Assembly (NCBI RefSeq): GCF_029854215.1 | Contig: NZ_CP122961.1 | Span: 4,030,001 to 4,094,000, forward strand | From: Halomonas alkaliantarctica | Lineage (GTDB): Bacteria > Pseudomonadota > Gammaproteobacteria > Pseudomonadales > Halomonadaceae | Direction of reading: 5' to 3' | Length of the DNA stretch: 64,000 nucleotides | Shown here: positions 1 to 64,000 of the stretch, piece after piece | Layout: every line of letters begins with the position of its first letter | How positions within the stretch are numbered: position 1 is the stretch's first letter | Notes under the pieces: generated by a model | Database searches by the model: none | What the model saw: only the letters and a program-made list of their open reading frames with translations | What the model was told of the DNA's origin: nothing | Position numbers and translations under genes: made by a program

Positions 1-80
1 ACATATTTAATCATTTTTATTCTTTTTAAGAATATGACCGATGCAGGCTAGTGCTAGCATCGACTAATGGAGAAAACGAC

Positions 81-857
81 ATGAGTAAGTTTGCTCTGGA
101 AGAAGTGCTTAGCGTTCATCACTGGAACGATACTCTGTTCAGCTTCCGCACCACCCGCGAGCGCAGTCTGCGTTTCAAAACCGGTCAGTTTGTGATGATT
201 GGTTTGGAAGTGAACGGCAAGCCGCTGATGCGCGCTTACTCTATTGCCAGCCCCAACTACGAAGACCACCTTGAGTTCTTCAGCATTAAAGTGCCCGACG
301 GCCCGCTCACTTCACGCCTTCAGCACTTGAAAGTAGGCGATCAGATTATGGTCAGCCGCAAGCCCACCGGCACGCTGGTATGCGATGACCTGCTGCCGGG
401 CCGTAATCTCTACATGCTCTCCACCGGTACCGGCTTGGCGCCGTTTATGAGTTTGATTCAGGATCCTGAAGTATACGAGCGCTTCGAGAAGGTAGTGCTG
501 GTTCACGGTGTACGGGAAGTCTCTGAATTGGCCTACGCCGATTTCATCACCAAAGAGCTGCCAGCCCATGAATACCTGGGTGAAGACATCGCTGAAAAGC
601 TGGTCTACTACCCCACCGTTACTCGGGAAGAATTCCACACCATGGGACGCCTGACCGACCATATCCGTTCGGGCAAGCTGTTTGAAGACACCGGCCTACC
701 GCCCATCGACCCGCGCCAGGATCGCGCGATGATCTGCGGTAGCCCCGCCATGCTGGACGATACGAGCGCACTGTTAGACGAGCTGGGCTTGAATATTTCG
801 CCACGCATGGGCGAGCCGGGCGACTACGTCATCGAGCGTGCGTTTGTCGAGAAATAA
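81..857 (+). CDS. fpr: Ferredoxin--NADP(+) reductase
   Basis: FAD-dependent reductase that moves electrons between NADPH and ferredoxin or flavodoxin in the cytoplasm. The protein has 258 residues, the size of the bacterial Fpr family. The FAD-binding motif RAYSIASP lies near residue 65, a GTGLAPFMS nucleotide-binding segment near residue 115, and the C-terminal end is the NADP-binding domain. The start at 81 is preferred over an ATG-like start at 51 because GGAGAAAAC stands just before it. The gene is monocistronic and ends at a strong bidirectional terminator. Family assignment is firm; the physiological partner is not visible. Confidence 0.93.
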   Translation: MSKFALEEVLSVHHWNDTLFSFRTTRERSLRFKTGQFVMIGLEVNGKPLMRAYSIASPNYEDHLEFFSIKVPDGPLTSRLQHLKVGDQIMVSRKPTGTLVCDDLLPGRNLYMLSTGTGLAPFMSLIQDPEVYERFEKVVLVHGVREVSELAYADFITKELPAHEYLGEDIAEKLVYYPTVTREEFHTMGRLTDHIRSGKLFEDTGLPPIDPRQDRAMICGSPAMLDDTSALLDELGLNISPRMGEPGDYVIERAFVEK

Positions 858-882
858 GCTCTCGACTAACCAGTAGCTAATC

Positions 883-932
883 AAAACCCCCGCTAATCGG
901 TTTGAGGATATAAACCGTCTAGCGGGGGTTTT
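883..932. terminator. Bidirectional rho-independent terminator
   Basis: The arms AAAACCCCCGCT and AGCGGGGGTTTT form a perfect 12-bp stem flanked by A and T runs. It lies between the convergent fpr and PII genes, so it can stop transcription from both sides. Confidence 0.9.
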
Positions 933-946
933 GCATTCTGGCGCGT

Positions 947-1357
<411 letters not shown>

Positions 1358-1392
1358 CTAACCACCAGCATACACCGCTATCGTCAGAGAAT

Positions 1393-1418
1393 AAAAAAGC
1401 CTCCCACGAAGGGGAGGC
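1393..1418 (-). terminator. Terminator after amtB
   Basis: Read on the minus strand, a GCCTCCC/GGGAGGC stem with a short loop is followed by a run of six T. It lies about 40 bp downstream of the amtB stop and upstream of the second PII gene. Confidence 0.75.
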
Positions 1419-1455
1419 CATAAGGAGCACGCCAGCTCACTAGGTCGGCATTAAA

Positions 1456-2703
1456 TTATTTCTTAATACCAAATTCTGGGTAGGCTTCGAGACCGCACTC
1501 TGCGATATCAACGCCTTCATACTCTTCTTCTTCGCTAACCCGGATACCCATGATGGCTTTCAGGATGAGCCATACCACCAGGCTTGCCAGGAAGACCCAA
1601 CCGAAGATACCTGCAATACCGATGATTTGAGCACCGAATGATGCGCCGTCATTGGTCAAAGGCACCGCCAGTACGCCCCAGATACCGACAACACCGTGTA
1701 CAGAGATCGCACCGACCGGATCATCTAGCTTCAGCTTATCGAGGGTAACGATGGCAGCCACCACGATGATGCCACCTACTGCACCGATAATAGTGGCACC
1801 CAGTGCCGTCGGGGAGAGCGGATCAGCGGTAATGGCGACCAAACCCGCCAATGCACCGTTCAACGCCATGGTAAGGTCAGCTTTGCGGAACCACAGTTTG
1901 GCCAGAATCAGCGCGGCAATGACACCACCCGCCGCTGCAGCGTTAGTATTAACAAACACTTGTGCCACATTGTTAGCAGAATCGACAGCCGCCAGCTTGA
2001 GCTCTGAGCCGCCGTTAAAACCGAACCAGCCCATCCACAGGATGAAGGTACCCAAGGTAGCCAGCGGCATGTTGGCACCCGGAATCGCGTGGATAGAGCC
2101 ATCTTTACCGTATTTGCCTTTACGTGGGCCTAGCACGATCACACCCGCTAGCGCTGCAGCTGCACCGGCAAGGTGCACAATGCCTGAACCCGCATAGTCA
2201 GAGTAGCCTACTTCAGACAACCAGCCGCCGCCCCAGGTCCAGTAGCCAGACACCGGATAGATAAACGCGGTCATGACAACAGCAAAGGCCAGGAAGGCCC
2301 ACAGTTTCATGCGCTCAGCCACGGCACCCGACACAATCGACATGGCGGTCGCAACGAATACCACCTGGAAGAAGAAGTCAGAACGCATGGAGTAGTAAGG
2401 CGCGTCATCGCCGCCAGCAGTCACCGCATCCACACTGTTTTCAGCGCCAATCAGAAAGCCCAGATTGGGTAGGAAGCCGCCAGCGCTGCTGGAGTACATA
2501 ATGTAGTAGCCGACCAACAGGTACATGGTGCAGGCAATGGCAAACAGCGCAACGTTTTTGGTTAGAATTTCAGCGGTGTTTTTGGAGCGTACCAGGCCCG
2601 CTTCCAACATGGAGAAGCCTGCCGCCATCCACATGACGAGCACGCCGCAAATTAGGAAGTAGAACGTATCGAGCGCGTAGCTCAACTCTGTAAACTCATT
2701 CAT
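1456..2703 (-). CDS. amtB: Ammonium transporter AmtB
   Basis: Inner-membrane ammonium channel of the Amt/Rh family, 415 residues with about eleven hydrophobic helices. Family marks visible are AGFSMLEAGLVRSKN in the first helix, GAVAERM after the third, and the two conserved pore histidines in SGIVHLAG and ISVHGVVGIWG. The gene sits 36 bp downstream of one PII gene, and a second PII gene follows beyond a terminator. In the usual glnK-amtB pair the PII protein plugs the channel when nitrogen is sufficient. The upstream sigma-54 promoter suggests nitrogen-limited expression. Confidence 0.95.
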   Translation of the reverse strand: MNEFTELSYALDTFYFLICGVLVMWMAAGFSMLEAGLVRSKNTAEILTKNVALFAIACTMYLLVGYYIMYSSSAGGFLPNLGFLIGAENSVDAVTAGGDDAPYYSMRSDFFFQVVFVATAMSIVSGAVAERMKLWAFLAFAVVMTAFIYPVSGYWTWGGGWLSEVGYSDYAGSGIVHLAGAAAALAGVIVLGPRKGKYGKDGSIHAIPGANMPLATLGTFILWMGWFGFNGGSELKLAAVDSANNVAQVFVNTNAAAAGGVIAALILAKLWFRKADLTMALNGALAGLVAITADPLSPTALGATIIGAVGGIIVVAAIVTLDKLKLDDPVGAISVHGVVGIWGVLAVPLTNDGASFGAQIIGIAGIFGWVFLASLVVWLILKAIMGIRVSEEEEYEGVDIAECGLEAYPEFGIKK

Positions 2704-2739
2704 TGTATGTTCCCCGTTTAATGTCTGGTTTAGCCATGA

Positions 2740-3186
<447 letters not shown>

Positions 3187-3436
3187 TTAAAATTCAGCCA
3201 ACTAGCTGACATACAGCGACCTTAAAAGCGCTCTATATAACCAAACTCATCCCCAAATCACGGCTATTGCACCAAAAAAGAGCGTAAGAAAATGTAGCCT
3301 GCCCCATTTCAATGCAAAACAAAGCCGCATCAGGAAATGCACATGACGCATGCGAATTCGCCAACTGTTGCGTATCCTTACCGGTAAGCCGTCTTCATAT
3401 ACGTACATTTAATGAGTTATTTAGGAGAGAGCAGCT

Positions 3437-3805
3437 ATGGCGCCTCAAGACCGCATTAGCCGATTGGCCCAGCAGATTGGTGACCGTTTACAAAACGCCT
3501 CCCAGGCGCCGGAAGATATTCAAAAGGGTGTGCAACAAGTCGTACGTGGCGCCTTTGACCGCCTGGAGCTTGTTTCGCGTGAGGATTTCGACATTTTGAT
3601 GGACGTACTGCAGCGCACACGTTCACGGGTAGAGGCGTTAGAGCGCCAAGTCGCCAACCTTGAAGCAGCCGTTGAGGCCTCTGCTTCAACAATGTCTGCG
3701 CCGACAACGACCACGCCATTTGAAGCAGAAGCTCCACCGGCTCCAGAGCCGCATGAGCCGGAATCAGATACAGAAGAAGAGAAGAACAAACCCGATAACG
3801 CTTAA
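3437..3805 (+). CDS. ubiK: UbiK-type accessory factor (BMFP domain)
   Basis: Small cytoplasmic protein of 122 residues of the YqiC/UbiK family, an accessory factor for aerobic ubiquinone biosynthesis that partners UbiJ in E. coli. The first 75 residues match the family pattern: an amphipathic N-terminal part (ISRLAQQIGDRL) and a coiled coil (RSRVEALERQVANLEAAV). The tail is a low-complexity stretch rich in Pro, Glu and Thr, typical of the family in this group. GGAGAGAG precedes the start. It stands alone between the divergent glnK operon and the siderophore cluster. A hairpin follows the stop. Confidence 0.85.
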   Translation: MAPQDRISRLAQQIGDRLQNASQAPEDIQKGVQQVVRGAFDRLELVSREDFDILMDVLQRTRSRVEALERQVANLEAAVEASASTMSAPTTTTPFEAEAPPAPEPHEPESDTEEEKNKPDNA

Positions 3806-3819
3806 TTTTCATTAGCATC

Positions 3820-3844
3820 AGCAATAGGACGATGGCCTATTGCT
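3820..3844 (+). terminator. Hairpin after ubiK
   Basis: AGCAATAGG and CCTATTGCT form a perfect 9-bp stem with a 7-nt loop 15 bp after the ubiK stop. No T run follows, so termination is plausible but not certain. Confidence 0.5.
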
Positions 3845-3858
3845 GTACATGCCTTAAA

Positions 3859-3877
3859 ATAAATACGAATCACTATC
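3859..3877 (+). promoter_or_regulatory. Fur-box-like site before first TonB receptor
   Basis: ATAAATACGAATCACTATC agrees with the classical 19-bp Fur consensus at 12 positions, with one nearly perfect half (AATCACTATC). It stands 70-85 bp before the receptor start, where a Fur operator would be expected. Confidence 0.5.
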
Positions 3878-3944
3878 GTTGACTTTGCTTTTCGTGGTGA
3901 TACCCTCCGCCTTTGATTTTCTTACCATCTGCGGATTGTTCACT

Positions 3945-6134
3945 ATGCACGCCCCGTCATTATCAAAGCTGTCTTTTGCAAAGCTGCCTTTTACCAAGCC
4001 GTTTTCTTCGCTGTCGTTTGTTTCACTATCGGGTCTTATTGGCACCGGTCTGTTACTGAGCATCTCCAACGGCGTTTTCGCCCAAAACACTGCTTCTGGT
4101 ACTGGGTCTAGCGCCGACAACACCATGGTGGTCGTTGGGTCGCGCACCCCCAGCCAGATCAGTCAGATTCCGGGTGCTGTATGGGTCATTGATAAACAGA
4201 TGCTGGAACAGCAGACCCGCAATGGTGCAGACCTAAAGACAGCATTGGGGCATCTGGTGCCGGGGCTGGATCTGGCTCCTCAAGGGCGCACCAATTATGG
4301 GCAAAACATGCGTGGCCGGGGCGTGCAGGTGCTCATCGATGGTGTATCGCTAAACAGTTCCCGTGGGCTTTCCCGTCAGTTCGATGCCATTGATCCCTTC
4401 AATATCGAGCGCGTGGAAGTGCTTTCCGGCGCCAGCAGCCTGTATGGCGGCGGCGCCACGGGTGGCTTGATCAATATTATTACCCGCAAAGGCGAAGAAG
4501 GCCTGAACTGGCGTACCGAAGCAGGCATCACCACTGGCTTCAATAACAGCGATGATATGGATCGGCGTCTGTCACAATCGATCAGCGGCGGCAATGAGCG
4601 GGTTCAAGGCTATCTGGGGACTGCCATTGGTGACAACGGCCGCCACTATGACGGCAGCGGCCAGGAAATCTTCCCTGATATCGCCCAGACCGACCTGCAG
4701 GACAATCGCAGCATTGATGTATTGGGCAACCTCTCTTTCCGTTTAACCGATGAACAGAGCCTGGAACTGGGTGCCCAGCTGTACCGTTCAGGCTTCGAAG
4801 GTGATCGGGGTGTTTACTTCCCTAACCTCGACGCGGCCACGCCCAACTTGAACGATGCCGAGATTCGCGATGGCTACCGTTCACAGCGCGACCCGGAAAC
4901 CGACCGTAAGCTCGTCAACGTCAACTATCACCACGCCAACCTGTGGGGGCAAAACTTCTACCTGCAGGCATTTCACCGGGAGGAGGAGTCCAGTTTCCAG
5001 GCCTTTCCCTACCCAGTCGCTGACGGCCTGCAATTTCGCGCTTCACAGCAAAACACCGATTTAAGCGGCATCAAAGCGCTGTTTGAATCGCGCCTGGGTG
5101 ACGACGTTTCGCTAACCTACGGCCTCGATCTGGATCGTGAAACCTTCGATGCCAACCAGATGCTGTTCGATACCGACATCTCGGACGTCTCCGGCGGCCT
5201 GGTGCAACAGGCATCGGGGGTTGAACCCCGCTATCCCGGTTATCAAGTGGACGGGCTTTCAGGCTTCCTCCAGGGCGATTGGCAAGCCACCCAGGCGCTC
5301 AAGCTCTCCGCCGGGTTGCGGCAGCAGCATATGGACGTCGAAGTGGATGAATTCCAGGGGATTCCTGGCGGCGAGAATGACTACGAAGCGACCCTGTACA
5401 ACGCCAGTGCTCTCTACGACTACGGTAACGGCCATCAAAACTGGCTGCAGTTCAGCCAGGGCTTCGAGCTGCCAGATCCGGCCAAATACTACGGCAAGAG
5501 CCCCGACGTCAGTGTCGATAACAACCCGTTATCTGCCATCGAGACGGATCAAGTAGAGCTAGGCTGGCGCTACCAGGGGGGCAACTGGACGGCCCAAACA
5601 GCGCTTTACTACGCCTGGTCGGACAAGGCGGTAGAGAACGCCGAAGATTTAAGTGTCAGCGTCGTGGATGAGAAGAAGCGCGACTTCGGCCTGGAAAGCG
5701 CCGTGACCCGTTACTTCGATAATGGCCTGGAAGCAGGGGGCACTCTGCACCTGGTGCGTTCCGAGCAGGAGAACAACCAAGGGGAGTGGGAGAAACGTGA
5801 CGCCCGCTATGCATCGCTCTCTTCCGCCACCGCCTTTATTGGCTGGACGGACTATGTACGTTCGGCTCGCTTGCAGGCCAACCACAACTTCGACCTGAAA
5901 GACGATGCCGACCGGGAGATCGATGGCAATACCACCCTCGACTTATCGCTCAGCCAGGAAACCGATTTTGGCACCTTAAGCCTGGGCGTGCAGAACCTGC
6001 TGGATGATCAGTACTCCACCGTCTGGGGTCAGCGAGCCGCCATGTTCTATTCGCCCTACTACGGCCCAGAGTATCTCTACGACTACCAGGGCCGCGGGCG
6101 TACTTACACCCTGAACTGGTCGATGGCGTACTGA
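3945..6134 (+). CDS. TonB-dependent siderophore receptor
   Basis: Outer-membrane barrel receptor of 729 residues for a ferric siderophore. After a long N-terminal leader (hydrophobic GLIGTGLLLSISNGVFA, predicted cleavage after VFA) there is a TonB-box-like stretch (DNTMVVVGSR). The plug domain follows (GRGVQVLIDGV, VEVLSGASSLYGGGATGG) and then a barrel ending in a C-terminal aromatic segment. The start at 3945 is uncertain: there is no clear ribosome site, and an in-frame TTG at 3879 would overlap the Fur-like site. An AraC regulator, a second receptor and a binding protein follow in the same direction. The ligand cannot be read from sequence. Confidence 0.88.
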   Translation: MHAPSLSKLSFAKLPFTKPFSSLSFVSLSGLIGTGLLLSISNGVFAQNTASGTGSSADNTMVVVGSRTPSQISQIPGAVWVIDKQMLEQQTRNGADLKTALGHLVPGLDLAPQGRTNYGQNMRGRGVQVLIDGVSLNSSRGLSRQFDAIDPFNIERVEVLSGASSLYGGGATGGLINIITRKGEEGLNWRTEAGITTGFNNSDDMDRRLSQSISGGNERVQGYLGTAIGDNGRHYDGSGQEIFPDIAQTDLQDNRSIDVLGNLSFRLTDEQSLELGAQLYRSGFEGDRGVYFPNLDAATPNLNDAEIRDGYRSQRDPETDRKLVNVNYHHANLWGQNFYLQAFHREEESSFQAFPYPVADGLQFRASQQNTDLSGIKALFESRLGDDVSLTYGLDLDRETFDANQMLFDTDISDVSGGLVQQASGVEPRYPGYQVDGLSGFLQGDWQATQALKLSAGLRQQHMDVEVDEFQGIPGGENDYEATLYNASALYDYGNGHQNWLQFSQGFELPDPAKYYGKSPDVSVDNNPLSAIETDQVELGWRYQGGNWTAQTALYYAWSDKAVENAEDLSVSVVDEKKRDFGLESAVTRYFDNGLEAGGTLHLVRSEQENNQGEWEKRDARYASLSSATAFIGWTDYVRSARLQANHNFDLKDDADREIDGNTTLDLSLSQETDFGTLSLGVQNLLDDQYSTVWGQRAAMFYSPYYGPEYLYDYQGRGRTYTLNWSMAY

Positions 6135-6183
6135 GTGCTGGTTTGCTACTCGCTGACAACCGCTCAAGGGTGAGGTAACTGGG

Positions 6184-7182
6184 ATGGCTACACTCGGCTC
6201 GATAACGCCATCTTGCGTACCACTCACCACCCATGACCTGCTGGCTATTGGTCAGCGCTTCGGGATCGACTACCACTTTCCCGAAGCGTCCGACCGCTCC
6301 CAGCCAGCGCCTTGTGTTGCCCGCGGGCAAGTAATGGACGTTGAGATCGACCCCACACTGCGCGTGACACACTCGGATCTTGATGTCCTGCACGCTTACG
6401 CCTCCACTTCCAGGCGTGCCGCGCCGTGGTTTCTCAGCGTGATACTCGAGGGCAATATCCAAGTCGGCCTAGGGCAGCAGTCGTTTCAGTTGCAGGCCGG
6501 CGACGCCTTCAGTGCCCATTTCAACGAGCAGACCGGGCTTGAGGTCTTACAGCCCGCGCAACAACGATTGCGCATTCTCAATGTATCGCTTCTGGCTTGC
6601 ACAGAGCTTCCCTCTTTTTCGTCCATTAACTCTTCACCTATCGATGTTACCCTTCCGACAACGCCAGTACTGCATACCTGGCAGGTGCCGCAGTTCCTTA
6701 TTCATAGCCTGGAGGCAGCGCTGGCTTCGAACCGGCCAGTAGAGCGCCAGCGCCTGCTATGGCAGGGGCTCGCGCTCCAGTTGTTAGCTCATGGGCTGCC
6801 AGCTGCCTCCCATGAATCCAGCGACGAAGGAAAAGCAGTTAGCCTGAGGTCGGGCCTAACCCAGCGCGACCACCAACGCCTGGAGCGCTTGCGTCAGCAG
6901 CTCGAACACTCCCCCAACCAAGATTATCGGCTTGAGCAGTTGGCCCGCAACGCCGCGATGAGCCCGAGCAGCCTACGCACCAAATTTCACCGCTGTTACG
7001 GTTGCTCGATATTCGACTATCTACGACGTTGCCGCCTGACCCAAGCTCAAGCGTACTTACGCAAAGGCTATAGCGTGCAGCAAACCGCTCACGCCTGTGG
7101 CTACCGCCACGCCACCAATTTTGCCACCGCCTTTAAACGCGCTTTTGGCATTGCGCCCCACGAAGTGTTCCATCGCCATTAA
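6184..7182 (+). CDS. AraC-family regulator (PchR-like)
   Basis: Transcription factor of 332 residues. The N-terminal two thirds look like a ligand-sensing cupin-type domain, and the last about 100 residues form the double helix-turn-helix of the AraC family (LEQLARNAAMSPSSLRTKF, then VQQTAHACGYRHATNFATAF and the closing FGIAPHEV). GAGGTAACTGGG precedes the start. It stands between two TonB-dependent receptors, the usual place of PchR/YbtA-type regulators that activate receptor genes when the ferric siderophore is present. That role is inferred from context. Confidence 0.85.
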   Translation: MATLGSITPSCVPLTTHDLLAIGQRFGIDYHFPEASDRSQPAPCVARGQVMDVEIDPTLRVTHSDLDVLHAYASTSRRAAPWFLSVILEGNIQVGLGQQSFQLQAGDAFSAHFNEQTGLEVLQPAQQRLRILNVSLLACTELPSFSSINSSPIDVTLPTTPVLHTWQVPQFLIHSLEAALASNRPVERQRLLWQGLALQLLAHGLPAASHESSDEGKAVSLRSGLTQRDHQRLERLRQQLEHSPNQDYRLEQLARNAAMSPSSLRTKFHRCYGCSIFDYLRRCRLTQAQAYLRKGYSVQQTAHACGYRHATNFATAFKRAFGIAPHEVFHRH

Positions 7183-7285
7183 AAGCCGCGGGTTGTTTTT
7201 GGGGCGCTAAGTTCCTCTGTTGGGCGTTTTTTGGCAGCACGCATACGCCCTTTGTCATTGCGCATACCTTTCAACCGCCATTAAG

Positions 7286-7304
7286 CGCAATAATTCTCAT
7301 TACC
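7286..7304 (-). promoter_or_regulatory. Fur-box-like site before second TonB receptor
   Basis: The minus strand reads GGTAATGAGAATTATTGCG, matching the 19-bp Fur consensus at 13 positions with the core TAATGAGAAT. It ends 36 bp before the receptor start, so bound Fur would block the promoter. Confidence 0.65.
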
Positions 7305-7339
7305 ACATTGGTTAATTGATGCTTATTGCAGGTGCCTCC

Positions 7340-9445
7340 ATGCTCATCCCCCATCACCGTTTTCTACGCACTCCGCTTAGCGCCGCCATGCTCTCGGCAC
7401 TAGCGGTTTCCCCGCTATACGCTCAAGAAAGCACCGAGTTAGCCACCGTCACGGTGACTGCCCAGCAGGCTGCCACCAAAGTAGAAACGCCGTCGATCGA
7501 AATACCCCAGAGCGTTTCCACGATCACCCGCGAACAGATGGATAACCGCGCGGTGGATACCGTTCAGCGCGCCACCGACTACACGCCCGGTGTCTACAGC
7601 AACCAAATTGGCGCCTCCAACCGTTTCGATTACCTGGTATTGCGCGGTTTTTCTGACGGCAGCTTGAGCAATACCTTTCTAGATGGTTTAAAGGTCATGG
7701 GCGACGCCAATTCCCATAGCAGTATGCGCATCGATCCGTGGTTTCTGGAAAGCATCGAAGTAGTGCGCGGGCCCGCCTCAGTGCTCTATGGCCGCGCCTC
7801 CCCAGGCGGCGTGGTGGCCCTGAACAGCAAGCGTCCAGAGTTCGAACAGGGCGGTGAGCTGCGTTTTCGGGTGGGTAATAATCACCAGCGCAGCGCCGCT
7901 TTTGACCTCACCGGACCGATTGGCGCAGAGCAGCGAGTGGCCTTTCGCCTGACCGGGATTGCCAGCGCCGCGGATACCCAGTTTGGCCCGGCGGAAGAGG
8001 AGCGCTATGCCATTGCGCCGCGGCTCACCTGGGATATCACCGACGACACCAGCCTCACCGTAGAAGCCTACCTACAGGATGAACCCGAAGGCGGCTATCA
8101 CTCCGGCGTACCCTATGAGGGGGCCGTGGTCACCCATAATGGCCGCAAGATCAGCAACAACTTCTTTGATGGTGAAGAGGATTATGACACCTACGAGCGC
8201 ACCCAACGCATGTTTGGCTACGCTCTGGAGCACCGTTTTAATGAGCAGGTGACCGGCCGACAGCTGATGCGCTACCTCAATTCCGACGTGGTGCTCAATC
8301 AGGTCTACGGCTTTGGCTGGACGTCACCGACGTCTGATGAACTCACCCGCTACTACTCCGGCAGCGATGAAACGTTGGAAGCCTGGACACTCGATAACCA
8401 GCTTGAAGCCACCCTCAGCAGCGGCTTTATGGATCACACGCTGCTGTTCGGGGTGGATTACCAGCAGCGGGAAAACGAAGTGTCATGGCCTTCGGGCGCT
8501 TTTCCTGCCATTGACGCCTTTAACCCCGTGTATGGCGCAGACCCTAGCGCCCCGCTTTATCAGCCATTGGGCGAACGCCATGAGATCGACCAGACCGGGG
8601 TTTACCTGCAAGACCAGATAGCCCTCGATAACTGGCGCTTCACCTTGGGCGGCCGCTACGACTGGGTCAATATCGACAATGCCAACCGCGATAGTGGTAA
8701 TACCAGTTCCCTCAGCGACACCCAGTTCAGCGGCCGCGCTGGGGTGGTCTACCTGTTCGATAACGGCGTAGCGCCCTACCTGAGCTACTCCACCGCCTTC
8801 ACCCCCACCAGCTTCGTGGATGAGAACGGCGACCTGCTTAAACCAATGGAAGGCGAACAGTGGGAAACCGGCGTCAAATACCAGCCTAACGGCAGCACCA
8901 GCCAGTACAGCGCCGCGTTGTTCCACATTAGTCAGGAGAATGTGGCCACCAAAGAGCAGCCCACCGACCCTTACCGCGCCGTGGGTGAAATCGAATCCCA
9001 AGGGCTGGAGCTGGAAGCACAAATCCAGCTAACGGATACCCTCTCGGTTCAGGCAGGCTACAGCTTCACCGACATCACCTACGCCAAAAGCGACGACGGC
9101 AACCAGGGCAACAACGCGATTTACTCTCCACGGCATCAAGTCCAGCTGTGGGGCCACTACGAGCCCAACGACGGCTGGTTAAACGGTGTGGATATGGGAG
9201 TCGGTATACGCCACTACGCGGATATCGCCGCTGACCGGGCCAACACCGAAACCGTGCCCGACTACACCCTGGTGGATGCCACCATTGGCTACGACCTCAG
9301 CCAACTCGGCGTTGAAGGCGTCGAAACACGCTTAAACGTGAACAATTTATTGGATAAAGAGTACGTGGCCTCCTGCAACTCCCTGGAGTACTGCTATTTC
9401 GGCGCCGAGCGCGGTGTGACCGCCAGCGTGCACTATCGTTTCTAA
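7340..9445 (+). CDS. TonB-dependent ferric siderophore receptor (FhuA/FpvA type)
   Basis: Outer-membrane receptor of 701 residues. The leader (PLSAAMLSALAVSPLYAQ) is followed by a TonB-box-like ATVTVTAQ, a plug with the family motifs (IEIPQSVSTITREQM, LRGFSDG, VEVVRGPASVLYGRASPGG) and a barrel ending in VTASVHYRF with a terminal Phe. These are marks of the siderophore receptor subfamily that takes hydroxamate-type ligands. The start at 7340 is preferred because GCAGGTG stands before it; TTG and ATG codons at 7316 and 7319 are alternatives. A strong terminator follows. It is probably regulated by the neighbouring AraC protein and Fur. Confidence 0.9.
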   Translation: MLIPHHRFLRTPLSAAMLSALAVSPLYAQESTELATVTVTAQQAATKVETPSIEIPQSVSTITREQMDNRAVDTVQRATDYTPGVYSNQIGASNRFDYLVLRGFSDGSLSNTFLDGLKVMGDANSHSSMRIDPWFLESIEVVRGPASVLYGRASPGGVVALNSKRPEFEQGGELRFRVGNNHQRSAAFDLTGPIGAEQRVAFRLTGIASAADTQFGPAEEERYAIAPRLTWDITDDTSLTVEAYLQDEPEGGYHSGVPYEGAVVTHNGRKISNNFFDGEEDYDTYERTQRMFGYALEHRFNEQVTGRQLMRYLNSDVVLNQVYGFGWTSPTSDELTRYYSGSDETLEAWTLDNQLEATLSSGFMDHTLLFGVDYQQRENEVSWPSGAFPAIDAFNPVYGADPSAPLYQPLGERHEIDQTGVYLQDQIALDNWRFTLGGRYDWVNIDNANRDSGNTSSLSDTQFSGRAGVVYLFDNGVAPYLSYSTAFTPTSFVDENGDLLKPMEGEQWETGVKYQPNGSTSQYSAALFHISQENVATKEQPTDPYRAVGEIESQGLELEAQIQLTDTLSVQAGYSFTDITYAKSDDGNQGNNAIYSPRHQVQLWGHYEPNDGWLNGVDMGVGIRHYADIAADRANTETVPDYTLVDATIGYDLSQLGVEGVETRLNVNNLLDKEYVASCNSLEYCYFGAERGVTASVHYRF

Positions 9446-9480
9446 TTATGCTTTATAGGAATTATTAAGCACTTGAACCC

Positions 9481-9512
9481 ACCCAGGCCACCGCGCCTGG
9501 GTATCTTTTTCT
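9481..9512 (+). terminator. Terminator after second TonB receptor
   Basis: ACCCAGGC and GCCTGGGT form an 8-bp GC-rich stem, followed by ATCTTTTTCTTT. It separates the receptor from the binding-protein gene. Confidence 0.85.
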
Positions 9513-9531
9513 TTGAGTGCAGGTTTGCAAA

Positions 9532-9546
9532 CAATAAATATTATCG
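9532..9546 (+). promoter_or_regulatory. Fur-box-like site before binding-protein gene
   Basis: CAATAAATATTATCG matches the 7-1-7 Fur motif TGATAATNATTATCA at 10 of 14 defined positions and lies about 45 bp upstream of the next start codon. Confidence 0.5.
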
Positions 9547-9588
9547 TTTAAATACAGCTCTTATTTTTCCGGATGGCCTCTCACCACC

Positions 9589-10476
9589 ATGCGCCACACC
9601 AACCTGCTCTCTTTGCTCGCGCGCTGCGGGCTGTTCGTCGTTTGTATGCTGACCGTTGCTACCGCCCACGCCCAGTGGGCAACGGTGGACTGGACCATCG
9701 CCGAAACTCTGTTAGCGATTGATGCGCCGGTTAGCAGCATTGCTCAGCAGAGTGACTACCATGCCTGGGTAGGCGAGCCACCTATTCCCGACAGCGTCAC
9801 CGATATGGGGCTACGCACCCAGCCCAACCTTGAGTTGTTGGCCCATGTGCCGCCAGAACAGACACTTATTTCACCCATGTTCGCTGGTTTGACGCCACGT
9901 TTGGAGAAAATCGCCCCGGTCACTTTGTTCTCACTCTACTCTCCCGGCACCAATACCTGGCAAGAAATACAAACCCTGACCCGCCAGCTAGGCGAATTAA
10001 CCGAGCGCCAGCCCCAAGCAGAAGAGCTAATTGAAGAAACCCAAGCTTTGATGACCACACTGCGCGAATCCCGGTCCCTCTCACAGTCAGAAATCGCGCC
10101 GCTATTGATGGTGCAGTTTATGGATGCCCGTCACGTGCGGGTGTTTGGGGAGAACAGCTTATATAACGCCGTGCTTGAACAACTGGCGCTGCCCAATGCC
10201 TGGGATCAGCCCACCAATGCCTGGGGGTTTGCGCTGGTGGGGATTGAAGCGCTGGCGCGCTACCCCGAAGCAACGCTGGTGATCATCGACCCGCTGCCTG
10301 CCGGGGTCGAAGAGCAGCTTGCAAAAAGCGGCCTATGGCAGCAACTCCCCAGCGTTAAACACGACAATCTGGTTCACTTGCCACCCGCCTGGAGCTTCGG
10401 TGCGCTGCCTTCCGCCCAGCGTTTTGCCCAGAAGCTGACGACGGCGCTAGAGGCAGCGCCAGCGGTTAGCCACTAG
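9589..10476 (+). CDS. Iron-siderophore ABC transporter substrate-binding protein
   Basis: Periplasmic binding protein of 295 residues resembling FhuD/FepB. A cleavable leader (LFVVCMLTVATAHAQ) is followed by the two-lobed fold of the class III family: TVDWTIAETLLAIDAPV, MGLRTQPNLELLAHVPPE, then a long linking helix rich in Glu and Gln near residue 140. It is the last gene of the iron cluster. No ATPase or permease gene follows, so the inner-membrane part must be encoded elsewhere or the protein serves a shared FhuBC-like importer. Its own Fur-like site suggests iron repression. Confidence 0.82.
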   Translation: MRHTNLLSLLARCGLFVVCMLTVATAHAQWATVDWTIAETLLAIDAPVSSIAQQSDYHAWVGEPPIPDSVTDMGLRTQPNLELLAHVPPEQTLISPMFAGLTPRLEKIAPVTLFSLYSPGTNTWQEIQTLTRQLGELTERQPQAEELIEETQALMTTLRESRSLSQSEIAPLLMVQFMDARHVRVFGENSLYNAVLEQLALPNAWDQPTNAWGFALVGIEALARYPEATLVIIDPLPAGVEEQLAKSGLWQQLPSVKHDNLVHLPPAWSFGALPSAQRFAQKLTTALEAAPAVSH

Positions 10477-10536
10477 AGCAGTGAGTAGCGGGATGTGGTG
10501 CCTACTAAACGATAGCGCGACCACATCATGCCGCCA

Positions 10537-11034
10537 TTAGGTTTTGTCATCATCTGCCGCAAAAAGCGTATTGATACGTTCAACTTCACTTATTGAGGCT
10601 TTCTGTAAGGCTTTCCAGCTGTCCGGTGGGTTGCCACTGCTGAGCATTTTCTGAAAGACAGAGTAAGCATCATGCTTACTGCCGTAAGCGCGTTTTGTAG
10701 CGTCATCATAGACCCACGCATAAATAATGATTTTGCTCGCAGCATCGTAGCGAAAGAACAGCCGGTACTGCTGGTAGAACTTTGCTCGTTGCCAATGAGT
10801 GTGCTCTGCGCCAAGCGTGTTTCCTTGGCGGTATTGAGTGCCTGATGGATCCTGCGGAATATCATTCAAGGCCAGCTTCATTATCGCGGCTAGGCGCTTG
10901 GTGGCCGCCTTATTGCGATAACCGGCAGGATCTTTCGATTGAAGATGTCTCACCTTCACGGTGAGTGCTTCGACTTGTTCCAAGAACAACGGATGGGCAT
11001 AAATCGTCCATCCATTAACCTCCAGAGGCTTCAT
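10537..11034 (-). CDS. yhaV: YhaV-family type II toxin
   Basis: Ribosome-associated RNase toxin of the RelE superfamily, 165 residues. The YhaV family pattern is clear: NGWTIYAHPLFLEQ at the N-terminus, the basic stretch NKAATKRLAAIMKLALNDIP, RQGNTLGAEHTHWQRAKF, then QQYRLFFRY and IIYAWVYDD. The start codon overlaps the stop of the antitoxin gene by 4 bp (ATGA), as expected for a cotranscribed pair. The E. coli PrlF-YhaV pair is the reference system. Whether this toxin is active is unknown. Confidence 0.92.
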   Translation of the reverse strand: MKPLEVNGWTIYAHPLFLEQVEALTVKVRHLQSKDPAGYRNKAATKRLAAIMKLALNDIPQDPSGTQYRQGNTLGAEHTHWQRAKFYQQYRLFFRYDAASKIIIYAWVYDDATKRAYGSKHDAYSVFQKMLSSGNPPDSWKALQKASISEVERINTLFAADDDKT

Positions 11035-11366
11035 TCGTCGTCATCATCCTCTTCGAGCGCCTCTTCGAGGTCTACCTCAATACCTGCGGTAAGGCGTTCG
11101 GCCTCGGCAAAGCTACTCGCGGTCACCGGGCGAATATTTTCTGGATGCGCCAGAAGGTCGCGCTCCAGAAAATTAAGGAAGTTGACCATCACAGGGTCGT
11201 GCTTGGCCTCATCACTTACCCGGGAAAGCACCACTTCACCATCTGGACGCACGGTATAATGGATACGGTCTCGGCGTTTCAGCTTTAGCGCCCGGCGAAT
11301 CGATGCCGGAACAGTCGTTTGATAGCGATCCGTCAGAGTTGAATCGTCTTCGATAAGCGTGCTCAC
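11031..11366 (-). CDS. prlF: PrlF-type antitoxin (SohA)
   Basis: DNA-binding antitoxin of 111 residues, exactly the E. coli PrlF length. It has a swapped-hairpin AbrB-type N-terminal domain (TDRYQTTVPASIRRALKLK) and an acidic tail (EALEEDDDDE) that should bind the toxin. I choose a GTG start at 11366, because GGGGAGCGACA precedes it; the upstream ATG at 11405 has no ribosome site and lies inside a probable operator. The stop overlaps the toxin start. Autorepression through the inverted repeat just upstream is expected. Confidence 0.88.
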   Translation of the reverse strand: MSTLIEDDSTLTDRYQTTVPASIRRALKLKRRDRIHYTVRPDGEVVLSRVSDEAKHDPVMVNFLNFLERDLLAHPENIRPVTASSFAEAERLTAGIEVDLEEALEEDDDDE

Positions 11367-11387
11367 TGTCGCTCCCCGCTTGATAGC

Positions 11388-11430
11388 AATGCAAAGGTAA
11401 TGCATATAAAGTTAATGCAAGCGCATTACC
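11388..11430 (-). promoter_or_regulatory. Probable operator of prlF-yhaV
   Basis: GGTAATGC (11396-11403) and GCATTACC (11423-11430) are perfect inverted arms 19 bp apart. Two further AATGC copies lie at about 11388 and 11414. The cluster covers the expected promoter of the toxin-antitoxin pair, where the PrlF complex would bind. Confidence 0.55.
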
Positions 11431-11575
11431 TCGTCAAGTTACCCCCAGCTTCTTTAAACCGGTTTCTCAAGCTCTACCAAAGCGTTCTTAATTAAGATAG
11501 GTTAAGTACTTAAGGTAATGTAGATTTCGCTTACATTCGGGTTAGAGTTTTATCTAAAAGCAGCGAGGGAAGGCA

Positions 11576-13084
11576 ATGACGCTAGCCATTGTAGCCACGC
11601 GAGCAGGCGTAGGTTTAGATGCACCGGCGGTGCATGTTGAGGTGCATCTGGCTAACGGCTTGCCGGGTCTAACGCTAGTGGGCTTGCCGGAAACGGCGGT
11701 GAAAGAGAGCCGCGAACGGGTACGCAGCGCGCTAGTTAATGCGGGCTTCGATTTTCCTAATACCCGGCGTATTACCTTAAACCTCGCCCCCGCCGACCTG
11801 CCTAAAGAGGGTGGCCGTTTTGATCTGCCCATTGCACTAGGCATTCTGGCCGCCTCTGGGCAAATCCCGGTGGAAGCGTTAGAAGGTATGGAGTGTGCTG
11901 GCGAGTTAGCCCTGGATGGCAAACTGCGCGCCGTACCGGGAATACTCCCTTTTGCCCTGGCCACCCGGCGGGCAAAGAAAGCGTTGATTGTTCCCCGCGA
12001 CTGCGCCGATGAAGCAGCCCTGGCAGGCGATTTGCCGGTGCTGCCTGCGGACACTCTCTGGCAAGTCGTGGCGCACTTGCTCGATCAAGAGAAGATCCCC
12101 CCGCACAAGCTCAGCGCCTCGGTAAAAACCACCGCCCCGGTGGATGACCTCGCCGATGTGCGCGGCCAGCAGCAGGCACGCCGCGCGCTGGAAGTCGCTG
12201 CGGCTGGGGGCCACAACCTGTTGTTTGCAGGCCCGCCGGGTACCGGCAAAACCATGCTAGCCAGCCGTTTGCCAGGTATTCTGCCGCCGCTTTCCGAAGA
12301 GGATGCCCTGGAAGTCGCTGCCGTGCGTTCGGTTTGCGGGCTACCGCTGGAAGCTGACTGGGGTAAGCGGCCTTTTAGGCAGCCCCATCACAGCGCCAGC
12401 GGCGCCGCCCTGGTAGGCGGTGGCTCGAAGCCAAAGCCCGGTGAAATTTCACTCGCCCACCACGGCGTGCTGTTCTTGGATGAGCTGCCGGAGTTTTCCC
12501 GCCACGTACTAGAGGTGCTGCGCCAGCCGCTGGAAACCGGAGAAATCCATTTAGCTCGCGCCAGCCATGAACGCCGCTACCCCGCTCAGTTTCAATTAGT
12601 CGCCGCTATGAACCCATGCCCCTGTGGCCACTTGGGCGATCCACGCCAACGCTGCCAGTGTACCGCCAGCCAAATCCAGCGTTATCAAGCACGGCTTTCC
12701 GGCCCACTGCTAGACCGTATCGATCTACAGGTGGAAGTCCCCGCCCTGCCGCCAGAGCAGCTCACCGCGCAAACCCAAGGCGAATCATCGGAAGCCGTGC
12801 GTGAGCGGGTGATGGCCGCCCGGGAACGACAAATGGAACGTGGCGCGCTGAACAGCCAGTTAAGCGGCAAAGCCCTGGAAGCCGCCTGCGCGCTTAATGA
12901 TGAAGAGCGCGCCTGGCTGGCGGGCGTGCTCGAAAAGCTCAAGCTCTCTGCCCGCGCCTATCACCGCGTACTGCGTGTGGCGTTAACGCTTGCGGATTTA
13001 CAGGGAGCGCCTAAGCCCACCCAGCCGCACCTTATTGAAGCGATTGGCTACCGGCAGTTAGATCGAATGTTGAAAGGGGCGTAA
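11576..13084 (+). CDS. comM: ComM/YifB-family AAA+ ATPase
   Basis: Hexameric AAA+ helicase of the magnesium-chelatase-like family, 502 residues. In Vibrio and Acinetobacter, ComM drives branch migration during natural transformation. Visible are an N-terminal ChlI-like domain (VHLANGLPGLTLVGLPETAVKESRERVR), Walker A AGPPGTGKTMLA near residue 215, Walker B VLFLDELPEF near residue 305, the zinc-type cluster MNPCPCGHLGDPRQRCQC, and a C-terminal lid. GCGAGGGAAGGC precedes the start. It is monocistronic. Natural competence in this organism is not shown by its presence alone. Confidence 0.92.
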   Translation: MTLAIVATRAGVGLDAPAVHVEVHLANGLPGLTLVGLPETAVKESRERVRSALVNAGFDFPNTRRITLNLAPADLPKEGGRFDLPIALGILAASGQIPVEALEGMECAGELALDGKLRAVPGILPFALATRRAKKALIVPRDCADEAALAGDLPVLPADTLWQVVAHLLDQEKIPPHKLSASVKTTAPVDDLADVRGQQQARRALEVAAAGGHNLLFAGPPGTGKTMLASRLPGILPPLSEEDALEVAAVRSVCGLPLEADWGKRPFRQPHHSASGAALVGGGSKPKPGEISLAHHGVLFLDELPEFSRHVLEVLRQPLETGEIHLARASHERRYPAQFQLVAAMNPCPCGHLGDPRQRCQCTASQIQRYQARLSGPLLDRIDLQVEVPALPPEQLTAQTQGESSEAVRERVMAARERQMERGALNSQLSGKALEAACALNDEERAWLAGVLEKLKLSARAYHRVLRVALTLADLQGAPKPTQPHLIEAIGYRQLDRMLKGA

Positions 13085-13106
13085 GCCCCCGAAAGTCACT
13101 GAACGG

Positions 13107-13685
13107 TTAGCGGGTGGCGGCCAGTGAATCCACTAGGCGTTGACACAGCGCATCCAGCTTTTGCCCCGTGGTTTCATCATGTAACGCACCACTATCGTTG
13201 AAGGCGCTGCCCGCTTTCGCCAGCGACAATGGCTGTGGCAGCACGATCAGCCCCAGATTGGCTAACAGTTGCTGACCAAGCGGTAGCGCACGGATGCCAC
13301 CTAGCCCACCGGGGGACGCCGCCACCAGCGCTGCCCACTTACCGGCAAATAACCCGAGCCCCGGCGTATCCTGGTAGGGTCGTGACAGCCAGTCCAGCGT
13401 GTTTTTCAGCAGCGGCGTGATAAAGCCATTGTACTCCGGCGAGGCGATCATCACTGCTTGGTGATCCGCCAGAATTTCACGCAGCTTGAGCACATTCTCC
13501 GGCATGCCCTGGGCTTCAATATCCTCATCAAATAGTGGGCAGGGGTAATCCTTTAAATCGATAAAGGTTGCCTTTCCACCCAAGACTTCAATGCGCTTAG
13601 CAGCAAGCTTAGCAAGCTGTTTATTAAGCGAGCCTTCACGAGCACTGCCTGCAAATACCAGCACCCTTTTGACGCTTGATCCCAT
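13107..13685 (-). CDS. NADPH-dependent FMN reductase
   Basis: Flavodoxin-fold oxidoreductase of 192 residues related to ChrR/YieF and azoreductases, which reduce quinones, chromate or azo compounds using bound FMN. The phosphate-binding loop is GSAREGSLNKQLA near residue 10, and the flavin-ring loop is SPEYNGFITPLLKNTLDW near residue 80. The ATG at 13685 lies 8 bp after GAGGAAG and is preferred to a GTG two codons earlier. Nothing around it suggests a specific substrate. It converges with comM. Confidence 0.85.
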   Translation of the reverse strand: MGSSVKRVLVFAGSAREGSLNKQLAKLAAKRIEVLGGKATFIDLKDYPCPLFDEDIEAQGMPENVLKLREILADHQAVMIASPEYNGFITPLLKNTLDWLSRPYQDTPGLGLFAGKWAALVAASPGGLGGIRALPLGQQLLANLGLIVLPQPLSLAKAGSAFNDSGALHDETTGQKLDALCQRLVDSLAATR

Positions 13686-13891
13686 TGCCACTTCCTCTCT
13701 AAATAACGTATGTCAATAATCCCACCATTTACCATTCACGCCTGTTGAGCAAGGCGTTTTTCTCCTGATCAACAGCCTGGTCGTTAGCTGCCATTAAAAC
13801 GTCTACGTAGTGTCATTCAATTATCACTATTGCCGAGGAAAATTAGCGAAAGCTGAAACAGCTCTGCCCCCTCTTAAATGGTGAAATAGCG

Positions 13892-15202
13892 ATGATAAAG
13901 CCAGTATTAACAGCTGCTCTTACTCTCTTTGCATTTACCGGTTCGGCACACGCCCAGCAGGTCTTTCCAGCTACATTGACCGGCCATGCCCAGCTACCCG
14001 GCAGTACCTTTGTATCCGCCCCTGCCGGAGCCGCTGAGCACTATAACGTCTCCGGCCGTTTTACTGGCCAAGAGGGCCGCGTTGAGCAGCTGTATACGAA
14101 CATGCAAGCCACGGGCTTAGCGCTACCCTTCCCCAGCCAGCCTCTGCAGGGTTTTTCTGGCATTCGCTCACTTGGCAATGACCGTTATCTGGTGTTGACC
14201 GATAACGGCTTTGGTTCCAAGGCGAACTCCTCTGACGTCATTTTGATGTTTAACATCATAAAGACTGACTGGGACACTGGGCGCGTCATCATCGAAGAAA
14301 CCGTTCAACTATCGGATCCAAACCGCAAGGTGTCCTTCCCGATTATGAATGAAGCCACTCCTGGTCGTTTTTTAACCGGGGCTGATTTCGATATTGAATC
14401 GATACAGCCGGTGGGCGATCGCTACTGGATTGGCGATGAGTTCGGGCCTTGGATTATCCAGGTAGATAGTGAGGGCGAAGTGCTGCAAGTGCTGGCCACC
14501 AATCCTGGTGGAACGCTGATGCGCTCCCCCGACAATGCCTTTGCCCTCACTCCGAACCCTGGAGCACCTCTCGCTGATAATGTGAGGGTGTTTCGCTCTG
14601 GCGGTTACGAGGGCATGGCACTCTCCGAAGACCAAACCACCCTTTACCCCTTATTGGAAAAGCCAATCTGGGACAGCACCGCCAACGCCCCGGAAACCAT
14701 TGATGGCACCCCCGTACTAAGAATGTTCGAGCTTCATGCTGAAAACGGCGAATGGGGCGACACAACCCGCTTCTACCCGTTGGCGTCAGCGGATCATGCG
14801 ATTGGCGATTTCAATCTCATTGGCGGAACTCGCGGCTTGATCATTGAGCGTGATAGCCGTCAGGGCGATCCGCGAGAAGAGTGGGCAGACAATCCTGCCG
14901 AGTTCAAACGCATCTATCTCGTCGATCTCAACCGCACAAATGAGCAGGGCGTACTTGAGAAAATCGCCTATATAGACCTTATGGATATCCAGGATCCAGA
15001 CGGCATCGCACCCCGCGGCACGATCAACGGCACCTTTAATTTCCCCTTTGTGACCATTGAGAACGTGGATCGGGTCGATGAGAGCACCATCGTGGTCGCC
15101 AATGACAACAACTACCCTTTCTCGATGGGTCGCCAGCAAGGCCACGCCGATGATAATGAGCTAATACTGCTCGATGTAGAGGACTTCCTGAACGCCCAGT
15201 AA
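13892..15202 (+). CDS. Secreted esterase-like/phytase-family protein
   Basis: Exported protein of 436 residues with a clean signal peptide (PVLTAALTLFAFTGSAHA, cleavage before QQ). The body matches the bacterial family named for esterase-like activity of phytase (PF13449 type): FSGIRSLGNDRYLVLTDNGF, the acidic loop DIESIQPVGDRYWIGDEFGP, GGYEGMAL, and late in the protein VDLNRTNEQGVLEKIAYIDL. This is a beta-propeller-like periplasmic fold; phosphatase or esterase action is suggested for relatives, but the true substrate is unknown. A long hairpin follows. Confidence 0.8.
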   Translation: MIKPVLTAALTLFAFTGSAHAQQVFPATLTGHAQLPGSTFVSAPAGAAEHYNVSGRFTGQEGRVEQLYTNMQATGLALPFPSQPLQGFSGIRSLGNDRYLVLTDNGFGSKANSSDVILMFNIIKTDWDTGRVIIEETVQLSDPNRKVSFPIMNEATPGRFLTGADFDIESIQPVGDRYWIGDEFGPWIIQVDSEGEVLQVLATNPGGTLMRSPDNAFALTPNPGAPLADNVRVFRSGGYEGMALSEDQTTLYPLLEKPIWDSTANAPETIDGTPVLRMFELHAENGEWGDTTRFYPLASADHAIGDFNLIGGTRGLIIERDSRQGDPREEWADNPAEFKRIYLVDLNRTNEQGVLEKIAYIDLMDIQDPDGIAPRGTINGTFNFPFVTIENVDRVDESTIVVANDNNYPFSMGRQQGHADDNELILLDVEDFLNAQ

Positions 15203-15232
15203 GGCAAGTAAGTGTTTACATAGAAAGGTAAA

Positions 15233-15270
15233 AGCACTGAATAAATCCGTAGCGGAATTTATTCAGTGCT
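15233..15270. terminator. Long hairpin between convergent genes
   Basis: The arms AGCACTGAATAAAT and ATTTATTCAGTGCT pair over 14 bp, and the TCCG/CGGA core extends the stem around a 3-nt loop with one bulge. It lies between the phytase-like gene and the oppositely oriented hydrolase. No strong T run follows, so it may act as a bidirectional terminator or an mRNA 3' stabiliser. Confidence 0.6.
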
Positions 15271-15313
15271 CGTGACGTTTAGGGAGCTATCTCACCAATG
15301 TGTTTTACAAAAA

Positions 15314-16297
15314 CTATTTACTAACATTATCGACAAAACCATCTACAAATCCATCCAGCGCTTCAAACAGCACTTCACGGATGGGATCTGCCTCATTCAC
15401 TAAGTGGTGGCGAGCTTCCGGGTGGCGATGAATTTCGGCACTGGGAAACTTCTTTGCCAGAATCGCTAAATTCCACTCCCAATCGACGGTCAGATCCTGC
15501 TCGCCCTGGAGAATCAGTGTAGGTAGCGGGTTGGGCTCCTGCGCCAGTAAGCGAGGCATCCAGCGGCGCATAGCGCTCACCCAGGCAACGCTTAAACGCT
15601 CGGGCTGCAGCGGGTCACCCTCACGCAAGAATTCAGTGAACTGCTCGTCGGTAGAGTTGGGGCGATATTTACGCGGCAACTCTTTTACAAACGGGCTGGC
15701 AATCAAGTGCAGCCAACTGGTTTGGCTCCATCCCCAAGGCCGCACCAGGGGCGCCAGCAGCACTAAACCTGACCAGCCTGACGCCTCGCGGCGGGTGAGC
15801 GCATCGGTGGCCAGAATCGCCCCACCGGTGCTCTGGCCCACGCCCAGCCACGGCATAGGTGCCATGCCTTGGCTCTTTAGTGTGGTCTGTAAATGGGTCA
15901 GGCAGTGCTGATAATCAGCGAAATCTTCTATTGCCGCCCGCGCCCCGCTGGAGAGGCCGTGGCCGGGAAGGTCCCACAGCACCACTCGCCAGCCTTTAGC
16001 CAGCAGGCGTTCAAGCAAATGGCGATATAACCCCATATGATCGAAATAGCCGTGTACCACAAAGGCAGTGCCCACCGGCTGCGGCGGGCTCCACACCTGA
16101 CACCAAAGCGCAAAGCGCCCCGTATCGATAAAGCCTGCATGCACTTCACTGGTATCTAACAGCAGTGCTTCTAAGCCATAGTGGTGGAAATAGCCTTGCA
16201 TGGCGTCTGCCAATATTTCCCCGGGCATCAGACGACTAAGGGCAGTATCGCCCGAGGCGTGGCGAAACAAGCCTTCCAGATGTTGGAAATCACGCAT
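15314..16297 (-). CDS. Alpha/beta hydrolase (lysophospholipase-like)
   Basis: Cytoplasmic serine hydrolase of 327 residues. Family marks are the oxyanion loop HGYFDHMGLYRHLLERLLA, then WDLPGHGLSSG, the nucleophile elbow GVGQSTGG near residue 155, the acid region LQGEQDLTVDW and the catalytic His in RHHLVNEA. This pattern is that of the monoacylglycerol lipase/PldB-like group. GGAGAAAC precedes the start. No neighbour indicates a substrate. Confidence 0.82.
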   Translation of the reverse strand: MRDFQHLEGLFRHASGDTALSRLMPGEILADAMQGYFHHYGLEALLLDTSEVHAGFIDTGRFALWCQVWSPPQPVGTAFVVHGYFDHMGLYRHLLERLLAKGWRVVLWDLPGHGLSSGARAAIEDFADYQHCLTHLQTTLKSQGMAPMPWLGVGQSTGGAILATDALTRREASGWSGLVLLAPLVRPWGWSQTSWLHLIASPFVKELPRKYRPNSTDEQFTEFLREGDPLQPERLSVAWVSAMRRWMPRLLAQEPNPLPTLILQGEQDLTVDWEWNLAILAKKFPSAEIHRHPEARHHLVNEADPIREVLFEALDGFVDGFVDNVSK

Positions 16298-16413
16298 CGT
16301 TGTTTCTCCATAGCGCCATTTTCCGTGGCCTAGGCGCGACAGATGGGTCGCGCTCCCAAACCCTAATCCCTAGTCATTTGGTCGAGCATTTTACCGCATT
16401 AGGGTCTACGCTG

Positions 16414-16442
16414 TTTACATGCCCGGTCAGGTGTGGAATTAT
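16414..16442 (+). promoter_or_regulatory. Sigma-70-like promoter of glcB
   Basis: TTTACA (5 of 6 against TTGACA) is followed after exactly 17 bp by AATTAT (4 of 6 against TATAAT). It would give a leader of about 65 nt before malate synthase. No operator was recognised. Confidence 0.45.
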
Positions 16443-16513
16443 TTTCCATAAATAAATTCTACTCTGACCGTGGTCAACACATTCCCCACGGGCATCCTCA
16501 CAGGAGAAACCCC

Positions 16514-18700
16514 ATGAGCGAGCGTATCACGCGCCACCGTTTACAAGTGGCAGCCGATTTAGATCGTTTTATCAATGAGCAGGCGCTACCGGGTACAGGT
16601 GTTGATGAAAACGCCTTTTGGGCCGGTGTGGATGCCCTGTTTCATGATTTGACACCTAAAAACCGTCAATTGCTGGAAGAGCGCGACACGCTGCAAGAGA
16701 AACTTGACGTGTGGCACCGGGAAAACCCCGGCCCGGTCACCGATATGCCGGGATACCGTCGCTTCCTGAAAGAGGTCGACTACTTGGCTGAAGCACCGGC
16801 TAACGTCAAAGCGACCACTGCCAACGTTGACCGTGAAGTAGCCGTTCAGGCAGGCCCACAGCTGGTGGTACCGGTGAGCAACGCACGCTACGCGCTGAAT
16901 GCGGCTAACGCCCGCTGGGGCAGCCTGTACGACGCCCTGTACGGCACCGATGCGATTTCCGAAGAGGATGGCGCGGAAAAAGGCACCAGTTTCAACCCGA
17001 AACGTGGTGCCAAAGTGATCGCCTACGCCCGTGGCGTGCTTGACCGCGCAGCCCCGCTGGCGACTGGCTCGCACCGTGATGCGGTGAACTACGCCATTCG
17101 TGATGAGCACTTGGTGGTGTCACTGGAAGGTGGTCGTGAGACGGGTCTTAAGGATTCCGGCAAGCTGATTGGTTTTACCGGTGAGGCGGCTAAACCCGAC
17201 GCGATTCTGTTGGGTAACAACGGCCTGCACCTGGAAATCCAGATCGATCCCAACGACTCTATCGGTAAAACCGACCCGGCAGGCGTTAAAGACGTCGTGG
17301 TAGAAGCCGCCCTGACCGCCATCATGGATTGCGAAGACTCCGTTGCCGCCGTGGATTCAGAAGACAAGGTGGGTGTTTACAGCAACTGGCTGGGCCTGAT
17401 GAAGGGCGATCTCGAAGAGAAGATCGACAAAGGCGGCAAGACGTTTACCCGCAAGCTTAACGCCGACCGCACCTGGCAAACCACCGATGGCGGCAGCGTC
17501 ACTCTACCCGGCCGTTCGCTGATGTTCGTGCGTAATGTGGGTCACTTAATGACCACACCGGCAATTTTGGATGAAAAAGGCAACGAGCTACCGGAAGGTA
17601 TTCTCGATGCAGTGGTCACCTCATTGCTCGCGCTGCACGACCTTAAGAAAGATGCCGACCAGCCGCGCAACTCGCGCACCGGCTCGGTTTATATCGTCAA
17701 GCCGAAGATGCACGGCCCAAAAGAAGTTGCCTTCGCCAACGAGCTGTTTGGTCGTGTCGAAGACATTCTGGGCATGAACCGTGACACCCTGAAAATGGGT
17801 ATCATGGACGAAGAGCGCCGCACTACCGTCAACCTCAAGGCGTGTATCGCTGAAGCGGCTTCACGGGTGGCGTTTATCAACACCGGCTTCCTCGACCGGA
17901 CCGGCGACGAGATGCACACCGCCATGGAAGCGGGCCCCATGGTGCGCAAGGGCGATATGAAAAGCGCCGCTTGGATTCAGGCCTACGAGAAGAGCAACGT
18001 GCAAGTGGGTCTTGCCTGCGGTCTGCGCGGTCGTGCCCAGATCGGCAAAGGCATGTGGGCCATGCCTGACCTGATGCACAACATGTTGGAGCAGAAAATC
18101 GGCCACCCGAAAGCGGGCGCCAACACGGCTTGGGTACCTTCGCCCACGGCTGCTGCGCTGCACGCACTGCACTACCATCAGGTCAACGTCACCGACGTTC
18201 AGCGCGAGCTGGAAGAGTTAGGTGAACCCGACTACCTGGACGACCTACTCACCGTGCCGGTAGCGGAAAACGCCAACTGGTCGGATGAAGAGAAGCAGCA
18301 GGAGTTGGATAACAACTGCCAGGGCATTCTCGGCTACGTAGTACGCTGGGTTGAGCACGGCGTGGGTTGCTCGAAAGTGCCGGATATCCACAACGTAGGC
18401 TTGATGGAAGATCGCGCCACGTTGCGTATCTCCAGCCAGCACATTGCCAACTGGCTACACCACGGCATCGTCGATGCTCCAAGAGTGGAAGAGACCCTCA
18501 AGCGCATGGCCAAGGTAGTCGACGAGCAGAACGCAGACGACCCCACCTACACCGCCATGAGCGCCGATTTTGAAGGTTCTACCGCTTTCAAAGCCGCCTC
18601 CGACCTGATCTTCAAAGGCCGCGTACAGCCTTCCGGCTACACCGAGCCGCTGCTGCACGAGTGGCGTCAGGTGCATAAGGCCAAGGTGCATAAGGCATAG
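16514..18700 (+). CDS. glcB: Malate synthase G
   Basis: Glyoxylate-cycle enzyme that condenses glyoxylate with acetyl-CoA to malate in the cytoplasm. The protein has 728 residues, typical of the monomeric G isoform (E. coli GlcB 723). Visible are the family N-terminus, the TIM-barrel segments [14 protein letters not shown] and [13 protein letters not shown] (catalytic Arg region [11 protein letters not shown] nearby), and the C-terminal [19 protein letters not shown] with the acid-base residues. The start at 16514 follows CAGGAGAAACC; an upstream in-frame start has no support. The last codons are part of a 15-bp tandem repeat that runs past the stop. Confidence 0.96.
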
Positions 18701-18714
18701 GTGCATAAGGCATA
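18670..18714 (+). repeat. Three 15-bp tandem repeats across glcB stop
   Basis: Three units of GGTGCATAAGGCATA (the first ends CCAA) lie head to tail. Units one and two encode the VHKA motif at the C-terminus, the stop TAG is formed at the end of unit two, and unit three lies outside the gene. Confidence 0.9.
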
Positions 18715-18738
18715 GTAAGTTCGTTTTATGATGTAATC

Positions 18739-18770
18739 AGCCCTGAGGCTCACGCCTCGGGGCTTTTTTA
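18739..18770 (+). terminator. Terminator after glcB
   Basis: AGCCCTGAGGC and GCCTCGGGGCT form an 11-bp stem with one mismatch and a 4-nt loop, followed by TTTTTT. It overlaps the space before the thioesterase gene. Confidence 0.9.
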
Positions 18771-18785
18771 TAAAGGACAACAATA

Positions 18786-19217
18786 ATGACCGTAATGACT
18801 GCCGAGCAAATCGAAAACTTTCTGGATGAAGTGTTTCCCCAGCGCATGGGCAAGATAGAGAGCGTGGGCGACATGACGGCTTCCATGCGCTTGAAGATCG
18901 GTAACGAGCACCTGCGCCCCGGCCCGCGTGTTTCCGGGCCCACCATGATGGGTTTTGCGGATGTGGCAATGTATGTGGCGATATTGGCGCAAATTGGCCC
19001 CGAGCCCATGGCCGTGACCAGCGATTTAAACTGCCACTTCCTGCGCGCGGCGTCCGGTGATCATGACATTGTTGCCCACGCCAAGCTGATCAAGCTCGGC
19101 CGTCGCTTAGCGGTGGGCGAAGTACAGTTATTCTCAGCCAGCGACGAAACACGCCCCGTGGTGCATGTCACCGCCAGCTATGCATTACCTCTAAAACCTG
19201 ATGTCGCTTCAGCGTGA
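18786..19217 (+). CDS. PaaI-family hotdog thioesterase
   Basis: Small acyl-CoA thioesterase-like protein of 143 residues with the hotdog fold. The central helix and strand segments are typical: GPRVSGPTMMGFADVAMYVAIL and then AVTSDLNCHFLRAASGD, with the core Asp in FADVAMY. AAAGGA stands before the start, 15 bp after the glcB terminator. Substrate unknown; relatives act on aromatic or medium-chain acyl-CoA. It converges with the aldehyde oxidoreductase operon. Confidence 0.8.
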   Translation: MTVMTAEQIENFLDEVFPQRMGKIESVGDMTASMRLKIGNEHLRPGPRVSGPTMMGFADVAMYVAILAQIGPEPMAVTSDLNCHFLRAASGDHDIVAHAKLIKLGRRLAVGEVQLFSASDETRPVVHVTASYALPLKPDVASA

Positions 19218-19236
19218 GCCACCCCGCGTCAGGCTA

Positions 19237-21426
19237 TCAAGGTGCGGCGTTAGGGAGTTGGTCGATGAACCGATCAAGGGTTATGGGGTACTCACGCACC
19301 CGAACGCCGGTGGCGTTATAGACCGCATTGGCGATAGCCGCCGCCACGCCGCAGATACCCAGCTCACCGACCCCCTTGGCTTTCAAGGGCGATGAAGCCG
19401 CATCCGTGGTATCCAGAAAAATAACTTCCTGGTGGGGGATATCGGCGTGAACCGCCACCTCATAACTGGCAAGGTCGTGATTAACAAAGAAACCCCGCTC
19501 AAGGTCAACGGTTAGCCCCTCCGACAAGGCTGCCCCCACGCCCATCGTCATACCGCCGAGCACTTGGCTACGCGCGGTGATCGGATTTAAGATGCGGCCC
19601 GCATCACACACCGCGAGCATACGCCGAACACGCATTTCGCCGGTATATGCATGAACGCCGACCTCGATGAAATGCGCCCCAAAGGTGCCAATCTGCATGT
19701 CGTCCTTAAAGTCGCCAAAGTGGATCGTGTCTTCGGCGACAAGCTCTTCGCCATCTGCCACGTCGGCAAGCGCCAAATCAATATCCCCGGCCAGCACGCG
19801 GCTGTTCTCAAAGCGTGCCGTTTCAACTCCCAAGCGCTTGGCTATCTGCTCTTGAAGCGCCAAACAGGCGGCGTACACGCCAGCGGTTGAGCTAGTAGCG
19901 CCAAACTGCCCACCCGAACCCGAAGAAATAGGGTAGGCACTGTTGCCCAACCGAACCTCGACGGCGTCCAGCTCAATCCCCATCGTCTCGGCAGCAGTCT
20001 GAGCAAGAATGGTGTAGGAGCCAGTGCCGATATCGGTCATATCGGTCTCAACGATCAGCCGCCCGCCCTGCAAACGTACGCGTGCCCCTGAATCCAGCGT
20101 GGGTGCTCCGCGATAGGCCCCTGCCATACCGTAACCGATCAACCACTCTCCTTCGCGTTTTTCCCCAGGCGTGCGGTTGCGCGCCTCCCAGCCAAAGGCT
20201 GCTGCGCCTTGGCGTAAACACTCAACATAATGGCGATCGCTAAAGGGCTTAGAAGGATTTTCTGGGTCGACTTGGGTATCGTTGAGTATCCTGAATTCGA
20301 CGGGATCCATGCCCAGCTTCTGCGCCATTTCATCCATGGCAATTTCCAGCACGGCAAGCCCCGAGGCTTCGCCGGGGGCGCGCATATCCGCTGACTCGGG
20401 AAGATCCATGTCGATAGGGTGATGAGCGACGCGGCGACTCTCCCCAGCATAAAACGTGCGGGTTTGATTGACCGGGTTCTCACCGCTGCCACCGGGCAGG
20501 GTATGCGAAACCGCCGCATGATCGAAGGCGGTTATCTTGCCCCGGGCATCGGCAGCGATTCGCAGTCGCTGAATGGTGCCAGAGCGGTGAGTCGCATTGT
20601 TGAACACCAGCGGGCGAGGCAAGGCCAGCTTGACCGGCCGCCCGGAGGCGCGTGAGCCGAGGGCGGCGAGCACCGCGTCAGCGCGTAGCCACAGTTTTCC
20701 GCCAAAGCCACCACCGACATAGGGACTTTCGACGCGAATCGTGTCGGGGTCGATATTGAAGGAGGTCGCCAACGCCTGTTTATTCATTTCGATCATCTGA
20801 TTCGACGTCCACACCGTCATCTGGCCGCCATCAGACCAGTCAACAATCGACGCGTGAGGCTCCATCATGGCGTGGCTTTGGGAAGCGGTTCGATAGACTT
20901 CATCTAGCGTGAAGTCCGCAGCTTGAAACGCCGCGTCAACGTCACCCACGTTTGAAAGCGGTTCGCCGGTGTTATCAAGCTTTTCCCATGCAGTCTCAAG
21001 ATCGAAGTCACCTTGCTCTTGCTGGTAGCTGACATCGATCAACGCCGCGGCGCTACGCGCCTGCTCCAGGGTCTCCGCCACCACTACCGCGATCGCCTGA
21101 TGGTAGTGGGCAATTTTATCGCCACCGAACAGCCGGGCAACGTTATTTTTCGAGCGATCAAGTGGCTCAATCTCCAGCGTCGTTACCACTGACACAACGC
21201 CCGGTGCCGCACGCGCAGCCGATGCATCCATATGGGTAATTCGCCCCTTGGCTATGGTCGCGCACAGGGGATAGCCCACCAGTTGATCCGCCGCTACGTC
21301 ATGACGCTCGTAAGCATAGGGCGCACCGCCCATCACCTTAAGCGTGCCGTCGATTCGCGCATGGGGTTTGCCGATAATACGGGCACGGTCAAACAGGTTA
21401 TCTTCCGCTGATTGATTAAAGTCCAT
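19237..21426 (-). CDS. paoC: Aldehyde oxidoreductase molybdenum subunit (PaoC/YagR-like)
   Basis: Molybdopterin-binding subunit of a xanthine-oxidase-family enzyme, 729 residues, like E. coli PaoC (YagR), which oxidises aromatic aldehydes. The cofactor loops are visible as SPYVGGGFGGKLW (near residue 240), RAPGEASGLAVLE, DIGTGSYTILAQ and QFGATSSTAGV. The catalytic Glu is in KGVGELG near residue 690. It ends a three-gene operon (iron-sulfur, FAD, molybdenum subunits) with 3 bp to the gene before it. Aldehyde specificity is inferred from the PaoB-like partner. Confidence 0.88.
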   Translation of the reverse strand: MDFNQSAEDNLFDRARIIGKPHARIDGTLKVMGGAPYAYERHDVAADQLVGYPLCATIAKGRITHMDASAARAAPGVVSVVTTLEIEPLDRSKNNVARLFGGDKIAHYHQAIAVVVAETLEQARSAAALIDVSYQQEQGDFDLETAWEKLDNTGEPLSNVGDVDAAFQAADFTLDEVYRTASQSHAMMEPHASIVDWSDGGQMTVWTSNQMIEMNKQALATSFNIDPDTIRVESPYVGGGFGGKLWLRADAVLAALGSRASGRPVKLALPRPLVFNNATHRSGTIQRLRIAADARGKITAFDHAAVSHTLPGGSGENPVNQTRTFYAGESRRVAHHPIDMDLPESADMRAPGEASGLAVLEIAMDEMAQKLGMDPVEFRILNDTQVDPENPSKPFSDRHYVECLRQGAAAFGWEARNRTPGEKREGEWLIGYGMAGAYRGAPTLDSGARVRLQGGRLIVETDMTDIGTGSYTILAQTAAETMGIELDAVEVRLGNSAYPISSGSGGQFGATSSTAGVYAACLALQEQIAKRLGVETARFENSRVLAGDIDLALADVADGEELVAEDTIHFGDFKDDMQIGTFGAHFIEVGVHAYTGEMRVRRMLAVCDAGRILNPITARSQVLGGMTMGVGAALSEGLTVDLERGFFVNHDLASYEVAVHADIPHQEVIFLDTTDAASSPLKAKGVGELGICGVAAAIANAVYNATGVRVREYPITLDRFIDQLPNAAP

Positions 21427-21429
21427 AGG

Positions 21430-22380
21430 TCACTCCTGAGCCAGCAGTGCGGCAAGCGTTCGCTCTGCCAGGGTAAGCTTATAAGCGTTTTCTTGCGTCG
21501 GGCGGGCGCCATCCAGTAATCGGCTCATGACCGCTGATGCGCCCTGCGGCAGCGCTGCATCTGCATCGTCGCGGCGCCAAGGCTTCGGAGCCACGCCGCC
21601 AAGCGCGACACGGCCGCTGCCATCCGGCGTTTGGATAAGCGCAACGGAGACCAGCGCGAAGGCGTAAGAGGCTCGGTCGCGCACCTTAAAATAGGCATGG
21701 CGGCCTTCGACAGGCGCGGGGAGCTCAACGGCGGTAACCATTTCGCCCGCCTCCAGGGTGTTTTCGACCTCGGGCGTGTCACCGGGCAGTTGGTAAAACG
21801 CATCAAGCGGTGTGCGTCGCATCTCCCCACTCGGCGTAACGGTTTCCACTTGGGCATCCAATACCCTGAGCGCAACGGCCATGTCCGAGGGATGCGTGGC
21901 GATACACGCCTCTGAGGTGCCGATAACGCCCAGCCCACGCGAGCTGGCGCCTTTGCCGAGTGCTGCACAGCCCGCACCAGGCGAGCGCTTGTTGCAGGGC
22001 ATGCCGGTATCGTAAAAATACGGGCAGCGGGTGCGCTGGAGCAGATTGCCGCCGGTCGTGGCTTTATTGCGAAGCTGGCCCGATGCGCCTGAGACAAGTG
22101 CCCGGCTGAGCACCGCATAATCGTGACGAATTCGGTGGTCGGCGGCTAGCGCGCTGTTACTCACCAACGCCCCTACACGCAGACCGCCGCTAGGGGTGGG
22201 GGTAATGGCGTTGAGCCCAGTACCCGTTACATCAATCAGATGCAGCGGGGTTTCAATCTCGTGCTTCATCAAATCCAGCAGGTTGGTGCCACCGGCAATA
22301 AATTTGGCGCCAGGCACTTCGGCGGCACGGGCGGCCGCCTGAGCGGGATCAGACACACGTTCATAGGAGAAGGCTCTCAT
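21430..22380 (-). CDS. paoB: Aldehyde oxidoreductase FAD subunit (PaoB/YagS-like)
   Basis: FAD-binding subunit of 316 residues of the CO-dehydrogenase flavoprotein fold. The FAD loops are [12 protein letters not shown] near residue 30 and GNLLQRTRC near residue 110. The loop [17 protein letters not shown], followed by a further Cys in GAGCAALGK, matches the extra [4Fe-4S] cluster region reported for PaoB-type subunits and absent from most xanthine oxidase flavin subunits. Its start overlaps the stop of the iron-sulfur subunit by 4 bp (ATGA). Confidence 0.88.
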
Positions 22381-22943
22381 GCGCGCTCCTCCGCCACCTG
22401 ATGAATGGCTTTTAGAATATTGGCGTAAGCGCCGCAGCGGCAGAGATTGCCTGACATCCGCTCGCGAATCTCGGCGTCGGTCACTTCAATAGGTGCGGTG
22501 AGATCCTTCGTTACATGGCTGGGTAGATCGGCTCGAATCTCCTCGAGTACCGCCTTTGCCGAGCAAATCTGGCCCGGCGTGCAGTAGCCGCACTGAAAGG
22601 CGTCATGATCGAGAAACGCTTGCTGCATGGGATCAAGGTGGTCTGCTTCCCCTAAGCCTTCGATAGTCGCCACGTCATCGCCTTCATGCATGACCGCCAG
22701 CGTCAGGCAGGCGTTAATCCGTTCGCCATTCACCGACACCGTGCAGGCGCCGCACTGTCCGTGGTCGCAGCCCTTCTTGGTGCCAGTGAGTTTTAAATGT
22801 TCACGCAGGGCATCCAGCAGCGTCGTTCGGTTATCCAGTTCAAGCTGGTGCCTTGCGCCATTGACCACTAAAGAGACGTTCGAGCGTTCCGCGCCATTCT
22901 GCGCGGTTTCGCGACGCTTTTCAGCGCTATTAGGTGGGTTCAT
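22377..22943 (-). CDS. paoA: Aldehyde oxidoreductase 2Fe-2S subunit (PaoA/YagT-like)
   Basis: Electron-transfer subunit of 188 residues with two [2Fe-2S] clusters. The plant-ferredoxin type cluster is in [12 protein letters not shown] and the second, helical cluster in CGYCTPGQI and [10 protein letters not shown]. coli PaoA carries a twin-arginine leader for export; here the N-terminus is short, charged and hydrophilic ([17 protein letters not shown]) with no such signal, so a cytoplasmic enzyme is more likely. GGAAGG stands before the start. It opens the operon and diverges from the XdhC-type chaperone gene. Confidence 0.88.
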
Positions 22944-23163
22944 AACTATGTGCCTTCCCTGCTCATTGCTGTCGCTTTATGAATGTCGTCACGACTTCAG
23001 CATAGTCATGATTGAGGTGGGCAACCCGACGATTGGGCATAAAGGTTCTGAAAAAAATCGATTACATTCTCTGTACACGCTGTTGCTACGCTAGGCTATA
23101 AGTTTTATGCCCACGCCAAAACAGGCAATGGATGCCGTTTGCTAACTATTGGAAGCGTTATAA

Positions 23164-24180
23164 ATGCAGCATTTGGATCGGCAGGTGATTGAGCAAGCGC
23201 TTAAGTGGTCGCAGGAAGGGAAAACGATTTGGCTGTGTACCGTGCTCGCCACATTTGGCTCTTCGCCACGCGCGCCGGGCTCTTGGATGGCCGTCAATCA
23301 AGAGGGTAAGCACATCGGTTCGCTTTCGGGTGGCTGTGTAGAGGATGACTTTATCAAGCGTCTTGGCGAGGGAAAATATGATCGACCCATAACAGTGACA
23401 CGCTATGGTGATCCCGACGATACTCAAGGCGCGCATATTGCGCTTCCCTGTGGCGGCGTTTTAGAAGTGTTAATTGAGCGGCTGCTCTCGACTGCTGACA
23501 CGCAGGAGCACTTGGCCACCCTGCTGGCTACCCTGGATGGTCATCACCGTTTGATGCGTAACGTGAATTTATCCACGGGCGAGCACTCCTTCCGTGAGGA
23601 TGCCACGCTCGGCCCTCGCGTGGTTCGGTTGGACGTTCAACCCTACGATGAGCAAGAACAGGATCGGCAAGATATTGTTCAAATGCGGATAGCCCCGGCC
23701 AGACGGCTCATTATTGCCGGCATTTCGCCCATTTCCGCCCCTTGTGCCGCCTTTGCCACCACGCTGGGGTTTGAAGTGATCGTCTGCGATCCAGACGAGG
23801 CGGTCTGCGCAGACTTTGCAGTGCCAGGGGTGACCGTCAAAGCGTTACTGCCCTCGCTCTACATTGCCTCCGGCGCCTGCCATAGCGCCACGGCGGTTGT
23901 GGCGCTCACTCACGACCCGCGTATTGATGATTTAGCTATGATGGAGGCTGTATGCACGCCCGCTTTCTATATCGGCGTAATGGGTTCAAGACGCACATCG
24001 GCGGCGCGCGCTGAGCGGTTGATTCGTTCTGGGGGGTTAACCGAAGAGCAGGTCGGCCGCCTGCATATGCCGATTGGCCTGGCACTGGGAAGCAAGACTC
24101 CAGCTGAGATTGCTCTCGCTGTTATGGCGGATATCGTGCGGGTGCAACACGGAAAAACGATCAATGAGCTATTTCAGTGA
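23164..24180 (+). CDS. XdhC-family molybdenum cofactor insertion protein (PaoD-like)
   Basis: Chaperone of 338 residues that binds and loads the molybdenum cofactor into xanthine-oxidase-family enzymes. The N-terminal XdhC domain is seen in VLATFGSSPRAPGSWM and GSLSGGCVEDDF. The C-terminal Rossmann-like part has VVALTHDPRIDDLAMMEA, YIGVMGSRRT and the family end MPIGLALGSKTPAEIALAVMADI. Divergent from the PaoABC-like operon and directly before a nucleotidyltransferase, it is the likely dedicated loader of that enzyme. The last codons take part in a 13-bp tandem repeat. Confidence 0.87.
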   Translation: MQHLDRQVIEQALKWSQEGKTIWLCTVLATFGSSPRAPGSWMAVNQEGKHIGSLSGGCVEDDFIKRLGEGKYDRPITVTRYGDPDDTQGAHIALPCGGVLEVLIERLLSTADTQEHLATLLATLDGHHRLMRNVNLSTGEHSFREDATLGPRVVRLDVQPYDEQEQDRQDIVQMRIAPARRLIIAGISPISAPCAAFATTLGFEVIVCDPDEAVCADFAVPGVTVKALLPSLYIASGACHSATAVVALTHDPRIDDLAMMEAVCTPAFYIGVMGSRRTSAARAERLIRSGGLTEEQVGRLHMPIGLALGSKTPAEIALAVMADIVRVQHGKTINELFQ

Positions 24181-24209
24181 GCTATTTCAATGAGCTGTCT
24201 CGATGAGCT
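24164..24209 (+). repeat. 13-bp tandem repeats across the xdhC/mocA junction
   Basis: Units ATGAGCTATTTCA, GTGAGCTATTTCA, ATGAGCTGTCTCG and a fourth beginning ATGAGCT follow each other without gaps. The stop of the first gene lies in unit two and the start codon of the next gene opens unit four. Confidence 0.85.
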
Positions 24210-24808
24210 CTAGCAACGTTGTCGCATTGGTCATGGCCGCCGGTTACTCGCGCCGGTTTGGCGAGCGCGACAAGCGCTGTGCGCGTCTGGAAGATGGACG
24301 CACGCTGTTAGCTGTCAGCGTTACCAACGCAGAGCAAGCGCTTCCTCTGCTGCGCGTGGCGATCCGCGAAGAGGACGACGCAGACCTTTTAGGGCTTGCC
24401 GAAGGCACGCCGCTTATTCGCATTCGTCAGGCGCGCCTTGGGCTGGGTTCAAGTCTGGCCGAGGCGGTAACGGCGCTTAGCCATGATCCGCGCCTCTCTA
24501 ACGTGGAAGCAGTGGCGATTTTATTGGGCGATATGCCCTACCTTCAGCGAGACACGCTATTCGCGCTACAGCAGCTAGCCACTCACGACACCATCGTGAG
24601 GCCCTGTTTCAAAGGCCAACCAGGCCATCCGGTTATATTCGGACGTTCACTATGGCCAGCCCTTGAATCTTTAAGCGGCGATGCCGGTGCCAAAGACATT
24701 ATTCGTCGCCACACGGCGCACTACCGAGAGTATGCCGTGCAGGACAACGGCACGCTTATCGATATCGACACGCCAGAGGGGCACAGCATCACGGCGCCAG
24801 TGTCATGA
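24203..24808 (+). CDS. mocA: MocA/MobA-like molybdenum cofactor nucleotidyltransferase
   Basis: NTP transferase of 201 residues resembling MocA, which makes the cytidylylated cofactor used by xanthine-oxidase-family enzymes. The N-terminal motif LVMAAGYSRRFG with a Lys shortly after matches the family, and the metal site is in ILLGDMPYL. The C-terminal part has GQPGHPVIFGRSLWPAL and IDIDTPE, also typical. It follows the XdhC-like gene by 22 bp of tandem repeat with no good ribosome site, so coupled translation is possible. The gene end overlaps the convergent DUF411 gene by 20 bp. Confidence 0.85.
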   Translation: MSSSNVVALVMAAGYSRRFGERDKRCARLEDGRTLLAVSVTNAEQALPLLRVAIREEDDADLLGLAEGTPLIRIRQARLGLGSSLAEAVTALSHDPRLSNVEAVAILLGDMPYLQRDTLFALQQLATHDTIVRPCFKGQPGHPVIFGRSLWPALESLSGDAGAKDIIRRHTAHYREYAVQDNGTLIDIDTPEGHSITAPVS

Positions 24809-25235
24809 ACGGCTCATCTTGCTGGTCGCTAAACGCATAGACGTTATAGGGTTCGTCCTGAGGCCCCGGCATACCAGGTGTGCCAATGGGCATACCCGCC
24901 AAGCCAATACCGTCAACGTCAGGCTGTTGCTCAAACAGCGCCTGCACGGCCTCCATCGGTACGTGGCCTTCGATCCAATACTCGCCCATCTCGATGGTAT
25001 GGCACGACCCCAGGCCATAGGGCACGCCCGCCTGCTGCTTAATATCACCCAGCTCTACGTCATCAATGATCGTTACGTCTACGCCGAGCTCTTCAAGGTG
25101 GCGCGCATAACCGTCACAGCAGCCGCACTGGGGATTTTTATACAGTGTTGCCTCTAGCGGTAACGCCGCCTGAGCGGAGACCGCCCCAAGCAGCATGGAA
25201 CCTGAGAGCAAAAGCTTGGTGCTCATATGTCGCAT
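24789..25235 (-). CDS. DUF411 periplasmic metal-binding protein
   Basis: Exported protein of 148 residues. After a leader (LLLSGSMLLGAVSAQA) the DUF411 pattern follows: a thioredoxin-like beginning LYKNPQCGCCDGYARHL with the CGCC motif, VPYGLGSCHTIEMGEYWIEG, and the closing GLAGMPIGTPGMP. Members commonly sit in copper and silver resistance clusters and are thought to bind metal; function is not established. The ATG at 25235 lies 9 bp after AAGGAG. It is the last gene of a minus-strand group with the Met-rich protein. Confidence 0.85.
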   Translation of the reverse strand: MRHMSTKLLLSGSMLLGAVSAQAALPLEATLYKNPQCGCCDGYARHLEELGVDVTIIDDVELGDIKQQAGVPYGLGSCHTIEMGEYWIEGHVPMEAVQALFEQQPDVDGIGLAGMPIGTPGMPGPQDEPYNVYAFSDQQDEPFMTLAP

Positions 25236-25301
25236 TATTTTCAACTCCTTAATGTGAACGACTGCAGAGGTACTTGACCAGCGACGCGATCACTAAGTCA
25301 A

Positions 25302-25382
25302 TTAATAAAGCATGGCCAGGACCATCAACCAGCCTAACCACCCCATTGACCCCATAAAAGCAAAGCATTCCACGTTCATCAT
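25302..25382 (-). CDS. Candidate 26-residue membrane peptide
   Basis: A short open frame encodes a single hydrophobic helix: MMNVECFAF, then GSMGWLGWLMVLAMLY to the end. It contains five further Met after the starting pair, one Cys and three Trp, with almost no charge. It lies between the Met-rich protein and the DUF411 gene in the same direction, in a gap that otherwise holds nothing. A weak GAAG stands 8-10 bp before the start. Composition and place suggest a small inner-membrane protein of the copper group; I do not recognise a family. It could be chance, though chance rarely gives so uniform a helix. Confidence 0.4.
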   Translation of the reverse strand: MMNVECFAFMGSMGWLGWLMVLAMLY

Positions 25383-25420
25383 GGCATCACTTCTATAAAG
25401 CAAGAGGCAATCGCCAAGGC

Positions 25421-26008
25421 TTATTGCGGGCCTTGGGGGCGGGGCATGCGTTCCCTCATCTGTTCACGCTGCTCATCGGTTAATAAGTCCTGCATCTGAT
25501 TATGCATGCGCACGTTGTCAGCCATCATTTCGCCATGAAGGTTGGCCATTTGAGCATGCAGCGCCTTTACTTCCTCTGGTTCAGGGCGCTCAGTCTGCAT
25601 GATTTGCATCATCTCGTCGCGCAGGTTCATCATTTCGCCCATTCGCTCAAGTTGGGCCGCACGGTGTTCCTGGCGCATCTCACGCACGGAACTCATCTGC
25701 TGCTCGTTGAGTATACCGACCATGCTGGACATAGGCCCCATGCCTCCCATCATTGGGCAAGGCATCATCCCGTTTTGCCCTCCCATCATCATTCCTGGGT
25801 ACATGCCTTCTTGACTGCCCATCATCATATAGGGATACATGCCTCCTTGACTGCCCATCATGAAGCCCGAACCCATACCGCCTTGGCCGCCCATCATGTT
25901 TCCATAGCCTTGGGCGCCCTGGTTCATACCTTGAGCGAAGATGGCACTGCTTGTGACACTGAGGCTTGCAACCAGACCAATGGCAAAGATCATCTTGTGC
26001 TTAACCAT
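25421..26008 (-). CDS. Met-rich periplasmic Spy/CpxP-like protein
   Basis: Exported protein of 195 residues. The leader (IFAIGLVASLSVTSSAIFA) is followed by a Met/Gly-rich region of about 60 residues built on a repeated GSQGGMYPYMMM-like unit, then a helical part with NEQQMSSVREMRQEH and LLTDEQREQMRERMP, which resembles the LTxxQ motifs of Spy/CpxP. Met clusters of this kind bind Cu(I) in CopA and PcoC-type proteins. The ATG at 26008 follows GAGAGGAAATATC. It heads a minus-strand group that diverges from copCD. Copper sequestration is inferred. Confidence 0.7.
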   Translation of the reverse strand: MVKHKMIFAIGLVASLSVTSSAIFAQGMNQGAQGYGNMMGGQGGMGSGFMMGSQGGMYPYMMMGSQEGMYPGMMMGGQNGMMPCPMMGGMGPMSSMVGILNEQQMSSVREMRQEHRAAQLERMGEMMNLRDEMMQIMQTERPEPEEVKALHAQMANLHGEMMADNVRMHNQMQDLLTDEQREQMRERMPRPQGPQ

Positions 26009-26043
26009 GATATTTCCTCTCATCAAGTTGCGGGTCGAGACAT

Positions 26044-26073
26044 CGCCTTATCCATTAAAAATGGAAGAAGGCG
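26044..26073. repeat. Imperfect inverted repeat before Met-rich gene
   Basis: CGCCTT-CCATT and AATGG-AAGGCG arms surround a 3-nt centre, with 2- and 3-nt internal gaps. It stands 36 bp upstream of the Met-rich gene and could be a leader hairpin or an operator. Confidence 0.35.
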
Positions 26074-26167
26074 GAGTTAGCTTTCATTACAAGCCTATAG
26101 TCTATAGGTGGCCCGAAGGTAAAGGAGAAACCGATTACAATACTTAAACGTTGTCACAAATCATTTC

Positions 26168-26200
26168 TTTCAGCCTTGTTTCAGGTTGGCATGTTATAAA
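26168..26200 (+). promoter_or_regulatory. Promoter with CopR-type direct repeat (copC side)
   Basis: TTTCAG at 26168 and again at 26179 (11-bp period) are followed after 10 bp by TATAAA (26195-26200). The same layout recurs before the cupredoxin gene, and the repeat alone before copA. Eleven-bp direct repeats overlapping the -35 region are usual for OmpR-family activators. The start codon of copC is 200 bp downstream, beyond a pseudogene remnant. Confidence 0.65.
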
Positions 26201-26210
26201 ACCGACTCGC

Positions 26211-26345
26211 TTCCATGAAGAAGAGCGCATCAAAATGCTGCTCAAAAACCTCGCCGCCCAAGAAGCGCAAGACGCCATGCGCCTTGTTCGCTAAAGGGCA
26301 AATGAACGATGTCTGAAGGCTCAACCGAATCAGTTTTAGCGCTTC
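26211..26345 (+). pseudogene. Remnant of ferritin-like gene plus start of P-type ATPase
   Basis: The plus-strand frame reads HEEERIKMLLKNLAAQEAQD then AMRLVR and a stop. It matches the intact ferritin-like protein at 35025-35483 in two separate parts: residues around HEEERARMLLNYLAAQEAE and the C-terminal HEAMRLVR, with about 90 codons missing between. The identical string ATGAACGATGTCTGAAG follows in both places, and in the intact locus it contains the P-ATPase start codon. Here the ATPase frame ends after about a dozen codons. The remnant fills the leader of copCD. It is surely non-functional as protein. Confidence 0.75.
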
Positions 26346-26399
26346 CGCGATGAAGTAACGGCATCCATTCAACCTTGAAAAAAAATATAAGGATACGGT

Positions 26400-26771
26400 A
26401 TGCAAAAGAAGACGAGTTCGCTCCCTATCATTCACGCTATCTTAGCAACGCTGTTGATATCGCTAGCAATCCCAGTACTGGCCCATGAAGGGCGCGCAAA
26501 CACTTTGCCTAAGGATGGCACCACCGTTCAGAATTCCCCAGCGACGATTGGCATAGAGTTTGGTGGCATGATGCGCGTCACCCAGTTTGAGGTGACAGGC
26601 CCGGACGGCTCCGTTCCTCTTGATGGTCAGCCAGGCACTGAACAGGTCGAACAATACTTCGTGAAGCCCGATGAAATTCTGTCGGCTGGGGACTACCAGG
26701 TGCACTGGCGCGGCCTATCGGATGACGGGCACATGATGTCCGATGGTTTTAACTTCTCGGTTGAGCCCTGA
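26400..26771 (+). CDS. copC: Copper resistance protein CopC
   Basis: Periplasmic copper-binding protein of 123 residues with the CopC/PcoC beta-barrel fold. A leader (ILATLLISLAIPVLA) is cleaved so that the mature protein begins with His, a Cu(II) ligand in this family. Further marks are LPKDGTTVQNSPATIGIEF, a TGPDGSVPLDG turn and the C-terminal YQVHWRGLSDDGHMMSDGFNF with the remaining His ligand. It lacks the Met-rich Cu(I) loop of PcoC. AAGGATACG precedes the start. copD follows after 3 bp, so the two form one unit. Confidence 0.9.
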   Translation: MQKKTSSLPIIHAILATLLISLAIPVLAHEGRANTLPKDGTTVQNSPATIGIEFGGMMRVTQFEVTGPDGSVPLDGQPGTEQVEQYFVKPDEILSAGDYQVHWRGLSDDGHMMSDGFNFSVEP

Positions 26772-26774
26772 TCC

Positions 26775-27680
26775 GTGACCTGGTGGCGCTCCGTAAATAG
26801 CATCGATGCATGGACCGTTACGATGATTCTTGTGGCGGCCGGGATTTACCTTAGCGCCCTAGTCGCGACGGGGGCCGTGTTGTTCCGTCTAGCGTTTCCC
26901 CAACTCTCTGATCATGACCGGAGGCGCGTCGCCCGCATGGGTGTCCTTGCTGCCCGCGCGGGGGTCATCCTGATTCTGTTCCAGTGGCCTATAGAAGCTG
27001 GGTACCTTGGGGGCGGCAATATAGCGGCTGCAACCAACCCCATGCTGCTCGGGATCGTGTTCGAAGGCGCGTCCGGGAACCGGCTAATATTGGCGGTAGC
27101 AGGCTTGCTGCTGGTCCAGGCGATTCAGCTTAATAACGTAGCACTCTCGAAAACAGCCAATAGCTTGAGCCTGGTAGGCGTATTACTGGTAATGCTGGCA
27201 TTCGTGCAGGTGGGACATACCGTGAACACCCCACGCCTCGTTCTGTCTGGCTTGCTGATCGTTCACCTGACGGCGGCGGCATTCTGGGTGGCCTCGCTGT
27301 GGCCGCTGTTCCATTTAGTGGGACGGGTTCACAGCCAGGACAATACCGCCCGCATTCTGTCCCGTTTCGGGAAACTCGCCATGGGCGGAGTTGGCTTGTT
27401 GGTGCTGGCGGGTGTAACGTTGGCCACCCTGCTGACGGGCGGTTTCATGCCACTGCTCACCACGGCATATGGACAATTCTTGATCGGCAAGATATTGATT
27501 GTAGCGGCGCTACTGCTATTTGCTGCCGTGAACAAGTGGCGGCTTGTACCAGCCTTTGAGAGCGGCGACGCAACGGCCCCACGACGGCTACAGCGCAGTA
27601 TTGCACTAGAGATGATGCTGGTCGCGGTTATCCTGCTGATCACAGCGGTGCTGACAAGGGTGACATCACCAAATGGGTGA
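26775..27680 (+). CDS. copD: Copper resistance membrane protein CopD
   Basis: Inner-membrane protein of 301 residues with about eight hydrophobic helices, the CopD/PcoD family that works with CopC in copper passage across the membrane. Typical parts are LILFQWPIEAGYLGG, VGHTVNTPRLVLSGLLIVHL, AAFWVASLWPLFHL and LIGKILIVAALLLFAAVNKW. The GTG start lies 3 bp after the copC stop and there is no independent ribosome site, so coupled translation is likely. Confidence 0.88.
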   Translation: MTWWRSVNSIDAWTVTMILVAAGIYLSALVATGAVLFRLAFPQLSDHDRRRVARMGVLAARAGVILILFQWPIEAGYLGGGNIAAATNPMLLGIVFEGASGNRLILAVAGLLLVQAIQLNNVALSKTANSLSLVGVLLVMLAFVQVGHTVNTPRLVLSGLLIVHLTAAAFWVASLWPLFHLVGRVHSQDNTARILSRFGKLAMGGVGLLVLAGVTLATLLTGGFMPLLTTAYGQFLIGKILIVAALLLFAAVNKWRLVPAFESGDATAPRRLQRSIALEMMLVAVILLITAVLTRVTSPNG

Positions 27681-27976
27681 CCGACAGGACAACCGCCTTG
27701 GGTAGTTAAGAACCCAGCTTAATAGCTATAAGCAACGCTATCTGGATAGGCTAGGCAGGTGCCATCCGCGGCAAGAGATACACACCCGTCACGTGGCTAT
27801 CAGGACGCCGACCAGATCCGCAAGAAAGCCCCTCCTTCCCAGAACTTTAAAAGTCACAAAAAGTTGATTATCAGCTGATTACGAATTCCCAAATGAGTTA
27901 ATAAAGACGCAACAGTCTGTATTCATAATATAAATGCCTTTCTCAGAGCAATAAGGAGTTTATTGCACAGGCAAAG

Positions 27977-27991
27977 CATACAAAATGTATG
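27977..27991. promoter_or_regulatory. Perfect 15-bp palindrome in copD-cupredoxin gap
   Basis: CATACAAAATGTATG is fully symmetric around a 3-nt centre, with GGCAA and TTGCC partly extending it. It resembles operators of heavy-metal-type response regulators (consensus near CATTACAAAATTGTAATG). It stands about 70 bp upstream of the direct-repeat promoter. The rest of the 442-bp gap (27681-28122) shows no credible gene. Confidence 0.4.
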
Positions 27992-28061
27992 TTGCCAAAA
28001 GGTCAGTATCCATCATTATGCTTGAAATGTTTTTTTGCGGCAGATCATATTATGACTTTAG

Positions 28062-28094
28062 GTTCAGGCTGGTTTCAGGTTAATACCGTATAAA
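28062..28094 (+). promoter_or_regulatory. Promoter with CopR-type direct repeat (cupredoxin-copRS)
   Basis: GTTCAG (28062) and TTTCAG (28073) repeat at 11 bp, and TATAAA (28089-28094) follows after 10 bp: the same geometry as the site before copC. The start codon of the cupredoxin gene is about 30 bp downstream, so the promoter assignment is good. Confidence 0.7.
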
Positions 28095-28122
28095 GAACAA
28101 GTAACAATAACCTTTAGGGTAA

Positions 28123-28629
28123 ATGACCATGCGCAAAAACACTTTAGCAACGTCCTTGTTTGCCTTTTCACTAAGCTTGGTAACGAGTGCGGCGTGGGCT
28201 GCTCCCGGCTACGACGGTGGGGACAGTAACCTAACCGATGCTGACGTTGATCGCACGATCCGCCTCGACGCTGGCGATATGTGGTTCGACCCTGAAAAGC
28301 TAGAAATGACGGCTGGGGAGATTGTTAAATTTGAAATTACCAACACCGGCAACTTAGAGCACGAATTTGTGATTGGTAGCAAAGAAGCCCAGGAAGAACA
28401 TCGTCAAATGATGCTAAACATGGCCAATGGCGGAGGCCATGACATGTCGAATATGTCACACGGCGACGGTCAAGATATGACCAGTATGAACATGGCAGGC
28501 GTCACCATTGCGCCTGGCGAAACAGAGACTCTATTATGGAGTGTCCCTGATAATGTTTACGAGTTAGAGTATGCCTGTAACCTTCCCGGCCATTACGAAT
28601 CCGGCATGTATGGCAATTTTTCTCACTAG
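28123..28629 (+). CDS. Periplasmic cupredoxin (CopI-like)
   Basis: Type 1 copper protein of 168 residues with a cleavable leader (TSLFAFSLSLVTSAAWAA). Ligands are readable: His in NLEHEFVIG, then Cys-His-Met in YACNLPGHYESGM. Between them lies a Met/His-rich insert (MANGGGHDMSNMSHGDGQD) of the kind seen in CopI proteins that protect against periplasmic Cu(I). The start at 28123 or 28129 cannot be separated; AGGGT lies just before. It is followed by copRS at 14 bp and preceded by the direct-repeat promoter. Confidence 0.87.
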   Translation: MTMRKNTLATSLFAFSLSLVTSAAWAAPGYDGGDSNLTDADVDRTIRLDAGDMWFDPEKLEMTAGEIVKFEITNTGNLEHEFVIGSKEAQEEHRQMMLNMANGGGHDMSNMSHGDGQDMTSMNMAGVTIAPGETETLLWSVPDNVYELEYACNLPGHYESGMYGNFSH

Positions 28630-28643
28630 CCTGACGCATAACA

Positions 28644-29309
28644 ATGAAACTGTTGCTACTCGAAGATGATGATTTGCTGGCGGAAAGCTTGGCAGAGAGT
28701 CTCAAGGACAACGGTTACCTGGTTGACTTGGCCGCTTCATTGAAAGCGGCCAAGTCGCTTATGGCAACCGAGCATTATGAGCTGGCTATTTTAGATGTCG
28801 GTTTGCCCGATGGGTCGGGACTCGACCTGCTCGCCCAGTGGCGTAAGCAAAAACGCAGCACGCCTATTTTGATTTTGACAGCGCGCGATACCTGGGAAGA
28901 TAAAGTCATCGGTCTGGAAACGGGGGCAGATGACTATCTCACCAAGCCCTTCCACGAAGCCGAACTGATGGCCCGCCTTAAGGCCCTGCTGCGCAGGCAG
29001 TCAGGTCAATTATCTCAGGTGATTACGCTGAACGGAGTATCGTTGGATGAAGCAGGCCAACGAGTGTGCTTAGAAGGGGAAACCTGGCGTTCGCTAACGG
29101 CGACGGAGTTTCGGTTACTGCGCTACTTGATGCTTCACCCAGACCGCATTCACTCGAAAGAGCAGCTACTAGAGCAGCTATATGCCTTGGAGCAGGATGC
29201 CGCTGCACCCAACTTGGTTGAAGTCTATGTCGCTCGTCTGCGCCGCTATCTCGGCAAATCGGTCATTCAAACTCGACGCGGCCAGGGGTATTTCTTTGTT
29301 TCACATTGA
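28644..29309 (+). CDS. copR: OmpR-family response regulator, copper type
   Basis: Response regulator of 221 residues. The receiver domain has the acidic pocket LLLEDDDLL, phosphoacceptor Asp51 in LAILDVGLPDG, Thr in LILTARD and Lys in LTKPFHEAEL. The C-terminal winged helix (LTATEFRLLRYLMLHPDRI, VEVYVARLRRYLG) binds DNA, usually at direct repeats of 10-11 bp. It lies between the cupredoxin gene and its kinase inside the copper island, so control of the three direct-repeat promoters is the natural inference. The QseB/CopR subgroup label rests on context. Confidence 0.88.
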   Translation: MKLLLLEDDDLLAESLAESLKDNGYLVDLAASLKAAKSLMATEHYELAILDVGLPDGSGLDLLAQWRKQKRSTPILILTARDTWEDKVIGLETGADDYLTKPFHEAELMARLKALLRRQSGQLSQVITLNGVSLDEAGQRVCLEGETWRSLTATEFRLLRYLMLHPDRIHSKEQLLEQLYALEQDAAAPNLVEVYVARLRRYLGKSVIQTRRGQGYFFVSH

Positions 29310-30630
29310 TCGGCGCAGTTTACGTATTCGACTCCTTGTATGGTTAGGCGGCGTGGCGCTGTTGGTGGTGGTCACTACGTGGCTACTGCACGGGATTTTT
29401 TTACATAGCCTTGCACGAGATTTCTTAGGCGAACGCTTACAGCGTGAAGCTAATCACGCGGTCGCGCAGTTAGAACAAGACCAAACTGCAGTACCGACTG
29501 CGCTCGACTCAGTAAGCCAAGGCTACCAAGTCTTTCATCACCTTTATGTGCTCCGCCTTAACGGCTCAATCAGCACTTCCGACCCGCAATGGCAGCAAAA
29601 GTTGGCCCCACTGCTGGAAGAAAATGGCGATGCCCTACTAGACGTGAATCACGGCGAGCAGCACATGCTCGTTTATCGTCGCTATTTTGAGTGGCAGGGA
29701 ACACAAGGCGTGCTACTGGTGGGTGAGGATTTTTCTCAAGTCGAAGAAGGGTTGGCAACCTTGCACTGGTGGGTCGGTGGGATTGCCGCCGTGCTTTTAG
29801 GGATGCTCATCATACTCAATATGCTGGCGGTTAACCGTGGTCTCACGCCACTTTGGCAACTACGTCAACAGCTTGAAGCCTTGCGATCAGGCAAACGTGA
29901 ACGCTTGTCATTAGTAGCCCCTTCCGAGTTAGATGCGTTAGTCGACCAATTAAACTGGTTTATGGACGACATTGATCTTCGTTTGAAGCGCTCGCGAGAA
30001 TCAGTCGCCAACCTATCACATGCATTAAAAACCCCGCTGGCAGCCGTTACCCAAGTACTACGTGGCAACCGACCCATTGATGAAAACCGTCGTCATAAAC
30101 TGCTCAGCCGAGTAGAGGATATTAATGCCCAGCTGAATGCGGAGCTGCGACGTTCACGTATTGCAGGCCCTAATGCAGGGCGAATGGCCAACGTCACACG
30201 TGATAGCTTACGGCTCATCGAGATGTTCCGTAGCCTTTACCCTGAGAGCATGTTCAACCTTACCCACTCAGCCCGCGAGAAAGACCAAGTCCCTATTGAA
30301 GCTCACGACTTTTCAGAAATATTAGGCATCGTGCTTGATAACGCTGGCAAATGGGCGAATAGGCACGTTCACTGCGACATTGCAGTCATGGTGACTGCGC
30401 TCACGATAACCATTGATGACGACGGCCTCGGTGTTGCAGAAGAGGAACTTTCGCGCTTGGGAGAGCGTGGCACACGACTGGATGAACGCCGTCCTGGCTA
30501 CGGCTTAGGCCTTTCGATTCTTGCGCAGTTAATTTCTCGTTACTCGGGGCACTCGCAGTTTGAACGCAGCCCACTGGGTGGCCTGCGCGTTATGATAACT
30601 TTGCCACTGACGGGTGAAGTGGCTAATTAA
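29296..30630 (+). CDS. copS: Sensor histidine kinase, copper type
   Basis: Membrane kinase of 444 residues. There is a first helix (LLVWLGGVALLVVVTTWLL), a periplasmic domain of about 130 residues, a second helix (GGIAAVLLGMLIILNMLA), a HAMP-like linker, the H-box NLSHALKTPLAA, N-box LDNAGKWAN and G-boxes DDDGLGV and GYGLGLSIL. No ATG is available near the first helix; a TTG at 29296 follows AGGGGT with 6 bp spacing and overlaps the copR stop by 14 bp. This start is my choice and should be treated as likely. Confidence 0.85.
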   Translation: MFHIDRRSLRIRLLVWLGGVALLVVVTTWLLHGIFLHSLARDFLGERLQREANHAVAQLEQDQTAVPTALDSVSQGYQVFHHLYVLRLNGSISTSDPQWQQKLAPLLEENGDALLDVNHGEQHMLVYRRYFEWQGTQGVLLVGEDFSQVEEGLATLHWWVGGIAAVLLGMLIILNMLAVNRGLTPLWQLRQQLEALRSGKRERLSLVAPSELDALVDQLNWFMDDIDLRLKRSRESVANLSHALKTPLAAVTQVLRGNRPIDENRRHKLLSRVEDINAQLNAELRRSRIAGPNAGRMANVTRDSLRLIEMFRSLYPESMFNLTHSAREKDQVPIEAHDFSEILGIVLDNAGKWANRHVHCDIAVMVTALTITIDDDGLGVAEEELSRLGERGTRLDERRPGYGLGLSILAQLISRYSGHSQFERSPLGGLRVMITLPLTGEVAN

Positions 30631-30635
30631 TCATC

Positions 30636-30668
30636 ATTCAGCGTTGATTCAGCTTCTTCCATCAAGAT
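30636..30668 (+). promoter_or_regulatory. CopR-type direct repeat before copA
   Basis: ATTCAG occurs at 30636 and 30647, again with the 11-bp period and 5-bp gap. The -10 position predicted by the other two sites holds CAAGAT, a poor match. It lies in the 68-bp gap between copS and copA and would allow separate induction of copAB. Confidence 0.5.
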
Positions 30669-30698
30669 GGTGCTATTCACCATTGATGGGATTAACAC

Positions 30699-32489
30699 AT
30701 GGCACGCTCAAGTATCATTTCTCACCTACTTTCTCGTCGGCAATTGTTGAAAGGTGGTGCTGCCTTAGGACTAGGTTCAGCTGCAGCAATGGGGTTAACG
30801 CCCGCCTGGGCAAACCCTTGGGGCCGTACCAATGTCTATGCTCAGGGCGTCGAAGAAGGGCCTGAGGTATCACTGGCTATCCGCCGTGAATCGTTGCCTA
30901 TTGACGGACAAGAAGCCCGTCCTATTAGCATTAACGGTACCAGCCCTGGCCCGTTGATTCGTCTGAAAGAAGGTCAAGACGCCGTACTGCGTGTTACCAA
31001 CTTGCTGGATGAACCCACTTCCATCCACTGGCATGGCCTCATTCTACCGCCAGAAATGGATGGCGTGCCTGGCGTTAGCTTTGCCGGTATCGCTCCTGGT
31101 GAAACTTTTACCTATCGATTCCCCGTCCGTCAGAACGGTACCTACTGGTACCACAGTCATTCAGGTATGCAGGAGCAGTTGGGCCATGCAGGGCCACTAA
31201 TTATCGACGCTGCCGAGCGCGAGCCTATCCGCTTCGATCGTGAGCACGTGTTGCTGCTGACTGACTGGACCTTTGAAGATCCCATGTCGGTGTTCCGTAA
31301 TCTGAAAACCATGGAAGGGTATTACAACTTCCAAGAGCGCACGATTGCTGACTTCTTTGCCGATGTCCGCAATAACGGTTTTGCTCAGACCGCCGAGATG
31401 CGTGGCATGTGGGCTCAAATGCGAATGAGTTCGCGAGATATCGCCGATGTCACCGGCAGTACCTATACCTATCTGCTCAACGGCCATTCACCACAGGAAA
31501 ACTGGAATGCATTGTTCAAGGCCGGTGAGCGAATACGGCTACGCGTGATCAATGGGTCGGCCATGTCATTCTTTGATGTCCGTATTCCTGGTTTGAAGAT
31601 GACAGTGGTGGCCGCCGATGGACAACCGGTTCAACCGGTTCCCGTGGATGAGTTCCGTATTGGCGTGGCTGAAACCTACGATGTGCTTGTTTCACCTGAA
31701 GATGACCGGGCATACACCATCTTCGCTGAATCCATGGATCGCAGCGGCTACGCACGCGCAACCCTGGCACCGCGTGAGGGCATGCAGGCTGAAATCCCTG
31801 AACGACGTCAAATTGCCGACCGCGGCATGGAAGCCATGGGTGCCCACGGCATGGACGGCATGGACCATTCCAACATGCCGGGCATGGACCACTCTGGCAT
31901 GTCGAATATACAAGGCATGGATCATTCGAACATGGAGGGGATGGATCACTCTACTATGGGCGGCATGTCGGGCGAGCAGGCGAAAATCGGCGAAAATGGC
32001 ATGCTCGTTGCTGGTGAAGCACAGCCCGGCTCCCGCTACGGCCAGGCAGGCATTGGCATCGACCCCGACGAACGTCGTGTTTTAGTTTACCGCGATTTAA
32101 AAGCCTTCACGCCATGGCCTGACCGCCGCGAACCAGGCCGTGAGATTGAGCTGCACCTGACCGGCAATATGGAACGTTACATGTGGTCGTTCGACGGCAA
32201 GAAATTTAGCGAAGTGACCGGCCCGATTCATTTTGTGAAAGATGAGCGCCTGCGCCTCATCCTCGTCAACGACACCATGATGGAGCACCCCATTCACCTC
32301 CACGGCATGTGGATGGAGCTGGAAAACGGCCAGGGTGAATTGATTCCGCGCAAACACACACTAAATGTGAAGCCCGGCGAGCGCGTGTCTGCGCTGATCA
32401 CCGCAGACGCCGAGGGTAGTTGGGCGTTCCACTGCCACCTTCTCTATCACATGGATGCCGGCATGTTCCGCGTTGTTCAGGTTTCTTAA
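30699..32489 (+). CDS. copA: Periplasmic multicopper oxidase CopA (PcoA family)
   Basis: Copper-resistance oxidase of 596 residues exported folded by the Tat system, with leader motif SRRQLLKGG. Copper ligands of a laccase-type site are all visible: IHWHGL (residues 109-114), WYHSHSG (150-156), HPIHLHG and HCHLLYHMDAGMF near the end. Between domains lies a Met/His-rich stretch of repeated MDHSNMxGM units (about residues 385-425) that binds Cu(I). It oxidises Cu(I) in the periplasm. copB follows after 9 bp. This is not the P-type ATPase also named CopA. Confidence 0.95.
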   Translation: MARSSIISHLLSRRQLLKGGAALGLGSAAAMGLTPAWANPWGRTNVYAQGVEEGPEVSLAIRRESLPIDGQEARPISINGTSPGPLIRLKEGQDAVLRVTNLLDEPTSIHWHGLILPPEMDGVPGVSFAGIAPGETFTYRFPVRQNGTYWYHSHSGMQEQLGHAGPLIIDAAEREPIRFDREHVLLLTDWTFEDPMSVFRNLKTMEGYYNFQERTIADFFADVRNNGFAQTAEMRGMWAQMRMSSRDIADVTGSTYTYLLNGHSPQENWNALFKAGERIRLRVINGSAMSFFDVRIPGLKMTVVAADGQPVQPVPVDEFRIGVAETYDVLVSPEDDRAYTIFAESMDRSGYARATLAPREGMQAEIPERRQIADRGMEAMGAHGMDGMDHSNMPGMDHSGMSNIQGMDHSNMEGMDHSTMGGMSGEQAKIGENGMLVAGEAQPGSRYGQAGIGIDPDERRVLVYRDLKAFTPWPDRREPGREIELHLTGNMERYMWSFDGKKFSEVTGPIHFVKDERLRLILVNDTMMEHPIHLHGMWMELENGQGELIPRKHTLNVKPGERVSALITADAEGSWAFHCHLLYHMDAGMFRVVQVS

Positions 32490-32498
32490 GGAGGCAGT

Positions 32499-33269
32499 AT
32501 GAAGACTAAGCATTACTTAACCATCGCCAGCGCCGCCCTCGGCATAGTGGCCGCTACCACCGTTCAAGCCGAAGATGGCTATGCCGCTCCGGGTCATTGG
32601 CCAGCGCCCACTGAGGAACATAATATGGGCATGGCGCTGTTTGATCGGCTTGAATATAGTGTGCCCGATAAAGGCCAAGACGCCGTGGTATGGGACTTTC
32701 AAGGCTGGTACGGCGGTGATGTCAACCGCATTTACCTCAAATCAGAAGGCGAAAACGTCCAAGGCGACGGGGAAGATGCTGAGTTTGAGTCCTTGGAATT
32801 ACTCTATAGCCGCCTAGTGGCTGATTTTTGGGAGTTACAGGGGGGTATCGGTTATCAAGGCGGGGTGTTCTCCGATGATCACGCCGAACGCACCTATGGG
32901 GTGGTTGGCCTGCAGGGCGTGATGCCCTACGGCATTGAAACCGACGTTGCTATGCAAGTGAGCGAAGATGGCGACGTGGCCGCCAGTTTTGAAGGCGAAT
33001 ACGACTTGCGCCTGACACAGCGGCTTTATCTGCAGCCACGCACTGAAATTGCCGTTGCTGCCAGCGAAGTTGAACAGTTTGGTGTGGGCAAGGGGCTTAA
33101 TTCAGTGCGTGTGGGCATGCGTCTCGGCTACGAGGTGACCCGCCGCTTCGCTCCGTACGTGGGCACTTACTGGGTAAAAAAGTATGGCGATACCGCTGAT
33201 CTTTCTCGTGCTAGTGGAGAAAGCAGCGAAGATACCGGCGTGGTTGCGGGTGTCAGGTTAATGTTTTAA
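32499..33269 (+). CDS. copB: Copper resistance outer-membrane protein CopB
   Basis: Outer-membrane protein of 256 residues of the CopB/PcoB family, which acts with CopA. Leader IASAALGIVAATTVQA; then the family core: LEYSVPDKGQDAVVWDFQGWYGGD, LWLKSEG-like NRIYLKSEG, ELLYSRLVADFWELQGGIGY, and the barrel end APYVGTYWVKKYG plus VVAGVRLMF with terminal Phe. The Met/His-rich N-terminal extension of the plasmid PcoB protein is absent, making it shorter. AAGGAGGCAG precedes the start. A terminator follows the gene. Confidence 0.92.
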   Translation: MKTKHYLTIASAALGIVAATTVQAEDGYAAPGHWPAPTEEHNMGMALFDRLEYSVPDKGQDAVVWDFQGWYGGDVNRIYLKSEGENVQGDGEDAEFESLELLYSRLVADFWELQGGIGYQGGVFSDDHAERTYGVVGLQGVMPYGIETDVAMQVSEDGDVAASFEGEYDLRLTQRLYLQPRTEIAVAASEVEQFGVGKGLNSVRVGMRLGYEVTRRFAPYVGTYWVKKYGDTADLSRASGESSEDTGVVAGVRLMF

Positions 33270-33291
33270 ATCGTTAAACACTTAATAACTC

Positions 33292-33316
33292 GCGCCACCG
33301 GAAGGTGGCGCTTTTT
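33292..33316 (+). terminator. Terminator after copAB
   Basis: GCGCCACC and GGTGGCGC form an 8-bp GC-rich stem with a 4-nt loop, followed by TTTTT. It closes the copper transcript. Confidence 0.92.
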
Positions 33317-33659
33317 GTTAAATCGTCGTGTCATCGCCAGACACCAAGAGTGGTTGGAAGGCCGATGAAAATGTCTTCCATGAACATATTTGACCTAAAG
33401 GCAGCACATAGGATCTAGGCTGATGGGTAAGCAATTTTTAAAGCGATATACATCGATAAACGTGAACCCAAGTGCGCCTGTATCGGCGGCAACAGCAATG
33501 TGCCATTAGGCTTTGTATCGCTTACCGAAAACCTAGTGATGATGGGAATGGGACTGTGGATGCCGCTGCGGATGCTGCTTGGATAATTATTGCCTGCTTT
33601 TTCCGAAGCACTTGATCAGGTTGCGTTTAAGCAGGTCATCCAGGCGAGGAGTAATTTAT
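33317..33659 (+). other. Gap with possible coding remnant
   Basis: No start-to-stop gene is convincing here. One plus-strand frame (about 33430-33585) stays open for some 50 codons without a start and reads REPKCACIGGNSNVPLGFV, then ends VMMGMGLWMPLRMLLG. The Met-rich amphipathic end and the Cys pair look protein-like, so this may be what is left of a small gene. The promoter of the permease gene must lie in the right part. Confidence 0.3.
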
Positions 33660-34997
33660 ATGGCTGAGCAGGATAGAACGCCACAATATAAAGAAAACAG
33701 TCTTTCGTTGGTCGGTGCCGTGGCATTAGGCACCGGCGTAATGATTGGGGCCGGTATCTTTGCGCTAACCGGCCAAATGGCCGAAATGACTGGCCGGCTA
33801 TTCCCCCTGGCCTTTCTGGCCGCTGCCGTCATTGTCGCTTTCAGCGCTTACTCTTACGTTAAAATGTCCAATACCTTCCCTTCGGCAGGTGGCATTGGCA
33901 TGTATTTACAGAAAGCGTATGGCCCGACGCTTCCCACCGCCTTTCATGCCCTTTTGATGTATTTTTCCATGGTGATCGCACAGAGTTTTCTGGCGAGAAC
34001 GTTTGGCTCTTATACGCTTGAGTTGTTTGACCTGGGAGATCGTTCGCTATTTGTGCCTCTACTCGGGGTTGGTTTACTGCTAATAGCCTTTTTGATCAAT
34101 TTATCCGCCAACCGCTTGATCGAGACCGTCGCCTCGGTGCTTGGATTTATCAAAATAGGCGGCATTGTCGTGTTTGGTATTGTTGGCGTGTTTATTGCCG
34201 ACTCCATCGAAATGGGCTCTGGCAACAACGCACCAACGCCTACAAAAGCGGGCTTTTTAGGTGCAACGGCACTTGGCATACTGGCATTTAAAGGCTTCAC
34301 GACGATTACCAATAGTGGTTCGGAGCTTAAAGATCCTAAGCGGAATCTTGGCAAAGCTATCTCGATCTCTATTGCGCTATGCGTGGTGATCTATGCCCTT
34401 GTCGGTTTTGCCGTTGCCAGCAACCTATCTTTGTCTGAAATTATCGAAACCCAGGACTACTCCCTGGCCGCCGCTGCCCGTCCCGCACTGGGTGAAGCAG
34501 CCGTTGCGTTTACCGTTATTCTCGCCATGCTAGCAACGGCAGGCGGTATCATCGCCAGCGTCTTTGCCGTTTCACGCATGCTCGCCATGCTGACAGAAAT
34601 GAAATTGGTTCCCCATCGGCATTTTCATATGCCGGGAAGTGTGCAAAAGCACACACTGGTGTACACCATCGTGTTTGGTTTAGTGCTCACCGCTTTTTTT
34701 GACCTGAGCCGTATCGCAGCATTAGGCATCATTTTCTACCTGATCATGGATATGGCCATTCACTGGGGTGTGCTTCGCCACCTGAAAGACAGTGTGGGGG
34801 CTAATCCTGTCATTCCTGGCATTGCCATATTGCTGGATGCCGTTGTGTTAATCGGCTTTGTTTGGGTAAAAGCCACCTCTGACCCGTTAGTGCTCATCGT
34901 TGCCAGCATAGTGATGGTCACTCTTTTACTCGGCGAGTGGATTTTCTTGTCCAAACGCGAAACTTCAAACGATAGCGAGCACTCTCACACTCATTAA
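33660..34997 (+). CDS. APC-family amino acid permease
   Basis: Inner-membrane transporter of 445 residues with about twelve helices. The first helix has the superfamily mark GTGVMIGAGIFALTG, and helix six lies around GFLGATALGILAFKGFTTI followed by NSGSELKDPKRNLGKAI. The cytoplasmic C-terminus ends in a His-rich tail (SEHSHTH). GGAGTAATTTAT precedes the ATG at 33660. It is followed by a ferritin-like gene and a decayed P-ATPase, a grouping that suggests a metal or stress context rather than plain amino acid uptake. Substrate unknown. Confidence 0.85.
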   Translation: MAEQDRTPQYKENSLSLVGAVALGTGVMIGAGIFALTGQMAEMTGRLFPLAFLAAAVIVAFSAYSYVKMSNTFPSAGGIGMYLQKAYGPTLPTAFHALLMYFSMVIAQSFLARTFGSYTLELFDLGDRSLFVPLLGVGLLLIAFLINLSANRLIETVASVLGFIKIGGIVVFGIVGVFIADSIEMGSGNNAPTPTKAGFLGATALGILAFKGFTTITNSGSELKDPKRNLGKAISISIALCVVIYALVGFAVASNLSLSEIIETQDYSLAAAARPALGEAAVAFTVILAMLATAGGIIASVFAVSRMLAMLTEMKLVPHRHFHMPGSVQKHTLVYTIVFGLVLTAFFDLSRIAALGIIFYLIMDMAIHWGVLRHLKDSVGANPVIPGIAILLDAVVLIGFVWVKATSDPLVLIVASIVMVTLLLGEWIFLSKRETSNDSEHSHTH

Positions 34998-35024
34998 CGT
35001 TAATAGCGTTATAGGAGGTACCCA

Positions 35025-35483
35025 ATGGACGTTAGAACCTTTGGTGAGTTAATCGATTGGACCCGTCAGTTACACGAGCATCTTGCAGCTTGCCTTGCTC
35101 ATTGCGCCGATATACACGAAGAAGAGCGCGCTCGCATGTTGCTCAATTACTTAGCTGCACAGGAAGCGGAAATGCAGCGCGTTGTGGAGCGCTTTGAACA
35201 GACTGCTGACGCAAAAGCATTAAAAACCTACGTTTATGACTATTTGGAGCATAAACCTATCCGTACGCATCGTACCTGCGATGCTCCCTACTCTACGCTA
35301 AGTGTTGACGACATTTGCCGAGAGGTTTTTGATTTCCATGAGCAAACGATAAACCTTTATCGAACCCTCGCTGGCAAAGCGGAAATTCCAGAAGCTAAAG
35401 AGCTCCTAGAGTCTCTTTTGGCTCTTGAAGAGCACGAAGCCATGCGCCTTGTTCGCCAAACGGGGAGAATGAACGATGTCTGA
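35025..35483 (+). CDS. Ferritin-like four-helix protein, unknown function
   Basis: Cytoplasmic protein of 152 residues, almost all helical. Helix segments DIHEEERARMLLNYLAAQEAEMQRV and VFDFHEQTINLYRTLAG, and the last helix LALEEHEAMRLVRQ, have Glu/His pairs like those of rubrerythrin and ferritin-like proteins; metal binding is therefore possible but not shown. I do not know an experimentally studied member. AGGAGGTACCC precedes the start. Its last 8 bp overlap the start of the P-ATPase pseudogene, which implies an old coupled operon. A shrunken copy lies at 26211. Confidence 0.65.
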   Translation: MDVRTFGELIDWTRQLHEHLAACLAHCADIHEEERARMLLNYLAAQEAEMQRVVERFEQTADAKALKTYVYDYLEHKPIRTHRTCDAPYSTLSVDDICREVFDFHEQTINLYRTLAGKAEIPEAKELLESLLALEEHEAMRLVRQTGRMNDV

Positions 35484-36063
35484 AGACTATACCGAGACAA
35501 AGGTAAAAGACCCTGTTTGCGGACACTGGTCCTTCGGACGAACTCAAGGACATGACCCGGCGTTTCTGGATCGGCCTAGTACTGACACTACCCGTGTTTG
35601 CCCTAGAAATGGGTGGGCACGCGTTTGGCCTTATACATTTTATTTCCCAGCAAACCTCTAACTGGATTCAACTGCTGCTGGCAACGCCGGTAGTCGTCTG
35701 GGCAGGTTGGCCATTCTTTGTACGCGGATGGCGCTCGCTTCTCCGTCGCAGCCTTAATATGTTCACGCTCATCGTGATAGGTACCGGCACCGATGTGGCA
35801 ATAGAAAGCGCTGGTCACCCTACTGCGTGGCGACCTCACCGGTATTGCCACGGCGCATAAGCTCTCTAAAACCACCATGCGCAACATCCGTCAAAACCTG
35901 TTTTTTGCCTTTGCTTATAACGCGGCAGGCATTCCCATGCGGCAGGGATTTTGTACCCCTTCACAGGTATGCTGTTATCACCGATTATCGCTGCAGCGGC
36001 GATATCACTCTCGTCAGTGAGCGTGATTGGCAACGCCTTACGGTTACGTATGACGGCGCTGCG
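35476..36063 (+). pseudogene. Broken Cu-type P-ATPase
   Basis: Pieces of a heavy-metal P1B-ATPase remain in order but out of frame. The N-terminal KVKDPVCG (YHS-type start) is followed, in another frame, by [38 protein letters not shown] and RSLNMFTLI (first helices). The text then jumps at about 35780 to [12 protein letters not shown], skipping the CPC metal site, the DKTGT phosphorylation site and most of the catalytic domains. Frameshifts near 35813 and 35940 break the C-terminal part ([19 protein letters not shown], then [19 protein letters not shown]). The protein cannot work. Its last bases overlap the DUF423 gene. Confidence 0.85.
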
Positions 36064-36433
36064 CTAGCAGGGCTACCACTCCAAGCGCCAGCCAACCGGC
36101 CATCAACAGCAGCCCGCCAATGGGTGTGACAATGCCAAGGTTCAGCCCCGCCAGCGCCATCAGGTAGAGCGAGCCTGAAAAGCACGCCATGCCTAGCGCC
36201 CACAGCGCCAGCACCCAGCGGTGTCCGGCAAGCGGCTGCACTTGGCGCCATACCAGCACGATCATGATGGCTAGCGTGTGCCAGGCCTGATAGCGCACGC
36301 CGGTTTCAACAGCGCTCACCATCGTTTCTGTGGTGCGCGCCGCTAAGCCATGGGCTGCATAGGCGCCTAGCATTACCAGCATGGCGCCCGAAAGCGCCAC
36401 GATACACCACCACACTTTATCTGTTCGCTGCAC
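36044..36433 (-). CDS. DUF423 membrane protein (YgdD-like)
   Basis: Small inner-membrane protein of 129 residues with four hydrophobic helices. The DUF423 pattern is clear: [47 protein letters not shown] and [17 protein letters not shown]. Function is unknown in this family. The 3' end overlaps the last codons of the degenerate P-ATPase on the other strand. Confidence 0.85.
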
Positions 36434-36570
36434 GCCACTCTCCTACGCCTATTGTGGTTGGCATCCATCGCGCTGATTGCACCTACGGCTTACCTTGCGC
36501 GGCGCGAAACCGCTACAATAGAGAATGCCTTAGAGAACGAACTACCACGACGAATGAGACACGCCTATCT

Positions 36571-36777
36571 ATGTCTATCCAGATACGTCTAAACGGTGAA
36601 CCCCATACGCTGTCGACCGGCCTCACCGCCGCTGACTTAGTTGAACAGCTGGGCCTTAGCGGTCGTCGTATCGCCGTCGAAATTAACGAAGAGATCGTCC
36701 CCCGCAGCCAACACGCCGACACCCGCCTGGTCGATGGCGACCACGTAGAAGTTGTCCACGCGATTGGCGGCGGCTAG
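36571..36777 (+). CDS. thiS: Sulfur carrier protein ThiS
   Basis: Ubiquitin-like sulfur carrier of thiamine thiazole synthesis, 68 residues. It has [14 protein letters not shown] at the N-terminus, a beta-grasp body and the essential Gly-Gly end (HAIGGG), which is thiocarboxylated. The start at 36571 matches the family length; longer frames upstream are not supported. thiG follows after 10 bp, as in many proteobacteria. Confidence 0.92.
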
Positions 36778-36787
36778 AGGAAATACT

Positions 36788-37597
36788 ATGACCCAACAAA
36801 CCCATGTAGCGCTAGCCGATACCCAGCTAACCATCGCCGGACGCGATTTTCAATCGCGCCTGCTGGTGGGCACAGGCAAGTACAAAGACTTTACCGAAAC
36901 TGGCGCCGCCATTGCCCAAAGCGGCGCTGAAATCGTGACCTTTGCGGTGCGCCGTACTAATTTAGGCCAGGACGCCGATGCGCCCAACCTGTTAGACGTT
37001 ATTTCCCCCGAGCGCTACACCCTGCTGCCCAATACCGCCGGTTGCTACAACGCTAAAGATGCCGTTCGCACCTGCCGCTTGGCCCGAGAACTGCTCGACG
37101 GTCACAACCTGGTCAAGCTAGAAGTGCTCGGCGACGATCACACGCTTTACCCCAACGTGGTCGAGACGCTAAAAGCCGCTGAAACGCTGCTCGCCGATGG
37201 CTTTGACGTCATGGTGTATACCAGTGACGATCCTATTGTGGCACGCGAACTAGAAGCCATGGGCTGCTGCGCCATCATGCCGCTGGGGTCACTGATTGGC
37301 TCGGGCCACGGCATTCAGAATCCGCACAACCTGCGTTTAATCGTTGAGCAGAGCAAGGTACCGGTACTCGTGGATGCGGGCATTGGCACGGCGTCAGACG
37401 CTGCCATGGCGATGGAGCTCGGTTGCGACGGCGTACTGCTGAATACCGCCATTGCCCACGCCCGCGAGCCGCTACGCATGGCCAACGCCATGAAGCTGGC
37501 CGTGGAAGCCGGGCGTGATGCGTTTTTAGCCGGCCGTATGGCGCGCCGCCAGTCCGCCGATCCTTCTTCACCTTTCGCTGGCCGTATTAACGGTTAA
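36788..37597 (+). CDS. thiG: Thiazole synthase ThiG
   Basis: Enzyme of thiamine synthesis that builds the thiazole phosphate from deoxyxylulose phosphate, dehydroglycine and ThiS thiocarboxylate. It has 269 residues in a TIM barrel. Family segments are [32 protein letters not shown] with the catalytic Lys, [17 protein letters not shown], and [30 protein letters not shown] precedes the ATG at 36788, which is preferred to an upstream in-frame start inside thiS. trmB follows closely. Confidence 0.95.
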
Positions 37598-37612
37598 TTG
37601 ATTCGAGACCCC

Positions 37613-38383
37613 ATGACTGAACCCAACGATACCGTACCCGAAAGTCACACCGCGCCCGAAAGCAACGTCACCACAGGCCCGGAAGGTACGGATGCACCTC
37701 TGCACCGCCGCGGCATTAAAAGCTACGTGATCCGCGCGGGTCGTATGACACAAGCGCAGAACCGTGGACTGGAAGATATCTGGCCGCGCTTTGGCCTGAC
37801 CATCGCCGACGGTCGTCAAGACTTGGATGCCCTGTTTGGCCGCAAGGCACCGCGGGTAGTAGAAATCGGCTTTGGCATGGGCAACTCGCTGATAGAACAG
37901 GCCGAGACTCATCCAGACACCGACTTTATTGGCATTGAAGTCCACGCCCCCGGCGTTGGCAAGCTGTTGGATGAAGTCGATAAACGCGGCCTCACCAATC
38001 TGCGCGTTTACCGGGAAGACGCCCTGGCGGTGCTGGAGCAGTGCCTGCCCGAAGGCTCGCTGACCACGCTGCAGCTGTTCTTTCCCGACCCTTGGCCGAA
38101 GAAGAAGCACCACAAACGGCGCATCGTGCAGCCCGCATTCGTTGATCTGATCCGTACCCGCCTGATGCCGGGCGGCACCTTCCATATGGCCACCGACTGG
38201 GAAGCCTACGCGGAGTGGATGGCCGAGGTAATGGAAGCGGCCCCCGGCTATGCCAATACCGCTAGCGAGGAAACCGCCCCGTACGTGCCACGCCCGGCGT
38301 TCCGCCCGCTAACCAAGTTTGAAGCCCGCGGCGAAAAACTGGGTCACGGGGTTTGGGATTTGATCTATCGCCGGGAGGGGTGA
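37613..38383 (+). CDS. trmB: tRNA (guanine-N7-)-methyltransferase
   Basis: SAM-dependent enzyme that makes m7G46 in tRNA, 256 residues. Visible parts are the N-terminal [15 protein letters not shown], the SAM loop [12 protein letters not shown], the acidic [12 protein letters not shown], and the catalytic block [18 protein letters not shown], ending with [17 protein letters not shown]. The ATG at 37613 is chosen; a TTG at 37598 immediately after thiG is possible. Pairing of thiSG with trmB is common in gammaproteobacteria. Confidence 0.94.
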
Positions 38384-38447
38384 ATCTAAGGGCTGTCTCC
38401 ACCTCGCGATGGCCTAGTCTTTATGCGCTATCTGAAATAGCGGGTTC

Positions 38448-39050
38448 CTACTCAAATTCAGTTAGCGCAAAGCTCTCGCCCTCCACCACCTTCGCCTGCC
38501 AGGCATGTAGCGTCGGGTAGCGGTTTTGCCAATCAAAGGCCGGTAGGCGAAAGCTAATATACGCCAGCGCCGCGGCAACGGTAATCGCCCCCAGGGTGCG
38601 CTGGGCACTGCCTGCCAGCACACTGGGGTGCGCATTGAGTGTTATCAACGTGCGTTCGATCGCTTTTAAACGGCGCTGCCCCAACAGCGTCGTATCCACT
38701 TCGTGGCCACTATATTTGCGACCGATTACCACGTTAAAGGCGGCGTCCATCAGGCCCTGCCCCAACCCTGCCAGCGCCAGGGTTTCCGTTAGTGTTTTAC
38801 TGGGTATCAGAGATGGCCCTTCGCCCACTGCATCCAGATAGTGAGCAATCAACAGCGACTCGGTGATGACCTCTCCCTCATCGGTCACCAGCGTTGGAAT
38901 ACGGCTAAGCGGCGTAATCTGCAACAGTTCGCTATCTGCCGCCCAAGGGTCGCACCAGCAAAGCTCGGTGCGCTCGATCAGTTGCTTTTCATAGAGGCAA
39001 ACACGCACAACGCGTGCATAGGGAGAAGAAGTATTTAAATAGAGCTGCAT
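38448..39050 (-). CDS. Glutathione S-transferase
   Basis: Cytoplasmic protein of 200 residues with an N-terminal thioredoxin-like half (LYLNTSSPYARVVRVCL, cis-Pro in SRIPTLVTDEGEVITES) and an all-helical C-terminal half. Ser or the nearby Tyr of SSPYAR is the likely glutathione contact. It is a small single-copy GST of the type often linked to stress; no neighbour fixes the substrate. It converges with trmB. Confidence 0.85.
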   Translation of the reverse strand: MQLYLNTSSPYARVVRVCLYEKQLIERTELCWCDPWAADSELLQITPLSRIPTLVTDEGEVITESLLIAHYLDAVGEGPSLIPSKTLTETLALAGLGQGLMDAAFNVVIGRKYSGHEVDTTLLGQRRLKAIERTLITLNAHPSVLAGSAQRTLGAITVAAALAYISFRLPAFDWQNRYPTLHAWQAKVVEGESFALTEFE

Positions 39051-39094
39051 GACGGCCTCGTGTTTATTTTAAACGCTCGCTAAGCGACCTAAGG

Positions 39095-40102
39095 CTAGTC
39101 CAGTTTAGCGTTAACTATTCGATGCATGGTGCCACTTCCACTTTCAAAGGCGTCGATATTCGCCAGCGTGGTCTCGGCAATATTGGTCAGCGCCTCGGCA
39201 GTGAAGAAGGCCTGGTGGCCGGTGATCAGTACATTATGGAAGGTCGTTAGGCGCATAAACTGATCATCGTCAATCACGCCCTGGGAGAGGTCCTCGAAGA
39301 ACAGCTGCTCCTCCTCTTCGTAGACATCCAACCCTAAGCGGCCGATTTTGCCGCTTTTCAAACCCGCGATTACCGCCTGGGTATCGACCACCCTACCTCG
39401 GCCGGTGTTGATGATCATCACGCCCTCCTTCATTTGCGCAATGGCATCAGCATCAATCAAATGGTGAGTCTCAGGCGTCAACGGGCAGTGCAGCGAGATA
39501 ATGTCGGCGTTGGCATACAGCGTTGCTAGCGGCACGTACTCAACAAAGGGTTTCGCATCCGGGCTGGGAAAGGGGTCGCTTGCCACAATGCGGCAACCAA
39601 AGCCGTGCATAATATCGGCAAAAATCAGCCCGATATGCCCAGTGCCAATAACGCCCACGGTTTTGCCGTGTAGATCGAACCCCAGCAGGCCATCCAGAGC
39701 AAAATTTCCCTCCCTCACCCGGTTGTAGGCGCGATAAGTCATGCGATTAAGGCTTAGTACTAGGGCGACCGCGTGTTCTGCCACTGCGTGGGGGGAGTAG
39801 GCGGGCACCCGTACCACCGTAATGCCCAACCGTTCGGCGGTAGCTAAATCAACATGATTAAAGCCCGCCGAACGCAGCGCCACTAACCTTGTGCCACCGC
39901 TATGCAATTGCTCTAACACGGCGGCATCAAGGCAGTCGTTAACAAAGGCGCAAACCGCATCAAATCCGTTGGCCAATGGGGCCGTATCAATCGTTAGACG
40001 CGCCTCCAAAAAGCTCAAGGAGTGACGCTCCCCTGCGTTAGCGCGAGTAATAAAAGTGCGATCGTAGGGTTTGGCGCTGAATACGGCGATGCGCATTGGC
40101 AT
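39095..40102 (-). CDS. ldhA: D-lactate dehydrogenase-like 2-hydroxyacid dehydrogenase
   Basis: NAD-dependent D-2-hydroxyacid dehydrogenase of 335 residues. The LdhA-type N-terminus ([10 protein letters not shown]) precedes [10 protein letters not shown], the nucleotide loop [13 protein letters not shown], the catalytic Arg region [10 protein letters not shown], Glu in YEEEE and His in ITGHQAFFT. It starts in the TAATG that ends ectD, so the two are translated together. This pairing with an ectoine hydroxylase is unusual to me. Lactate is the likeliest substrate by family, but another hydroxyacid is possible. Confidence 0.87.
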
Positions 40103-41013
40103 TACTCATCAAGCGGTTTAAGCGGCTCCCATTCTGAGCGATTGGCCAGAAACTCTGGCCTTGGTCGATTGCCGCAGTAAGGGTCGTGTAGCGTGTTTTC
40201 AACGCTATTGTAAACAAAAAACAGATTACTTCTCGGCCAGCAAGACATATTGATATTCGAGCCGTGCATGGTATTGCATTCAAAGATTACCAGCGAGCCG
40301 GCGGGCCCTTTAGGCGCTTCGATATCGTTTTCTAACATTAGCTCGCGAAGGCTACTGGCTGGAGGCACCCCCACCTCTTGGCTTTTCAGCGACTCCTTAT
40401 AATTATTTTCCGGTGTTCGTCCTACGCAGGGGACAAAGTATTGATGCGAACCGGGGATCAACATTAACGGGCCGTTAAACTCACCGTTATCAGTGAGTAC
40501 GATGGAGCAACTTAACGCACGCATTCGCGGCATGCCGTCTTCGCTATGCCATGTTTCAAAATCAGAGTGCCACTCAAACCCTTTACCTTTAAAACCTGGC
40601 TTATAATTAATCCGTGACTGATGAATATATACATCGCTGCCCAGCAGTTGCTTAACAATCGCCAATAGATTGGGATCCTGGGTCAAGCGCTGAAAGCGTT
40701 TTGAAATATCGTGGATGCCAAAAATGGTGCGGATCTCTTCACGCCCCGGTTCAAGAATAGTGCCTTCTGAAAGTTTCAGATCAGCATCGTCTTCATACTC
40801 GCGCAGCTCTTGAAGAAAAACCTGCATATCATCGGCGTCAAAAAATCCTTCAAACGACAGAAACCCCTTTCTTTCGTACTCATCAATTTCTGTCTTGCTT
40901 AAGGGGCCATTCTCAAGCTGTGACTCATCGCCGTATACCACGGGATCGATGCGTTCAAACATTCCTAACTTTCGTTCCAAGCGCGTCGGGAAAAGATCTT
41001 GTGTATCGACCAT
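40102..41013 (-). CDS. ectD: Ectoine 5-hydroxylase EctD
   Basis: Fe(II)/2-oxoglutarate dioxygenase that converts ectoine to 5-hydroxyectoine, 303 residues (family about 300). The complete EctD signature [17 protein letters not shown] is present, with iron ligands His149 and Asp151 in it and His250 in ECNTMHGSN by my count. The start at 41013 follows GGAGG with 8 bp spacing and gives the expected [11 protein letters not shown]. The gene stands apart from any ectABC genes in this window, as known for H. elongata. It overlaps the downstream dehydrogenase by 1 bp. A minus-strand promoter must lie in 41014-41220. Confidence 0.96.
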
Positions 41014-41207
41014 AGCAAACTCCTCCATTAGTGTGCTTATCAACAAACGCCTTTAAACGCTACTTATAAAACGTAGACGTCAAAGCGTACACAAGCAATG
41101 ACGCATGTCATCCTGCGTCGCCGCAGCAGTCTTTGATTAAAAATATAAACAACTAAGCGTATAAAAGTAGCCAAAAAGCCGTAAGGATAGAGAGCGGAGG
41201 TATCAGT

Positions 41208-41242
41208 AAGCGCAAAAAAGAAAGCCGCTCCATTGGAGCGGC
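41208..41242 (-). terminator. Terminator after AEC transporter
   Basis: On the minus strand GCCGCTCC/GGAGCGGC with a 3-nt loop is followed by TTTCTTTTTTG. It separates the transporter from ectD. Two weaker hairpins (around 41285 and 41311-41332) lie between it and the transporter stop; the 396-bp gap 41014-41409 holds no credible gene. Confidence 0.75.
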
Positions 41243-41409
41243 AAAAAGACCGTGACTAGCAATGAGAGGGAGAAACCATGACAGGAAACTGGCGGTTTCT
41301 GTCTTGGTCTGTGGCGTCTCATCAAACGCCACAACCACAATGTAATAGTTCTCATTTACGCCGTCAACACAAATACGAATATTTTTTATTTGGTTTTCCA
41401 GCCTCGCCG

Positions 41410-42324
41410 TCAACTGACCAACTGCAGCCAAAACGGAAGAGTGAGCATGGCTAATAGGGTTTGGCCTGTAATGATTGCGGCCATCAACTCGGCATCTCCA
41501 CCCAACTGACGGGCTAGGATATACGCAGAGGTGGCGGTGGGCAGTGCTGCAAACAGCAGCGCTACATCGCGGCTTACAGTATCCAACTGCAGGATCCAAG
41601 TGAGCGCCAATACCAGCGCGGGCATGAGCAGCAGTTTAACGCTATTGGTGGCCAACACGCCGCGGTCAATACGTAGTAGCGCCGCTGGACGTAGCGCCAC
41701 GCCGACGGCCACCAAACCCAATGGCAACGCCGCACGCCCCAGTAGCTCAACCGTATCTTTACTCCAGCCGGGCAAACCAATGCCCGTAAGGTTCAGACCA
41801 ATGCCCGCCAGGCAGGCAAGAATCAACGGGTTTTTAATCAGTGCCATCACACTTTTACCTACGCTAGCACCGCCGAGTGTACCCGCGGCGACAAAGCTGG
41901 CCACGCACATCACATTAACCACTGGCACCATTAGCGCCACAGCGACGGCGGCGGTGGTCGCTCCTAAGCTGCCGTGTAGCGCGGCGGCGCCAGCAACGCC
42001 CACGTAGGTATTAAAACGTACCGCACCTTGAAATACCGATGTAAACGCCGCGGGCGTTAGCTGTAGCCAGCCACGTAAACACCACAGCAACAAACCAAAC
42101 AGCACCATCGCACCCAGCAGCACCAGGGCCAAGCGGCCGACCGGTACTTGGTTTACATCCGCAGTGGCTAAGGTGCCCACCAGCATGGCGGGAAACAGCA
42201 CAAAGTAGATCAGCCGTTCCATATGCGGCCAAAAGGTGTCGCTGGGCCAGCGCCAATAGCCAAGCACGGCGCCCAGTAAGATCAACAGAAATAGTGGGCC
42301 TAAAGCACCAGTGATACTCTCCAT
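41410..42324 (-). CDS. AEC-family transporter
   Basis: Inner-membrane permease of 304 residues with ten hydrophobic helices, of the auxin efflux carrier family. Segments are LLILLGAVLGYWRWP at the N-terminus, FNTYVGVAGAAALHG, MVPVVNVMCVASFV, LIKNPLILACLAGIGLNLTG and the closing FAALPTATSAYILARQLGGD. Bacterial members carry malate, malonate or similar acids, but the substrate here cannot be told. It has its own terminator. Confidence 0.85.
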   Translation of the reverse strand: MESITGALGPLFLLILLGAVLGYWRWPSDTFWPHMERLIYFVLFPAMLVGTLATADVNQVPVGRLALVLLGAMVLFGLLLWCLRGWLQLTPAAFTSVFQGAVRFNTYVGVAGAAALHGSLGATTAAVAVALMVPVVNVMCVASFVAAGTLGGASVGKSVMALIKNPLILACLAGIGLNLTGIGLPGWSKDTVELLGRAALPLGLVAVGVALRPAALLRIDRGVLATNSVKLLLMPALVLALTWILQLDTVSRDVALLFAALPTATSAYILARQLGGDAELMAAIITGQTLLAMLTLPFWLQLVS

Positions 42325-42430
42325 TTACGTCCCTTTTGCCTGCGACATCCCAGCACAGCGATATCGGCGCGATTGCTGTTACCATGGCAATGATTCCCCG
42401 CCCCACGGCTTGCGTAGCGATTATTCTGCC

Positions 42431-42934
42431 ATGAAGATGACATTAAAACCTGCACACCCGGCGGGCTTTCCCGCCTTAAGGGTACTGATGCTGGTCACTG
42501 GCTTGGCGCTAGCGGCCTGCGCGTGGTATGCCTTTTCACATTGGCTCCACCGCGACAGTGATGTGACATGGTTTCCGCCCACTTCAAGCTGCAATCTGCA
42601 TGCTGCTCCCTGCACCGCCACTTTGGGGGACTTGGGCCGCATCACTCTCCACGTTCAATCCAGTGGACGGATTAATGCCTTGGAAATATTGCCACTGGAA
42701 GTGGACGTCGAGGGTGTTACCGCCTCCCAGGTCGAGGTAGATTTTATCGGTCGAGATATGGATTTGGGACTCTACCGTTTTGCCCTTAGCGCAGGTGCGC
42801 CCGGCCATTTTGAAGGTCAAGGCCAAGTGGGGATTTGCACTCAAAACGTTATGCCCTGGCGAGCACGTGTCATACTGGAAACCGCAGAAGGCAAGGTAGG
42901 CAGTTGGTTCGATTTTGACGTAATTCGGAGTTAA
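42431..42934 (+). CDS. Unknown single-span protein paired with SCO
   Basis: Protein of 167 residues that I cannot assign. It has one N-terminal helix (RVLMLVTGLALAACAWYAF) and then a periplasmic beta-rich domain with four Cys in pairs (SSCNLHAAPCTATLG, and a later single Cys in VGICTQNVMPW). The end WRARVILETAEGKVGSWFDF is typical of a small sandwich domain. It lies 5 bp before a SCO gene in the same direction, so a role in periplasmic copper delivery or oxidase assembly is possible. No experimental relative comes to mind. Confidence 0.6.
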   Translation: MKMTLKPAHPAGFPALRVLMLVTGLALAACAWYAFSHWLHRDSDVTWFPPTSSCNLHAAPCTATLGDLGRITLHVQSSGRINALEILPLEVDVEGVTASQVEVDFIGRDMDLGLYRFALSAGAPGHFEGQGQVGICTQNVMPWRARVILETAEGKVGSWFDFDVIRS

Positions 42935-42939
42935 CGCAT

Positions 42940-43533
42940 ATGGCAAGGAAACCCTTATGGCTAGGCGCGGGGTTGGTCGCGGTTTTGCTGGTGGTCAGCG
43001 GTATAGGCCTGTATCAGTATGCCTTTGCCCCACAAGAGGGCGAACCCGTAGGTGGCCCGGTTGAGCTGCCCTCTACCCAGGGTGATTTCTCGTTAACCCA
43101 GTTAGACGACAATCAAATCGCGATTCTCTCTTTCGGCTACACCTACTGCCCCGATATTTGCCCCATGACCCAGTCGGTTAAGCGTCAAGCCCTTGCCCAG
43201 CTCTCTGAGCAGCAGCGCGAGCGCGTGGTGCCGGTAATGATCACCGTTGACCCTGAACGTGACACTATCGCGCGCATGCAGGAATACATGGGCTTTTTCG
43301 GCGAGGAGTTTATCGGCGCGGTGGGTAGTCAGGAGCAGCTTGAGGATGTCGCCTCACGCTATGGGGTGATATGGCGGAAAGTCGAAGCGCCGGATTCAGC
43401 AATGGACTACACCATTGATCACAGCGCCTCGCTCTTTTTGGTTAATCGCAAGGGCGATATTCTTCAGCGAGTGCTCTACTCACCGACCCCGCATGGGTTA
43501 GTTGCCGCCTTAGAGAGCGAACTAGACGGTTAA
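42940..43533 (+). CDS. SCO1/SenC-family copper chaperone
   Basis: Membrane-anchored thioredoxin-like protein of 197 residues that helps build the Cu(A) site of cytochrome oxidase. The N-terminal anchor (LGAGLVAVLLVVSGIGLYQY) precedes the metal site SFGYTYCPDICPMTQS with the CxxxC pair, and the conserved His lies in YTIDHSASLFLV. MITVDPERDT is also typical. It forms a pair with the unknown gene before it. It is not within the copper-resistance island. Confidence 0.9.
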   Translation: MARKPLWLGAGLVAVLLVVSGIGLYQYAFAPQEGEPVGGPVELPSTQGDFSLTQLDDNQIAILSFGYTYCPDICPMTQSVKRQALAQLSEQQRERVVPVMITVDPERDTIARMQEYMGFFGEEFIGAVGSQEQLEDVASRYGVIWRKVEAPDSAMDYTIDHSASLFLVNRKGDILQRVLYSPTPHGLVAALESELDG

Positions 43534-43546
43534 GCGCAGTTCCTTC

Positions 43547-44629
43547 TTAATCGACTTGTTCAGGCGCTGCCTGTAAACGATCCAGCATCGCCAGCAGCGC
43601 GCCAATTTGAGTACCGCTACGGGTATCGTGCTGCGGGCTTAACTGCCAGGTGCTTTCGGAAAACCCCCACCAGTCCCAGCAGCCCTGCGGGTTCGCCATA
43701 CTGCTTTCTGCCTGAGGATAGAGCACGATTTGCTGATGCGCTGCCGCCCAGGCATTTAAGCCGGTATAGCGTATGAACGTATCGCCAATCGCTTCTTCAG
43801 TCATTTGGCAGCCGTGTAGGGCCAGCGTTACCGGGCACTCGCCCCCTTTGCAGCCTTCGGGTACAAACACATAGCCTGTGTCGGCTAAGCCTTTTACCGC
43901 AAATTCTGACTGATCAAATGCGACTAGCTCGCCCTCTGGCTCGCCAGCGTCCGACACGTCGCGTTCGGGGTAGAGCCAATCCAGCATTTCTCCGGCAATA
44001 TCTTCATCGCAGGATAATAGGAAACTACCGCCGCCCTGACGACAATCACCCCACTCATGGGGCCCCGGGGGGGCTTCACTGGGTAACCGTATCGGCCAGC
44101 CATGTCCCGCATTTTCGCTGCGCGCAACGCGTAGCTGATCAGGCGATTCAAGCCACTGCTGCCACTGCTCAGCAAGCAGGTCGCCGAGCTGTGGCTCAAC
44201 CACATCGTCCTCTTCGCCGTGCCACAAATAGGCCCTGAGCTGGCTAAGCGCCTCGGCGCTACCTACCTGTTCTAGCCCGAGATAGCGCTGGTGGCGAGAC
44301 TCCAGCTCATCTAATGAAGGTGCGCCGCGACGGGTCATCATGCACTGGTTAAGCGCCAAACTCAGCGAGCCCTGCGCGCAGCTCCAGGGCCCTGCCGCCA
44401 GCACGCCCAGGCCACTAAACCGCTCGGGCCAAGCCACCGCCAGCTGGGTCGCCATATAACCGCCCGACGACACCCCCACCACACTGGCCTGCTCACTCGC
44501 AGCACTCAAGGCGGGCAAATCTACGGGCTCACTGGCCGTCTCGGCTTGTGCTAGTAGCGGTGTGCATAGACCTAAGCAAGCCACTGCCCGAGCAAAAGAA
44601 TACAGGCTGGAAGAGGGGGTTGAAGTCAT
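43547..44629 (-). CDS. PHB-depolymerase-like secreted esterase
   Basis: Exported serine hydrolase of 360 residues with leader ACLGLCTPLLAQAE. The nucleophile elbow is VVGVSSGGYMATQLA near residue 55, unusually early because the family core is shortened at the front. The C-terminal block VTLALHGCQM and WAAAHQQIVLYPQA, then NPQGCWDWWGF, is that of intracellular-type PHB depolymerases and related esterases. Hydrolysis of short polyesters or esters is inferred. The fkpA gene ends 3 bp upstream of its start. Confidence 0.8.
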   Translation of the reverse strand: MTSTPSSSLYSFARAVACLGLCTPLLAQAETASEPVDLPALSAASEQASVVGVSSGGYMATQLAVAWPERFSGLGVLAAGPWSCAQGSLSLALNQCMMTRRGAPSLDELESRHQRYLGLEQVGSAEALSQLRAYLWHGEEDDVVEPQLGDLLAEQWQQWLESPDQLRVARSENAGHGWPIRLPSEAPPGPHEWGDCRQGGGSFLLSCDEDIAGEMLDWLYPERDVSDAGEPEGELVAFDQSEFAVKGLADTGYVFVPEGCKGGECPVTLALHGCQMTEEAIGDTFIRYTGLNAWAAAHQQIVLYPQAESSMANPQGCWDWWGFSESTWQLSPQHDTRSGTQIGALLAMLDRLQAAPEQVD

Positions 44630-44632
44630 CGC

Positions 44633-45313
44633 TTATTCGACGCCTAACAGTTCGACGCGGAAAGTTAGCACTTCATTAGGTCCGATAGGCCCTTGGCCAT
44701 TCTCGCCGTAAGCGATATCCGCAGGGATGTAAAGCATCCAGCTATCGCCGACGCTCATCATTTGCAGCGCTTCCTGCCAACCTTCGATCACTTGGTTGGT
44801 TTGAAAGCTAACGGATTCACCGCGCTCAAAAGAGCTATCGAAAACGGTGCCATCCAACAGCATGCCTTCGTAATTCACTTCGACAGTATCTTCAGGGCCG
44901 GGCGTAGCACCATCGCCAGATTCAAGCACTTCATACTGAAGGCCAGAGTCAGTCACCTTCACTTCTTCGCGCTCGGCGTTTTCAGCTAGGAAAGCTTCGC
45001 CCTCTTCGAGATTGTTTTGCGCTATCTCTTCAGCTTCGGCTGCACGCGCCTGCATAGATTGCTCTTGAAACGCCATCAACGCTTCGGTCATCTCTTCTTC
45101 ACTGAGCGCCAAGTCATTATCTTCAAAAACGTCGCTCATGCCATCGTGAAACGCATCCAAGTCGAGGTCTTCGATGTCCGCTTGCATGCTTTCACCCAGG
45201 GTGACACCCAAGCTGTAAGCCAGACGCTGTTCATCGGTTTCAGGCGCTGCCGCTGCAAAGGGGGCGACTAGCAGCAAACCTGTCAAAGCCGTAGTAGAGA
45301 GAAGTTGTTTCAT
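44633..45313 (-). CDS. fkpA: FKBP-type peptidyl-prolyl isomerase
   Basis: Periplasmic isomerase and chaperone of 226 residues. Leader LLSTTALTGLLLVAPFAAAA; an N-terminal dimerisation domain (LAYSLGVTLGESMQADIEDLD to about residue 110); then the FKBP domain with VEVNYEGMLLDGTVFDSS, VIEGWQEALQMMSVGD and YIPADIAYGENG. This two-domain plan is that of FkpA/Mip. AAAAAGGATC precedes the start. It probably forms an operon with the esterase gene after it. Confidence 0.9.
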   Translation of the reverse strand: MKQLLSTTALTGLLLVAPFAAAAPETDEQRLAYSLGVTLGESMQADIEDLDLDAFHDGMSDVFEDNDLALSEEEMTEALMAFQEQSMQARAAEAEEIAQNNLEEGEAFLAENAEREEVKVTDSGLQYEVLESGDGATPGPEDTVEVNYEGMLLDGTVFDSSFERGESVSFQTNQVIEGWQEALQMMSVGDSWMLYIPADIAYGENGQGPIGPNEVLTFRVELLGVE

Positions 45314-45368
45314 GAAAGATCCTTTTTATAGCGGCGCCGTACGCCAATCAGTGTCATGCAAAGACTAA

Positions 45369-45407
45369 CACCCACCGCCCCGAGCTGCATCTTCGGGGTG
45401 GTGGGTG
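45369..45407 (-). terminator. Probable terminator after teaD
   Basis: CACCCACCGCCCCGA and TCGGGGTGGTGGGTG pair over 15 bp with one mismatch around a 9-nt loop. On the minus strand TTAGTCTTTG follows, only partly T-rich. It lies between teaD and fkpA. Confidence 0.6.
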
Positions 45408-45445
45408 CCAATAAGACCACAAAATGAGAGAGAGGTTTAGCAGAG

Positions 45446-45889
45446 CTAGACGACCAGCGTGGGGCAGTGTGCTGCGCCCGCCACACGCTGAGAGACGCTG
45501 CCCAGCAGCGGGTTCTTCTCGCCATTGGTGCCCTGGGCGCCAATCACAATCAGGTCGCACTCTCGCTTACGGGCAAAGCGCACAATAATGCGCGAAGGCC
45601 GCCCGCCTTTCACAAAAGCGCGCACGCGCGAACTGTCAGCGCCCAGCTCAATCGCATGGGATTTTGCATGCACGGCGATCTCGGTGGCGTACTCTTTTAG
45701 CGCATCGTCAGGAATATCCAACTGATTGGGTCGCACCATCGAGAGTGAGGCTTCCAGCAGGCTGTGGTGTTTAAACACGCACAGCAGATAGAGCTCAGCG
45801 CCAGTTAGCATATGCAAACCTACCGCTTTTTCCAGCGCCCTTAAGGCGCCTTTTGAACCATCCACCGGGACTAAAATGCGATTAAACAT
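45446..45889 (-). CDS. teaD: Universal stress protein TeaD
   Basis: UspA-type nucleotide-binding protein of 147 residues: [21 protein letters not shown] at the N-terminus and the ATP loop [22 protein letters not shown] at the C-terminus (GxxGx9GS pattern). Place and family match TeaD of H. elongata, an ATP-binding regulator reported to limit activity of the ectoine transporter TeaABC. It is the last gene of the teaABCD group, 21 bp after teaC. Confidence 0.92.
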
Positions 45890-45910
45890 TCGCGTACTCC
45901 TTGTGGCTGT

Positions 45911-47194
45911 TTAGCGGAAGGCAACATCGCGCAGGAACAGCGCAATTTGCGGGAACATGATCAGCAGAGCAGCCGCTAAAATGAGCATGAAAATAAACGG
46001 CGGGGTGCCTTTGATCACATCCCAATAGGGGCGTTTGAAAATCGCAATCGCTGTGAAAATATCGCACCCGAAGGGTGGGGTTGCCGAACCTATCGCCACC
46101 TGCAAGGTGATTAAAATACCCACCAATACAGGATCCAGGCCCGTCGCCGCAATGGCAGGTGCGAAAATGGGGGTTAGCACCAGAATGACCACGATTGGGT
46201 CAACAAACATGCAGGCCACAAAGAAGGAGACACAGATGGCAATCAATACGCCCGTGGGGCCAGCTTCATTGACACCCACCGACTCCAGAATCATTTGGGG
46301 AATCTGAGCAAACGAAATGATCCATGAGAAGCCATTACCCACCGCCACCAGAATAAAGACTACGGCGGTAATCAAGCCGGTAGATTTAGCGATAGCGTAA
46401 ATGTCGTTCATCTTAAGCGAACGGAAGACCACAAACTCAAGCAAAATGGCATACAGCACACAGGCTGCAGCGGCTTCCGTCGGGCTGAAGATACCGCCGT
46501 AAATGCCACCAACGATAATGACCGGAAAGCCGAGCGGCCAAAGAGCCTGCCGAACCGCGACTGCACGCTCTTTCCAGCTAGATTTTGCTTCAGTAGGTAC
46601 GTCTTTCACGATGGCGTAGATAATGCAATAAATCGAGAACATGCACAGGATCATTAGCCCTGGGCCAATCCCAGCAATAAATAGCTCGCCGATAGAGGTG
46701 CCCGAGATAACGCCATAAATAATCATGCCGATACTGGGCGGTATCAAGAACGCGATATCGCTGGCATTGATGATCAGCGCCAGCGTAAAAGAGTCCGAGT
46801 AGCCCGCTTTAAGCATTTTCGGACGCAGCGGTGAACCAACGGCCACTACGGTCGCCTGGGTAGAGCCGGATACAGCACCGAACAGCGTACACGAAGCCGC
46901 CGTACTTACCGCCAAGCCGCCCTTAATATGACCAATAAACGCCATGACCATATCAATCAAACGGTTAGCGGACTGACCACGAGTCATAATATCAGCAGCA
47001 AGAATAAACATGGGTACGGCAATGAGCGACGCTGGCCGTATACCTGCCATCATCTGCTGAATAAGCGTATCCATCTGGCCAAAGCCGTTAAACATCATAT
47101 AGAAGCCAATTACCGCAGCGGTAATCAGCGGAATCATCATTGGAAAACCCAGCAGCAGCAGGGCAATCATGGTGGTGACCATTACTGTCGTCAT
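45911..47194 (-). CDS. teaC: Ectoine TRAP transporter large permease TeaC
   Basis: DctM-family inner-membrane subunit of 427 residues with about twelve helices. Family signatures include GFPMMIPLITAAVIGFYM, PLRPKMLKAGYSDSF, DIAFLIPPSIGMIIYG and the closing IGSATPPFGCDIFTA. With the small subunit and TeaA it takes up ectoine and hydroxyectoine using the sodium gradient. It lies between teaB (30 bp) and teaD. Confidence 0.93.
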   Translation of the reverse strand: MTTVMVTTMIALLLLGFPMMIPLITAAVIGFYMMFNGFGQMDTLIQQMMAGIRPASLIAVPMFILAADIMTRGQSANRLIDMVMAFIGHIKGGLAVSTAASCTLFGAVSGSTQATVVAVGSPLRPKMLKAGYSDSFTLALIINASDIAFLIPPSIGMIIYGVISGTSIGELFIAGIGPGLMILCMFSIYCIIYAIVKDVPTEAKSSWKERAVAVRQALWPLGFPVIIVGGIYGGIFSPTEAAAACVLYAILLEFVVFRSLKMNDIYAIAKSTGLITAVVFILVAVGNGFSWIISFAQIPQMILESVGVNEAGPTGVLIAICVSFFVACMFVDPIVVILVLTPIFAPAIAATGLDPVLVGILITLQVAIGSATPPFGCDIFTAIAIFKRPYWDVIKGTPPFIFMLILAAALLIMFPQIALFLRDVAFR

Positions 47195-47224
47195 GGCTGT
47201 TCCCCTAGGGTGCAGTGCCCCGCG

Positions 47225-47803
47225 TTAGACTTCTGTTTCGGTGTCTTTGTATCCATCCACCACGCCCGTCGAAAGGTAGACATCGTGTGACGTGACGTTT
47301 TTAACAGCGGTCAGCAAGTATTGAATACCGGTGATTAAAAAACCCATCGGCACCCATAGGTAAATGATCCACACCGGCAACCCCAAGGAGGGCAACACCC
47401 TGCCTTTGCTATACAGATCGAGGATATAAACAATCGAATAGTAGAGCAGGAAAAACATCACTAGCGATGTGAAAAGCGCAATGCAGATCATTAGCACTCT
47501 GCGCCCACCTACCGGTAGCGCATCGTAGATAGCCGACATTCGAATATGACGACCATGGCGCGCGGCATAACCAATGCCCGCAAAGGTAATCATGATGATT
47601 AAAATGCGGTTTAGCTCACCGGAAAACATGATGCTGTTGCCAAAAACAAAGCGGGCAACCACGTTGATGACCGTATTCAGCGCCATTAGCAAAACACCCA
47701 TCGCAAGAATCACGGCTTCTATTTTGCTAATTGCAGTGTCGATCACGCCAAGCCCACCCGGCAAACCGGAGCGGTAACTCTTTTCCATTTCATCATCGGT
47801 CAT
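47225..47803 (-). CDS. teaB: Ectoine TRAP transporter small permease TeaB
   Basis: DctQ-family subunit of 192 residues with four hydrophobic helices: [20 protein letters not shown], the middle pair around [20 protein letters not shown] (typical of DctQ), [19 protein letters not shown] and [34 protein letters not shown] precedes the start. It is separated from teaA by 230 bp that contain a strong terminator-like hairpin. Confidence 0.92.
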
Positions 47804-47971
47804 GGCCGGTCTCCTTTTGAACGGCTCTCACGGCACTCATTAAGTGCCGCCGGCACAATAAACACAGCGTAATGGCACGACGCCTTCAGTGATTCAACGT
47901 TAGATATACGTGACCCAACGGTAACATTTTGAAGGCAGCCCCGAAGGGCTGACGCCTTACCACTGCAAACT

Positions 47972-47996
47972 AAAAAGGGGCAGCCTTTGCTGCCCC
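47972..47996 (-). terminator. Terminator/attenuator between teaA and teaB
   Basis: On the minus strand GGGGCAG-CAAAGG-CTGCCCC is followed by TTTTTAG. It stands 40 bp after the teaA stop, inside the transporter operon. Partial termination would give an excess of the binding protein over the membrane subunits. A second small dyad (GGCACT/AGTGCC, 47832-47848) is near teaB. Confidence 0.85.
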
Positions 47997-48035
47997 CTGA
48001 TAATCACTCGTGCTCCAATGTAACTTGGAGAGTAA

Positions 48036-49082
48036 TTACTCGTTGGTTACGGCTTCAAGGTCAGCTTTAAACTGCTCAAGTAGCTCTTCACCGTCTTCAC
48101 CGGTCATTTCCAAGAAGGCTTCTTCAACCTGCGGGGCACGCTCACGGAAGGCCTGAATTTGCTCTTCGTCAAGACGTGTCACCGTCACTTCATCAGAGGC
48201 TTCCTGAATCTTCTCTAGCGACTCTTCAGCCAAGCCTTTGATATGTTCGATAGTGTGGTCATACGCGGCTTCAGAGGCTTCGTTTACCAGCGTCTGATCT
48301 TCTTCAGATAGCCCTTCGTAGAAATCCTGGTTGGCCATCATCGCAGTGGTAAACCAACCGTGGCCAGTAAATGTCAGGTGCGGAGACACCTCATACAAAC
48401 CACCAGACTCGATCCAGAAAATCGGATTCTCTTGACCATCAATGATGCCGGTCTGCAGGCCACCATAGACTTCGCCCCACGGCAGAGGCGTCGGCGTGGC
48501 ACCGAAAGCGTCGTAAGTTTCGGTCAATAGCGGGTTGGTCATTGTGCGGATTTTCTTGTTATCCAGCTCTTCGGGCGAGGAGAACGGCTCGTTGGTCGTA
48601 ATGACCATTTCGCCTTCTGGATACATCTTCAGTAGCTCTAGGCCTTGCTCGGCATAAAGCTCAGGAAACATCTCGTTGATAGCTTTACTTTCGTCGAAGA
48701 ACTCCAGAACGGTCTCTTCGTCGGTGGGTAGCAAGTAAGGGATAAAGAAGATTTGCGCTTCAGGAATCAGTGCACCGGTGAAGCCAGGCGACTGGTTCAC
48801 GAACTGCAGAATACCATTCTGAGTCTGCTCCATGATGTCATCAGACTCACCCAGTTCACCAAAGCGGTAAACCTGTACAGTATGGTCTGAGTTATCTTCA
48901 ATATACTCTTTAAAAGCATAGGCAAAGACATCCTGTACGTCGCCTTCATACTCTTCATGAGCGTAGCGCCAGTTGTCAGCTTGAGCAGCGGCGCTTAGGC
49001 CAAACAGCAGTGCACCCACACTTGCCGTGGTCATTAATTTTGCAGTTACAGAATGAGTAGAAACGAATTTGCTTGCCTTCAT
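48036..49082 (-). CDS. teaA: Ectoine-binding protein TeaA
   Basis: Periplasmic TRAP binding protein of 348 residues. After the leader (TTASVGALLFGLSAAAQA) the mature protein begins DNWRYAHEEYEGDVQDVFAY. From memory this and most of the body (QVYRFGELGESDDIMEQTQ, NPLLTETYDAFGATPTPLP, GQENPIFWIESGGLYEVSP) agree closely with H. elongata TeaA, the ectoine/hydroxyectoine binding protein. The conserved ligand Arg is in KKIRTMTNP. The start at 49082 follows GGGGAACACC. Expression is expected to rise with salinity; I did not identify the promoter. Confidence 0.95.
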   Translation of the reverse strand: MKASKFVSTHSVTAKLMTTASVGALLFGLSAAAQADNWRYAHEEYEGDVQDVFAYAFKEYIEDNSDHTVQVYRFGELGESDDIMEQTQNGILQFVNQSPGFTGALIPEAQIFFIPYLLPTDEETVLEFFDESKAINEMFPELYAEQGLELLKMYPEGEMVITTNEPFSSPEELDNKKIRTMTNPLLTETYDAFGATPTPLPWGEVYGGLQTGIIDGQENPIFWIESGGLYEVSPHLTFTGHGWFTTAMMANQDFYEGLSEEDQTLVNEASEAAYDHTIEHIKGLAEESLEKIQEASDEVTVTRLDEEQIQAFRERAPQVEEAFLEMTGEDGEELLEQFKADLEAVTNE

Positions 49083-49267
49083 GCGGTGTTCCCCTTGCAA
49101 TGGTAAGCGCGCTTTTCGAGTGCGCAAGAACCTTAATAAGTCTCGCGTATCTCAACACGACACTGATGTTCGTTAACTGTGTTCGCTAACCGGCAATGGA
49201 TACTGCTCTATACTGCGTGCTAGCGGACGAATAGCGCTAGGTATTTCAAATACAGCTTAATTTCAGG

Positions 49268-49855
49268 CTAGCGCGCTCCTTGATGAGGGTCAAGCTGGCA
49301 AGTAAGCGTTTGTAGCGAACAAAGCCACTCATTTTTCTCCTTTGTGCCATCCTCTGCTTGGTGGCTACCTTGGTCTAAAAGCAGCTGATTTAGCAGCCAT
49401 TTAGCTGCATCTGGCGACTTTTCGACAACGTTGACCACACGTTGCTCATCGCTGGACGATGCCCAAGCCCACGCTTGCCAACGTTGAATATTCTCACGTT
49501 CAGCCATCAACTCGGCCTGTTTGATGGTCTCACGCAGCGCTTTCACGGACTCGCTTTCCGATGCTGAGGCTTTTAAGTCTTGGCGCAAGCCACGCAATAC
49601 CTCCGTCACTTGGCACTGCCAAAGGCATCGCTGCTCACGCTGGGAAGCCAGCGCTTTGGGCTCAGCTTCCAGACCGCAAGAGTAGAGCCAGCAATGAAAC
49701 AGCACCTCACACACATCCAGACCGGCCTCGTCTTGAAGCTTCAGGCAGGCCGCCTCAACGCCGGGGGTAGCGTAGAGCGTCAGTGCAAAATCCCATAACG
49801 GTGTCTGCTGTAGGCGCTGCAATCGGGTAGAATCAAGCGTATTAGAATCTCGCAT
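49268..49855 (-). CDS. TIGR02444-family protein
   Basis: Soluble protein of 195 residues of unknown function. The N-terminal half LWDFALTLYATPGVEAACLK and LQDEAGLDVCEVLFHCWLY is the mark of the family found next to yheS-type ABC-F genes in gammaproteobacteria, which is also the arrangement here (divergent, 29 bp apart). The C-terminal half is helical and less conserved. The start at 49855 has only a weak ribosome site; an upstream start at 49894 would overlap the neighbour. Confidence 0.8.
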   Translation of the reverse strand: MRDSNTLDSTRLQRLQQTPLWDFALTLYATPGVEAACLKLQDEAGLDVCEVLFHCWLYSCGLEAEPKALASQREQRCLWQCQVTEVLRGLRQDLKASASESESVKALRETIKQAELMAERENIQRWQAWAWASSSDEQRVVNVVEKSPDAAKWLLNQLLLDQGSHQAEDGTKEKNEWLCSLQTLTCQLDPHQGAR

Positions 49856-49884
49856 CAAATGACCCACTTTCTTCGGGAGAAGGC

Positions 49885-51861
49885 ATGATCGCACTGCGCC
49901 AAGTCGCCCTGCAACGCGGCACGCAAACGCTACTCGACAACGCGGACGTTACCCTTAATAACGGGGTAAAGGCCGGGATTATCGGGGCAAACGGCGCCGG
50001 CAAATCGAGCCTATTCAAACTGCTGCTCGGCGAGCTTGCGCCCGACCAGGGCGATGTAGAGATGAGCGGCGGCCAGCGCATCGCGCATATGGCCCAGGAA
50101 GTTGACGCCCTCGACCGCCCAATTATCGAGTATGTACTCGATGGCGACTTGGCGCTACGCCAAGCAGAAGCTGACTTGTTGGCCGCTCAGGAAGCCGGGC
50201 AAGCTCACCGTGAAGCCGAACTGCACGGCTTGATTGAAACCCTGGATGGCTACCGTGCAGAGTCACGAGCAGCGCAGCTCCTGGTCGGGCTGGGCTTCGT
50301 CCAGGCTGACCTCGCCCGCCCGCTCTCGGCGTTTTCGGGCGGCTGGCGGATGCGGGTCAACCTCGCTCGTACGCTGTTTATGCCTTCCGATCTACTGCTG
50401 CTGGATGAGCCTACCAACCACCTGGATCTCGATGCCCTACTGTGGCTGGAGCAGTGGCTGACACGCTACCCGGGCACGCTGCTGCTCATTTCCCACGACC
50501 GCGACTTCTTGGACGCCGTGTGCGACCACATCGTACATATGCACCACCAAACCCTGGAGCTTTACCGCGGCAACTACTCCCAGTTCGAGCGCACGCGCGC
50601 CGAAAAGCTTGCCCTGCAGCAGGCGGAAGCCGCCAAGCAGCAGGCGCGACGGGAGGAGATCGAGCGCTTTATCGCCCGCTTCAAGGCCCAGGCGACCAAG
50701 GCAAAGCAGGCGCAAAGTCGGGTAAAAATGCTCGAGCGCATGGAAGATATCGCCGTCGCTCATGTGGACTCCCCTTTCCACTTCACGCTGCCCGCCGCCG
50801 ACAAAACATCGCACCCACTGCTGGTGCTGGATCAGGCGCAGCTTGGCTACCGTGGTAAAAAGGGCGACGGCAGTGACGACAATGTCCAATTGGACAAGGT
50901 CAACGTTACCCTGTTGCCCGGCAGCCGCATTGGCCTGTTAGGCCCCAACGGAGCGGGCAAGTCGACGCTAATCAAATCACTCACCGGCGAACTTGAGCTG
51001 CTTAACGGCAAGCGCGTGCCCGGCGAGCACCTGGCGATTGGCTATTTTGCTCAGCATCAGCTTGAGAGCCTGGATGTCTCATCGACGCCCTTTGTGCATG
51101 TCCAGCGCCTCTCACCCACAGCCAGCGATCAGGATATCCGTAATTTCCTGGGCGGCTTTGGTTTTAAGGGCGACGATGCTTTCGGCAAAGTCGCCAACTA
51201 CTCGGGTGGCGAGAAAGCCCGCCTGGCGCTAGCGCTCGTTGCTTGGCAAAAACCCAACCTGCTACTGCTCGATGAGCCCACCAACCACCTGGACTTAGAG
51301 ATGCGCGAGGCGCTGACTCAAGCGCTGGCAAGCTTCGAAGGCACGGTGATTCTGGTCTCCCACGATCGCCACTTGCTGCGCGCCACGGTCGATGAGTTCT
51401 GGCGGGTAGCGGATAACCGCGTTGAACCTTTCGATGGTGATTTGGAAGATTACCGGGTTTGGCTTAAAGCACGCCTAGAAGAGAGCCGCCGGGATTCCCG
51501 CGGTGAAAAAGCCGAGCGCCAGAACCAGCAACCCAGCGGCGACAGCCGTGAAGCGCGTAAAGCGTCCCGTAAAGCGGCCGCCGAGCTGCGTGAGAAGCTG
51601 CGCCCGCTCAAAAAGCAGCGTGACCAGGCGGAAAAGGCGATGGAAAAGGCCCAGCAGGAGCTCAATAAGGTTGAGCAGGTACTGTCAGATCCAGAGCTAT
51701 ACACCGACAGCAGCCGCAAAGCCGAACTGACCCAGACGCTGGGTCAGCAAGCGGAGATTAAAGCGCGCCTGGATGAGTCAGAAAGGCAGTGGTTGAGCGC
51801 CGAAGAGGCGCTGGAGACAATGGAAGCAGAGCTACTCGCCAGCGAAGAGACGGCGAGCTAG
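49885..51861 (+). CDS. yheS: ABC-F ATPase YheS
   Basis: Cytoplasmic ribosome-associated ABC-F protein of 658 residues. It has two ATPase domains: Walker A GANGAGKSSLF and GPNGAGKSTLI, signatures FSGGWRMRV and YSGGEKARL, and Walker B LLLLDEPTNHLDL in both. Between them is the linker with RFKAQATKAKQAQSR. A C-terminal coiled coil (about residues 540-650, rich in Lys and Glu) fits YheS/Uup. It diverges from the TIGR02444 gene. GGGAGAAGGC precedes the start. Confidence 0.94.
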   Translation: MIALRQVALQRGTQTLLDNADVTLNNGVKAGIIGANGAGKSSLFKLLLGELAPDQGDVEMSGGQRIAHMAQEVDALDRPIIEYVLDGDLALRQAEADLLAAQEAGQAHREAELHGLIETLDGYRAESRAAQLLVGLGFVQADLARPLSAFSGGWRMRVNLARTLFMPSDLLLLDEPTNHLDLDALLWLEQWLTRYPGTLLLISHDRDFLDAVCDHIVHMHHQTLELYRGNYSQFERTRAEKLALQQAEAAKQQARREEIERFIARFKAQATKAKQAQSRVKMLERMEDIAVAHVDSPFHFTLPAADKTSHPLLVLDQAQLGYRGKKGDGSDDNVQLDKVNVTLLPGSRIGLLGPNGAGKSTLIKSLTGELELLNGKRVPGEHLAIGYFAQHQLESLDVSSTPFVHVQRLSPTASDQDIRNFLGGFGFKGDDAFGKVANYSGGEKARLALALVAWQKPNLLLLDEPTNHLDLEMREALTQALASFEGTVILVSHDRHLLRATVDEFWRVADNRVEPFDGDLEDYRVWLKARLEESRRDSRGEKAERQNQQPSGDSREARKASRKAAAELREKLRPLKKQRDQAEKAMEKAQQELNKVEQVLSDPELYTDSSRKAELTQTLGQQAEIKARLDESERQWLSAEEALETMEAELLASEETAS

Positions 51862-51887
51862 CAAAAAGCGAGTATTCAAAAACCGGG

Positions 51888-52325
51888 CTAGCTTTCCAAC
51901 AAAAATGTCACCGGACCATCGTTAATTAGCGCCACCTGCATATCGGCGCCAAACTCACCGGTGGCCACGTACGGCCAGGCAGCGCGGGTCTGGCTAACCA
52001 GCAAATTGAACAGCGCTTCGCCTTGGGCTGGCGGAGCGGCGCTGGAGAAGCTGGGCCGCAACCCTTTATGGGTATCCGCCGCCAGGGTGAACTGGGAGAC
52101 AAGCAGCAAGCCACCGTTCACCTGCTGCAGGTTGTGATTCATCTTGCCGTCCGCATCGCTGAACACCCGGTAGTGGAGGAGCTTGTGCAGCAGCTTTTCA
52201 ACGCTGGCCGCGTCATCGTGTTTCTCCACGCCTACCAGCGCCAGCAGCCCGTGGTCGATACTCCCGACGATATTGCCTTCCACTTCCACGCTGGCGCGCT
52301 TAACGCGCTGAATGAGTGCCTTCAC
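51888..52325 (-). CDS. dtd: D-aminoacyl-tRNA deacylase
   Basis: Enzyme that removes D-amino acids from tRNA, 145 residues, the same length as E. coli DTD. Family segments are [31 protein letters not shown] (catalytic Thr region SQFTL) and the cross-subunit GP motif NDGPVTF. A GTG start at 52325, 7 bp after GGAG, gives the usual N-terminus; an ATG seven codons earlier is less likely. Confidence 0.93.
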
Positions 52326-52369
52326 AAAGCGTCTCCGAACTGACAAACAACCATTATAACGACCGCTTG

Positions 52370-52954
52370 TTAATTTTTCCCTAGCAGCGCATCGCGGAAG
52401 TCGTCACTCAGAGGTCGCTCGCCCAGCCAGATACCAAACATGGCGCTGGCCAGTTCTGCGTTACCGCCCTCAAATAGCGTTTCGCCATTGAGCGCCAGAC
52501 GCAAAGCATCGCCATCCCAACTCAACACATAACGATCTTGCGGCTCGACGTCCTGATAGCTTCGGTTAAAGGCGTTAATATCTGCTTCTAACTGTGAATA
52601 CTCATAGGCAGTGAGGCTCTTCTTAAGGCTTTCTGTGGTGGACTCGGCGAAGTCCGGGGCGTCGATGGCGTGAAAATAGGCAAGTTCCAGGCGCCGTGGT
52701 ACGTCACCCAACGGTTGCGGCTGGGTTTCATCTGCCGCTTGGTAATAGGCGCCCGCGTAAGCAGTCCAAATCATGTAACGCAACACACCGCTACCGATAA
52801 GACGATAGCGTTGGCCGTCCTCCTCTACCGTGCGTTCAAACGTTTCGCCATTCTCAGTCACACTGCTGGCCATCGCCCAGGGCATTAGCAATAGGCCAGC
52901 TAACAGCAATGACAAGTGTACGGCGCGCCTAGCACCTAATAAGCATGTGGGCAT
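52370..52954 (-). CDS. Chalcone isomerase-fold periplasmic protein
   Basis: Exported protein of 194 residues with leader [16 protein letters not shown]. The body ([22 protein letters not shown], then [20 protein letters not shown] and the closing [20 protein letters not shown]) matches the bacterial chalcone-isomerase-like family, which lacks a known enzyme role in bacteria. GGAGGAGG stands just before the ATG at 52954. Confidence 0.82.
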
Positions 52955-53080
52955 AGAACCTCCTCCTGGCAGCATAACTATACATACCATTGCTCAAAAT
53001 AAAGGTTCCGTACAATATTTATTGCTGCCCGCACACTCTTGATTATTAACAATGCCCGTTTGATTATTAATAGCGCCCGC

Positions 53081-53926
53081 TTACCAAGCGCGGCAGAGCA
53101 TTAGATCGCAGTGCGGTTCACCCAGCAGCATCTCGGTTAGCTGACTAGTGTGATGGGGCTGCCCACGGCTACCGATCATCACGAGATCGGGCGAGTGGCG
53201 CTTCATATACGCCTGCAGCACATCGCAGGGTGTGCCTTGCTCTAGCACCAACTCAACATCGGGCACCCCGTCTAACTCACGCATCAGGCTATCGACTTCG
53301 TTACTCAACTGCTCACGCAGTCGCTGCACTTCATGTTCACGCCAGTGGGCATAATAGGCCTGCGAACCCAGCTCGCGTTCGCCGGGCAGTGTCCAGGCGT
53401 GCAGCAGGGTGAGCGCCGCTTCAGGAAAACGGATTAGCGCCTCTTTCAAGGTATGTCGCGCCGTCAACGAAAAATCGATGGGCACCAGGATATGCTGCCA
53501 GGGCTGGGTCGGCTGGTGAGAAGAGACCACCACAGGGCATGGCGCACTGCGTAGCACGCGCATTGTGGTGGTACCCGCCAGCAGGTCTTTTTGCCCTCGC
53601 TTGCGATGCATGCCCAGCACAATCAGCTCGGCGTTACGCTCATGGGCTTCGCGGACGATTTCAACGTGAGGCGAGCCGGTCACGGTTTGGATCAACGTTT
53701 TCGGCGCCTCTAGGGCGTAGTCTTCGCGTAGATCCGTCAACATAGTGGTGATGTCTTCCACTACCGCGCTCTCGACATCCAGTAGTACTCGCCTGGGTAG
53801 GTAAGGGTCCAACACGTGCAGTACATCGAGCTGAACGCCCTGGGCATAGGCCAAACGTAGCGCCCGAGCAAAAGCGGCGCGATTATCAGCGGAAAGATCG
53901 GTGGCAAACAGAATAGTGCGAGGCAT
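53081..53926 (-). CDS. Two-domain universal stress protein
   Basis: Protein of 281 residues with tandem UspA domains. The first begins RTILFATDLSADNRAAFARAL and ends with the loop VLGMHRKRGQKDLLAGTTTMRV; the second begins HILVPIDFSLTARHTLKEAL and ends VMIGSRGQPHHTSQLTEMLLG. Stress or energy-limitation response is expected for the family. GAGGAGCG precedes the start. It is monocistronic. Confidence 0.9.
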   Translation of the reverse strand: MPRTILFATDLSADNRAAFARALRLAYAQGVQLDVLHVLDPYLPRRVLLDVESAVVEDITTMLTDLREDYALEAPKTLIQTVTGSPHVEIVREAHERNAELIVLGMHRKRGQKDLLAGTTTMRVLRSAPCPVVVSSHQPTQPWQHILVPIDFSLTARHTLKEALIRFPEAALTLLHAWTLPGERELGSQAYYAHWREHEVQRLREQLSNEVDSLMRELDGVPDVELVLEQGTPCDVLQAYMKRHSPDLVMIGSRGQPHHTSQLTEMLLGEPHCDLMLCRAW

Positions 53927-54053
53927 GGCGAAACGCTCCTCGGCTGAGCAGCTCAGCCTTACAAGCAGTTAAGCAAACACTCTTTAGCATGGTGCGCAAT
54001 ATCCATTCTCGCAAGCTACCTGCTGCCCAAATGCTTCAAAGCAGTACACTCGA

Positions 54054-54884
54054 TCACCACCACGCATGAAAATGGTGCACTGGGCCGCGTCCTTTCCCAA
54101 CATTCAAGCGTACGCTCGCCTCCAGAGCCGCATGCAGCCACTGCTTGGCATCGCTGATGGCAGTTACCGGGGCATCCGCGTCGGCATCCACGGGAAGTTT
54201 CGCCAGGCAGGCGGCAATCGCCGAAGAGAGCGCGCAGCCGGTACCGTGCAAATTGTCGGTATCGATGCGCGAGGCGGGTAACCACTCATGGCCGTTGGGG
54301 GTAGCCAGCAGATCCGGACAGGTCGCTCCACGCAGATGGCCGCCTTTCAGCACCACATAGGGTGCTCCCAGCTGCGTTAACCTCGGCAACATCGCCTCCA
54401 TGGCGTCTAAACTGGTGGGCGATGATGTTTCGAGCAGTACCGCGGCTTCCGGCAGGTTGGGGGTAATCACATCGGCCAAGGGCACGAGAATATCGCGCAC
54501 TGCGCGAATGCCGGCGTCATCGACCAGAATATCGCCGCTCTTGGCCACCATCACCGGGTCGAGCACGATCCAGCGTGGGCGCCGCTGACGCAGCACATCG
54601 GCTATCACCTCGGCGACCTCGCGACTGGCCACCATGCCAATTTTGACCGCGTCTAGCGAGACATCATCCAGCAGGTGTTCCAACTGCTCACGAATAGCCT
54701 GGGGCGAAACGGGGTACACCGAGGCCACCCCGCAGGTGTTCTGGGCAATTACCGCGGTAATCACGTTGGTGCCGTAAACGCCGAGAGCTGAAAAGGTTTT
54801 CAGATCACCCTGCAGCCCGGCGCCCCCCGAAGGATCGGAGCCGGCGATGGTAAGCACATTGCGAAGACGGGAATGGGTAGACAT
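54054..54884 (-). CDS. thiD: Hydroxymethylpyrimidine phosphate kinase ThiD
   Basis: Thiamine-pathway kinase of 276 residues in the ribokinase fold. It has VLTIAGSDPSGGAGLQGDLK at the N-terminus, ITAVIAQNTCGV, the mid-part VLDPVMVAKSGDIL and the ATP site DNLHGTGCALSSAIAACLA with the catalytic Asp before it. GAAGGAGCCCC precedes the start. It stands apart from thiSG, with a terminator before it that ends the TRAP operon. Confidence 0.93.
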   Translation of the reverse strand: MSTHSRLRNVLTIAGSDPSGGAGLQGDLKTFSALGVYGTNVITAVIAQNTCGVASVYPVSPQAIREQLEHLLDDVSLDAVKIGMVASREVAEVIADVLRQRRPRWIVLDPVMVAKSGDILVDDAGIRAVRDILVPLADVITPNLPEAAVLLETSSPTSLDAMEAMLPRLTQLGAPYVVLKGGHLRGATCPDLLATPNGHEWLPASRIDTDNLHGTGCALSSAIAACLAKLPVDADADAPVTAISDAKQWLHAALEASVRLNVGKGRGPVHHFHAWW

Positions 54885-54978
54885 GGGGCTCCTTCACGGC
54901 AAAAACGTCACTGTGCTCCTAGGATACCCAAGCTGCGCGCCTTATGCTGCCGAAAACGTACATGCCAAACACACAAAG

Positions 54979-54994
54979 GCCGCCCGAAGGCGGC
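54979..54994 (-). terminator. Terminator after TakP-like TRAP operon
   Basis: On the minus strand GCCGCC-TTCG-GGCGGC, a stem with the stable TTCG loop, is followed by CTTTGTGTGTTT. It lies 28 bp after the binding-protein stop. Confidence 0.7.
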
Positions 54995-55021
54995 TCGTTA
55001 ATATGCGTCAAGCACGGCAAA

Positions 55022-56134
55022 CTATTGCGAGGTGTCACCTTCCGGGTTGCGGGCGTTGTAGTACGCCTGCTCGGAGATGGCGTGGTAATCCTCGACCTTC
55101 TCTTGGAACGCTTGATAGGAGTCATAGATACGCGTAGCTAATTCGCTCGATTCCGCTAACTCGGCAACCACATCTTGCGAGTGCTCACGCGCCTGGGCCA
55201 GTACGTCGTCGGGAATGCGGCGTAGCTCAACATCGTGCTCGTTCACCAGGGTTTCCAGCGCATCGTTGTTACGTGCGGTGTACTCATCCAGTACGCTTTG
55301 GTTAATGTCGCTAATAGCGGTACGCAGGATCGCCTGCAAATCCGCTGGCAGCTCCGCGTAAGCTTCTTCGTTAACGATTGCCTCGAACATGACCGTCGGC
55401 TCGTGCCAACCTGGATAGTAGTAATAATCGGCGGCTTGATGCAGGCCGAATGCCAAGTCATTGTAAGGGCCAATCCACTCAGTTGCGTCAATCGCGCCGG
55501 ATTGCAGCGAGGTAAAGATCTCACCGCCGGGCATATTCACAATGGCGACACCCATGCGGCTCATCACTTCGCCACCCAGGCCCGGCATACGCATTTTCAG
55601 GCCGTCGAGATCGGCAACCGAGTTGATCTCTTTGTTGTACCAGCCGCCCATCTGCACGCCGGAGGCACCCGCCACCATGACGTCAACGCCGAAGTCATCG
55701 TACAGCTCGTTCCAAAGCTCCATACCGCCGCCATAGCTTAGCCAGGCGTTCATCTCTTGAGCATTCATCCCAAACGGCACGGCGGCGAAGAACTGTGCGG
55801 CAGGCGCTTTGCCCTTCCAGTAGTAGGAAGCGGAGTGGCCTAGTTCAGCGGTACCATCAGAAACGGCGTCAAATACCTCAAACCCCGGTACCAATTGGCC
55901 AGCCCCGAAGACTTCAATGGTCAGGCGACCATCAGACATTTCGTCGACCAGCTGCGATAGACGCTCTGGGCCTTGGCCCACACCTGGGAAATTTTTCGGC
56001 CAGGAGGTGACCATTTTCCAGCGGAACTCGTCCTCTTGCGCCTGGGCTTGGTTATCGAAACTAGAAACCACCAGCAAACTGGCGGAAAGTGCGGTCGTCA
56101 TGGCAATCGCGACGGGAAGTGTTTTGGCTTTCAT
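55022..56134 (-). CDS. TRAP substrate-binding protein, 2-oxoacid (TakP) type
   Basis: Periplasmic protein of 370 residues with leader MTTALSASLLVVSSFDNQAQA. It follows the TakP/lactate-type pattern: KMVTSWPKNFPGVGQGPERL, GHSASYYWKGKAPAAQFFA, LKMRMPGLGGEVMSRMGV, then the ligand block LQSGAIDATEWIGPYNDLAF and YYYPGWHEP. Relatives bind pyruvate, other 2-oxoacids or lactate with a bound cation. It is the last gene of a dctQ-dctM-dctP order, separated from dctM by 169 bp. AAGAGGGTTATTG precedes the start. Confidence 0.88.
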   Translation of the reverse strand: MKAKTLPVAIAMTTALSASLLVVSSFDNQAQAQEDEFRWKMVTSWPKNFPGVGQGPERLSQLVDEMSDGRLTIEVFGAGQLVPGFEVFDAVSDGTAELGHSASYYWKGKAPAAQFFAAVPFGMNAQEMNAWLSYGGGMELWNELYDDFGVDVMVAGASGVQMGGWYNKEINSVADLDGLKMRMPGLGGEVMSRMGVAIVNMPGGEIFTSLQSGAIDATEWIGPYNDLAFGLHQAADYYYYPGWHEPTVMFEAIVNEEAYAELPADLQAILRTAISDINQSVLDEYTARNNDALETLVNEHDVELRRIPDDVLAQAREHSQDVVAELAESSELATRIYDSYQAFQEKVEDYHAISEQAYYNARNPEGDTSQ

Positions 56135-56303
56135 ACAATAACCCTCTTACTTTCTATTATTACTGTTATGAGTAGGGAATACTCCGCCTAGCGTAGAACA
56201 CCAGGCGGTTTACTACAGGCCATTAACGGCTATTTACTGCTTTTTAATTAGGTTGCCACTTCTTAGCGTTGATAGCAGCGATACTTTTCAACTACCCCTT
56301 TTC

Positions 56304-57713
56304 TTAGCCAAACTGCGCAGGTAGCCACGTTGCTAGCTGGGGGAAAAAGCTCAACATGAGCAACATGCCCAGCTGCATCAGGATAAACGGGATTACGCCA
56401 CGGTAAATAGCCGAGGTAGAGACAGACGGCGGCGCTACACCACGCAGATAGAACAGCGCGAAGCCGAACGGCGGCGTTAAGAACGACGTTTGCAGGTTAA
56501 TCGCGATCATAATACCCAGCCAAATCGGATCAAGCCCCATGGCGAGCAAAATCGGCCCGACAATCGGCACCACCACAAAGGTGATTTCGATAAAGTCGAG
56601 AATAAAGCCGAGCAGGAAGATCACCAGCATAACGATGATCGTCGCGCCAACCACCCCGCCAGGCATACCCTCGAACAGTTCGGTCACCATATGTTCGCCG
56701 CCGTAGGCACGAAAGACTAGCGAAAACAGCGCTGCGCCGATCAGGATCAAAAACACCATGGTGGTGACGTGAGTGGTCGAACGCAGCACGTCCTTAAGGG
56801 TCGCCCAGTCGAGCTGACGATAAGCCAGTGCCAGCACAAGAGCGCCGAAGGCGCCTACCGCAGAGGCCTCTGTGGGCGTGGCAAAACCGCTTAGAATCGA
56901 GCCCAGTACCGCCACAATCAGCACCACGGGAGGCACCAGACCTTTGAGCAGCAGCATGCCAACGCCGGAGGTATGGCCAAGCTCAGCCATTAACTCTTCG
57001 CGGTCGGCAGCAGGCGCCATATGCGGGCGCAACCACGCCACCAGGGCCACATAGATCATGTACATCACGACCAGCAGTAGCCCAGGCACCAGCGCGCCCA
57101 TAAACAGATCGCCCACGGAGACCGTTTTTGGGCTGAAGATCCCCATATCCAGCTGTGCTTGCTGATACGCCGATGACAGCACGTCACCGAGCAGTACCAA
57201 GGCAATGGAGGGCGGGATAATCTGCCCCAGCGTGCCGGTGGCACAGATGGTGCCGGTCGCCAGCGACGTGCTGTAACCCCGCTTTAACATGGTAGGTAGT
57301 GACATCAGCCCCATGGTGACCACCGTGGCCCCCACTATACCGGTAGAGGCAGCCATCAGCATGCCCACCAGCGTTACCGAAATGCCCAAGCCACCCCGCA
57401 ATGAGCCAAACAGCAAGGCCATGGCATCCAGCAGCGTTTCCGCCACTTTGGATTTTTCTAGCAACACGCCCATTAACACAAACAGCGGCACCGCCAGCAG
57501 CGTTTGGTTAGTCATGATGCCGTATAGCCGGTTCGGCAAGGCGGCGAGATAGCCACTATCAAAATTAGCGTCGATGCCGATGGCTTCCAACCCGAGCCCC
57601 ATACCGGCAAACAGCAGCGCCGTGCCCGCCAGAGAAAGCGCTACGGGAAAGCCGAACATCAATACAATACAGATAACGGCAAATAAAATAACTGGCATAA
57701 ATTCCAGCATCAA
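56304..57713 (-). CDS. dctM: TRAP large permease (DctM)
   Basis: Inner-membrane subunit of 469 residues with about twelve helices. Signatures: MFGFPVALSLAGTALLFAG, VPLFVLMGVLLEKSKVAETL, LPTMLKRGYSTSLATGTI, IIPPSIALVLLGDVL and, near the end, NLQTSFLTPPFGFALFYLRG. It is larger than teaC because of an extended loop around residue 240, usual in the TakP-partner subfamily. Its start overlaps the dctQ stop by 4 bp. Confidence 0.9.
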   Translation of the reverse strand: MMLEFMPVILFAVICIVLMFGFPVALSLAGTALLFAGMGLGLEAIGIDANFDSGYLAALPNRLYGIMTNQTLLAVPLFVLMGVLLEKSKVAETLLDAMALLFGSLRGGLGISVTLVGMLMAASTGIVGATVVTMGLMSLPTMLKRGYSTSLATGTICATGTLGQIIPPSIALVLLGDVLSSAYQQAQLDMGIFSPKTVSVGDLFMGALVPGLLLVVMYMIYVALVAWLRPHMAPAADREELMAELGHTSGVGMLLLKGLVPPVVLIVAVLGSILSGFATPTEASAVGAFGALVLALAYRQLDWATLKDVLRSTTHVTTMVFLILIGAALFSLVFRAYGGEHMVTELFEGMPGGVVGATIIVMLVIFLLGFILDFIEITFVVVPIVGPILLAMGLDPIWLGIMIAINLQTSFLTPPFGFALFYLRGVAPPSVSTSAIYRGVIPFILMQLGMLLMLSFFPQLATWLPAQFG

Positions 57714-58270
57714 ACACGCTCCTCGAGATGATTGCCACCCGTGGCAGAAGGCGCTATACGTCCGGCCACCACGTAGCCATTGCGTACAATCTCAACCACA
57801 CCTTGCACGATCATCAACACGGCAAACAGCGGTATTAGGGTTTTTAGTGCGTAGACGGCCGGAATACCGCCATAGTCTGGGGAGGTTTCCAGAATGCGCC
57901 AGGAATTGGCCACGTAGCCCAGGCTGGAAGCAATGATAAAGATCATCACTGGAATCAATAGTGTGATAATGCCCACCACATTGATTAACGCCTGGCGGCG
58001 CGGGGTCATCCCTCGATAGAAGATGTCGACCCGCACGTGACCGTCGTGACGAAACGTATAGGCGGCAGCCAGCATGAAGACACTGGCGTGCATATACATC
58101 ACTAGCTCTTGCATGAAGATGCTGTTCACACTGAAGGCATAGCGAAGCAGTACAATCGCGAACTGAATCAACATCATAATGATGATCAGCCACGCAAGGG
58201 TACGCCCGAACCATTCAGAAGCGCGGTCCAGCGCACCAATAAAAGCAGGTAGTTGTGTTGTGTCCGACAT
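57710..58270 (-). CDS. dctQ: TRAP small permease (DctQ)
   Basis: Four-helix membrane subunit of 186 residues. Family parts are WFGRTLAWLIIIMMLIQFAI, NSIFMQELVMYMHASVFMLA, AAYTFRHDGHVRVDIFYRGM and the last helix TLIPLFAVLMIVQGVVEIV. It opens the operon. It differs clearly from teaB, so the two TRAP systems are not recent duplicates. Confidence 0.88.
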   Translation of the reverse strand: MSDTTQLPAFIGALDRASEWFGRTLAWLIIIMMLIQFAIVLLRYAFSVNSIFMQELVMYMHASVFMLAAAYTFRHDGHVRVDIFYRGMTPRRQALINVVGIITLLIPVMIFIIASSLGYVANSWRILETSPDYGGIPAVYALKTLIPLFAVLMIVQGVVEIVRNGYVVAGRIAPSATGGNHLEERV

Positions 58271-58371
58271 GGGAGTGTCTCGCGTAAAACGGCTTAGGGG
58301 ATCAGCGTCCCAGACAATAGCGCATATACGCGGACAATGCAGCGCTCACGCGCCGCACAGCGTGCTTATTA

Positions 58372-59208
58372 TTAAACGCTTGGGCGAATTGCCGCCAAAC
58401 AGGCCTCGGGCAAGGGTAGGTCGACAGCAATCGGCAGGTGGTCAGAAAAGAGATGATCCAGCACCCGCACTTCGGCGGCCTCTAGCGACTGCGACAACAA
58501 GATATGATCCAGCGCATGGCGCGGCTGCCAGGAGGGGTAACTGAGCAAGGGTTTAACCGGGTGCAGCGGTAACGACGCACTAAAACGCTCGTGAGCGTGC
58601 AGTTGGTCAGGGGTACAGTTGAGATCTCCCATGACCACCACGTGGCGCAGTGGTTGAATGATGTCGCTTAAGTAGTTGAGCTGACGCACCCGGCCGCGGT
58701 GACTTAGCGCTAGGTGGGCAACAAAGATATGCAGCGCATCGGGCCCTTCACCAAAGCGGGCGTGAATCGCGCCGCGGCCCGGCATTGCACCCGGCAAACG
58801 GTGCTCTTCTATTTGGCTGGGTACCAAGCGCGAGAGTAAACCATTACTGTGCTGGGCAATGCGGCCCAGGTTGCGATTGAGCTGCTGAACATGGTGGGGA
58901 AATCCCGCCTTGGCAGCGAGATACTCCACCTGATTGACGCGGCTTGAGCGAAAACTACCGCCGTCGACCTCTTGCAGTCCCACCACGTCAAACTTACTCA
59001 GCACTTCACCCATCACGTCCAGCCGCTTCTGACGACGCGGATTGGGCAATAGGTGCTGCCAACTGCGCGTAACATAGTGATGATACGCCGAAGTCTGAAT
59101 GCCGACCTGCAAATTAAAAGTCAGCAAACGCAGGTGCCCATCTTCAAGCAGCGTCGAGCGTGGGCCATTTATGGCTGTTTCGTCACGCTCCCTAGCTTCA
59201 CGCAACAC
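58372..59208 (-). CDS. Endonuclease/exonuclease/phosphatase family protein
   Basis: Metal-dependent hydrolase of 278 residues. Core motifs are RLLTFNLQVGIQ, VVGLQEVDGGSFRSS with the metal Glu, IFVAHLALSHRGR, VVMGDLNCTPDQLHAH and the final DHLFSDHLPIAVDL with catalytic His. A GTG start at 59208 lies 2 bp after the dsbA stop; GAG is the only ribosome-site match and coupling is likely. Pairing with dsbA and cytochrome c4 is conserved in Pseudomonas. Substrate unknown (nucleic acid or phosphoester). Confidence 0.83.
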   Translation of the reverse strand: MLREARERDETAINGPRSTLLEDGHLRLLTFNLQVGIQTSAYHHYVTRSWQHLLPNPRRQKRLDVMGEVLSKFDVVGLQEVDGGSFRSSRVNQVEYLAAKAGFPHHVQQLNRNLGRIAQHSNGLLSRLVPSQIEEHRLPGAMPGRGAIHARFGEGPDALHIFVAHLALSHRGRVRQLNYLSDIIQPLRHVVVMGDLNCTPDQLHAHERFSASLPLHPVKPLLSYPSWQPRHALDHILLSQSLEAAEVRVLDHLFSDHLPIAVDLPLPEACLAAIRPSV

Positions 59209-59210
59209 GG

Positions 59211-59861
59211 TTACTCTGCGCGCTCTTCACGTACCTGATCAACCAACGCTTCAGCAATTTTCGGCATGTTTTCCAGACTACCGGCTGAACTCGGCGTCAC
59301 CAAAAAACGGCCATCAATCACCAGGGCAGGCACACCCATTAACTTCATTTTGCGCATACGGTTATTGGCATCATTCACGTCGCTGCGCACACTAAAGTCG
59401 GTCAACGCTTGCTTGGCCTCTTCTTCACTGACGCCATAGTTGGCGAAAAAAGCCGCAATCTCATCGGAATCTGTAAGAGACTGATTCTCCTGATGGATGG
59501 CGTTAAAGAAGTCGGCGTGTAGCTCATCTTCGATGCCTAACGACTCTGCCGCGTAGAACGCTGTGGCGTGGGTATTCCAATCGCCGCCCATGGTGGCAGG
59601 CATTTTGACGACACTAATGTCATCGTCCAGGGTCTCGTACCACTCGTTAATCGGCGTTTGAAGGCGGTAGCAGTGCGGGCAGCCAAACCAGAATATTTCG
59701 GTGACTTCAATTTGCCCGTCATCAACCTGTGTTTCTACTGGCGATTCAAGCACTTCATAGTGCTGACCTTCCACTACTTCCTGGGCACTCACTGCCGCAG
59801 AAAGCCCCAAACCGGCCAGTGCGACCATTACCGTTTTAAACATCGCTCGCGTTTTAGACAT
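59211..59861 (-). CDS. dsbA: Thiol:disulfide interchange protein DsbA
   Basis: Periplasmic dithiol oxidase of 216 residues that forms disulfides in exported proteins. Leader KTVMVALAGLGLSAAVSAQ; active site EIFWFGCPHCYRLQ (CPHC); cis-Pro loop VPALVIDGRFLV. The ATG at 59861 follows GGAGAAGC; a longer upstream frame is not supported. The EEP-family gene follows immediately. Confidence 0.94.
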   Translation of the reverse strand: MSKTRAMFKTVMVALAGLGLSAAVSAQEVVEGQHYEVLESPVETQVDDGQIEVTEIFWFGCPHCYRLQTPINEWYETLDDDISVVKMPATMGGDWNTHATAFYAAESLGIEDELHADFFNAIHQENQSLTDSDEIAAFFANYGVSEEEAKQALTDFSVRSDVNDANNRMRKMKLMGVPALVIDGRFLVTPSSAGSLENMPKIAEALVDQVREERAE

Positions 59862-60029
59862 TGTAAAAGCTTCTCCATGGGTAAGCGAAGGGTGAGACCG
59901 TGGATACATTAGCGGGTTCCCTCAGCTAGCAAACGTTGCCAAGAACGTTGCCTAGTAAGAACCCGCAAACGGCATAAGGAAGTATTTAGGCTGTCTATGT
60001 GTGGTGTTAAACGCTAGGGATTAAAACGC

Positions 60030-60060
60030 TAGTTCAAACCCAATACTTAGTTCAAACCCA
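60030..60060. repeat. 13-bp direct repeat across cytochrome c4 stop
   Basis: TAGTTCAAACCCA occurs at 60030 and 60048, an 18-bp period. The right copy is the end of the cytochrome gene including part of its stop (minus strand TGGGTTTGAACTA); the left copy lies just outside it. Confidence 0.8.
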
Positions 60061-60676
60061 GCACGTAGTTAGCCACTGCTTCCATATCGTTGTCGCTCAT
60101 TTTTGAAGCGATGTCGCCCATGATGTTATTGGGGCTATTGTTACGATCACCTGATGCAAATGCCTGCAGCGTTGAGACCGTGTACTGAGCGTGCTGCCCA
60201 GACAAGCCAGGATAAACGGCGCTGCCGATACCGACGCCAGTGGGAGTATGGCAAGCAGAACAGGCGGGAATGCCCTTGGACATATCGCCAGCGCGGTAAA
60301 GCTCTTCACCGCGTGCCAGTAACTCAGCGTCTTCGTCGCTGGTTTGGCCCAGGTTGGCGTCTTGGCGCGCAAAGTGCGCCGCCACATCCCAGGCGTCCTG
60401 GTCAGAGAAGTCATCAACTTGACCGGCCATTTGGGGAACCATGCGGTTGCCATCGCGAATGTCCATAATCTGTTTCGCCAGATAGGACATCTGCTGACCC
60501 GCCAGGTTAGGGAAAGCGCCCGATGGGCTAATGCCCTGTTGCCCATGGCAGGCGGCGCAGGTTTGGGCCATTTCCTGGCCAGCGGATGCGTCAGCATCAG
60601 CTTGGTAGTCCGTTTGAGCGTGGGCGATGCCAACGGCGCCCATGGTAATTGCTAGGCTTGCCAGTAACTTTCTCAT
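60047..60676 (-). CDS. Cytochrome c4
   Basis: Periplasmic dihaem electron carrier of 209 residues. Leader MRKLLASLAITMGAVGIAHAQ, then two homologous cytochrome domains with haem sites CAACH (about residue 39) and CSACH (about residue 131). Each has its Met ligand region (DGNRMVPQMAG and NNIMGDIASKMSDNDM). It passes electrons to terminal oxidases. It diverges from engB across a 354-bp gap and precedes dsbA. Confidence 0.92.
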   Translation of the reverse strand: MRKLLASLAITMGAVGIAHAQTDYQADADASAGQEMAQTCAACHGQQGISPSGAFPNLAGQQMSYLAKQIMDIRDGNRMVPQMAGQVDDFSDQDAWDVAAHFARQDANLGQTSDEDAELLARGEELYRAGDMSKGIPACSACHTPTGVGIGSAVYPGLSGQHAQYTVSTLQAFASGDRNNSPNNIMGDIASKMSDNDMEAVANYVLGLN

Positions 60677-61030
60677 TGCTATTCCACTATGCCGTTTTAT
60701 GTTTGACTGGTACGCACCCTGGGCGCTTCCCAGGTTTCACAAGTTACCAGGGTTAGCGCCAATACCAACCTTCGCTAATACCAACAACGTATCGCGATGG
60801 TACACTAGCGCCCCAGGTCGCAGATATAATCCGCTTGCATTATAACGAATCACCCCAGCGGCGGGAATGCAAGTGCTGACCTGCTTTAGGGGTAATTCGT
60901 CGCGGTACTGCTCTCAATTCTCTATCATGAGTCGCTATCATGCGTCCTACTTTACCTTATGGTGAAGCGATAGAGAGTTGATAGTGCGCAGAGTAGGCCG
61001 CTTTTATGTTCGTTTTTCAGGATCAACCCC
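60677..61030. other. Structured gap between cytochrome c4 and engB
   Basis: No open frame is credible. CTCTCAATTCTCTATC (60911-60926) and GATAGAGAGTTGATAG (60969-60984) are near-perfect inverted arms (14 of 16), and inside them CTTTACC-TTAT-GGTGAAG forms a tight hairpin (60950-60967). In enterobacteria the Spot 42 RNA gene, and in Pseudomonas the ErsA gene, lie just upstream of engB. No GC-rich hairpin with a T run was found, so an RNA gene here is only a possibility. Confidence 0.4.
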
Positions 61031-61669
61031 ATGACTACCCCCCATGATAGCCCAGTCCCTCGGCTGAACTACCCGACGGCAAGTTTTCTTATCAGCGCCC
61101 CCACCCTGGCCCTATGCCCGGATGACACCGGCGCAGAAGTCGCCTTTGCCGGCCGTTCAAACGCGGGCAAATCAAGTGCTATCAACGCATTAACGCAACA
61201 GAATGCGTTAGCGCGCACCTCGCGCACACCGGGGCGCACTCAGCTGATCAACTTTTTCAGCGTTATGAACGACGAGGCGCGGCGCTTGGTCGACCTGCCC
61301 GGCTACGGCTACGCCAAGGTACCGGAAGCAGTCAAGCTAGAGTGGCAAAAGCACCTTGCCGAGTACCTGCGCAACCGTTTCAGCCTACGCGGCTTAGTAC
61401 TGCTAATGGACGTGCGCCACCCGCTCACCGAGTTCGACCAAATGATGCTCGACTATGCCGACCAGCGCGGAATGCCGGTGCATATTTTGCTCACCAAAGC
61501 CGACAAGCTGAAAAAAGGGCCTGCCAGCGCCGCCTTGCAAAAAGTGCGTTCGCGCTTGAAAGAGTGGGAAGACCTCGTCTCTGTTCAGCTTTTCTCTTCA
61601 CTCAAGCGCGACGGCGTCGATACGCTGTCCCAGAAGCTCAATCAGTGGCTGTATACACCGCCTGAATGA
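61031..61669 (+). CDS. engB: Ribosome biogenesis GTPase EngB (YihA/YsxC)
   Basis: Essential GTPase for assembly of the 50S subunit, 212 residues. G1 is [17 protein letters not shown]2 the Thr of [15 protein letters not shown]3 [11 protein letters not shown]4 LLTKADKL and G5 around [11 protein letters not shown]. The start at 61031 has a poor ribosome site (GGATCAACCCC) but matches the family N-terminus. The 3' end overlaps the convergent HAD gene by 28 bp. Confidence 0.94.
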
Positions 61670-62400
61670 TACCTCTCTAGTTGCTCCAGCACGCGGGGTA
61701 ACTCTTTAATATGGGCGATGCGATGTACACGCGGGGGTAGCGGTTGATCCTCCGCTTCAGAAATCCATACCGCGTGCATGCCCAGTTGCTGGGCAGGGAG
61801 CACGTCCTCCTGCCAAGAGTCACCCACGTGCATAGCGCACTCGGGGGCGACGTTTAAGCGCGACAGCGCGGTGAGGAACGGCGTCGGGTCGGGCTTGGGC
61901 GCCAGTAACTCGCCCGCGGCGATGGCGACCGAAAAGTAGCCAGCCAGCGGCTGACGCTTAAGATGTATATTGCCGTTGGTAATCGCCGCCAACTGATAGC
62001 GTTCCGCCAAGGCAGCCAGTAAGCCGGCCGCCTCTGGGTGGGGCGTGACCTGGACGCGCAGGCGGTGAAACTCATTCATCGCCGCTGATGCCCACATCAA
62101 CGCAGCACTGCGGTGCAGACCGGCGTCTTCTAACTGGGCCTCCAGGGCGCGCAAACGTAGCCAAGTGAAGTCACCGCGCCGTTCAGGCACTTCTTTAGCC
62201 AACTGCTGACGACGCTGAAGGTAATCCAGCCCGCCCTCTTCGTGGGATAACGCCAGCGCTTTTTCCTGACGGACGCCTCGCCATGTCTCAAGTGCCTCCA
62301 GCAGCCAGCGGTAATGGCCCTCTTCGGTGCGCGCCATCACCCCGTGGTTGTCCCATAGAGTATCGTCCAAATCGAAGGTAATGGCCTGCAGCATCGTCAT
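61642..62400 (-). CDS. yigB: HAD-superfamily hydrolase (YigB-like)
   Basis: Phosphatase of 252 residues. Motif I is [12 protein letters not shown] with the nucleophile Asp, motif II AAITNGN, motif III the Lys in APKPDPTPF, motif [13 protein letters not shown]. YigB of E. coli, which lies after xerC as here, dephosphorylates FMN and other phosphates. Its start overlaps the xerC stop by 4 bp (ATGA), so it belongs to the DUF484-xerC transcript. Confidence 0.9.
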
Positions 62401-63341
62401 GGCTTGCTCCTGGGACTATTCATACGCTCGTTGGGTCCTCGTTTAGCGCGGGGGTGTGCGGCATCGTAGCTGGTCGCCAGATGCTGCCAATCAAGTCGGG
62501 TGTAGATTTGTGTGGTCGACAGATTAGCGTGCCCTAACAGCTCCTGCACGGCGCGCAGATCCTGGCTCGACTCCAGTAGGTGGCTGGCAAAGGAGTGGCG
62601 TAAACGGTGGGGGTGAAGATGCTCGGGTAGGCCACGAGCTACCGACAGCTGCGCTAAGCGCTTTTGAATGGCACGATGACCTAACCGTGTCCCGCGCTGC
62701 CCCACAAATAGCGCAAGTTCCCCCGTTGTCGCGAGTGCTGAGCGACACCCCAGCCACTCGGCCAGCGCCTGCTGGGCGCGGCGCCCTACCGGCACCTGAC
62801 GCGGTTTGCCGCCTTTGCCGATTACCCTTACCCGGCTATTTTGCAAATCGCCCAAATCAAGCGCCGCCAGCTCCGCTAAGCGCAAACCGCTGGAGTAAAA
62901 CAGCTCAAGAATAGCCTGATCCCGTACGCCCAATGGCGAGCCATCGTGAGGGGTATCAAGAAAGTGCGCCAGGGCGTCGACATCAACAGGGCGTGGCAGG
63001 TGGCTGGGCTGTTTGGGTGTGCGCAATAGCCCGACCGGGTTATCGTTCAAAACGCCCTGCTTGACCAGGTAATCCGCGAACCTGGAAAGCGCCGCCCGGC
63101 GCCGGGCAAGGCTTCTAGGCGCCAAGCCCCGGCTACGCTCAGAGCCTAGAAAAGCGCGCAGCAGTGCGGTGTCTAACGCTGCGGGGTCGGTAACATCGCG
63201 CCGTTCGGTAAAGTTACACAGTGCAGACAAATCATGCCGATAAGCCTCCACGGTGGCAGGGCTAGCATGGGACGCCAGCGCGGCTAGAAAGCTCTCGACG
63301 TGCTCGGCGATCATGGTTTCGGCCAGCGTCGTCTCAACCAT
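62397..63341 (-). CDS. xerC: Tyrosine recombinase XerC
   Basis: Chromosome-dimer resolution recombinase of 314 residues. The N-terminal SAM-like domain has VESFLAALASHASPATVEAY. The catalytic residues are readable: Arg in YSSGLRLAELAAL, Lys in VIGKGGKPRQV, His-Arg in HPHRLRHSFASHLL, His in LLGHANLSTTQIY and Tyr in the same segment. The start at 63341 is chosen because it overlaps the end of the DUF484 gene by 8 bp and fits the family; an upstream frame inside DUF484 is spurious. Confidence 0.94.
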   Translation of the reverse strand: MVETTLAETMIAEHVESFLAALASHASPATVEAYRHDLSALCNFTERRDVTDPAALDTALLRAFLGSERSRGLAPRSLARRRAALSRFADYLVKQGVLNDNPVGLLRTPKQPSHLPRPVDVDALAHFLDTPHDGSPLGVRDQAILELFYSSGLRLAELAALDLGDLQNSRVRVIGKGGKPRQVPVGRRAQQALAEWLGCRSALATTGELALFVGQRGTRLGHRAIQKRLAQLSVARGLPEHLHPHRLRHSFASHLLESSQDLRAVQELLGHANLSTTQIYTRLDWQHLATSYDAAHPRAKRGPNERMNSPRSKP

Positions 63342-64000
63342 GATCGCCGAGACGCACCAAAAGACGCGCGACGATATCACCCAAGTACTCGGTGAACAGC
63401 GTATCCATGCTGGCGCGATAGGCGTCGGGGCTGGGGCTGGCCAACAGTAGATAGCCCAATGGGTCACCCGCAGAGAGACGTGAAATCGCGCAGGAACCCG
63501 CTTTACGCGGGGCTTTCACGTGAGGCAGTAGGCACTTCCAGTCACTGACGCTGAGCTTAACGCAGCGACTAGTGCGGCCATCCAACAGCGCCGTTAGGCG
63601 TGCACTAGCGTGTTGATCCAGTACGTGACGTGGCGGCTGGGGCGGCGTTGGCTCACTGTCGCTTAACGTCGCCGGGCACCACAGTGCCATGGCGGGGGTT
63701 TCAAAGCGCTCGCTCAATTGGGTGGCCAACGCTTGCGCCAGCGCATCGCGGTCTTGGGCTTCTACCAGCGCGACGAGCGTTTCCCGTAGCCGTCGGTACT
63801 GGGACTCGTTATGGCGGGCGGTTTCCAGCAAGTGCTCCAAGCGGCCTTCGGCGGTTTCCGCACGCTTACGCAGGTCTAACACCAAGCGCTCCAACAGCGA
63901 TACCGCCCCGTCGATGTTCGGATGCGGCACCTGCAGCTGTTGCAGAAGACCTTCACGACCGACGAAAAAATCGGGATGACGCGCCAGCCAGAACGCCACT
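63334..64000 (-). CDS. DUF484-family protein (5' end outside window)
   Basis: At least 222 residues of a DUF484 protein, whose start lies beyond the right edge. The visible N-terminal part FWLARHPDFFVGREGLLQQL and PHPNIDGAVSLLERLV is the family's mark, followed by a coiled coil and a GAF-like domain ending GYLLLASPSPDAY. Function is unknown; the order DUF484-xerC-yigB is conserved in gammaproteobacteria and usually follows dapF. Confidence 0.88.
   Translation of the reverse strand, partial: VAFWLARHPDFFVGREGLLQQLQVPHPNIDGAVSLLERLVLDLRKRAETAEGRLEHLLETARHNESQYRRLRETLVALVEAQDRDALAQALATQLSERFETPAMALWCPATLSDSEPTPPQPPRHVLDQHASARLTALLDGRTSRCVKLSVSDWKCLLPHVKAPRKAGSCAISRLSAGDPLGYLLLASPSPDAYRASMDTLFTEYLGDIVARLLVRLGDHG

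Follow-up and report, generated by a model that had tools for sequence, protein, structure and literature searches.

Predicted CopR operator TTCAG-N6-TTCAG upstream of the copper genes of the Halomonas family and its relatives

Three copies of a tandem box, TTCAG-N6-TTCAG, lie inside 4.5 kb of a Halomonas copper island, every one upstream of cop genes, and this clustering is the notable feature of the locus. The box is very probably the operator of the island-encoded response regulator CopR, which is predicted to activate transcription across the -35 position. The motif, spacing and position of the box, its conservation, and its coupling to the CopR clade are established by the comparisons below.

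Boxes, genes and promoters of the copper island

A preliminary description had given the repeat a 5-bp spacer, but TTCAG-N5-TTCAG has no match in the window (the whole 64-kb stretch of DNA analyzed); the 11-bp period holds with a spacer of 6 bp, and once the spacer is set to N6, the three boxes upstream of cop genes are recovered. TTCAG-N6-TTCAG has exactly three matches in the window, all on the + strand and all upstream of cop genes, compared to 0.15 expected, and three matches were reached in 0 of 100 shuffles. Box 1 (26169..26184), box 2 (28063..28078) and box 3 (30637..30652) occupy the sites described earlier, whose starts had each been placed one base low. Sites 1 and 2 are similar as claimed, agreeing at 24 of 32 positions by our recount rather than at 23 of 31. 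The whole genome has 10 exact matches compared to 1 for the reversed pattern; about 10 are expected when the window shuffles are scaled up, meaning that the genome total is no excess by itself. With a scoring matrix trained on relatives only, without the island sites, boxes 1, 2 and 3 score 37.2, 35.2 and 35.7, compared to 0 to 21.7 for the other seven exact genome matches, six of which sit within open frames of at least 400 nt, and 11.2 for the best non-island place in the window. The shuffles, the gene-specific placement in relatives and the matrix scores together rule out a chance origin of the boxes.

All genes of the island are on the + strand. Box 1 lies upstream of copC (26400..26771; PF04234, 62 bits, above cut-off) and copD (26775..27680; PF05425, 82.9 bits, above cut-off). 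Box 2 lies upstream of a gene for a copI-like periplasmic cupredoxin (28123..28629; PF00127 above cut-off, best NCBIfam CopI model 105.6 bits, below its cut-off of 280), followed by copR (28644..29309) and the sensor kinase gene copS (29296..30630; PF02518), for which the TTG at 29296 is the likelier start, the listed frame (ATG 29182, 482 aa) overlapping copR by 128 bp. Box 3 lies upstream of copA, encoding a multicopper oxidase (30699..32489; TIGR01480, 797 bits, cut-off 479), and copB, encoding an outer-membrane copper protein (32499..33269; PF05275, 237.7 bits, cut-off 27), and with both products above these cut-offs, the genes belong to a copAB(CD) operon. A copper-sensing leader peptide upstream of copC was rejected, as its 33-aa frame varies in length and sequence among seven relatives. 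The leader itself derives from the gene at 35025 as a decayed duplicate. An RNA element was likewise rejected, with no Rfam match to 24500-33500.

As described earlier, TATAAA follows exactly 10 bp after the second repeat at sites 1 (26195..26200) and 2 (28089..28094). Site 3 has a weaker -10-like hexamer at the same distance, CAAGAT (30663..30668), and the pattern CAnnAT is conserved before copA in relatives among the matches listed; the weak -10 of the copA sites counts against the activation reading. Over 197 Halomonas-family sites, offset 10 is the maximum for xAxxxT as well as for TAxxx[TAC], the former occurring there in 125 of 197 sites compared to 33 for the next best, and in the Marinobacter-type set a -10 is found at offset 10 in 124 of 128 sites. 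If the -10 hexamer is taken as -12 to -7, the box spans about -38 to -23 by arithmetic. The repeat had been proposed to stand in place of a -35 element; the box does lie across that position, but the second repeat does not fall exactly there. No ordinary sigma-70 -35/-10 promoter was found on the + strand at the boxes, a TTGACA-like -35 is missing from the three box promoters, and the five promoter-like matches found are not above shuffles (mean, 4.2), and ordinary sigma-70 promoters at the boxes were therefore rejected.

Conservation of the box in the Halomonas family and related groups

The Halomonas-family set comprised the window and 99 loci among the matches listed (100 sequences; L148, a 1-kb stub, was dropped), and a box was counted as upstream when an exact match lay within 300 bp 5' of the gene, one truncated copC being left out. 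Among these listed matches, at least one exact box occurs somewhere in the stretch in 96 of 100 sequences, the four loci without one being L105, L106, L109 and L141. Exact boxes lie upstream of 70 of 82 copI, 79 of 103 copA and 8 of 9 copC genes in this listed set, and upstream of none of 100 copB, 9 copD and 101 copS genes; the reversed pattern has no exact match upstream of any gene in the same set. A one-mismatch match lies upstream of 5 of the 100 copB genes. The 24 copA and 12 copI genes lacking an exact box fall to 18 and 7 when one mismatch is allowed, and some box-less copA and copI genes fall inside longer operons. When spacings of 0 to 20 were scanned (21 spacings), N6 gave 145 matches and any other at most 2, and TTCAG ranks first of all 5-mers among the matches listed. 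SpyL and DUF411 genes were rejected as general targets (exact box in 0 of 25 and 4 of 62). The motif is thus neither absent nor randomly placed before orthologues but keeps fixed positions before copI, copA and copC across the family, and the earlier proposal that it is the CopR binding site of this lineage, still a prediction, passes this comparison.

Conservation extends beyond the family. For Marinobacter/Alcanivorax-type loci, the best 80 of 89 regions were taken (L343, with a short upstream region, was dropped), and the box is present in all 76 of these that have copA or copI within 4 kb, on both strands in 68 of the 76. In loci of Marinobacter, Alcanivorax and Halopseudomonas, copI and copR flank the box. 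An Aliidiomarina locus (L348) has the regulator, no box in the 400 bp upstream and neither copA nor copI nearby, and one locus of the order-level set (L244) has copper genes on the copR strand, yet no box. The order-level and other-locus sets amounted to 60 regions, part of all matches. Among the matches listed, relatives of CopR at other loci have the same box 27 times compared to 1.3 expected, with TTCAG topping all 5-mers there, and the box goes with CopR-clade regulators in several families of the order as well as at loci lacking copper genes.

Across 201 Halomonas-family genomes, the strict pattern of box plus -10 occurs anywhere in 74 of 103 genomes with copR and in 4 of 98 without it, an association that is partly built in because both share one locus.

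CopR, CopS and the reading of the box

The earlier assignment of CopR to the OmpR family is upheld by PF00072 (89 bits) and PF00486 (68 bits), both above cut-off. Its identity as a member of the CusR/CopR subfamily was rejected, since the TIGR01387 score of 148.3 bits is far below the cut-off of 279.2. The best NCBIfam model is PmrA (NF007928), at 209.9 bits and also below its cut-off of 330. The nearest PDB chain is PmrA/BasR over the full length and, for the DNA-binding domain, CarR, which we take to be the same protein as Pseudomonas BqsR. By sequence, then, CopR is a BqsR/PmrA-like regulator rather than one of the CopR/CusR subfamily. CopS likewise scores 68.5 bits against the CusS/CopS heavy-metal kinase model TIGR01386 (cut-off 292.6). 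Its conserved histidines are His70, His119/120 and His195 (numbered on the 482-aa frame): His70 is present in 93 of 96 and His195 in 94 of 96 Halomonas-family kinases among the matches listed, each in 15 of 15 other copper-locus kinases, and neither is conserved in 45 other kinases. His70 and His195, which by eye fall where the periplasmic domain faces the membrane, are positioned like H42/H176 of CusS and His41/His140 of Pseudomonas aeruginosa CopS. These histidines and the gene neighbors are the basis for predicting copper as the signal of CopS.

How might the box work? Binding, copper sensing and activation enter here as predictions. Excess periplasmic copper would be sensed by CopS through its sensor-domain histidines at the membrane face, and more CopR would become phosphorylated, presumably at Asp51. 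Two CopR molecules would then bind head-to-tail on one DNA face, one per TTCAG, 11 bp apart, and recruit sigma-70 RNA polymerase to the -10 hexamer that begins after a further 10 bp; recruitment is proposed because the box overlies the -35 position of promoters without a TTGACA-like -35. PhoB and PmrA recruit this polymerase in like manner. A comparable mode of action is described for BqsR (PMC4682146). copCD, copI-copRS and copAB would be turned on together, with positive autoregulation through copI-copRS.

Instead of CopR, which would then act elsewhere, the box could be read by some other DNA-binding protein, be it another response regulator or a copper regulator of the cytoplasm, given that 13 more CopR-like response regulators (E <= 1e-20) are encoded in the genome and that CopR binding is itself predicted. 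We consider this very unlikely, since the box accompanies the CopR clade in several families, also at loci without copper genes, and one paralogue from the same genome (L015) is closely preceded by a TTAAG rather than a TTCAG box. Two genomes with copA and no copR (G150 and G176) have no strict box, which also argues against another reader, a weak test with only two genomes and one G150 copA piece beginning at a contig end. Less probable still is that CopR represses without copper, the box across -35 blocking RNA polymerase: the overlap would suit a repressor, but the promoters have no -35 hexamer, which usually marks dependence on an activator, nothing promoter-like being matched on the + strand at the boxes, and a similar layout activates in the accessible part of the BqsR study (PMC4682146). 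That a constitutive promoter element of the lineage is read by a sigma factor alone is barely credible despite the fixed distance to -10, as the box tracks copper- and regulator-linked genes and the strict pattern is so rare in genomes without copR. We know of no role of an 11-bp duplication for sigma.

A further question is what sets TTCAG apart from TTAAG. The recognition helix of CopR has Arg198 where CarR has His, and this residue may be the cause. After removal of 65 of 190 regulators as near-copies, and with 18 loci lacking a recognized helix left out, 115 of 133 boxes near Arg/Lys198 regulators, within 1.5 kb, are double C and none is double A; exceptions to the rule are three Arg regulators whose exact TTAAG box lies beyond that 1.5-kb window. 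Phylogenetic proof of an Arg/His code was rejected, as only three independent pairs fall on supported branches, which is not significant. Tentatively, then, CopR may represent a second, non-CusR copper two-component lineage (Halomonas family, Marinobacter, Alcanivorax and kin), born in the BqsR/PmrA-like family, with other TTCAG-box members at dihaem-cytochrome, cytochrome b561 and DUF1924 loci, and separated from TTAAG paralogues by a code in which Arg/Lys198 reads C and His accepts A.

Comparison with known copper regulators and tandem operators

AgrR is presumably CusR-like. The core of its box is an inverted repeat of 6-4-6 in the available portion of PMC7380067, in line with the earlier remark that the direct repeat of CopR differs from palindromic cop/cus boxes. 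CusR, CopR, PcoR and AgrR resemble the island, in the portions of the sources available, in a kinase-regulator pair adjoining cop genes and a box near the promoter. The copper response regulator CopR of Corynebacterium glutamicum recognizes TGAAGATTT-nn-TGAAGATTT, also a direct repeat of 11-bp period, and direct-repeat copper boxes are therefore not new as such; in the accessible text (PMC3140484), however, its box differs in sequence, belongs to another phylum and lies at -266 to -285 from the cg3286 start. Among the matches listed, titles and abstract starts of mostly open-access literature contained no TTCAG-N6-TTCAG at copper genes.

The box, its spacer and its distance to -10 provide a precise operator for predicted copper control in a large, mostly marine bacterial group, whose regulator falls below the usual CusR/CopR model cut-off. 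That model defines the CusR category of a marine survey, in the part of it available (PMC10141476). The separation of sister response regulators in one cell becomes a one-base, one-residue question.

Tandem 11-bp boxes near -35 are the usual plan of BqsR/PmrA-kind regulators, and because CopR appears to be of this kind, the architecture is less unusual than first thought. The pho box of PhoB, with TGTCA in the phosphate regulon, is likewise an 11-bp tandem repeat near -35. By alignment, PhoB Arg201, remarked on in the available part of PMC3973317, falls at CopR Arg198. The PmrA/BasR box, as given in the accessible parts of PMC3973317 and PMC4660055, has half-sites CTTAAT and CCTAAG five bp apart, head-to-tail at the same 11-bp step; it differs in its TAA core compared to TCA in the CopR box, and PmrA Asn196, which contacts a base, corresponds to CopR Arg198. 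Closest is the BqsR operator of P. aeruginosa, TTAAG-N6-TTAAG, whose 6-bp spacer is needed, with 5 or 7 bp giving <10% expression (PMC4682146, available part). In that text the BqsR operator shares with the CopR box tandem pentamers, the 6-bp spacer, a downstream pentamer overlapping the -35 region and, as predicted for CopR, activation. The two differ in the pentamer, all three window boxes being TTCAG with C as third base where BqsR has A, in copper genes rather than an Fe(II) response, in the helix Arg of CopR compared to His in CarR, and in the copper-locus-specific histidines carried by CopS.

The direct repeat and its probable regulator in the copper island

TTCAG-N6-TTCAG, a direct repeat with a period of 11 bp (here, the box), stands at 26169, 28063 and 30637 in the copper island, always on the forward strand and upstream of cop genes (copCD, copI-copR-copS and copAB, respectively). 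The preliminary description had the 11-bp period right and the spacer wrong: the literal TTCAG-N5-TTCAG has no match in the window, and all three sites carry N6. Only 0.15 matches were expected in the window, and none of 100 shuffles reached 3. TATAAA follows exactly 10 bp past the second repeat at 26169 and 28063, as first described; at 30637, CAAGAT takes the -10 place, also 10 bp downstream. The whole genome (4.23 Mb) holds 10 exact matches (backward pattern, 1), but since ~10 are expected by scaling the window's shuffle rate, this total says little, whereas the clustering in the island says much. On a scoring matrix built from relatives alone, with the window left out, the island sites score 37.2, 35.2, and 35.7, the other seven genome matches 0 to 21.7, and the best other place in the window ≤11.2. 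In five of the exact genome matches, the second base of the -10 hexamer is A, and 3 of these five lie in the island.

Pfam/NCBIfam support the assignments of copC, copD, the CopI-like cupredoxin gene, copR, copS, copA, and copB and place CopR in the OmpR/PhoB type, in keeping with the OmpR-family regulator and kinase first proposed. Membership of CopR in the CusR/CopR subfamily was rejected (148 bits, far below the cutoff of 279), and CopS scores similarly far below the cutoff of the corresponding kinase subfamily (68 bits versus 293). The best models are PmrA for CopR (210 bits, below the cutoff of 330) and PhoQ for CopS (131 bits, below 497). By sequence, the PDB chains nearest to CopR are PmrA/BasR over the full length and CarR, which we take to be Pseudomonas aeruginosa BqsR, over the DNA-binding domain.

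The copS start given by the ORF finder (29182-30630) overlaps copR by 128 bp; TTG at 29296 is the likelier start. The leader between the first box and copC (26214-26328) matches 35115-35495 in two stretches (69 bp, 84% identical; 57 bp, 72% identical). It is what decay and internal deletion have left of a copy of the gene at 35025-35483, which matched no Pfam family and may once have been driven by this box. By eye, open frames at 35552-36129 resemble remnants of the start of a copper P-type ATPase.

Conservation of the box at copper loci

A CopR relative (E ≤ 1e-60) is encoded by 103 of 201 Halomonas-family genomes. From among the matches, 100 regions were taken and one stub was removed, leaving 99 loci that were analyzed with the window. 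The order copI-copR-copS-copA-copB is widespread, and 96 of these 100 sequences contain at least one exact box. Within 300 bp upstream, exact boxes (with ≤1 mismatch in parentheses) precede copI in 70 (75) of 82 cases, copA in 79 (85) of 103, and copC in 8 (8) of 9; the counts are 9 (16) of 100 for copR, before which copI usually stands, 4 (7) of 62 for DUF411 genes, 0 (5) of 100 for copB, and none for copD (0/9), copS (0/101), or SpyL (0/25). The reversed pattern has no exact match before any gene class and, with one mismatch, precedes one copS and one copA. Across 180 distinct upstream regions, TTCAG-Nk-TTCAG gives 145 matches at k = 6 and ≤2 at each other k from 0 to 20, and xAxxxT is most frequent at offset 10, where 125 of 197 sites have it (33 sites at the second-ranking offset), the hexamer being TAtAAa at copI promoters and CAnnAT at copA promoters. 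The motif of the preliminary description has proved sound, and TTCAG-N6-TTCAG is very probably, as proposed there, the binding site of CopR in this lineage.

The box also stands before lgt (11 Halomonas-family sites, L083 and ten more loci), a DcaP-type porin gene (6 sites, L127 and kin), and an NADH oxidoreductase chain 3 gene (2 sites, L101 and L135), with one member of each family-scanned; all three are possible further CopR targets.

The same 201 genomes were also searched throughout for a strict pattern (box, SWT, and a -10 with final T), a requirement that leaves out most TATAAA sites. It occurs in 74 of 103 genomes with copR versus 4 of 98 without, an association partly built in because the box and copR share one locus; the window's genus gives 25/25 versus 0/25, and the reversed control matches once in all 201 genomes. 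One match without copR, in genome G040, differs very little from the box before copI in genome G021 and may be a real box. Two genomes have copA (TIGR01480) without copR and lack the strict box, a weak comparison because one copA piece, in G150, begins at a contig end.

Among relatives in the order (CopR identity, about 47 to 54%), copA or copI is transcribed away from copR in 14 of 20 fetched regions; by our count, all 14 have a box toward the copper genes and 11 also one toward copR. No exact box occurs at L244, where the copper genes share the strand of copR; at L261, the copper genes lie about 5 kb away; and L247, L255, L260, and L262 have no copA or copI in the fetched region. A set from Marinobacter, Alcanivorax, Alloalcanivorax, Halopseudomonas, Aliidiomarina, and others (best 80 of 89, 79 with readable upstream DNA) confirms the box at copper loci beyond the Halomonas family: copA or copI lies within 4 kb in 76 of 79 loci, all 76 have a box in the 400 bp upstream of copR (68 on both strands), and xAxxxT follows exactly 10 bp on at 124 of 128 sites. 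The three remaining loci differ among themselves, with both boxes at L313, a single box at L369, and no box at L348. Homologues of copR (74 to 97.5% identity) sit on Halomonas/Vreelandella plasmids (NZ_CP011053.1, NZ_CP130611.1, AP019515.1, NZ_CP045401.1, and NZ_CP045400.1), suggesting that the copper island is probably mobile.

The box at noncopper loci and a candidate base/residue rule

Across 369 genomes of the window's class, CopR relatives of about 46 to 53% identity lie mostly at noncopper loci. The 40 regions taken from this search, including one of the window's family and one of its order, contain no copA or copI; 27 have a cytochrome b561 relative by our count, and Pfam identified dihaem cytochrome c with cytochrome b561, and DUF1924, in two examples. 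TTCAG is the top-enriched pentamer with an 11-bp period in these loci (27 seen, in 18 of 40, versus 1.3 expected). Because TTCAG is enriched without copA or copI too, the box belongs to a wider regulator family than the copper clade. In the tree of this family, the majority of regulators from copper loci fall together on one branch of a fork, whose support (94/69) is not strong. In some other gammaproteobacterial loci (L180 to L219), the box precedes dihaem cytochrome, cytochrome b561, or DUF1924 genes, with a CopR-like regulator adjoining. Chains of 3 to 4 TTCAG repeats at 11-bp steps stand beside CopR-like regulators at L163 and L190 (one genome), L154, and L155, resembling multipentamer BqsR promoters.

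PmrA reads bases through Asn188, Asn196, and Arg210 (PMC4660055). In our alignment, Arg198 in the recognition helix of CopR corresponds to PmrA Asn196 and to PhoB Arg201, and CarR has His there. Over 125 dereplicated regulators and the boxes TTxAG-N6-TTyAG ≤1.5 kb away from them, Arg/Lys at this position goes with xy = CC in 115 of 133 boxes and AA in none, and His with AA in 4, CA in 5, AC in 4, CC in 1, and others in 4. Half-site C:A ratios, which ignore descent, are 246:16 for Arg/Lys versus 12:18 for His and, outside the copper clade, 58:13 versus 12:18 (P = 9e-5). Independent Arg/His contrasts on supported branches number only 3 pairs and prove nothing. In larger regions, exact TTAAG-N6-TTAAG occurs at the loci of three Arg regulators (L183, L210, and L243); at L210, it lies directly before a cytochrome gene, and that region lacks any TTCAG box. 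Given too few independent pairs and these three exceptions, a code pairing Arg/Lys with C and His with A is only a lead.

Candidate copper-sensing histidines and comparison with known systems

In CopS (numbered on the 482-aa ORF), His70 sits close to where the first membrane helix ends and His195 close to where the second begins, both placed by eye; the kinase also has His119 and His120. His70, His119, His120, and His195 are conserved in 93, 92, 94, and 94 of 96 Halomonas-family kinases and in 15, 14, 15, and 15 of 15 other copper-locus kinases. In 45 further relatives set apart as noncopper (L261, where it is among them, does have copper genes ~5 kb off), His120 is found in 41 and the other three are not conserved. 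Membrane-adjacent H42, F43, and H176 bind metal in Escherichia coli CusS (PMC10100754), and copper sensing by P. aeruginosa CopS is attributed to His41 and His140 (PMC7763554).

What is added here is a corrected spacer, a regulator outside the CusR kind, conservation across a wide range of relatives, and a base/residue rule that can be tested. The box itself is a variant of a known plan and no new kind of promoter, because BqsR, PmrA, and a copper regulator of Corynebacterium glutamicum (PMC3140484) already use direct repeats. BqsR of P. aeruginosa recognizes TTAAG-N6-TTAAG, needs the 6-bp spacer, and has its downstream pentamer overlapping the -35 element (PMC4682146); the half-sites bound by PmrA are arranged head to tail with five bp between them (PMC3973317); and AgrR binds an inverted repeat, with adjoining direct half-site repeats in some operators (PMC7380067).
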